The notes under the pieces were generated by a model. That model saw only the letters and a program-made list of their open reading frames with translations. It was not told where the DNA came from and did no database searches. From Blautia sp. (lineage in GTDB: Bacteria > Bacillota > Clostridia > Lachnospirales > Lachnospiraceae): a stretch of DNA of 32,028 bases. This document shows positions 1 through 32,028 of this stretch, piece after piece. Each line of letters begins with the position of its first letter. The first letter of the stretch is position 1. The translations under genes were made by a program, and so were the position numbers. The stretch covers positions 1 through 32,028 of the forward strand of contig JAFTPT010000022.1 of assembly GCA_017463155.1 (NCBI GenBank), given 5' to 3'.

Positions 1-73
1 AACCGGCATGCCAAAGTCGCAAAAGAAGCAAAAGTATCATTCACCCTGAGATTTTTGATTCTATGGAATTGTC
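1..73. other. Unassigned sequence upstream of truncated cas3
   Basis: No recognisable gene. One frame stays open from base 2 to a TGA at 47-49 and ends in a lysine-rich tail, so this could be the 3' end of an upstream gene whose terminator is the hairpin at 74-115. No frame here shows the N-terminal Cas3 HD-domain sequence that should precede the cas3 fragment. No promoter with a convincing -35/-10 pair was seen. Confidence 0.35.
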
Positions 74-115
74 AAAGAGCACTGTCTGTAGACTACCAAA
101 GACAGTGCTCTTTTT
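74..115 (+). terminator. Rho-independent terminator just before cas3
   Basis: A perfect 14-bp stem (AAAGAGCACTGTCT at 74-87 with AGACAGTGCTCTTT at 100-113) and 12-nt loop run into a T tract (111-115). It would stop transcripts coming from the left. It sits only 16 nt before the first usable cas3 codon, where coding sequence for the start of the HD domain would be expected, so the cas operon is cut off from any promoter further left. Confidence 0.85.
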
Positions 116-130
116 ATAGACGCCGATTAT

Positions 131-2401
131 TTGCCGCTTACTCATGACATGGGAAAATGCAAGGATGAGTTTAAAGAATATCTCATTTCTGCGGCAACTG
201 GAAAAGATGTTGAGAGGGGTTCTGTGACACATACATTTGCAGGAGTTCGATATCTTCTGGAGAAGTATCATGTTGCTGAAACGGAGGGATCCGCAACTTA
301 CTATACAAGTGAGATCATTGGATATGCGATCGGGGCACATCATGGATTGTTTGATCTGGACGGACCTGCTAAAGTTAATGGATTTACACATCGTCTGGAA
401 GCTTTGAATACTCACTACGATGAGAGCAGGACGAATTACTTGAACGAGTGCCTTTCCCAAAAAGAAATTGATGAACTCTTTCAGAAAGCTGCGCACGAAA
501 TGGAAGTGGTTCTTACTTTAGTGAATAATCTTCCAGCGTGGGAAGACAAAGATATAAATTATTGTAGTAACGAAGTAAAATTCTATGTCGGACTGTTAAC
601 CAGGCTTCTTTCTTCTGCACTTATAGAGGGAGACCGTTCTGATACAGCGTCATTTATGTCAGAAGGAAGGATCTCCTTCGAAAAAGAAGCGGATGATCTA
701 TTATGGGAAAACTGCATTGCGAGAATTGAAGAGAAAATAAGTAGTTTCCCTTGTGAAAAGCCAATAGATCAAATGCGGCGAACGATTTCAGACATGTGCA
801 AAGATGCGGCAGGGCGTTCCGACGGAGTATTGAGGCTGAATGTCCCAACAGGAGCAGGTAAAACACTTTCGTCATTGCGATTCGCCGCTGCGCATGCCAG
901 AACTGCATCCAAAAAACGCATCTTTTTTGTGTCGCCGTTATTGACGATACTTGAACAGAATGCAGCCGTGATCAGGAATGCCGTTGGAGATGACAGTATT
1001 ATTCTTGAGCATCATTCTAATGTTGTAAGGGATAATGACAATAGTGAAACTGTCAGTGAAAACGAACTCCTATGCGAGAACTGGCATTCACCGATTGTAA
1101 TCACCACAATGGTACAGCTGCTGAATACTCTGTTTTCTGGGAAATCTTCTTCAATCCGACGCTTTCACTCTCTCTGTAGCAGTTTAATTGTGATTGACGA
1201 AGTACAGATGATTCCGACCCATATGCTGTCCATGTTTAATTTGGCGGTGAACTTTTTGGCTGAAGTCTGTCATGCGACAATACTTCTTTGCTCAGCCACA
1301 CAACCTTGTCTTGAAGAAGCGGATCATCCGCTTGTAAAAGATATTCCACAGTTAGTACCTTTCGACAAGTCCATGTGGAATACCTTCAAAAGGACAGATC
1401 TAATCAACGCAGGAGTAAAGGATTACCAGGAAATAGATGCCTTTGTTAAAGATATTTTGGAAGAAAAGAGGAGCCTCCTGATCATTTGCAACAAAAAGGC
1501 GGAAGCGGAACGCTTGTTCATCCTATTTTCCGATATAGAAAAAGTTGACTTATTTCATCTTTCGGCATCTATGTGTCATAGACATAGGGAAATCGTGCTT
1601 AAAGAGATAAAAAACAGTTTGGCAAAAGAAGGTATGCAGCACAGAACCTTATGTATCGCAACACAGGTCATAGAAGCGGGGGTGGATATTTCTTTCGCAT
1701 GTGTAATCAGACTGACGGCTGGTTTAGACAGCATCGTCCAGTCAGCCGGAAGATGCAATCGAAACGCTGAAGATCCTAATCCCGCCCCCGTCTATGTGGT
1801 CAGACTTCAGGGTGAGGATTTGTCTCATCTTTCCGAGATAAAGCGTGCGAAAAATGCTTTTATAGAGTTGTTGAATGCTTTTGAACAAAACTCGGAAATA
1901 TTCGACCACGATTTGATGTCGGAGGAAGCTGTGGAGTATTACTATAGCAGACTTTACAAAGAGATGGAAACAGGCTATCAAGATTATCCGCTAAAGAAGT
2001 TCAGCACTTCGCTTTACGGACTAATGAGCGGGAATGAGCGTTTTCGAAAAACGAATCACTCTTATTATCTATGTCAGGCATTTCAGACAGCCGGAAAATA
2101 TTTTAGTGTATTCGATGAAAATACGGTAGATGCGATTGTCCCGTATGATGAAGGAAAGTCTATCATAGCGGATCTTCAGGATGAAGGCGTGCGCTTTGAC
2201 TATTTCCAGCGTAGGGAATTGTTGGAAAAAGCGAAGGGATATACGATACCGCTTTTTGCTTATCAGAAGGAGCATCTCGAATCTGAAGGTGGGATTTACT
2301 ATATTTGCGACGGGACAATTGCTGTTTTACAGGATGGTTATTACGATAATAATATTGGAATGACTTTGAAGAAAAGGCGGATGGGATTTATGGAGGTATA
2401 A
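131..2401 (+). CDS. cas3: CRISPR-associated nuclease-helicase Cas3, type I-C, N-terminally truncated
   Basis: Cas3 is recruited by target-bound Cascade to nick and degrade DNA, using an HD nuclease fused to an SF2 helicase. The HD dyad is at residues 5-6 (THDMGK), followed by GSVTH and AHH metal-binding positions. Helicase motifs follow: Walker A GAGKT at 241-245, DEVQ box at 356-359, SAT (LLCSATQP), and motif VI QSAGRCNRN at 537-545. The 756-aa frame begins at TTG with no Shine-Dalgarno, and an in-frame stop lies at 89-91. Family members normally carry roughly 40-60 residues before the HD dyad, including the first metal-binding His (H..TA helix). These are absent in every frame upstream. The helicase part appears intact and cas5c follows 2 nt later. 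Nuclease activity, and perhaps expression, is therefore doubtful. The identity is certain; the start is not. Confidence 0.9.
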   Translation: MPLTHDMGKCKDEFKEYLISAATGKDVERGSVTHTFAGVRYLLEKYHVAETEGSATYYTSEIIGYAIGAHHGLFDLDGPAKVNGFTHRLEALNTHYDESRTNYLNECLSQKEIDELFQKAAHEMEVVLTLVNNLPAWEDKDINYCSNEVKFYVGLLTRLLSSALIEGDRSDTASFMSEGRISFEKEADDLLWENCIARIEEKISSFPCEKPIDQMRRTISDMCKDAAGRSDGVLRLNVPTGAGKTLSSLRFAAAHARTASKKRIFFVSPLLTILEQNAAVIRNAVGDDSIILEHHSNVVRDNDNSETVSENELLCENWHSPIVITTMVQLLNTLFSGKSSSIRRFHSLCSSLIVIDEVQMIPTHMLSMFNLAVNFLAEVCHATILLCSATQPCLEEADHPLVKDIPQLVPFDKSMWNTFKRTDLINAGVKDYQEIDAFVKDILEEKRSLLIICNKKAEAERLFILFSDIEKVDLFHLSASMCHRHREIVLKEIKNSLAKEGMQHRTLCIATQVIEAGVDISFACVIRLTAGLDSIVQSAGRCNRNAEDPNPAPVYVVRLQGEDLSHLSEIKRAKNAFIELLNAFEQNSEIFDHDLMSEEAVEYYYSRLYKEMETGYQDYPLKKFSTSLYGLMSGNERFRKTNHSYYLCQAFQTAGKYFSVFDENTVDAIVPYDEGKSIIADLQDEGVRFDYFQRRELLEKAKGYTIPLFAYQKEHLESEGGIYYICDGTIAVLQDGYYDNNIGMTLKKRRMGFMEV

Positions 2402-2403
2402 CA

Positions 2404-3162
2404 ATGAAAACAAAACATCCAAACATTGTTGAATTTGAAGTTACAGGTGCCTATGCTCTGTTTTCTGACCCTATTATGAGGGTTGGAGGAGAAAAGTGCA
2501 GTTATCAGATTCCAACATATGAAGCTCTGAAAGGTATCCTCGCATCCGTGTATTGGAAGCCAACGTTTATATGGTACATTGATGCAGTGCGTATCATGAA
2601 CCGTATTCAAACAGAGGTAAAAGGCATCAGACCTATCAAATATTCCGGAGGGAACGAACTGGCTTATTATACTTATCTTAAAGATTGTCGTTATCAGGTG
2701 CGGGCTCATTTTGAGTGGAATGATAATCGGCCTGAACTGTCCGAAGACAGGAACGAGAACAAGCATCATGAGATTGCAAAAAAGATGGTTCGTAAGGGAG
2801 GCCGCAGAGATATCTTCTTGGGAACGCGTGAATGTCAAGGATTTGTGGAGCCCTGTGTCTTTGGAGAAGGGGAAGGGGCGTATGATGATCTTCAGCATCT
2901 GGCCTTCGGCACGATGTATCATGGCCTAACATATCCGGATGAAGGATATTCAGATGAGACGAGAACACACCTCTCCAAAAATCTTTGGCAGCCGGTCATG
3001 AAAAATGGTGTTATCAATTTCCTTCGGCCGGAGGAGTGTCCAGTGCACGAGCTGCTTCATGAAATGCCGGTTAAACTATTTGGGAACGACGCGGGAAACT
3101 TCTCCGGATTAAATGAGTTTAAAGGAGGTGAGAGAAATGGGACTCCTGCAGATGGCGTATGA
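2404..3162 (+). CDS. cas5c: Cas5c (Cas5d), type I-C Cascade subunit and crRNA endoribonuclease
   Basis: A 252-aa RAMP protein. In type I-C systems, which lack Cas6, Cas5c cuts the pre-crRNA within the repeat and then caps the crRNA 5' handle. The N-terminal EFEVTGAYALFSDPI strand and the glycine-rich GTRECQGFVEP loop fit the family. Y39 (in TYEALKGI) and K120/H121/H122 (in NENKHHEIAKK) lie where the Tyr/Lys/His catalytic set of characterised Cas5d proteins is found, so processing activity looks preserved. The gene starts 2 nt after cas3. Its last 26 nt overlap cas8c, and the cas8c ribosome binding site lies inside it, which implies translational coupling. Confidence 0.93.
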   Translation: MKTKHPNIVEFEVTGAYALFSDPIMRVGGEKCSYQIPTYEALKGILASVYWKPTFIWYIDAVRIMNRIQTEVKGIRPIKYSGGNELAYYTYLKDCRYQVRAHFEWNDNRPELSEDRNENKHHEIAKKMVRKGGRRDIFLGTRECQGFVEPCVFGEGEGAYDDLQHLAFGTMYHGLTYPDEGYSDETRTHLSKNLWQPVMKNGVINFLRPEECPVHELLHEMPVKLFGNDAGNFSGLNEFKGGERNGTPADGV

Positions 3163-4948
3163 AACATATGATAAGGCGGAAAAAGACTATGCCGGGATTA
3201 TCCGAAGTGATATGCGAGAGCCTCTGGCGCCGATTTCGCATGCTATAGCCACTGCTGGTGTAGAAATCACTATCAATCAGGATGGATATTTCGTAAATGC
3301 GGATATCGTCGATAAAGAAAATGCGAAGACAATCATACCCGTCACAGAAGAATCTGTAGGAAGAACCAGCGGGGCCTGCGCACATCCACTCTGCGATCAG
3401 ATCGGATATCTGGATCCGCGCAACTCTGAAAAAAACAACCTGTATATGGATCAGTTAAAGAGATGGCTGGAATCTGAATACACGCATCCGATGCTGATGC
3501 CGGTATATACATACGTTTCCAGAGGAAGTGTCGTAAACGATCTTCTCAAATCAGGCTGCGTAAAGCCGGGAGAGATAGAAGGAACTGTTAAGGATGAAAA
3601 AGTCTTTATTAGATGGCGCGTCATCGGTATCGGGGATGAAAGTGGTGCTTGTTGGACAAACAGAAATTTGCAAAAGGCATTTTCTGCGTGGTATGTGAGT
3701 ACGCTAGACAAGTCGGACAAGGTAATTTGTAGCATCACTGGTAAGGAAACATTACCGGCAAAACAACACATTAAGGGAATTGTGGCATTGAATGGGAACG
3801 CCAAGCTGATCAGCGCTAACGATAGGACAAATTATACATATCGTGGCAGATTCCTTGATGATTCAGAAGCAGTTTCCATCGGCTACATTGCATCCCAGAA
3901 AGCACATAATACGCTCAAATGGCTGATTGCGAATCAAGGTGTCCCTTATGGTGGAAGAACATTTGTATGCTGGAATCCGGATATGAGGCCGCTTCCTAAA
4001 CCAACCGGGCTTATGGGACCGCCGACAGGTAAAAAAGAAAGCGATCCGGTTTTTCTGTTAAGTGATTATAAAAAGAATCTTCGAAATGCACTACAAGGTT
4101 GGGAAACCAATCTCCCATTGGGATCAAAAGCTGTGATAGCTTCTTTCGATGCAGCTACAAGCGGCCGCCTGTCACTGAACTATTATAACGAATTGCAGGC
4201 ATCCGATTTTCTGGAGAGACTTGCATGGTGGGACGAAACATGCTGTTGGCTTAATGGTCCATATGGCATCCAATCACCGCCTCTTTATAGAATAATACAA
4301 TTTGCTTATGGATCACTCAGATCAAATCAAATGGAAGTGGACGTCAAGGTTTCCAGACAGATTATGATGCGTCTTCTTTCTTGTCGAATTGATAAGGCTC
4401 TTATGCCGTCCGATATAGTGAAACGATTGATTGATAAATGTCAGAGTCAGGAATTATATCCAGATGACAAAGAATCCAGATATCTTCGAAGTACACTGAT
4501 TCATTGTTCATGTGCTGTGATAAGGAAGTATTACATTGATCATTTTAAGGAGGAATGGAGTATGGCTTTGGAACCTGAAAAAAGGGACAGAAGCTACCAA
4601 TATGGAAGGCTGCTGGCCATTTTTGAAAAAATGGAGAAAGATACTTATCAAATCAGTGAAGGCCGGGAGACAAATGCAATCCGCATGCAGTCTGTCTTTG
4701 TGAAAAAGCCCTTATATGCTACCCGTATTATTTATGAACAGATCAATCGTGCCTATGCGCCTCGGCTGAGAGAGGGACAGCGCGCATATTATGAAAAACT
4801 GATTGGTGAGATTATGGCCGTTATCAGTGATCTGCCCGATAGTGACCAGGACAAGGCGTTAGCCGATTCCTATATTATAGGATATTGTCTGCAGAAGAAC
4901 GAGTTTTATACGTCAAGAAAAAAAGAAGAGAGCAATGAGGAGGAATAA
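3137..4948 (+). CDS. cas8c: Cas8c (Csd1), large subunit of type I-C Cascade
   Basis: The 603-aa large subunit recognises the PAM and helps recruit Cas3. The N-terminus MGLLQMAYETYDKAE, the LAPISHAIATAGVEI segment and the CAHPLCDQIGYLD region are characteristic of the Csd1/Cas8c family. ATG at 3137 was chosen over the in-frame ATG at 3113 because AAAGGAGGTGAG lies just upstream, as expected for a Shine-Dalgarno, and because the conserved family N-terminus begins there. It overlaps cas5c by 26 nt and is followed 2 nt later by cas7c. The length is normal and no frameshift is visible. Confidence 0.93.
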   Translation: MGLLQMAYETYDKAEKDYAGIIRSDMREPLAPISHAIATAGVEITINQDGYFVNADIVDKENAKTIIPVTEESVGRTSGACAHPLCDQIGYLDPRNSEKNNLYMDQLKRWLESEYTHPMLMPVYTYVSRGSVVNDLLKSGCVKPGEIEGTVKDEKVFIRWRVIGIGDESGACWTNRNLQKAFSAWYVSTLDKSDKVICSITGKETLPAKQHIKGIVALNGNAKLISANDRTNYTYRGRFLDDSEAVSIGYIASQKAHNTLKWLIANQGVPYGGRTFVCWNPDMRPLPKPTGLMGPPTGKKESDPVFLLSDYKKNLRNALQGWETNLPLGSKAVIASFDAATSGRLSLNYYNELQASDFLERLAWWDETCCWLNGPYGIQSPPLYRIIQFAYGSLRSNQMEVDVKVSRQIMMRLLSCRIDKALMPSDIVKRLIDKCQSQELYPDDKESRYLRSTLIHCSCAVIRKYYIDHFKEEWSMALEPEKRDRSYQYGRLLAIFEKMEKDTYQISEGRETNAIRMQSVFVKKPLYATRIIYEQINRAYAPRLREGQRAYYEKLIGEIMAVISDLPDSDQDKALADSYIIGYCLQKNEFYTSRKKEESNEEE

Positions 4949-4950
4949 TC

Positions 4951-5796
4951 ATGGGAAATCTGAAGCATAAGATTGATTTTGTAGCTGTTGTTACTGCGGA
5001 AATGGCGAATCCAAACGGAGATCCCTTAAATGGGAACCGGCCTCGTACGGATTATGAAGGACTGGGCGAAATCTCAGACGTTTGTATTAAAAGGAAGATC
5101 CGAAATCGTATGCAGGATATGGGACATGCTGTGTTTGTTAAGTCCGATGATCGTTGTGATGATGGATATGAAAGCCTTAGTAAAAGAGCAGAAGGAAATG
5201 GATTTAAGACCATAAAAGATCAGGATGAATTCTATAATAAGGCATGCAAAACTTGGCTCGACGTTCGTTCTTTTGGACAAGTATTTGCATTTAGTGGACT
5301 TACTTGTAAATCAGTCGGAATCAGAGGACCTGTTTCTATTCATCAGGCGGCGAGTGTTTCTCCGGTGGAAGTTATTTCCATGCAGATCACGAAGAGTGTC
5401 AGTGGAGAGAAAAAGGGTGATAGCCGGGCTTCAGATACTATGGGAATGAAGCATTTTGTTAAGTTTGGGCTCTACACGATCAAAGGATCGATCAATGTTC
5501 AGTTGGCTGAAAAAACCGGCTTTACGGAAGAGGATGCCGAGGTGATCAAGGAAGCCCTCCGTACACTTTTCATTAACGACGCGTCATCTGCTCGCCCCGA
5601 CGGGACCATGGAGATGGTCAGGCTTTATTGGTTTGAGCATGATTGCAAAGACGGTCGGTATTCCACTGCTAAAGTGCATCGTTCTGTCAAAATCTCAATT
5701 AAAAATGGAATCGTTATTCCGACATCGATCGATGATTATGACATTACTGTAGAAGCGCTGGAAGGATTGGAGCCGGAGATCATTGAAGGAATTTGA
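4951..5796 (+). CDS. cas7c: Cas7c (Csd2), crRNA backbone subunit of type I-C Cascade
   Basis: A 281-aa RRM-fold protein that polymerises along the spacer part of the crRNA. Recognised from the N-terminus HKIDFVAVVTAEMANPNGDP followed by GNRPRTD and a basic segment (CIKRKIRNR). Further family marks are FGQVFAF...GIRGPVSIHQA and the later GMKHFVKFGLY. The length matches the family. AGGAGG precedes the ATG. The last 14 nt overlap the start of cas4. Confidence 0.94.
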   Translation: MGNLKHKIDFVAVVTAEMANPNGDPLNGNRPRTDYEGLGEISDVCIKRKIRNRMQDMGHAVFVKSDDRCDDGYESLSKRAEGNGFKTIKDQDEFYNKACKTWLDVRSFGQVFAFSGLTCKSVGIRGPVSIHQAASVSPVEVISMQITKSVSGEKKGDSRASDTMGMKHFVKFGLYTIKGSINVQLAEKTGFTEEDAEVIKEALRTLFINDASSARPDGTMEMVRLYWFEHDCKDGRYSTAKVHRSVKISIKNGIVIPTSIDDYDITVEALEGLEPEIIEGI

Positions 5797-6451
5797 AGAA
5801 GAAAGCTATCTGATGATGTCAGGTATCCAGCATTTCTGCTTCTGCCGCAGACAATGGGCATTGATCCATATTGAACAACAGTGGAATGAAAATGTCCGTA
5901 CTGCCGCAGGCAGAGTAGAGCATATCAGGGCCCACGATGAAGACAGTGTCGAAAAAAGAGGAGATCTCCTGATCGTACGTGGGCTCAGAGTCATTTCACA
6001 TGAGCTGATGCTTTCAGGTACCTGTGATGTAGTGGAATTTCGAAAAGAAGAGAAGAACGGTATCCCTATCCGGTATTGCGATGGCCTATGGCTGCCTATG
6101 CCTGTGGAATACAAGCATGGAAAGCCGAAAGTATCAGATGCAGATAGGCTCCAACTATGTGCGCAAACGATAGCACTTGAGGAAATGCTCGTTTGTCAGA
6201 TTCCAACGGGCGCGCTTTATTACCATGAGACGCGGCATCGGGAGTATGTAGACATGACGGACGACCTGAGGAATATGACGAAGACTTATGCGGAAGAAAT
6301 GGCCGGCTATTTCAAAAGGGGATATACTCCAAAAGTAAAGACAGGAAGTTATTGCCGCGCATGTTCTTTGAAAGATCTGTGCCTTCCGGTATTATGTAAA
6401 AATAAAGATGTAGGTGCTTACATCGATGAAGCTATAGGTATGACCATATGA
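5783..6451 (+). CDS. cas4: Cas4, Fe-S RecB-family exonuclease of the adaptation module
   Basis: Cas4 trims prespacers and helps Cas1-Cas2 select and orient PAM-bearing fragments. In this 222-aa protein D82 (GTCDVVEF) and E109-x-K111 (PVEYKHGK) form the PD-(D/E)xK nuclease site, and LQLCAQTIALEEM is the Q/Y motif region. Cysteines C21 (HFCFCRRQW), C191, C194 and C200 (SYCRACSLKDLC) can bind the 4Fe-4S cluster. The start is TTG, overlapping cas7c, with GGAG upstream; an internal ATG at residue 11 or 12 is an alternative. It overlaps cas1 by ATGA. Confidence 0.93.
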   Translation: MKEFEEESYLMMSGIQHFCFCRRQWALIHIEQQWNENVRTAAGRVEHIRAHDEDSVEKRGDLLIVRGLRVISHELMLSGTCDVVEFRKEEKNGIPIRYCDGLWLPMPVEYKHGKPKVSDADRLQLCAQTIALEEMLVCQIPTGALYYHETRHREYVDMTDDLRNMTKTYAEEMAGYFKRGYTPKVKTGSYCRACSLKDLCLPVLCKNKDVGAYIDEAIGMTI

Positions 6452-7479
6452 GACATCTCCTTAACACATTATACGTCACATCACCTGAAAACAGACTAAA
6501 CCTGGATGGAGGGAATGTGATTGTTTCCAGAAATAGCGAAGTAGTAGCCAGAATACCTCTTCACACACTGGAATCGATAGTCTGCTTTTCGTATTCAGGC
6601 GCAACACCAATGCTTATGGGGGCTTGTGCAGAAGCGGGGATCGATCTGAGCTTTTTTAGTCCGCATGGTAGTTTTTTGGCCAGAACGGTCGGAGAGGAGC
6701 GTGGAAACGTTCTCCTTCGTATGGAGCAATACAGAATTTCTGATTCGGTTGAGGCAAGCTGCACCTATGCTCGCAACATGGTCTTGGGAAAGGTATATAA
6801 TGCCAGAAAAGTCATAGAGAGAAGCCGAAGAGACCACTCTATGAGAATACCCATTGAAAAGGCAGAAAGGATTTCCGGGCAGCTTTTAGATTCCTTGGGA
6901 AAGATCAGATCGTGTAATGACTTGGATAGTCTTCGGGGAATCGAAGGAGAAAGTGCACAGAGATACTTTGATTATTTTGATGATTTGCTTTTGCAGCAGA
7001 AAAAGGAATTTGCTTTTAAAGGCAGATCCCGTCGTCCACCTATGGACCGGATAAATGCTTTGCTGTCCTTTGTATATTCACTTCTGGCTGGCGACAGTGC
7101 AGCAGCGCTTCAGTCTGTCGGATTGGATCCATATGTGGGATTTATGCACAGACCTAAACCCGGAAGAAGAAGCCTGGCGTTGGATCTTATGGAAGAGTTC
7201 AGGCCGGTTATGGGTGACCGTTTTGCACTTACTTGCGTTAATCAGAAAATGATACAGCAAGATCATTTTAATATCCAGGAAAGCGGAGCAGTTTTTCTGA
7301 ATGATGAAGGCAGACGAATAGTGTTACGAGCTTGGCAAGAGAAAAAGCAAGATCAAATAAGACATCCGTTCCTTAATGAGAAAGTGGAGTGGGGGCTGAT
7401 TCCATATGTGCAGGCACTTCTTCTAGCCCGGACTATTCGCGGGGATCTGGAAGCATATCCACCGTTTTTCTGGAAGTGA
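6448..7479 (+). CDS. cas1: Cas1 integrase, type I-C
   Basis: A 343-aa metal-dependent integrase that inserts new spacers at the leader-repeat junction, as a complex of two Cas1 dimers and one Cas2 dimer. The catalytic set is visible: E166 in LRGIEGESAQRYF, H234 in GFMHRPKPGRRS and D246 in LALDLMEEF. The N-terminal LNTLYVTSPENRLNLDGGNV hairpin domain is typical of I-C Cas1. The ATG overlaps the cas4 stop (ATGA). Full length and undamaged, so adaptation could still work even if cas3 does not. Confidence 0.95.
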   Translation: MRHLLNTLYVTSPENRLNLDGGNVIVSRNSEVVARIPLHTLESIVCFSYSGATPMLMGACAEAGIDLSFFSPHGSFLARTVGEERGNVLLRMEQYRISDSVEASCTYARNMVLGKVYNARKVIERSRRDHSMRIPIEKAERISGQLLDSLGKIRSCNDLDSLRGIEGESAQRYFDYFDDLLLQQKKEFAFKGRSRRPPMDRINALLSFVYSLLAGDSAAALQSVGLDPYVGFMHRPKPGRRSLALDLMEEFRPVMGDRFALTCVNQKMIQQDHFNIQESGAVFLNDEGRRIVLRAWQEKKQDQIRHPFLNEKVEWGLIPYVQALLLARTIRGDLEAYPPFFWK

Positions 7480-7486
7480 GGCAAGT

Positions 7487-7777
7487 ATGTTGGTAGTGGT
7501 AACTTATGATGTCAATACGGAGACAGGAGAGGGAAAGGCACGGCTTCGTAAAGTGGCTAAAAAGTGTATGGCATATGGACAGAGAGTACAGAATTCTGTA
7601 TTTGAGTGCCTATTAGATGAAGCACAGCTGGTTGCCTTTCAGACGGAGTTAGTCACTCTGATCAATCCAGAAACAGATAGTCTTAGATTCTACAAACTTG
7701 GAAACCAGTACAAAAATAAAATCAATCATTTTGGGGTGCAATTGGATTATCCCCAAGACGAGATACTGATAATATAA
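7487..7777 (+). CDS. cas2: Cas2, adaptation complex subunit
   Basis: A 96-aa ferredoxin-fold protein that dimerises and bridges the two Cas1 dimers. MLVVVTYDV with D8 is the usual beta-1 motif. YGQRVQNSVFECLL and the C-terminal beta-strand (DEILII) match the family. It starts 7 nt after cas1 with a GAGGCAAG-type ribosome binding site. It is the last cas gene; the CRISPR leader follows directly. Confidence 0.95.
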   Translation: MLVVVTYDVNTETGEGKARLRKVAKKCMAYGQRVQNSVFECLLDEAQLVAFQTELVTLINPETDSLRFYKLGNQYKNKINHFGVQLDYPQDEILII

Positions 7778-7956
7778 TTGCGTGTGCGAACTTGGAGTCC
7801 TCATAAAAACTCAGGGAGGTTCGCACCAAAAAATGTGCTTGAAAGATTGACTATCCACTATATTCAAATGGTCTAATCGATAAAGCACAATTGCAAAAAC
7901 AGAAAAACTATGAATTATTTACAAAAAAACAGTTCAGATATTTGGCTGTTTTTGCT
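7778..7956 (+). promoter_or_regulatory. CRISPR leader
   Basis: An A+T-rich stretch between cas2 and the first repeat, on the side from which the array is read. It contains an 8-bp inverted repeat, GTGCGAAC (7784-7791) and GTTCGCAC (7819-7826), of a kind often seen after cas2 in I-C loci. Just before the first repeat lies a hairpin with AAAAACAG pairing with CTGTTTTT (about 7924-7953). No clear -10/-35 pair was identified, so the array promoter is inferred, not located. Confidence 0.7.
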
Positions 7957-8516
7957 GTCCCGCCCCACGCGGGCGGGTGGATTGAAATAATATTGTAAAG
8001 AGCCTGATTCCGGGATATGGCCGTCCCGCCCCACGCGGGCGGGTGGATTGAAATGTTTTTATTTGACAATAAAACATAGTACCTAACGTCCCGCCCCACG
8101 CGGGCGGGTGGATTGAAATAACAACTTTGAAGGACGGAAGTACGATTTCACCGGTCCCGCCCCACGCGGGCGGGTGGATTGAAATTGTGATGAGCTCACG
8201 ACAAAGGAAACGATGCAGAAGGTCCCTCCCCACGCGGGCGGGTGGATTGAAATACCTGCCTTATCAACCTTATACTGAAGGTTACTGTCCCGCCCCACGC
8301 GGGCGGGTGGATTGAAATAGTGGTTGAACATAGGAAATATATGTCATCCATGTCCCGCCCCACGCGGGCGGGTGGATTGAAATAGATTGACCGTCACTTC
8401 CCTGCCGATCTTGATGGGTCCCGCCCCACGCGGGCGGGTGGATTGAAATAAGGTTGGCGCAGTAGTGACGGATATTGATAAGATGTCCCGCCCCACGCGG
8501 GCGGGCGAATTGACAT
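7957..8516 (+). CRISPR. Type I-C CRISPR array, 9 repeats and 8 spacers
   Basis: The 32-nt repeats begin GTCCCGCCCC, have a GC-rich palindromic core (CCCGCCC..GGGCGGG) and end GTGGATTGAAAT, giving the ATTGAAA-type 5' handle of I-C crRNAs. Repeats start at 7957, 8023, 8088, 8154, 8222, 8287, 8352, 8418 and 8485. Spacers are 34, 33, 34, 36, 33, 33, 34 and 35 nt. Repeat 5 has one change (G to T at position 6). The last repeat differs at positions 22, 24 and 30, marking the leader-distal end. Seven repeats are identical. Reading direction is + from the leader beside cas2. Confidence 0.98.
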
Positions 8517-8540
8517 ACACGTTCCCGCAGGGCGTTTTGT

Positions 8541-8568
8541 TCAAAACAAAGAGTGGTATGATTATACT
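8541..8568 (+). promoter_or_regulatory. Possible promoter for the DUF4869 module
   Basis: An extended -10, TGGTATGAT (-10 hexamer 8557-8562), is overlapped by a second -10-like TATACT (8563-8568) with a weak TTCAAA at 8541. The 12-mer GAGTGGTATGAT also occurs at the better promoter at 9965-9994. No good -35 hexamer at 17 nt, so this is tentative. Confidence 0.4.
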
Positions 8569-8646
8569 CAGAAAAGAATTATGACATGTCTTTACGGAAC
8601 ACAAGATGTGCAGTACGGCACATTTTGATAGATGGAGCTGTTAACG

Positions 8647-9084
8647 ATGTTAAACATTTATTTTGGAAATATGCCGGATTCTATCTACAATACGACAGTT
8701 TTTTTCAAAAATGATTACGAGGATGAATGGATCCTGGATCCACTTGTCAAGGAAATGATATTGGATGTTGACAAATCCGAGGTTCTTGATAGTGGCGTGA
8801 TCGACAGCCCGGTCCTCGGAAAGATTCCTCCGCTTGGTTTGTCAGGAGGGGTAAAAACATTGATTCTGGTCCTGTTTGAGCCGGGAAAGGTTTTTAATGC
8901 TTCAACCTGCGGAGACAACTGTGCCAAATGGCTACTGAAAATTGCTGAGCATGAGGACCGCACAGTCAATCTCCGTCATATCATGGATTTCGGACGTGAA
9001 CCGATAGAAATAAAGATCCTGAATAACGGTGAGATTGTTCATTCGATGAAGGAGCTTACCGAGACAGCAATCGAGTACTTGTGA
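8647..9084 (+). CDS. DUF4869 domain-containing protein, function unknown
   Basis: A 145-aa protein recognised as a DUF4869 member from MLNIYFGNMPDSIYN, the SPVLGKIPPLGLSGGVKTLIL stretch and the FNASTCGDNCAKWLL segment with two cysteines. No enzymatic motif, signal peptide or membrane segment is visible. ATG at 8647 was preferred to the in-frame ATG at 8632 because GGAG lies 9 nt before it and the family N-terminus begins there. It lies 9 nt before a P-loop protein gene; I recall the two families as frequent neighbours in Clostridia, which suggests a functional pair. The role is unknown, and no link to CRISPR is shown beyond proximity. Confidence 0.75.
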   Translation: MLNIYFGNMPDSIYNTTVFFKNDYEDEWILDPLVKEMILDVDKSEVLDSGVIDSPVLGKIPPLGLSGGVKTLILVLFEPGKVFNASTCGDNCAKWLLKIAEHEDRTVNLRHIMDFGREPIEIKILNNGEIVHSMKELTETAIEYL

Positions 9085-9093
9085 GGTGATCAT

Positions 9094-9537
9094 ATGAAGG
9101 GGATACATCGTATCATCATTCAGAACAAGCGCCTTCGCTATGATTTTGAGGTGAGACGGAATTTGACTGTCATCCGGGGAGACAGTGCGACCGGCAAGAC
9201 AACGCTGATTGATATGATCCAGGAATACAATGATAATGGGGATGCGAGCAGCATTGAACTTGCATCAGACAAACAGTGCTTTGTATTACAAGGGGCCACA
9301 TGGAAGGGGCAGTTGACGGAAATCAATGACAGCATTGTTTTTATCGATGACGGAAATGCGTTTGTGTCCTCAGATGAATTTGCTGAGACGATTCGTAATA
9401 CAGATAATTACTACGTGATTGTGACAAGAGAAGGGCTTTCTAATCTTCCATATAGTGTGGAAGAGATTTACGGAATTCGCCTCAGCGGCAGATATGGCGG
9501 CTTAAAGCAGAAATATAATGAATTTTACAGAATTTAA
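9094..9537 (+). CDS. P-loop ATP-binding protein partnered with DUF4869, apparently C-terminally truncated
   Basis: A 147-aa protein with a Walker A motif GDSATGKT at residues 29-36 and a Walker B-like SIVFIDDGN strand, followed by NYYVIVTREGLSNLPYSVEEIYGI. As I recall the family, full-length members continue about 100-150 residues past the NEFY segment with a second acidic, Toprim-like part (motifs of the type VVEDSNSG). Here the frame stops two residues after NEFY and a strong terminator begins at the stop codon. This looks like a 3' truncation, though a natural short form cannot be excluded. GAGGTGAT precedes the ATG. Function unknown. Confidence 0.65.
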   Translation: MKGIHRIIIQNKRLRYDFEVRRNLTVIRGDSATGKTTLIDMIQEYNDNGDASSIELASDKQCFVLQGATWKGQLTEINDSIVFIDDGNAFVSSDEFAETIRNTDNYYVIVTREGLSNLPYSVEEIYGIRLSGRYGGLKQKYNEFYRI

Positions 9538-9578
9538 CAAGACAGGGAACAAGACAGCCCCCTGTCTTGTTATTTTTT
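9537..9578 (+). terminator. Rho-independent terminator after the P-loop gene
   Basis: An 11-bp perfect stem (ACAAGACAGGG at 9537-9547, CCCTGTCTTGT at 9560-9570) and 12-nt loop are followed by a T-rich tail (TATTTTTTAT). It overlaps the stop codon of the P-loop gene and marks the end of the A+T-rich segment. Confidence 0.85.
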
Positions 9579-9596
9579 ATCCAGTGGTTTCGAACT

Positions 9597-9620
9597 GCGT
9601 TCTGGAACGCGGAGCGTTCC
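9597..9620. repeat. Small overlapping hairpins
   Basis: GGAACGC (9604-9610) pairs with GCGTTCC (9614-9620) around a 3-nt loop. The first arm could alternatively pair with GCGTTC at 9597-9602. The two stems are mutually exclusive. No function is assigned. Confidence 0.4.
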
Positions 9621-9663
9621 ACCTGCTTTGGATAACCCCTGGCCGACAGCTGTGATTCCACGG

Positions 9664-9927
9664 CGAGCGCCGCATGCCGCGTTGGGGGGAGTACAGAGAT
9701 ATGCTGGCTGCGTAGGGACACTTCGCAGTCGACGCCAGGGATCGCGAGCATAGTTTCATACGTGCAGGCCGCCTTGGATCACATAACGTTACACAATCAA
9801 CAGTCCAGAGTTTTGATCCAAGGCTTGGCCGGAGCGTATGATAATCAATGGCGGAGCGATCCCAAGGAGACAAGCGTGTCCCGGGCAGCCACATATCTCG
9901 TCCCCCCCCAGGCAGCATGCAAGCGAG
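9664..9927. repeat. Giant imperfect palindrome, candidate structured RNA or MITE-like element
   Basis: Two ~115-nt arms (9664-9781 and 9814-9927) are imperfect reverse complements across almost their whole length, around a 32-nt centre. Matching blocks from the middle outward: GCCTTGGATCA with TGATCCAAGGC (perfect 11 bp), GGCC/GGCC with CATACG/CGTATG, GGGATCGC with GCGATCCC, GGGACAC with GTGTCCC, GAGATATG..TGGCT with AGCCACATATCTC, GGGGGG with CCCCCC, and GCATGC with GCATGC. Arm 1 can also fold with upstream sequence (CCCTGGCC-GAC near 9637 with GTC-GAC-GCCAGGG near 9728). No conserved protein is encoded on either strand. It occupies most of the 490-bp gap between the P-loop gene and the DUF362 gene. 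Confidence 0.7.
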
Positions 9928-9964
9928 CCCAGATTAATACCTTAAATTAGATCATGCAAGATAG

Positions 9965-9994
9965 TTGCACATCCTTTTTCAGGAGTGGTATGAT
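9965..9994 (+). promoter_or_regulatory. Probable SigA-type promoter of the DUF362-kinase operon
   Basis: TTGCAC (9965-9970), an 18-nt spacer and TATGAT (9989-9994) with an extended TGG just upstream. It lies 72 nt before the DUF362 start codon, leaving a short leader that contains the CTGCCGTGTGCGGGTG region. Confidence 0.65.
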
Positions 9995-10065
9995 AGATAT
10001 ATACCCTGCCGTGTGCGGGTGTGACATGATCATTAACAAAAACTACAGAAATGGAGGGCACAAGT

Positions 10066-11064
10066 ATGGCAGTTAAGATCGTACCAGGAACAGGCGGAGA
10101 GAAATACATCCCTTATCATGCAAGAAAAGGCAACGAATCCATCGTATATTTTACCAGGGATCTGTCGGCGGCAGGCCTTCAGAAGATCTATGACAAGGTC
10201 AGCGCAAACCTCACGGGTAAAGTGGGCATCAAGCTTCACACCGGTGAGAAGAACGGCCCGAACATCATCCCCCGTGACTGGGTGGAGGCGCTTGTGAAGG
10301 ACCGCCTTCCCGAGGCGAACATCGTGGAGACCAACACCTACTACGAGGGCGACCGCTACACCACCGAGCAGCACCGCGAGACCCTCAAGGTCAACGGCTG
10401 GACCTTCTGCCCGGTGGACATCATGGACGAGGACGGCACTACCACGCTTCCGGTCGCGAACGCCAAATGGATCCCCGAGATCACGGTGGGCAGCCACATG
10501 ACGTCCTATGATTCCCTGCTTGCGCTTACGCATTTCAAAGGCCATATGATGGGCGGCTTCGGCGGCTCCAACAAAAACATCGGCATCGGCTGCGCGGACG
10601 GCCGGATCGGCAAGAAGGACATCCACACCGTGGTCGGCTCCGACAACATGTGGAGTATCGCCGAGGAGGAGCTGATGGAGCGGATGACCGAATCCACCAA
10701 GGGCACCATCGATTTCTTCGGAAAGAACATTTCCTACATCAACGTGCTGCGGAACATGTCCGTGTCCTGCGACTGTGAGGGCGTGGAGGCGGAGCCTGTC
10801 GTGACGCCGAATATCGGCATCGTGGCTTCCCTCGACATCCTGGCGGCCGACGCGGCTTCCGTGGACCTGGTCTACGCACTGGATCAGAAGGACCGCTCCG
10901 CCCTGGTGGAGCGCATGGAGACCCGGCACGGCCTCCGGCAGCTGACCTATATGAAGGAGATGGGCATGGGCAACGACCGCTACGTGCTGATCGACCTTGA
11001 CAACGACGAAAAACGGATCCTCCCGGCGGACGCCGTGGCGGATGTGAAACCCTTCGAGGGCTGA
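10066..11064 (+). CDS. DUF362 domain-containing protein
   Basis: A 332-aa protein with DUF362 hallmarks: VGIKLHTGEKNGPN near residue 54, TNTYYEGDRYTT, SLLALTHFKGHMMGGFGGS and the NIGIGCADGRIGK glycine/cysteine segment. DUF362 proteins are uncharacterised; some carry ferredoxin domains, which are absent here. ATG at 10066 was chosen because GGAGG lies 9 nt upstream, rather than the ATG at 10051, which overlaps that site. No signal peptide or membrane segment. It is the first gene of the probable operon that continues with a sensor kinase after a 76-nt gap. Its biochemical role is unknown. Confidence 0.85.
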   Translation: MAVKIVPGTGGEKYIPYHARKGNESIVYFTRDLSAAGLQKIYDKVSANLTGKVGIKLHTGEKNGPNIIPRDWVEALVKDRLPEANIVETNTYYEGDRYTTEQHRETLKVNGWTFCPVDIMDEDGTTTLPVANAKWIPEITVGSHMTSYDSLLALTHFKGHMMGGFGGSNKNIGIGCADGRIGKKDIHTVVGSDNMWSIAEEELMERMTESTKGTIDFFGKNISYINVLRNMSVSCDCEGVEAEPVVTPNIGIVASLDILAADAASVDLVYALDQKDRSALVERMETRHGLRQLTYMKEMGMGNDRYVLIDLDNDEKRILPADAVADVKPFEG

Positions 11065-11140
11065 GAGATCAAAACGCTCCGCGAGGATGCGCACTGCGCG
11101 TAAAGAGGAAGTGCTGCCCTCATGGAAGAAGGAGATAACC

Positions 11141-14100
11141 ATGAATCCTGTACTGCAGAACAAATATCATTGCATTTTTACGGTCAGCGTCCCGCAGGAC
11201 TTTGCCCGGGGGCTGAAGACGGACCCGGAGACGGAGATCCCGGAGGCACGGCAGTATTTTACGAAGCTGGTCGAGGCGCATGTGGAGCCTTATTTCAGGG
11301 AATGGTTCGAGCGTCTGCTGGATCCGGAAGGCCTTGTGGAGGCTTTTCAGGCGGAGGACAGCCATGAGCATGAGTACATTCATGCGGACGGAGAGCAGAA
11401 GACCTGGATGCGCTGCGCCGTGGACGTGACGGCACGAGGAGAAAAAAATGAGCCGGCGGAGCTGCTGATCTGCGTCAAGGACATTGACAGCGTCAAGCAG
11501 GAGCGGCTTCGTATCGAACAGAAGAAGGCGGAGCGGGAGCTGCTGGTCAACCAGGCCTTTGAGAACTCCAAGATCATGAAGTTCACCTTCTTTGTGCAGG
11601 AGGGCTACGGGCTGGCTTCCCAGGGCATCGAGGACCTGCACGGAGCACCGCGCAGGCTCGACGGCATGCCGGATTCTTTCCGGGATATGTTCGTAAAACC
11701 GGAATTCCACGCAATCCACGACGAGATGTACGCGAGGTGCATGCAGGGGATCAACCGGGCCAGCTGTGAGCTGGTGGATATCAACGACCACTGGACCCGT
11801 GTCACCCTGGAGATCGTGGAGTGGGACGACCAGGGGGTTCCTTCCATCGTGCTCGGCATCGTGGAGAACACGGACGAGCTTCACAAGGTCAAAAACGAGG
11901 CGGCCATCCTGGAGGAGGTCTGCCAGTTCGCAGTCAGGAACCGCTATGAGGAGGCTGACCTGATCGACATCGCAGCCGGTACCGTCCGGTCGGTCCTCGA
12001 GAACGAGCAGGGCAGGCAGTCCCTGTTCCATCATGAGCAGGCAGACGACTACGGACAGTGGATACGGGAGCTGGAGGAGACCTATGCCCTGACCGATGAG
12101 GACCGGGAATTGCTTACAACGCTTGAGCTTCCAAATCTGGTCCCCCTGCTCAAGGAAAACAGCAAGCATTCGATCCGCTGCCGTCTGAAGACCGGCGGAG
12201 AGGATTATACCTGGACACTGGTGGAATGTATTTTTTACAAGGGCGATGAGAACAAGATCATCATGCTGACCACCAATGTGCAGGAGGAAGAAAACGTCAA
12301 GAAAAGGCTGCGGGACGCGGCGGAGGAGGCCCAGGAGGCCAACCGTGCCAAGAGCGCGTTCCTGGCCAACATGAGCCACGAGATCCGGACGCCCATGAAC
12401 GCCATCGTGGGCATCAGCGAGATCCTGCTCGGCAAGCAGCTCCCGGAGGACGTGCTGATCGACATCAACACGATCCAGAATTCCGGCAGCAGCCTGCTTG
12501 GGATCATCAACGACATCCTGGACTTTTCCAAGATCGAGACCGGCAAATTCGAGATCAACGAGGTGGAGTACATGCTTCCTTCCATCCTGATGGACGTGAG
12601 CAACGTGATCTCGGTCCGGCTTTCCGGCCGCCCGGTCTACTTTATGATGGACATCGACCCGGCTCTGCCGAACCATTTTATCGGCGACGACATCCGTGTC
12701 AAGCAGATCCTGATGAACCTGATCGGAAACTCCGTCAAGTTTACCAAGGAAGGCTTTGTGGAACTTCGCGCCGAGGGGCATTTCCTGGAGGACCAGCTTC
12801 ACTACGAGCTGATGTTCGAGGTGCGGGACAGCGGGATCGGTATCAAGGAGGAAGATTTTGACAAGCTGTTCAAGACCTTCTCCCAGGTCGATACGCGCAA
12901 GAACCGGGCCATCACGGGCTCGGGCCTCGGGCTTTCGATCAGCAAGAACCTGGCCAACATGATGGATGGAGACCTGACGGTGGAGAGCGAGTACGGCAAG
13001 GGAAGCACCTTTACCGTGCGGATCATTCAGAAGGTAGAAACCTACGAGCGGATCGGCGAGGTGCACAGGAAGGATGTGCGGATGCTGATCTGCGAGCAGA
13101 ACGAGACCATCATCCACAGTATCCGGCGGACGCTTGAACGTCTGGAGATCGAATATGACATCTGCCGTGAGCCGGACAAGATCCGGAACTATGAGGGCAT
13201 GACCCACGTGATGGTACGCCGCAAGGTCTTCGGGAACATGCGGGAGAAGCTGGAGTTCATGTTCGAGCAGAAGAACATCTACCTGATCCTGGAGAACGAC
13301 GAGCACGCCGAAGGCCATTACATGAAATATAAACAGCTGCAGCTGCCGCTTCTGTGCATGCAGCTGATCAACGCGCTGAACGGGGAGGAGATCATCAGCA
13401 GTATCAAGAAGAAATCCTTCGACCGTTCCCAGATCGTGCCGCTTAGCTTTGCCAGGGTCCTGGTGGTCGATGACAACACCACCAACCTGCAGGTGGCGCA
13501 GGGCCTGATGGCGCCCTACAAGATGAAGATCGACGTGGCGACCAGCGGCTTCAAGGCCATCGAGCTGGTCAAGGCGATCCACTACGACGCCATTTTCATG
13601 GACCACATGATGCCGGAGATGGACGGCATCGAGACCGCGCATTATATCCGGGAGATCCCGGGCGATTACTACAAGAAGGTTCCGATCATCGCCCTGACGG
13701 CCAACGCCATGAGCGACGCCAAAAAGATGTTCATGGAATCAGGGATGGACGATTTTGTCGCCAAGCCCATCGAGATGACCGAGCTGAACCGGGTCCTCAA
13801 AAAATTCGTACAGCCGAACGCGCCGGAAGGTTACTTAAAGAAGATCGGCGTGCAGACACAGGCGCAGCCTGCGGGCAAAGAAAAGAACGCCTTCGGGATC
13901 GGTGCCGTATCCACCCTGCCGGTGGGCAGCGACATGGACGGACAGAGGCCGATGACCGTCTCCTACGCCGGGGATCCGGGCATCATGCCGCAGCTGTTGA
14001 TCCAGAACAACCAGCTTCTTTCCCAGAATATGCTGCTGCTGAAGCACCTGCTCGGAGAACCGATGGAAGAAGCTTCCCCCGTATCGCAGCAGATGATGGA

Positions 14101-14779
14101 CGATCCGTTTCTGCGGCCCTATGCTGCGCAGGGAGCTGTCGCTCCGGAACCGGAGAATGCGGAAGAACCGGAGGAGCAGGGCAGCTATGAGCAACTCCGG
14201 GATCACATCCCGGGGGTCGACATGCAGAAGAGCATCGAGATCTACGGCGGCTCCGTACCCATCTACCACAACATCCTGAAGACCTACTATTTTGACATCC
14301 TGGAGCGGGAGCCGAAGCTGCGCAAGATCTACGAGGACCGGGATATCCGGAACTTTACCATCTACGTGCACGCCATCAAGAGTGCTTCGCGGGGCGCCGG
14401 CGCCAACGAGCTGGCCGACATGGCCTATGAACTGGAGACGGCAGGCCGGAACAATGACTGGACCCGCATCCGGGCGCAGTTCGAGGGCTTCATGGACGAA
14501 CTTCACCGGATGGTGGAGAATGTTGGCAAATATGCCCGCAGGTATCTTCTGGAGGAGGATGCGGAGGAGCGGGAAAAAGCCGACCGTTTTGACGAGGTGA
14601 CCGTTTCCGAGATGAAGGCCGCCTGCGACGAGATGGACTACCTGCGGGTGGAGGAGCTGATCCAGAGGTTGCGCGAAAAGGAATATCCCGAGCCCCAGGA
14701 GAACCTGCTGAAATGCATGCAGCGGGCCTGTGAGGCTTTTTCCTACGAGGAACTCGAAAAACTGATCCGCGAGATATAA
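11141..14779 (+). CDS. Cytoplasmic hybrid sensor histidine kinase with receiver and HPt domains
   Basis: A 1212-aa phosphorelay protein. Residues 1-~390 contain PAS-like sensing segments and no transmembrane helix. The HisKA H-box SHEIRTPMNAIVG has H413. HATPase_c follows with the N box at N526 (LMNLIGNSVKF), the DSGIGI motif and GSGLGL at 593-598. About 645-760 is a receiver-like fold without the usual acidic pocket. A true receiver follows: D777/D778, phospho-acceptor D821 in FMDHMMPEMDG, and the Lys of AKPIE. After a Q/N/L-rich linker comes an HPt domain with H1077 (VHAIKSASRGAGA), then a helical tail. ATG at 11141 has AAGGAGAT before it; the longer frame from 11087 lacks a good site. It is probably co-expressed with the receiver-HD-GYP gene 34 nt downstream, a plausible phosphorelay output. 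The signal is unknown but should be intracellular. Confidence 0.93.
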   Translation: MNPVLQNKYHCIFTVSVPQDFARGLKTDPETEIPEARQYFTKLVEAHVEPYFREWFERLLDPEGLVEAFQAEDSHEHEYIHADGEQKTWMRCAVDVTARGEKNEPAELLICVKDIDSVKQERLRIEQKKAERELLVNQAFENSKIMKFTFFVQEGYGLASQGIEDLHGAPRRLDGMPDSFRDMFVKPEFHAIHDEMYARCMQGINRASCELVDINDHWTRVTLEIVEWDDQGVPSIVLGIVENTDELHKVKNEAAILEEVCQFAVRNRYEEADLIDIAAGTVRSVLENEQGRQSLFHHEQADDYGQWIRELEETYALTDEDRELLTTLELPNLVPLLKENSKHSIRCRLKTGGEDYTWTLVECIFYKGDENKIIMLTTNVQEEENVKKRLRDAAEEAQEANRAKSAFLANMSHEIRTPMNAIVGISEILLGKQLPEDVLIDINTIQNSGSSLLGIINDILDFSKIETGKFEINEVEYMLPSILMDVSNVISVRLSGRPVYFMMDIDPALPNHFIGDDIRVKQILMNLIGNSVKFTKEGFVELRAEGHFLEDQLHYELMFEVRDSGIGIKEEDFDKLFKTFSQVDTRKNRAITGSGLGLSISKNLANMMDGDLTVESEYGKGSTFTVRIIQKVETYERIGEVHRKDVRMLICEQNETIIHSIRRTLERLEIEYDICREPDKIRNYEGMTHVMVRRKVFGNMREKLEFMFEQKNIYLILENDEHAEGHYMKYKQLQLPLLCMQLINALNGEEIISSIKKKSFDRSQIVPLSFARVLVVDDNTTNLQVAQGLMAPYKMKIDVATSGFKAIELVKAIHYDAIFMDHMMPEMDGIETAHYIREIPGDYYKKVPIIALTANAMSDAKKMFMESGMDDFVAKPIEMTELNRVLKKFVQPNAPEGYLKKIGVQTQAQPAGKEKNAFGIGAVSTLPVGSDMDGQRPMTVSYAGDPGIMPQLLIQNNQLLSQNMLLLKHLLGEPMEEASPVSQQMMDDPFLRPYAAQGAVAPEPENAEEPEEQGSYEQLRDHIPGVDMQKSIEIYGGSVPIYHNILKTYYFDILEREPKLRKIYEDRDIRNFTIYVHAIKSASRGAGANELADMAYELETAGRNNDWTRIRAQFEGFMDELHRMVENVGKYARRYLLEEDAEEREKADRFDEVTVSEMKAACDEMDYLRVEELIQRLREKEYPEPQENLLKCMQRACEAFSYEELEKLIREI

Positions 14780-14813
14780 GGAGCGATCCTTTTCGCGGGA
14801 GAAGGATGATAAC

Positions 14814-15818
14814 ATGAACAAGCACACGATACTGGTCGTTGATGACAACCGGACAAACCTGCAGATCGTACGGGACGTCCTGGAAAAGAACTACACGCTG
14901 CTCCTTGCGAACAGCGGAGAAAGGGCACTCAAGTTTATTCAAAAACGAAAGCCGGACCTGATCCTGCTGGATCTGATGATGCCCGGGATGGACGGTAAGG
15001 AGACCTTCCGGGAGATCCGGAAGGAGCCGGAGAACACCGGCATTCCGGTGATCTTTCTCACTGCCAACCAGGACGAGGAGGCGGAGGTCGAATGTCTGGC
15101 CCTGGGTGCCAGCGATTTTATCACCAAGCCCATCGTTCCCCAGATCCTGGAGCGCCGGATCAGCAATACCATCGCCCTGGAGGAGCTGCAGAAGCACCTG
15201 CAGCAGAAGATTGACGAGAAGACGCAGGAGATCAAGACGCTGGCCCTGCAGTCGATCTACGCGATCGTACATACGCTCGAGGCCAAGGACGACGTGACCC
15301 GGGGCCATTCGGTCCGCGTCGCCGGCTTCAGCCGGGCACTGGCCGTGGAGATGGGGCTCGACGATACCAAGGTGGAGCAGGTGTACCAGACAGCGCTTCT
15401 GCACGACGTTGGCAAGATTGGCATTCCCGACGCGATCCTCAAGAAAAAGGGGCAGCTGACGGAGGAAGAGTTCACGATCATCAAGCAGCACACCACCATC
15501 GGCGCGGACATTCTGTCTACCATCAGCACCATGGATTTTCTACAGCAGGGCGCCCGCTATCACCATGAGCGCTATGACGGCCGGGGTTATCCCATGGGGC
15601 TTTCCGGAGAGCAGATCCCGCTCATCGGACGGATCATCGCCGTGGCGGACGTCTACGACGCGCTGATCAGCGAGCGGCAGTACAAGAATGCCATGGAAAA
15701 GTATTCCGCCCGGGACCAGCTATTAAAGAATTCCGGCTCGCAGTTCGACCCGGAGGTGCTTCGATGCTTTATCCGGCTATTGGATTCCGGCGTGCTGGAC
15801 GAGATTGAGAAGCTGTAA
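14814..15818 (+). CDS. Response regulator with HD-GYP domain, probable c-di-GMP phosphodiesterase
   Basis: 334 aa. The receiver domain (1-~120) has the acidic pair in VVDDN, phospho-acceptor D53 (LLDLMMPGMDG), and the Thr and Lys switch residues (FLTAN, TKPI). A coiled linker near 140-160 is followed by the HD-GYP domain: HD at 197-198 (LLHDVGKIGIPD), HH at 250-251 and GRGYP near 257-261, all needed for cyclic-di-GMP hydrolysis. It likely receives phosphate from the adjacent hybrid kinase and lowers c-di-GMP, tying the sensed signal to motility or biofilm decisions. Upstream GGAGAAGGATGATAAC supplies the ribosome binding site. Confidence 0.93.
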   Translation: MNKHTILVVDDNRTNLQIVRDVLEKNYTLLLANSGERALKFIQKRKPDLILLDLMMPGMDGKETFREIRKEPENTGIPVIFLTANQDEEAEVECLALGASDFITKPIVPQILERRISNTIALEELQKHLQQKIDEKTQEIKTLALQSIYAIVHTLEAKDDVTRGHSVRVAGFSRALAVEMGLDDTKVEQVYQTALLHDVGKIGIPDAILKKKGQLTEEEFTIIKQHTTIGADILSTISTMDFLQQGARYHHERYDGRGYPMGLSGEQIPLIGRIIAVADVYDALISERQYKNAMEKYSARDQLLKNSGSQFDPEVLRCFIRLLDSGVLDEIEKL

Positions 15819-15839
15819 TCAGAAATGGAGAAACAAAAA

Positions 15840-16433
15840 ATGAAAAAGATCCTGATCATCGATGCCTGTATGCGGAAAGAAGATTCCCGCACGGCGCTGC
15901 TTTGTAAAAAGGCAGTGGAGACCTTGAAAGAGCTTCATCCGGACTGGACATTTGAGCGGGTGGCCCTGGCGGACCTTCCGCTTCGGTATCTCGACAAGGA
16001 TTCCCTGACGGAAAGGGACGCTCTGCTTGCCGAAAAGCGCTATGACCATCCGAGGTTCGACCTGGCTCATCAGTTCCAGGAGGCGGACGGCATGATCGTG
16101 GCAGCGCCCTTCTGGGACCTGTCGTTCCCGGCGGCTCTGAAGGTCTACATTGAGAATGTATCGGTGGACGGCCTGACCTTCTACTGCGACGAGCAGGGAC
16201 TCCACGGCAAGTGCAGAGCAGCGTGGATGCTGCATCTTAGCACCCGGGGCGGCCTCTGGGACGAGGAAACGCGGCAGGATGAGCACTATCTGCGGGCACT
16301 CTGCGGATTCTTCGGCGTCGGCGCCTACCATGTGGTCGCGGCGGAGGGAATCGATATCGTGGGACTTGATCATGAGAAGATCCTGAAGGACGCGCTTTCG
16401 GAGACGGAGAAGGTCTGCCGGACGCTTGCATGA
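15840..16433 (+). CDS. Flavodoxin-fold NAD(P)H oxidoreductase, azoreductase-like
   Basis: A 197-aa FMN-dependent quinone/azo-compound reductase-type protein. The N-terminal strand KKILIIDACMRKEDSRT forms the FMN phosphate loop. APFWDLSFPAALKVYIENV followed by GLTF is the signature of the AcpD/NQO-like family. LSTRGG near 135 fits the isoalloxazine-contacting loop. ATG at 15840 has GGAG 9 nt upstream; the ORF can also be opened at 15825, which overlaps that site. It follows the HD-GYP gene by 21 nt and is probably co-transcribed. The physiological substrate is unknown. Confidence 0.85.
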   Translation: MKKILIIDACMRKEDSRTALLCKKAVETLKELHPDWTFERVALADLPLRYLDKDSLTERDALLAEKRYDHPRFDLAHQFQEADGMIVAAPFWDLSFPAALKVYIENVSVDGLTFYCDEQGLHGKCRAAWMLHLSTRGGLWDEETRQDEHYLRALCGFFGVGAYHVVAAEGIDIVGLDHEKILKDALSETEKVCRTLA

Positions 16434-16514
16434 GAAGAAAGCCCGGCGGACAGGGCATGGTTGGTGGTTTTTCAGAGCATACAGAGCCTGCATGGCAGGA
16501 GAAAGAAGGTCAAT

Positions 16515-17300
16515 ATGGCAAATCTGGTGTATTCAAATGATGGAAAACTGTATCATATCCAGGTCGCGCCCGGCGAGGTGGGCCGGTATGTGATCCTGCC
16601 CGGCGATCCCAAGCGGTGCGCCTCGATCGCCAAATATTTTGACGATCCGGTGCTGATCGCGGACAGCCGGGAGTATGTGACCTATACAGGGTACCTGGAC
16701 GGCGAGAAGGTCAGCGTGACCTCCACCGGCATCGGCGGCCCGTCGGCCTCGATCGCCATGGAGGAGCTGGTACAGGCCGGCGCGGATACGTTTGTGCGCA
16801 TCGGCACCTGCGGCGGTATGCAGATGGACGTCGTTGGCGGTGATATCGTGGTGGCCACCGGAGCGATCCGGATGGAGGGCACCAGCAAGGAATACGCCCC
16901 GATCGAATTTCCGGCCGTCGCGAACCTGGCCGTGGTGAACGCGCTGGTGGCATCTGCGTCGGATCTCGGGACCACCTTCCACACAGGTGTGGTGGAGTGC
17001 AAGGATTCCTTCTATGGCCAGCATTCCCCGGAGACCAAGCCCGTGGGCTATGAGCTCCTGAACAAATGGGACGCCTGGCTGAAGCTCGGCTGCCTTGCTT
17101 CCGAGATGGAGTCCGCGGCCCTCTTTACCGTGGCCAGCTATCTCCGGGTGCGCTGCGGCTCGGCCTTCCTCGTGGTGGCCAACCAGGAGCGGGCCAAGGC
17201 CGGCCTTGACAATCCCCAAGCCCACGACACAGACATGGCCGTGCGGGTCGGGATTGGCGCCCTGCGGAAGCTGATCGCACAGGACAAGGCACAGAAATAA
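16515..17300 (+). CDS. udp: Uridine phosphorylase (nucleoside phosphorylase family I)
   Basis: A 261-aa enzyme that cleaves uridine with phosphate to uracil and ribose-1-phosphate. Family marks: [17 protein letters not shown] (phosphate/nucleoside loop), [26 protein letters not shown] (phosphate site), [13 protein letters not shown] (uridine-type insertion) and [13 protein letters not shown] (ribose-binding Glu). ATG at 16515 with AAGAAGGT upstream was chosen over the extended frame from 16461, because the family N-terminus begins about there. It is the last gene of the DUF362-kinase operon, before a terminator. Exact substrate preference is not proven from sequence. Confidence 0.88.
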
Positions 17301-17308
17301 CAATACAG

Positions 17309-17346
17309 CCGGAGCCTCACGAAAAGGCTCCGGTTTCTTTGTTTTC
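17309..17346 (+). terminator. Rho-independent terminator after uridine phosphorylase
   Basis: CCGGAGCC (17309-17316) pairs with GGCTCCGG (17326-17333) around a 9-nt loop and is followed by TTTCTTTGTTTTC. It closes the operon that begins at the 9965 promoter. Confidence 0.9.
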
Positions 17347-17373
17347 ATAGTAACATCGAGGGAGAAAAAAGCA

Positions 17374-17940
17374 ATGAAGATTTTGAAAGAGGATGATTAC
17401 CGCGCGACCCGCTGGGACGGCGGGATTACCCGGGAGATCTATCTGTATCCGGAGACCGGGAGTTATCAGAAGAGAGAATTCCAGGTACGGATCAGCAGTG
17501 CGGTGATCGAAAAGGAAGAATCCGATTTTACGTATCTGCCGGGAGTTTCACGCTATCTGATGATGCAGAAGGGAACAGCCGTTCTTTCCATGCCAAACAG
17601 CGAGAAGCTGCTGAAGCCGGGAGAGGTCTTCTCCTTTGAAGGAGATGTCCCTATCCACTGCAGCGGAAAGGGAACAGACCTGAACCTGATGCTGAAGGAC
17701 GGTGCGGAGGGAGAGATGCGTTTCTGCATTCTGGAGCCGGGAGAGGTGCTGCTCCTCTGTTCTGAAACAAAGCACTTCATGGCGGCATACCTGATCGGGG
17801 GAGAAGCAATCGCGCTTCCCGGATCAGAGACGGTCAGAGCCGGCGAGACGGTCCTCGCGGATGTGAACGAAAAACTCGAGATCACCTGCAGGGGGACAAG
17901 CCCGGTACGGATGGCCGTAATTACGTGGAGTGTGAAGTGA
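17374..17940 (+). CDS. HutD-family (cupin-like) protein
   Basis: A 188-aa double-cupin-like protein of the HutD/Ves family. The hallmark near the N-terminus is RWDGGITREIYLYP, matching the W-(N)GG-x-TREI motif, followed by FQVRISSAVIE and DFTYLPGVSRYLMMQKG. HutD proteins are thought to modulate histidine utilisation, but no hut genes are nearby, so the role here is open. AGGGAGAA lies before the ATG. It sits just after a terminator with only ~27 nt for a promoter, so expression may depend on read-through. Confidence 0.8.
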   Translation: MKILKEDDYRATRWDGGITREIYLYPETGSYQKREFQVRISSAVIEKEESDFTYLPGVSRYLMMQKGTAVLSMPNSEKLLKPGEVFSFEGDVPIHCSGKGTDLNLMLKDGAEGEMRFCILEPGEVLLLCSETKHFMAAYLIGGEAIALPGSETVRAGETVLADVNEKLEITCRGTSPVRMAVITWSVK

Positions 17941-17995
17941 AAACCGGTAGCCGGGATATCGCTGCCGGCACATAAAAACCGGTACGTTCCGGTTA
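17941..17995. terminator. Bidirectional terminator region between convergent genes
   Basis: Two GC-rich hairpins: CCGGTAGC..GCTGCCGG (about 17944-17968), and AACCGG-TACGTT-CCGGTT (17977-17994), which on the minus strand ends in a T run (CCGGTTTTTATG). The second overlaps the stop codon of the minus-strand transporter gene. Confidence 0.65.
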
Positions 17996-18436
17996 TTGCT
18001 GTTTGTGCTTCTGTGTCAGCCGGCCGTCCCACACGACGCCTGCGGCTACCAGCAGGATCCCCAGAAGCTTGCGCGCGCTGATGTTGTGGAAGACCAGCGA
18101 GTCGAACACGATGCCGGCGGTCAGCTGTCCGGCCAGCAGAAGGATCGTGGAAGCCATGACGTTCAGGCGGTTCAGCGTCACCATGCTGATCAGGAAGGCG
18201 ACGATCCCGAAGGTCCCGCCCAGGTACAGGTACCAGGGGGCTTTTCCGAAGGAATACAGGTCCACGTGGAACCGGCTGGAAACGACCAGCAGAATAAAGG
18301 ACAGGACGGTCGCCACCACATAATTGACCAATGATCCGTTGTTGGTGCCGAGGTATTTTGTGCAGCGGTAATTGATCATCTTGGAGATGACCGCAGCACA
18401 GCCTTGAATGAAAGCCAGTGTAAGTACAAAAGCCAT
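17993..18436 (-). CDS. YdcZ (DUF606) family small multidrug/metabolite transporter subunit 1
   Basis: A 147-aa membrane protein with four or five hydrophobic helices (from MAFVLTLAFIQGCAAVISKM onward) and the DUF606 marks PWYLYLGGTFGIVAF and ILLLAGQLTAGIVFD. Members belong to the drug/metabolite transporter superfamily and often occur as paired genes, which fits assembly as a heterodimer with the next-door homologue. ATG at 18436 has AAAGGAG upstream; a longer frame to 18508 lacks a site. It is second in the minus-strand operon. Substrate unknown. Confidence 0.85.
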   Translation of the reverse strand: MAFVLTLAFIQGCAAVISKMINYRCTKYLGTNNGSLVNYVVATVLSFILLVVSSRFHVDLYSFGKAPWYLYLGGTFGIVAFLISMVTLNRLNVMASTILLLAGQLTAGIVFDSLVFHNISARKLLGILLVAAGVVWDGRLTQKHKQQ

Positions 18437-18514
18437 AACAGAGAACTCCTTTATATGAGAGATGTGGCCGGGGTCCGGAGAACGGGCGCCGGCTTCTTTG
18501 ATGCCCAAAACAGG

Positions 18515-18937
18515 TTATGCGAGGTTGATGAGGACAAGTCCGAGGAGGATCAGCAGAAAACAGGGAACCCTTTTTTTGTCAAAGGGGACCCTGGGTACGC
18601 TGAACCAGCCGAAGTGGTCGATGACGGCCGAGATCACCATCTGCCCGGCGATGCCGATGCAGGTAAATACGGAGACGCCGAGGGTGTTGATGCAGTAGCT
18701 CGATACCACCACCAGGAAGATGCCGAAAAAGCCGGCCGAATACAGGTACCAGGGCATGCCGGTGAGGTGGATCTTTTCCTTTGCGTAGAGCTTCATATAG
18801 AGGATCAGCAGCAGGCCGCCGATCAGATGGACCATCAGGCTCATCCCGAACATGCCGACATGGTTCCGCAGCATGCTGTTGAGACTGGCCATGGCGGCCT
18901 GGCAGCCGCCGGCAAATAAAGTCAGAAGTGCGTACAT
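18515..18937 (-). CDS. YdcZ (DUF606) family transporter subunit 2
   Basis: A 140-aa, four-helix membrane protein homologous to its downstream neighbour: MYALLTLFAGGCQAAMASLN, GMPWYLYSAGFFGIFLVVVSS and TCIGIAGQMVISAVID align with the equivalent blocks there. ATG at 18937 was preferred to the one at 18958 because GGGAGC lies 7 nt before it. It is the promoter-proximal gene of the pair, with a 78-nt gap to subunit 1. Its own promoter is visible at 18971-18999. Confidence 0.85.
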   Translation of the reverse strand: MYALLTLFAGGCQAAMASLNSMLRNHVGMFGMSLMVHLIGGLLLILYMKLYAKEKIHLTGMPWYLYSAGFFGIFLVVVSSYCINTLGVSVFTCIGIAGQMVISAVIDHFGWFSVPRVPFDKKRVPCFLLILLGLVLINLA

Positions 18938-18970
18938 TTCTTTTGCTCCCGTGAACATTTGATGGAGATG

Positions 18971-18999
18971 ATTGTATCACCGCAGGAACGGAAAAGCAA
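18971..18999 (-). promoter_or_regulatory. Promoter of the YdcZ pair
   Basis: Read on the minus strand: TTGCTT (complement of 18994-18999), a 17-nt spacer and TACAAT (complement of 18971-18976). It lies 33 nt before the chosen start codon, back-to-back with the promoter for the MalY-type gene. Confidence 0.7.
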
Positions 19000-19023
19000 G
19001 GCGGAACCGTTTCTATCGACACC

Positions 19024-19052
19024 TTGTGGAAACAGAGCGGAAGTGGTAAAAT
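19024..19052 (+). promoter_or_regulatory. Promoter of the MalY/PatB-type gene
   Basis: TTGTGG (19024-19029), a 17-nt spacer ending in an extended TGG, and TAAAAT (19047-19052), 42 nt before the start codon. It is divergent from the YdcZ promoter, so the 157-bp gap may carry shared control. Confidence 0.6.
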
Positions 19053-19094
19053 TTTTACAATGAATATGCAACTGAGCGGAAGGAGAAAAGCCAT

Positions 19095-20312
19095 ATGAAA
19101 TATGATTTTACGACCATCATGGACCGAAAAGGAAAGGACGCCATCGCGGTGGACAGTATCGGAGCGCCGGGCGGGATGGCACCGGAGGCGCCGGACCCCG
19201 GGTTCGACGTGATCCCCATGTGGGTGGCGGACATGAATTTTCCGACGGCGCCCAGCATACAGGAGGCGATCCGGGCCCGCATAGACCATCCTGCGTACGG
19301 GTATTTTGAACCGACGGACGAGTATTATAATTCGATCATCCGCTGGCAGAAAACGCGTCACGGCGTGACCGGCCTTCACGTGGAACACATCGGGTATGAG
19401 AACGGCGTGCTCGGCGGTGTCGTGAGCGCGCTTTCTGTCCTGTGCTCCCGGGGAGACGCGGTCCTTGTTCACACGCCGACCTACATCGGCTTTACCGGGG
19501 TGCTGCGTAACAACGGTTATCAGATCGTTCACAGTCCTCTTTTCAAAGACGGGGAGGGCACCTGGCGGATGGATTTTGCCGATATGGAGGAGAAGATCCG
19601 CGACAAGCATATCCACGCGGCGATCTTCTGTTCGCCGCACAATCCCTGCGGCCGGGTCTGGGAGAGAGAAGAACTTGAAAAGGCCTATGAGATCTTTGAG
19701 AAATACGGCGTGACGGTGATCAGCGACGAGATCTGGTCGGATATCATCCTGGACGGGAATACGCATATTCCGTCCCAGAGTGTCAGCGAATACGCCCGCA
19801 GTCACACGGTCGCCCTGTACGCCCCGTCCAAGACCTTCAATCTGGCCGGGCTGGTCGGAAGCTACCACATCATCTATGACCGGATCCTCAAGGAACGGAT
19901 CGACAAGGAGTCCTCCCTCTGCCACTACAATTCGATGAACGTGCTTTCCATGCACGCCCTGATCGGCGCCTACAAGGACGAGGGGCAGGAGTGGGTGGAC
20001 GAGCTGTGCACCGTGCTGACGGAGAACGTCCGCTATGCGGTCGGCTATATCCGGGAGCATTTTAAAGGCGTGTCCGTGGCAATGCCCGAGGGCACGTATA
20101 TGCTGTTCCTCGACTGCCGGGAGTGGTGTGAAAAGAACGGCCTGACGCTCCCGGAGCTGGAAAAAAAGGCGTGGCGCGTGGGCGTCGCATGGCAGGACGG
20201 GGCGATGTTCAACGGCGAGTACTGCGTGCGCATGAACCTGGCGCTTCCGCTGTCCCGCGTTGAGGAAGCCATGGAGAGATTGAATAAGTACGTCTTCTCT
20301 ACGATAGAATGA
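19095..20312 (+). CDS. MalY/PatB-family PLP-dependent C-S lyase or aminotransferase
   Basis: A 405-aa fold-type I PLP enzyme. Family marks: DVIPMWVADMNFP near residue 38, HPAYGYFEP, the PHNPCGRVW loop, VISDEIWSDIIL (PLP-pyridine Asp) and Schiff-base K246 in APSKTFNLAGL. MalY/PatB proteins cleave cystathionine or cysteine to thiol, pyruvate and ammonia; some are aminotransferases. Placement next to a small-molecule exporter pair hints at amino-acid or sulfur metabolism, but this is inference. GGAAGGAG precedes the ATG. Its 3' end overlaps the convergent metallo-hydrolase gene by 14 nt. Confidence 0.9.
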   Translation: MKYDFTTIMDRKGKDAIAVDSIGAPGGMAPEAPDPGFDVIPMWVADMNFPTAPSIQEAIRARIDHPAYGYFEPTDEYYNSIIRWQKTRHGVTGLHVEHIGYENGVLGGVVSALSVLCSRGDAVLVHTPTYIGFTGVLRNNGYQIVHSPLFKDGEGTWRMDFADMEEKIRDKHIHAAIFCSPHNPCGRVWEREELEKAYEIFEKYGVTVISDEIWSDIILDGNTHIPSQSVSEYARSHTVALYAPSKTFNLAGLVGSYHIIYDRILKERIDKESSLCHYNSMNVLSMHALIGAYKDEGQEWVDELCTVLTENVRYAVGYIREHFKGVSVAMPEGTYMLFLDCREWCEKNGLTLPELEKKAWRVGVAWQDGAMFNGEYCVRMNLALPLSRVEEAMERLNKYVFSTIE

Positions 20313-21288
20313 TCTGGTTCGGGGTCGTGTAGTAGGAGTAGATCTGACACCCGAGCTCCTGCATCAGCTGCACCTTGGGTCTGGCGGAGCGTTCCGTATC
20401 GCTCTGCATCAGCCAGCCGGGTGCGTCGAAAAAGGCGCCCTTCGGGGCGATGAGGCGGTAGACCTCCGCATCAGGCCCGCCAAAACCGTGGTGGCCCATC
20501 TGCACATAGTCGGAGGCAAGCTTCGTCCCGTACGTGCCTGAAAGGAAGGAGGTCATGCTTTTGCCCATATCCGCGAGGAAAAGCATGCTGGTTTCCTTTC
20601 CGCAGAGGCGGAAGACCAGGCTTCCGTCGTTCATCAGATCGTCGGAGGCTTCAAAGACGACGTTGTCGTAGGCGCTCAGGACTTCCATTTTGAGACCCAT
20701 CACGTCCAGGACATCGCCGGTGTGGACATATTCAAGGTTCGGGATGTCCATGGACAAAAACCGTTCGTAGCAGTCGTAGGAATCCCAGGAGGCCTTTGCC
20801 TTCATGATTTCCGCATCCGGATGCTCCGGAAGGTAGATGTGATGGATGGAGATCGTGTCTTTCATCTCGTCATAGATATCCATGAACGCGGTGATGTGGT
20901 CGGAGTGCGGGTGCGTGAGGATCCAGGCCTCCACCCGGTTTCCGTACTGCGCGATGATTTTTTTGAGCCGCGCTGCCTCGTAGGGGCAGCCGCCGTCGAT
21001 GATCACGAGGCCGTTTTCCGTCGTGACCGTGTAGCACATTTCCTGGGATTCGGTGATATCGCCGAACTGCGTGACCTTCCAGGCGCTTTCCCGGTACGGG
21101 TCAAGGTCCGGGATCAGATCCTGGCGGACGTTCCAGGACGCTGCCATTTCGCTTTGCCGCTCCAGCGTCTCGACAGCGCCGGACAGTAAGTTGATCTTTT
21201 GATTGACCTTGTAGATCCCGGCCGCAGCGCAGAGACACGCCAGCAGGAACAGGACGGCTGCCAGGATAAAACCTGTATATTTTCGCAT
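20299..21288 (-). CDS. Membrane-anchored metallo-beta-lactamase-fold hydrolase
   Basis: 329 aa. Residues 5-27 form one hydrophobic signal-anchor, placing the catalytic part outside the cell. The metal-binding motif is H126-x-H128-x-D130-H131 (LTHPHSDHI), preceded by GLVIIDGG and followed later by FLADMGKS and QMGHHGFGGP. The layout resembles ComEC-type extracellular MBL domains without the channel part. ATG at 21288 has AGAAGGAG upstream; the frame to 21315 would overlap that site. Substrate unknown. Transcribed divergently from the nucleoside operon. Confidence 0.85.
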   Translation of the reverse strand: MRKYTGFILAAVLFLLACLCAAAGIYKVNQKINLLSGAVETLERQSEMAASWNVRQDLIPDLDPYRESAWKVTQFGDITESQEMCYTVTTENGLVIIDGGCPYEAARLKKIIAQYGNRVEAWILTHPHSDHITAFMDIYDEMKDTISIHHIYLPEHPDAEIMKAKASWDSYDCYERFLSMDIPNLEYVHTGDVLDVMGLKMEVLSAYDNVVFEASDDLMNDGSLVFRLCGKETSMLFLADMGKSMTSFLSGTYGTKLASDYVQMGHHGFGGPDAEVYRLIAPKGAFFDAPGWLMQSDTERSARPKVQLMQELGCQIYSYYTTPNQIILS

Positions 21289-21320
21289 TTTTGCATCTCC
21301 TTCTGAATGATTCATCTTTG

Positions 21321-21349
21321 ATTATAGCATGAATGAAAATAAATGGATA
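21321..21349 (-). promoter_or_regulatory. Promoter of the metallo-hydrolase gene
   Basis: Minus-strand reading gives an extended -10, TGCTATAAT (hexamer = complement of 21321-21326), with a weak TATCCA 17 nt further upstream (complement of 21344-21349). Confidence 0.65.
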
Positions 21350-21409
21350 TCATAAAAAGCATGGCCTGGAATGAGAAAAAATTAAAATCACGATTTCATA
21401 AAAAAGGCA

Positions 21410-21438
21410 TGGATATTTTGCCGAATCTATTGTACAAT
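21410..21438 (+). promoter_or_regulatory. Promoter of the nucleoside import operon
   Basis: TGGATA (21410-21415), a 17-nt spacer and TACAAT (21433-21438), 75 nt before the ADP-ribosylglycohydrolase start. The surrounding ~150 bp is A+T-rich. No riboswitch fold or clear operator was recognised. Confidence 0.55.
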
Positions 21439-21513
21439 ATGATTTGTAAACAAAGACTGTTCTGAATAGTTATCGGCAAATCGTGATAAATACGGGAAAA
21501 GGGGGAATGCGCC

Positions 21514-22908
21514 ATGAAAGCCTGGGAGATGGCCCGCAAGGTGTTTGCCGAGGCCAGACCGGTGATCCGCACGGAGGAAGAACAGACCTGGACAGACCTG
21601 GTCGACACGGCCGGTTTTTATGACAGCAACCTGTCCCTGGACTGGGGGAGCAATGTTCCCGGCAGTGGCGCACCCGAGAAGATCATGGTGGCGGCCGTGC
21701 AGGCGCTTGAAAACCGTGGCTACAAGGTGAGCGACCGTGGCTACGAGCTCCTGAACGAAGGCCTTGCGGCCTTTGATAAAAAAGACTTCGTCCGGCTGCA
21801 GCAGGTATCGGCACTTCTTCGCCGGGAGCTTGCGAACGCGGAGGTCGATCCTCTTTCGGACTACTGGAATTATCACTATTACACCAGTTTCCTTGAGTAT
21901 GCCATGTCGGTCCGGTTCCCCGAGGCCGTGCCGGTGGATGTGCATTCCGCACGTTTTGCGGACCAGATCCGCGCGGGCTGGCTCAGCCAGCTGATCGGCG
22001 GCGCCATGGGGACCATGGTGGAGGGCTACACGTCCAAAAACCTCTTCGAGGTCTTTGGCGAGACCCGGGATTATCTCCGGGAGCCCAACACCTACAATGA
22101 TGACAATACCTTTGAACTGGCTTTCCTGGACGCCTTTTCACAGAAGGGCTACCGCGTGACTTCCGAGGACATCGCGCTGGCCTGGGTCGGCTTTATTCCC
22201 GCCGGCTGGTCGGCGGAGGAGATGGCGATCCGCAACATCCGAAACGGCATCTTTCCGCCGGAGAGCGGTACGTACCGGAATCCCTTTAACGAGTGGATCG
22301 GCGCGCAGATGCGGGGCGGGATCTGCGGCATGTGCGCACCGGGCAATCCCTACCGGGCGGCAGAGCTTGCCTGGAAGGACGGCGAGGTCTCCCATGCCAA
22401 CAACGGCATCCTGGGCGAGGTTTTCAACGCTGTCATGACGTCGCTTGCCTTTGTCGAAAAGGATATGCAGAAGATCCTGCGGACGGCCATCGAACTGATG
22501 CCCAAGGACAGCGAGTACAGGACGGTCGTCGATTTTGCCTGGAACTGCTGCGAGACCTATGAGGACTGGCGCCACGCCCTGGCGGACTGTGAAAAGCAGT
22601 TTGAGCGTTACAACTGGATCCACGCGTATCCGAACGTCTGCAACGAGATCATCGCTCTGTACTACGGGAACGGCGACTTTGAAAAGACGCTTTACATCAT
22701 CACCATGTGCGGCGTGGACGTGGACTGCAACGCAGGCATGATCATGCCGGTGGTCGCCATCCGGGAGGGCACACCCGCCATCCCCGAACGGCTGCAGCAT
22801 CCGGCCTTTACCAAACTGGACACCTACATGCGCGGGCGCTACCGCGAGATCTCCATGGACGAGCTCGTGGACCTGACGGTGACCAGCGTGCGGAAATACA
22901 ATCCGTAA
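21514..22908 (+). CDS. ADP-ribosylglycohydrolase family protein
   Basis: A 464-aa protein with a DraG-type core in its C-terminal two thirds. LIGGAMGTMVEG (near 165) is the glycine/acidic entry motif, D196-D197 in NTYNDDNTFELAF and D402/D404 in VDVDCNAGMI are metal ligands. Family members cleave ADP-ribose or related N-glycosidic bonds using paired Mg ions. The first ~150 residues are an extra helical region not found in minimal DraG proteins. It heads an operon with a nucleoside transporter and a nucleoside hydrolase, suggesting it cleaves imported or extracellular-derived ribosides rather than modified proteins; this is inference. GGGGG lies 8 nt before the ATG. Confidence 0.85.
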   Translation: MKAWEMARKVFAEARPVIRTEEEQTWTDLVDTAGFYDSNLSLDWGSNVPGSGAPEKIMVAAVQALENRGYKVSDRGYELLNEGLAAFDKKDFVRLQQVSALLRRELANAEVDPLSDYWNYHYYTSFLEYAMSVRFPEAVPVDVHSARFADQIRAGWLSQLIGGAMGTMVEGYTSKNLFEVFGETRDYLREPNTYNDDNTFELAFLDAFSQKGYRVTSEDIALAWVGFIPAGWSAEEMAIRNIRNGIFPPESGTYRNPFNEWIGAQMRGGICGMCAPGNPYRAAELAWKDGEVSHANNGILGEVFNAVMTSLAFVEKDMQKILRTAIELMPKDSEYRTVVDFAWNCCETYEDWRHALADCEKQFERYNWIHAYPNVCNEIIALYYGNGDFEKTLYIITMCGVDVDCNAGMIMPVVAIREGTPAIPERLQHPAFTKLDTYMRGRYREISMDELVDLTVTSVRKYNP

Positions 22909-22965
22909 TACAAGAATCAGTGACCAAAGCTTCAAAAGTTTTTTAATAAAAAGGAGGAAAACAAT

Positions 22966-24087
22966 ATGAAGAAAAAGGTGTTAGCGATCGCATTGTCAGC
23001 AGCAATGGCGCTGTCTCTGGGAGTGGTTTCCCTTCCGGTCATGGCCGAGGACGGACCCTACAAAGCAGCACTGCTCCTGAACGGAACCCTGGGCGACAAG
23101 TCCTTCTTTGACTCTGCAAACGCAGGCCTGACCGCTCTGAAGGAAGAACTGGGCGAGGACGTGTTCGATTTCAAGGTAGAGCAGATGGGCGCTACCTCCG
23201 CAGACGAGGCCAAGTGGGAGCCGACTCTGTATGACTACTGCGATGACGGCTCCTATGACGTTATCATTGTCGGTACCTGGCAGATGCTGGATGCCCTGAC
23301 CAAGGCTTCCCAGGATTATCCGGATCAGAAGTTCATCTACTTTGATGAAGCTTTCGATTACAGCGCCGGCGGCGAGAACGTATACAACGTCATGTACAAA
23401 CAGAACGAGGTTTCCTACCTGGTAGGTGCCGCGGCTGCCATGATGACCACCTGCGCAGACCTCGAGAAGGTCAACCCGGATGATCATGTCATCGGCTTCC
23501 TCGGCGGTATGGAAAACTCCGTCATCAAGGACTTCCTGACCGGCTACATTTCCGGTGCACAGGCTGTTGATCCCGAGATCCAGATCGCTCTGGCCTATGT
23601 CGGAAACTTCTATGATTCCGCAGCCGGCAAGGATCTTGCCCTGACCCAGTACAACAACGGCGCAGACGTAGGCTACAACGTAGCCGGTTCCGCAGGTCTT
23701 GGCCAGATCGAGGCTGCAGGCGATGCCGACAAGTACGCGTTCGGTGTTGACTCCGACCAGGCTGCCCTGCTTCCGGACTATGCTGCAAACATCCCGACCT
23801 CCGCTCTGAAGAACGTAGGCAACTCCCTGATCCGTGCCATCAAGCTTGACATGGAAGGCGGCCTTGGCTATGGCGCTCTGGAGTATCTGGGACTTGCAGA
23901 AGAAGGCGTTGAGCTTGTTGAGGATGCTCACTATGAAGAGATGCTTCCGCAGGAGATCCGCGACAAGGTCGAAGAGCTGAAGCAGCAGATCATCTCCGGC
24001 GAAGTCGTCGTTCCGACATTCCTTGGCGAGAACGCGATCTCCCAGGAAGATCTTGACGCTATGCTGGATGCGACCAAGGTCCAGTAA
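22966..24087 (+). CDS. BMP-family (BmpA/Med-like) nucleoside-binding protein
   Basis: A 373-aa extracytoplasmic binding protein with a signal peptide 1-27 (KKK, hydrophobic core, VMA before EDG). The mature part shows GTLGDKSFFDSANAGL, DVIIVGTWQMLDAL, VSYLVGAAAAMMT, VIGFLGGMENSVIKDFLTGY, YAFGVDSDQAALLP and TSALKNVGNSLI, all BMP features. Unlike typical Gram-positive family members it has no lipobox cysteine. AAGGAGG precedes the ATG. It lies 57 nt after the glycohydrolase and is separated from the ATPase gene by a strong terminator hairpin, consistent with high expression of the binding protein relative to the transporter core. Confidence 0.92.
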   Translation: MKKKVLAIALSAAMALSLGVVSLPVMAEDGPYKAALLLNGTLGDKSFFDSANAGLTALKEELGEDVFDFKVEQMGATSADEAKWEPTLYDYCDDGSYDVIIVGTWQMLDALTKASQDYPDQKFIYFDEAFDYSAGGENVYNVMYKQNEVSYLVGAAAAMMTTCADLEKVNPDDHVIGFLGGMENSVIKDFLTGYISGAQAVDPEIQIALAYVGNFYDSAAGKDLALTQYNNGADVGYNVAGSAGLGQIEAAGDADKYAFGVDSDQAALLPDYAANIPTSALKNVGNSLIRAIKLDMEGGLGYGALEYLGLAEEGVELVEDAHYEEMLPQEIRDKVEELKQQIISGEVVVPTFLGENAISQEDLDAMLDATKVQ

Positions 24088-24160
24088 GCCGGTAAGAACC
24101 GAAAAACACAGTGCCCGTAGCCGGCACGGATGAACACGCTGGTAAAAAGGAACTGTCTGA

Positions 24161-24202
24161 GGAGGGACTGCTGCACCAGGCAGCAGTCCCTCCCTGTTTT
24201 TT
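24161..24202 (+). terminator. Intra-operon terminator after the binding protein gene
   Basis: A perfect 14-bp stem (24161-24174 with 24180-24193, GGAGGGACTGCTGC type) around a 5-nt loop, then CTGTTTTTT. It lies between binding protein and ATPase genes and probably lets only part of the transcripts continue. Confidence 0.9.
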
Positions 24203-24230
24203 AAGAGAAAAAGGAAAGGGGTGAGCAGAA

Positions 24231-25776
<1,546 letters not shown>

Positions 25777-25784
<8 letters not shown>

Positions 25785-26841
25785 TGCAAAGAAATTTGAT
25801 ATGCTGCGGACCGTCCTGTCCGTCGCCATCGCGCTCCTGATCTCCTTTGTGATCATCTTCTTCGTGAGCGCACAGCCCCTCGAGGCCATCAAGTACCTGC
25901 TGATCGGCCCCTTCTCCAACAAGCGCAGCATGGGCAACGTGGTGGAATCCATGATCCCGCTGATCTTTACCGGTACCGGCGTATGTATCATGTTCTCCGC
26001 GAACCAGATCAACCTGGCCGGTGAAGGCGCCTTCCACATGGGCGGCCTGATCGCCACCTGCGTGGCCATCAACATGTCGATCCCGGGGATCTCCCCGATC
26101 GTGGCTCTTTTTGCGGCAGGCGTCGTCGGTGCTCTGTTCACCGCCATCCCCGCCGTCATGAAGATCACCACCACCGCCAACGAGATGGTCTCATCCCTGA
26201 TGATCAACTATCTGGCGCTGTACTTCGGCAACTATATCCTGAACAACGTGATCGGCGATCCCGCGGCCAGCACGGCCTCCTATCCGCTGACCGCAGAGTC
26301 ACAGCTTCCGGTCCTGGTGGACGGGACCCGTATCCATCTGGGCTTTATCATCGCCATCGCGGTCGCCATCCTGGGCTATGTATTCCTGTACAAGACCAAG
26401 CTTGGCTATGAGCTTCGCATCACCGGTGAGAACGAATCCTTTGCCCGGTATTCCGGCATCAGCATCGTCAAGGTCATCGTGATCTCCCAGCTGCTGGGCG
26501 GCTTTGTGGCAGGCCTTGGCGGCGGCGTCGAGATGCTGAGCCCGATCTACTCCCGGTTCACCTGGGCATCGCTCCTGGGCTATGGCTGGGACGCCATCAT
26601 CATCTGTACCCTGTCCAAGAAGAATCCGCTGTACACACCGTTTGCGGCCCTCTTTCTGGCGTATCTGCGTACCGGCGCCTCCATCATGGCGCGCCGTACC
26701 GACGTCACACTGGAGATCGTGCAGATCACCCAGGGTATCATCATCCTGCTGGTCGTAGCCGAGCAGTTCCTGAGCGGCTACAGACACAAGCTGATCGCAA
26801 GAGAAGCAAAAGCAGAACTGAAAGAGGAAGGGGTGAAGTAA
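25777..26841 (+). CDS. Nucleoside ABC transporter permease 1 (BPD_transp_2 family)
   Basis: A 354-aa integral membrane protein with about 8-10 hydrophobic helices. Family features: GTGVCIMFSANQINLAGEGAFHMGG, TANEMVSSLMINYLALY and the cytoplasmic loop GYELRITGENESFARYSGI that contacts the ATPase. ATG at 25777 has GGAGGG 8 nt upstream and overlaps the ATPase stop; a longer frame from 25678 lies inside the ATPase gene without a good site. It is the larger of the two permeases, which should form a heterodimer. Confidence 0.92.
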
Positions 26842-26842
26842 T

Positions 26843-27763
26843 ATGTGGAAAGCGATACTGTCTCCTGACTTTTTCGGGACCATCCTTCGTGCGACGACGC
26901 CGATCCTGTTCGCCACGCTGGCTTCCTGCGTAGCCTCCAAGTCCGGCATCACCAATATGGCACTGGAAGGTATCCTGCTGTTTTCGGCACTTTTCGGCGT
27001 TATCTTTTCCTCCATCACCCACAGCTGGCTTCTGGGCCTTATCATCACCGTGGTGATCGGAGGCCTGATCGGCCTGATCCTGGCCTTCTTCGTACTGAAC
27101 CTGAAGACAGACGAGATCCTGGCCGCCATTGCCATAAACCTGACAGCGACCGGCGGTACGGTGCTGCTCCTGCTGGCTTTCTCCGGAGACCGTGGCGTTT
27201 CCTCCTCGATCCGGAGCGTGTCCGCGCCGAGCCTCACGATCCCGCTGATCGACAAGATCCCCTTTATCGGGCAGGTGCTGTCGGGGCAGAACATATTGAC
27301 ATGGCTGTCGCTCGTGGCGGTCATCGTAATGCATCTTTTCCTGTACAAAACACCGCTGGGACTTTCCATCCGGGCCGTCGGCGAGAACAAGAACGCGGCG
27401 GAATCCGTCGGTATCAGCTCCCGCAGGATCCAGTACATCGCGCTGGTGATCAGCGGATGCCTGGCAGCCTTCGGCGGCTTCTTCCTGTCCGGCGGTTACA
27501 TGAACATGTTCACCAAGGACATGTCGAGCGGACGTGGTTTCATCGCGCTGGCCGCTGCCAGCATGGGCGGCAACACCCCGATCGGAGGCCTTCTGGTATC
27601 CCTGCTGTTCGGTCTTGCATCCGCGCTGGCCAACGTCATGCAGCTGATGTCCGTCATGCCGTATGAGATCATCCTGATGGTCCCGTATCTGACGACGCTC
27701 ATCGGTCTGGGCGTGTACTACTATGCACAGAAAAAGAAAAAGGAGCGCCTGAGTGGAAAATAA
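26843..27763 (+). CDS. Nucleoside ABC transporter permease 2 (BPD_transp_2 family)
   Basis: A 306-aa polytopic protein: LFATLASCVASKSGITNMALEG near the N-terminus, then FFVLNLKTDEILAAIAINLTATGGT, the coupling loop GLSIRAVGENKNAAESVGIS and GRGFIALAAASMGGNTPIGG. It begins 1 nt after the permease 1 stop codon and its C-terminal coding region contains the ribosome binding site of the nucleoside hydrolase gene. Its pairing with permease 1 is the standard NupBC-type arrangement. Confidence 0.92.
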   Translation: MWKAILSPDFFGTILRATTPILFATLASCVASKSGITNMALEGILLFSALFGVIFSSITHSWLLGLIITVVIGGLIGLILAFFVLNLKTDEILAAIAINLTATGGTVLLLLAFSGDRGVSSSIRSVSAPSLTIPLIDKIPFIGQVLSGQNILTWLSLVAVIVMHLFLYKTPLGLSIRAVGENKNAAESVGISSRRIQYIALVISGCLAAFGGFFLSGGYMNMFTKDMSSGRGFIALAAASMGGNTPIGGLLVSLLFGLASALANVMQLMSVMPYEIILMVPYLTTLIGLGVYYYAQKKKKERLSGK

Positions 27764-28709
27764 ACGTAAGATCCTGATGGACTGTGATCCCGGGATCGAC
27801 GACGCGGTGGCGCTTGCGCTCTGCGCCGCGCATCCGGAGGCCTTCCGCCTTCTGGGGATCACGACGACGATGGGCAACGTGACGCTTGACAAGACGACGG
27901 ACAACGCCCTTCGTCTCGCAGAATATTACGGACTTCAGGTACCGGTGGCCGCAGGGGCCGCCGGTCCTGTTGTCCGGGAGCCGAAGACCGCTTCGGACGT
28001 GCACGGGGCGAACGGCCTCGGCAATGTACAGTTTCCCGAGGCAAAAAACAAGCCGGTGCCAAAGCACGCGGTCCTGTTTCTGTATGAGACGATCATGGAG
28101 CTCCCGGCCGGCGAAAAGGTGACGCTCGTACCCACGGGTCCCCTGACCAACGTGGGACTCCTTCTCACCCTGTTCCCGGAGGTGAAGGAGCGGATCGAGG
28201 CCATCGTGCTGATGGGCGGGAGCGCCTCCGGCGGCAACCGCACCTCCACGGCGGAATTCAACATCTACGTGGATCCCGAGGCGGCCTCCATCGTGTTTTC
28301 CTCCGGAGTGCCGATCGTCATGTGCGGACTCGACGCGACGAGCCTCTGCGGCCTGGACCGCGAGACGGCGGCGCGCCTTTCCGAAGATCCACGGCCCGTC
28401 GTACAGAAGATCGGGCAGATGATCGCGTTCTATTTCTCCTGCGCGGTCTACCGTGGCGGCCCCATCGCGGCCACCCACGACGCGGTGACCTTCATGTACA
28501 TGCTTCATCCGGAGATCTTTACAACAGAAAAAATGCCGGTCAGTGTCGACTGCGCCTACGGGGAGACCCGGGGCATGACGATCTGTGACCGGCGGAAATG
28601 GGCCTTTGAAGACAGGCCGCTTGTGACAGTGCTGACGGGCGCCGACGGTAAACGGTTCCAGGAGCTCCTGGTGGAGAGCCTGGAAACGCTGGCAGAACGG
28701 CTGGGGTAA
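27753..28709 (+). CDS. Inosine-uridine preferring nucleoside hydrolase
   Basis: A 318-aa enzyme that hydrolyses ribonucleosides to base and ribose. The Ca-binding DxDxxxDD motif is at D10-D12-D16-D17 (MDCDPGIDD). Other marks are GITTTMGNV, SDVHGANGLGN, LVPTGPLTNVG, VLMGGSASGGN, TAEFNIYVDPEAA and the catalytic-site H242-D243 (THDAVTF). The GTG start, with AAGGAG 7 nt upstream, overlaps permease 2 by 11 nt, so uptake and cleavage are translationally coupled. Pyrimidine versus purine preference cannot be read from the sequence. Confidence 0.95.
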   Translation: MENKRKILMDCDPGIDDAVALALCAAHPEAFRLLGITTTMGNVTLDKTTDNALRLAEYYGLQVPVAAGAAGPVVREPKTASDVHGANGLGNVQFPEAKNKPVPKHAVLFLYETIMELPAGEKVTLVPTGPLTNVGLLLTLFPEVKERIEAIVLMGGSASGGNRTSTAEFNIYVDPEAASIVFSSGVPIVMCGLDATSLCGLDRETAARLSEDPRPVVQKIGQMIAFYFSCAVYRGGPIAATHDAVTFMYMLHPEIFTTEKMPVSVDCAYGETRGMTICDRRKWAFEDRPLVTVLTGADGKRFQELLVESLETLAERLG

Positions 28710-28710
28710 T

Positions 28711-28766
28711 GGAACGGGAAAAGACAGGGGACGGTTCTCTGTCTTTTTGGAACCGTCCCCCGTTCC
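28711..28766. repeat. REP-like palindromic element 1, also a terminator
   Basis: It fills the 60-bp gap between convergent genes. Long fold: GGAACG (28711-28716) with CGTTCC (28761-28766), and GGGGACGGTTC (28727-28737) with GAACCGTCCCC (28750-28760). Alternative fold: AAAAGACAG (28719-28727) with CTGTCTTTT (28739-28747), ending in a T run, a rho-independent terminator on the + strand. The two folds exclude one another. The GGAACGGGG / GGACGGTTC words recur at 31942-32028. Confidence 0.75.
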
Positions 28767-28769
28767 ACA

Positions 28770-29669
28770 TCACAGCGACAGCTTCCGGAATTCTTCATCC
28801 GGCAGCAGTGCGCCGGAGGAGCCGACGACGGCCGCGGAGACGCGGTTGGCCTTCCGGATGGCGTCAGAGAGGGAATCTCCTTTTTTAAGGCAGGCCATCA
28901 CGGAGCCGATGTGGGCGTCCCCGGCGCCGATGGTGTCGATCTGCGTGGCCTGAAAGGCAGGGATCGTCTGTTCCTCCCGCCCGTCATAATAATAGCAGCC
29001 GTTCTCACCGAGGGTGATGATCACGGTGGAGGCCGTCTTTTCATACAGCCAGCGGGCCGCCTTTTCGATGGTGGCTTCTCCGCTTACGGAAAGCGCCTCG
29101 GTCTCATTGAGATGCAGGATGGGATGAAGCCGGTACAGCCGTTCAAGGACGGGCGGCTGGATCCTGAGAAGCCTGGGGCCCGGGGCAAAAAAGACGGTCA
29201 GGTCCGGATTCTTTTCAAGAAAAGCGATGATGTTCGGGCCGGTCTCCTCCTCAATCTCGAGGCCGCAGATATAGACGTAATCCACCTCGGCGGGGTCGAT
29301 CAGGTCGAACCACTCGGCCTGAAACCGGTACTCTGCACCGTGGTAGGAGACAAAGGAACGCTCGCCGGTGTTTTCCACAAAGCAGTAGCAGCAGCCGTTA
29401 TCCATGTCCGGTGTGGGAATGGGGGATACGATGCCCCGCTCCGCCAGGTTTTCCCGTACGAATCGGCCGTACACGCCGGTCCCGACGGGTGAGAACAGGA
29501 TGTAGGGGACGCCGAAGTGGCGGATCGAATCCGACACATTGTAGGCGCAGCCGCCCAGGGACATGCGCTGGGTGCGCACGTGGACGTCCTCCCCTGTGGC
29601 GGGAAGGTGGTCAATCAGGTCTATGATGACATCCACGACGGTGGAACCGATGACGAGAACCTTTTTCAT
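28770..29669 (-). CDS. PfkB (ribokinase) family carbohydrate/nucleoside kinase
   Basis: A 299-aa kinase: KKVLVIGSTVVDVIID at the N-terminus, the di-glycine switch LGGCAYNVSDSIRHFG, HLNETEALSVSG and the anion hole/catalytic base segment DTIGAGDAHIGS with D251. Candidates for the substrate are ribose, a nucleoside or pseudouridine; the setting beside nucleoside-cleaving enzymes fits any of these. ATG at 29669 has AGAAAGGAT upstream; the frame to 29705 has no site. It is transcribed divergently from the amidohydrolase gene. Confidence 0.88.
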   Translation of the reverse strand: MKKVLVIGSTVVDVIIDLIDHLPATGEDVHVRTQRMSLGGCAYNVSDSIRHFGVPYILFSPVGTGVYGRFVRENLAERGIVSPIPTPDMDNGCCYCFVENTGERSFVSYHGAEYRFQAEWFDLIDPAEVDYVYICGLEIEEETGPNIIAFLEKNPDLTVFFAPGPRLLRIQPPVLERLYRLHPILHLNETEALSVSGEATIEKAARWLYEKTASTVIITLGENGCYYYDGREEQTIPAFQATQIDTIGAGDAHIGSVMACLKKGDSLSDAIRKANRVSAAVVGSSGALLPDEEFRKLSL

Positions 29670-29801
29670 AAAGCAGATCCTTTCTATCCGGGAGGAGCAG
29701 GGCATACAGATACCCTGCGGACAAGTATGTCTGCGCGTAACAACGCGCTTTAAACCTTCACAATCTTACCATAGAAACGACGCACAGAAAAGAGATTTTC
29801 C

Positions 29802-31106
29802 ATGAGCAAAGCAACTTTACTGAAAAACGCGAACCTGATCACGGAGACAGGCGAGTGCCTGCGCCATCAGGACGTATACATCCGCGGGGACCGCATCGCC
29901 GCCATCTGTGAGGCGGGCACCGTGCAGGAGGATCCGCCCGCGGACGAGGTGATCGACTGTTCAAAATATTTTGTCAGTCCCGGCTTTACGAACCTGCACA
30001 GCCACACCGCGATGAACATCTTCAAGGGCATTGCGGAGGAAGTGACGGCGGAAGCCTGGTTCAATGAGATGATCTGGCCCTACGAGAGCAAGATGACCGA
30101 CGAGGACATCTACGTGGGGACGGTCCTTGGCATCGCCGAGATGATCGACAACGGCGTCACGGCCGTGGCGGATCACTATTTCGGGGAAGAGCAGGTGCTG
30201 AAGGCAGCACTCGATACTGGGATCCGCATGGATATCGCCCCGACGATCTTCGGCACAGCGCCGGAATTCAGGGACCGGCTGGCCGCGGTCAGCGAGTTTG
30301 TCCGGAAACACCAGGAGGATTCACCACGGATCAGCCTGCGTCTTGGACCCCATTCCAACTACACCTGCCCGGAGGATACCCTTGCGGAGATCGTCTCCGA
30401 GGCAAAAAAACACGACCTTCCGATCCATCTGCATCTGGCGGAGACCGAGCTGCAGGTGACGCAGTCCCTGGAGCGCTCCGGCAAAACGCCCTTCCGCTAT
30501 CTGTATGATGCAGGCGGCTTTGAGATCCCGGTGCTTGTCGCCCACGGTCTGTGGCTGACCGAGGAGGATCTTTCCTATATCCGTGACGACACCTGGTTTG
30601 CCTTCTGCCCCAAGACCTACATGAAGCTGGCGGCAGGCAGAGGCGGGTTTTTCCGCTTTGCGGATCAGCTGCATTACAGCTTCGGCACCGACGGAGCGGC
30701 CAGCTCCAATACGCTGAATACCCTTGAACAGGCCCGGCTTTTTGCCCTGCTTGAAAAGTTTGAACGGAACGACGCGACGGTCCGCCCGGCCGCGGAGGTC
30801 TGGCAGAAGCTGATGGCCGGCCACGAAGTGTTCGGCGCCGGCGGCGGAAGGATGGCCGAAGGCGCGGCCGCGGATCTTGTGATCTGGGATCTGCTGACAC
30901 CGGATACCATGAATTTCTATGATCCGGTCTCCGCGATCCTCTACAGTGCCAACAGCCGGAATGTCCGTTATACGATGGTCGGAGGAGAATTCCTCAAGTA
31001 TGACGGGAAGCTCCTCATGGATTTCCCGAGGATCACCGAAGATGCCCTGCGCCTTCAGAGAGAACTGCTTGACCGGGGCCGGGGAAAAGCACAGGTTTTC
31101 TATTAA
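29802..31106 (+). CDS. SsnA/MtaD-like amidohydrolase, probable nucleoside or base deaminase
   Basis: A 434-aa TIM-barrel metal hydrolase. Metal ligands: H66-x-H68 (LHSHTAMN), H211 in HLHLAETE (with E214), H248 (VAHGLWL) and D297 (GTDGAASSN). The PGFTNLHSHT and AADLVIWDL strands are typical of the ATZ/TRZ group, which includes methylthioadenosine/S-adenosylhomocysteine deaminase and guanine deaminase. Next to purine nucleoside phosphorylase it probably deaminates an adenine- or guanine-type compound. The ribosome binding site is weak (AAGAGA). The 132-bp divergent region upstream holds no clear promoter pair that I could settle on. Confidence 0.85.
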   Translation: MSKATLLKNANLITETGECLRHQDVYIRGDRIAAICEAGTVQEDPPADEVIDCSKYFVSPGFTNLHSHTAMNIFKGIAEEVTAEAWFNEMIWPYESKMTDEDIYVGTVLGIAEMIDNGVTAVADHYFGEEQVLKAALDTGIRMDIAPTIFGTAPEFRDRLAAVSEFVRKHQEDSPRISLRLGPHSNYTCPEDTLAEIVSEAKKHDLPIHLHLAETELQVTQSLERSGKTPFRYLYDAGGFEIPVLVAHGLWLTEEDLSYIRDDTWFAFCPKTYMKLAAGRGGFFRFADQLHYSFGTDGAASSNTLNTLEQARLFALLEKFERNDATVRPAAEVWQKLMAGHEVFGAGGGRMAEGAAADLVIWDLLTPDTMNFYDPVSAILYSANSRNVRYTMVGGEFLKYDGKLLMDFPRITEDALRLQRELLDRGRGKAQVFY

Positions 31107-31121
31107 CGCGGATGCGTTTTT
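31105..31121 (+). terminator. Possible weak terminator
   Basis: AACGC (31105-31109) pairs with GCGTT (31114-31118) around GGAT, followed by TTT. A 5-bp stem only, overlapping the amidohydrolase stop codon. It may cause partial termination before deoD. Confidence 0.4.
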
Positions 31122-31213
31122 GATTACAGAATAGACAAGGAGAGACAGCAGTGGAGAAGTTGCAGGATCACAAAAAAGACCAGTTCAAGATCGAAAAAAA
31201 GGAGGATAAGAGT

Positions 31214-31924
31214 ATGAGCAGTATGATCCCTACCCCGCACAATACGGCGGAATACGGCAAGATCGCCAAGAAAGTCCTGATGCCCGGCGATCCGCTCCGC
31301 GCGAAATTCATCGCGGAGACCTATCTGGACAACGCGGAGTGCGTGAACTCCGTCCGGAACATCTATGCCTTTACCGGTACCTATAAGGGCAAGGAAGTGA
31401 CTGTCATGGGCAGCGGCATGGGGATGCCCTCCATCGGCATCTACAGCTACGAGCTTTACAATTTCTATGACGTTGATTCCATCATCCGGATCGGCTCCGC
31501 GGGAGCTCTGCAGGACTATGTGAACGTCATGGACGTGGTCATCGCCATGGGTGCCTGTACCGATTCCAATTTTGCCAACCAGTACTGCCTGCCGGGCACC
31601 TTTGCCCCCATCGCAAGCTATGAGCTGGTCGCAAGGGCCGTGGAAGTGGCTTCCCAGCAGGGAACGCCGGTCCATGTGGGCAACGTGGTCTCCTCGGACG
31701 TGTTCTACAGCGACAACCATACGACCGCTGATTCCTGGCGGAAGATGGGCGTCCTGTGCGCGGAGATGGAGTGCGCGGGCCTGTACATGAACGCGGCGAG
31801 AGCCGGCAAAAAGGCCCTCGGCATCCTGACAATCTCCGATCACATGTACCGGGACGAAGCGATCGACGCCGCCGCGCGCCAGACCAGCTTCCACAAGATG
31901 ATGGAGATCGCACTGGAGCTGTAA
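31214..31924 (+). CDS. deoD: Purine nucleoside phosphorylase, DeoD type
   Basis: A 236-aa hexameric-type phosphorylase, normal length for the family. IPTPHN at the N-terminus (nucleoside-binding His), VLMPGDPLRAKFIAETYL (phosphate loop), MGSGMGMPSIGIYSYEL, IIRIGSAGALQ, EMECAGLYMNA (ribose-binding Glu) and TISDHM (purine N7-contacting Asp). It converts purine nucleosides and phosphate to base and ribose-1-phosphate. ATG at 31214 has AAGGAGG 8 nt upstream; the extended frame from 31151 is lysine-rich and not conserved-looking. It follows the amidohydrolase by 107 nt. Confidence 0.95.
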   Translation: MSSMIPTPHNTAEYGKIAKKVLMPGDPLRAKFIAETYLDNAECVNSVRNIYAFTGTYKGKEVTVMGSGMGMPSIGIYSYELYNFYDVDSIIRIGSAGALQDYVNVMDVVIAMGACTDSNFANQYCLPGTFAPIASYELVARAVEVASQQGTPVHVGNVVSSDVFYSDNHTTADSWRKMGVLCAEMECAGLYMNAARAGKKALGILTISDHMYRDEAIDAAARQTSFHKMMEIALEL

Positions 31925-31941
31925 TAAAACAGAACGCTGAA

Positions 31942-32028
31942 CGCGGAACGGGGGGACGGTTCTTCGTTCCATTCTGAGGAATGGAACGTAAGAACCGTCC
32001 CCCCGTTCCGCGAAGAACCGTCCCCCCG
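31942..32028. repeat. REP-like palindromic element 2, continuing past the window
   Basis: Arm 31942-31974 pairs with 31979-32012 across about 33 bp with a single-base bulge and a TGAG loop. The stem reads CGCGGAACGGGGGGACGG onward. A further half-copy (AAGAACCGTCCCCCCG, 32013-32028) follows and is cut by the window edge, suggesting a tandem cluster. It shares its core words with element 1 at 28711-28766. Confidence 0.85.

Follow-up and report, generated by a model that had tools for sequence, protein, structure and literature searches.

What is the long palindrome that lies between two genes in a Blautia sp. contig (JAFTPT010000022.1; the window is its positions 1 to 32,028, the whole stretch of 32,028 nucleotides that was analysed)? 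The initial annotation had described an imperfect palindrome of about 264 bp, and considered a large ornate RNA, a MITE or an antisense/dsRNA regulator. With a probability of about 80%, we consider it to be one copy of a non-coding, non-autonomous mobile hairpin repeat, REPIN- or MITE-like; that it belongs to a dispersed, mobile, non-coding repeat family is held with high confidence. The palindrome itself is well borne out. The segment 9664-9927 (264 nt, 58% GC) folds as a single hairpin on both strands, at -136.9 kcal/mol with 93 pairs, 91 of them arm-to-arm, on the + strand (z -9.5) and at -138.2 kcal/mol with 96 pairs, 94 of them arm-to-arm, on the - strand (z -12.1). These energies are far beyond the best of 100 dinucleotide shuffles per strand, which reached -100.4 (+) and -101.0 (-). 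For the wider segment 9600-9960, z was -7.6 and -7.8, and 0 of 100 shuffles were equally low. On the + strand the arms are paired from 9668/9925 on the outside to 9790/9807 on the inside; since the last pairs are weak, a tip of about 30 nt, close to the 32-nt loop originally proposed, describes it fairly. The alternative pairing of arm 1 with sequence near 9637 is also seen in the fold, where 9641-9645 pair with 9668-9671 and enclose a small hairpin at 9649-9664.

The extent of the feature had to be revised in one respect: the palindrome at 9664-9927 stands, but the unit that is repeated is longer, with similarity to other copies from about 9597 to 9952. The parts recognised in the window copy are as follows.

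9597-9952, + strand: whole copy of the dispersed repeat; similarity to other copies starts at about 9597 and stops at 9952
9603-9621, + strand: small perfect hairpin TGGAACGCGGAGCGTTCCA (sequence and copy alignment)
9668-9790, + strand: arm 1 of the long imperfect hairpin (fold)
9712-9885, + strand: conserved core matched by covariance model R2 (43.7 bits, E 9.3e-14)
9719-9753, + strand: 5′ side of the bulged core (CACTTCGCAGTCGACGCCAGGGATCGCGAGCATAG), nearly invariant in the copies of this genome
9807-9925, + strand: arm 2 of the long imperfect hairpin (fold)
9850-9882, + strand: 3′ side of the bulged core (GGCGGAGCGATCCCAAGGAGACAAGCGTGTCCC); site of the degenerate core 21-mer (21 occurrences in this genome)
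9932-9952, + strand: right terminal repeat, AT-rich, consensus ATWTAATACSTTAAATTAGAA (pattern search and sequences)

The initial annotation had matched the palindrome to none of the RNAs tested by eye; a search with Rfam 15 gave no family at gathering score anywhere in the whole window, and at E≤10 over 9530-10060 the sole match was mir-187 (E 4.2), outside the palindrome. Two antisense open reading frames of 89 and 113 aa in the ORF list run across the palindrome; we take them as spurious, given that they fall in a dispersed repeat.

The dispersion of the element was assessed in the genome of origin (3.07 Mb in 55 contigs, 92% complete). A DNA search gave 41 matches, including fragments and the window copy. 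Fifteen matches besides the window copy are 76-90% identical to it over more than 240 bases, and many of the others are fragments. The degenerate core 21-mer occurs at 21 places, and the covariance model R1, a core model built from the copies of this genome, has 21 strong matches there, along with six weak ones that correspond to the reverse strand of the same copies. The motif list and the R1 list have 20 places in common, one (C22) being found by the motif only and one (C55) by R1 only. All told, about 21 copies are scattered over this genome, the palindrome among them. For many of them, the nearest gene end is only tens of bases away, and copies are found at the ends of several contigs. At the DNA level, the element was matched neither in the 63 other genomes of the genus nor in phage, plasmid and viral collections, and the degenerate core 21-mer is absent from the GTDB collection of 84,980 genomes, in which the genome of origin was possibly left out.

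Comparison of the copies gives an idea of how the unit is built. It measures about 130-360 nt, and up to about 740 bp with extra modules. The hairpin TGGAACGCGGAGCGTTCCA is the left-side module of most long copies, another short palindrome taking its place in the C27 copy. Several copies have an additional palindromic module on their left, and some have short palindromes nested inside. The terminal repeat ATWTAATACSTTAAATTAGAA is found at 17 places in the genome with at most 3 mismatches; in this assembly, 92% complete, the surroundings of these sites (130 bases on the inner side, 60 on the outer) show hairpin copies or apparent remnants. At C43:27133, the copy has an inverted partner of the terminal repeat at its far left, so that the complete unit is of about 570 bp. 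At C43:43801, the terminal repeat is present at both ends and the unit is palindromic to its ends, with a left end that is the usual right end inverted; this may be seen as a sign that the arms can convert into one another. A left terminal repeat, as seen in these other copies, was not found in the window copy. As a separate observation, a second palindromic module (L014:2600-2960), with 26 matches in the genome, accompanies the hairpin on its left in several copies and is found as well where no core copy is listed, for instance at C22:45532.

Relatives of the element were sought with models that follow the fold as well as the letters. R1 found copies in three other genera. A looser gapped core pattern, run against the 84,980 GTDB genomes, gave 25 loci; L124, L134, L138, L140, L141 and L142 were dropped after folding, and the 19 others, which come from 12 genomes, adopt the same hairpin fold. 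According to their record titles, the hosts are Lachnospiraceae, Blautia, Lachnotalea, Lachnoclostridium and one Eubacteriales MAG. A further model, R2, was built from alignment A4, which contains 23 sequences, none of them from the genome of origin. R2 recovers the copies of that genome with E down to 8.6e-19. Within the family it matches 35 of 397 genomes (34 genera) at E≤0.01, the genome of origin included, and 29 at E≤1e-6, in a scan where about 4 chance matches are expected at 0.01 per genome and where at least three of the 35 genomes (G254, G442, G454) gave sequences to the model. Leaving the genome of origin aside, the counts become 34 of 396 and 28. Six of the 35 have at least 8 scored candidates each. 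In a phylum-wide draw, 4 of 398 genomes matched and only the genome of origin went beyond 1e-6; the remainder consists of two weaker matches in one genus of another family (8.2e-6 and 2.4e-5) and one marginal match. The palindrome might have had no homologue anywhere, a possibility raised at the outset; with R2, homologues are found in genomes of the family. Rfam searches on five relatives detected a true tRNA beside L113, all other matches being far below gathering scores; over the hairpin of one relative, the best match was mir-4773, scoring 26.2 bits where the gathering score is 100.

What is kept in these relatives is a bulged core. In the copies of the genome of origin, two nearly invariant stretches face each other as an internal loop, and the GAGCATAG part of the 5′ side of the core is kept across genera. 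The common core of A4 has a first loop with GATAGGCAG opposite AACGTG, a second with GAGCATAGC opposite AATARGCGGCGSAGC and, nearer the tip, a third with CTGTYTGAG opposite CGAGTT, present in many members of the alignment, not in all. Across genera, internal-loop sequences are kept while stems vary with pairing retained. Covariation beats chance: A4 has 62 double-change cells, compared with 19.9 +/- 3.8 in shuffled alignments and at most 27 in slid ones, for a structure chosen by hand from the folds in which helix 6 pairs in only 56.5% of the cells. The number of further standard pair types, 33, is weakly beyond shuffles, 38 of 500 being as high. Fourteen copies of the genome of origin gave 45 double-change cells (12.8 +/- 2.5 shuffled, at most 4 slid), on a structure obtained with RNAalifold from the same alignment and therefore biased towards itself; their 39 further pair types show no excess over shuffles (405 of 500 as high). 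The pairing was also examined by swapping arms between loci. For the terminal stem, arms from the same locus average -25.3 kcal/mol and swapped arms -12.6, and for the basal stem the averages are -51.0 and -23.9; the native partner is the best or equal to the best in 11 of 19 and 11 of 17 cases, respectively, among swaps that include related loci. Selection on structure, one of two origins suggested in the initial annotation, is thus supported for the bulged core, where pairing and unpaired sequence are both kept across genera.

As to the composition of the alignments, L126, which has a nested insertion in one arm, was left out of A3 and A4, and L130, a near-copy of L120, out of A4. The first L131 match, cut by the end of the locus, was left out of A3, and C55 and C19b, truncated or divergent, out of A1. 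Alignment A2 consists of 13 copies of the genome of origin picked for spread. In the L126 copy (L126:646-867), 43 bases are inserted in the 3′ arm and the inserted bases are themselves partly palindromic.

Evidence for mobility comes mainly from other hosts. The genome G359 has 8 copies of about 264 bp that are 96-100% identical, and five more long copies at 84-87%. Altogether, 82 matches at E≤1 are found there, with many partial copies and solo ends (13 long, dozens partial). The five copies examined have palindromic unit ends and flanks that are different, except that a different repeat, of about 140 bp, is found near both L183 and L185. Other sequences of about 320 bp with the same 24-bp end palindrome are arrayed with the element in this genome (L261:1709-2380, L257, L259), as if several hairpin families used one set of ends. 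In G344, the genes on either side of one copy are, from their Pfam domains, accC and an accD/accA-type gene. This insertion is absent in all 8 same-genus relatives where both flanks were strongly matched, their interval being 239-253 bp shorter; in base-by-base alignments 3 of these 8 passed a two-flank rule, and all three show the gap directly. Four more relatives, with weak distant flanks, are 123-282 bp shorter, and in one a single flank was matched. A core-like match was seen at another place in G853 and G860, which are among these relatives. A comparable pair is offered by two related Blautia genomes, where L121 has a hairpin of 255-257 bp, core-like by eye, and L133 has none at the same spot; R2 at E≤1e-4 did not report the L121 hairpin, which could instead have been lost from L133. 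At the L121/L133 junction, only 1-3 ambiguous bases could count as a target duplication, and no duplication was clear by eye in the copies of the genome of origin or of G359. A second, different hairpin is located on the other side at L121/L133. L121:7250-7531 is a nearly perfect branched hairpin of 282 nt, of another kind, which is missing at the same place in L133. At L128 and L143, the element occupies the same intergenic region in opposite orientation.

The MITE-type reading is supported by these observations: copies are dispersed, several of them carry terminal repeats, near-identical copies occupy different sites in a relative, and an insertion is missing in relatives of another host. 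A search by eye for a mover among 2055 ORFs near copies in 39 genomes found no transposase-like cluster common to at least three genomes; the clusters that do occur in at least three look like generic ATPase, regulator, transporter and enzyme families. Pfam searches on 10 proteins, mostly neighbours of copies, gave no transposase. It had also been envisaged that the palindrome would merge into a known transposon end; as far as tested, no such end was found.

Several other explanations may be weighed against this one. The hairpin could act primarily as a structured RNA: once transcribed, it would bind a protein or be processed, by RNase III for example, and its DNA copies would be multicopy genes or an RNA-mediated mobile element. 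Indeed, the conserved internal loops and covarying stems resemble an RNA motif, and the copy that separates accC from the next acc gene is probably co-transcribed. Helices covary as in a structured RNA, but arm-to-arm DNA conversion gives the same pattern. In other genomes, 14 of 19 copies fold more stably as the + strand, and copies oriented from codon-scored gene calls are on the same strand as the upstream gene in 15 cases and on the opposite strand in 3, with 2 lacking such a gene (14 and 4 for the downstream gene, again with 2 lacking one). In the genome of origin, however, there is no orientation preference (same strand 8, opposite 9, none found 4 for the upstream gene; 9 versus 12 for the downstream gene), and the - strand of the window copy folds as well as the + strand or better. 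Nor is G.T clearly above A.C on one strand. When one-by-one mismatches are counted on the + fold with G-U pairing forbidden, the ratio of G.T to A.C is 14:6 in the copies of the genome of origin and 13:12 in other genomes. It is 42:26 over 63 copies (p 0.07; by genome 16 versus 10, 15 equal), taken from 79 R2 matches after removal of the copies of the genome of origin, of some partial or weak ones and of duplicate loci. These counts give no clear strand preference. A strong excess of G.U over A.C seen early on the + strand was at least partly an artefact, because RNAalifold admits G-U pairs, and once these were forbidden no clear excess was left. Considering also that no Rfam relative reaches gathering score and that gain and loss of whole units fit a selfish DNA repeat, a primary role as RNA seems unlikely. 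Because whole units come and go, we lean towards an element that works as DNA.

Another view would be that of an ordinary DDE-type MITE, an internally deleted IS derivative whose transposase reads only double-stranded terminal inverted repeats, the hairpin interior being incidental. The inverted terminal repeats in the genome of origin and the palindromic ends in G359 agree with it. However, the conserved part is the interior core, and terminal repeats vary between genera. Moreover, within the short stretches viewed, the 17 terminal-repeat places are tied to hairpin copies or apparent remnants, and the L121/L133 junction lacks a clear target duplication, so that this explanation appears quite improbable. 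Finally, the palindrome may be imagined as a terminator or an mRNA-stabilising intergenic element, multiplied by recombination and gene conversion and not by transposition. The proximity of many copies to a gene end is in its favour, as is the apparent interconversion of arms at C43:43801, where the left end is replaced by the inverted right end. This scenario is nevertheless hard to reconcile with near-identical units having different flanks in G359 or with the G344 insertion missing in relatives, and a strong terminator would hardly be expected between accC and the next acc gene; we regard it as very improbable.

How would a mobile hairpin repeat move? In the mechanism that we favour, a single long hairpin would insert mostly between genes, under the action in trans of a protein presumably encoded elsewhere. 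The conserved bulges would be the likely recognition signal for this mover. They may be read on a single-stranded DNA hairpin, formed for instance at the replication fork, as TnpA_REP reads bulged REP hairpins; to such a single-stranded step we would give about even odds. For the stems outside the core, pairing would persist either through mutual correction of the arms or as a requirement of recognition. The difference in terminal repeats between genera would fit several unrelated movers as well as one. A broader proposal, put forward tentatively and with less assurance than the single-stranded step, is that giant bulged hairpins, nearly confined to Lachnospiraceae among the sampled genomes, move by a mechanism tied to no enzyme yet. 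In this proposal, the spaced internal loops would be a recognition code on single-stranded DNA or on an RNA intermediate, and the terminal repeats would be free to turn over between genera.

Comparison with known systems helps to situate the element. In common with MITEs, it is short, non-coding and dispersed, with several copies at different sites, and terminal inverted repeats are present in the C43:27133, C43:43801 and G359 copies. PATEs, which are non-autonomous IS200/IS605 derivatives, are palindromic and without coding capacity, no target duplication being expected; they keep the subterminal hairpins of their IS200/IS605 parent. The present element differs from them in layout, being a hairpin over its whole length. 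It would work like a REP or REPIN, but is not filed as a REPIN because size and layout differ: instead of two inverted REPs of 20-40 bp, there is one hairpin of about 130-360 nt. PMC3116915 argues that REPINs replicate as the hairpin doublet and describes frequent compensatory changes in them. The likeness to the elements described there lies in the intergenic, non-coding location, in many copies per genome with one hairpin as the mobile unit, and in segments conserved on both arms, the remainder changing in a compensatory way. As described in PMC3733652, REPs are of 20-40 bp and most have a GTAG or CGTC tag. Unlike the REPs of that description, the present element is about 130-360 nt long, has internal loops that are conserved as well as terminal repeats, and has been linked to no transposase. 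By eye, GTAG is present in the window copy (GCGTAGGG) and absent from several aligned rows. For the E. coli enzyme, PMC8266576 reports that TnpA_REP acts on single-stranded REP hairpins and that pairing up the bulge eliminated activity. A family closer in size is bcr1, with repeats of 147-167 bp and a predicted conserved structure (PMC2267715); its mobile-element character is taken from the title of a source cited in that article. Like bcr1 and similar MITE-like repeats of Firmicutes, the present element is a repeat family with a predicted conserved structure; bcr1 belongs to another host group, and the two are set side by side by description only. A literature search found no description of such a repeat, which is weak evidence as most subscription journals were outside the search.

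For the study of bulged hairpins, of their recognition and their movement, the element would offer a natural system in Gram-positive anaerobes. It is described by no Rfam family, and the 34 of 396 other family genomes counted above have a match at E≤0.01. Copies are located beside and between operon genes and may affect expression. They may also break assemblies, because several contig ends carry one.

The window copy is flanked by a 147-aa ORF and a DUF362 gene, which are both on the + strand, and is located about 1.1 kb downstream of a type I-C CRISPR-Cas locus and its repeats. The operon of this locus (131-8517) comprises cas3, one further ORF, cas8c, cas7c, cas4, cas1 and cas2, and is followed by the repeat array. 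The 147-aa ORF, upstream of the element, has only weak AAA-domain similarity. In 8632-9537, a DUF4869 protein precedes this ORF, which weakly resembles the beginning of an ATPase from a defence system (LmuB model, E 1e-7), and the two may perhaps form a small pair. At the stop of the upstream ORF, beside the element, a perfect 13-bp inverted repeat (9535-9572) is terminator- or REP-like. Further away in the window, a second short palindromic repeat, also REP-like, occurs at 28719-28763 and 31942-32028 (core GACGGTTC / GAACCGTC), the latter copy being at the contig end. A short palindrome similar to this repeat is nested inside some copies of the hairpin element.
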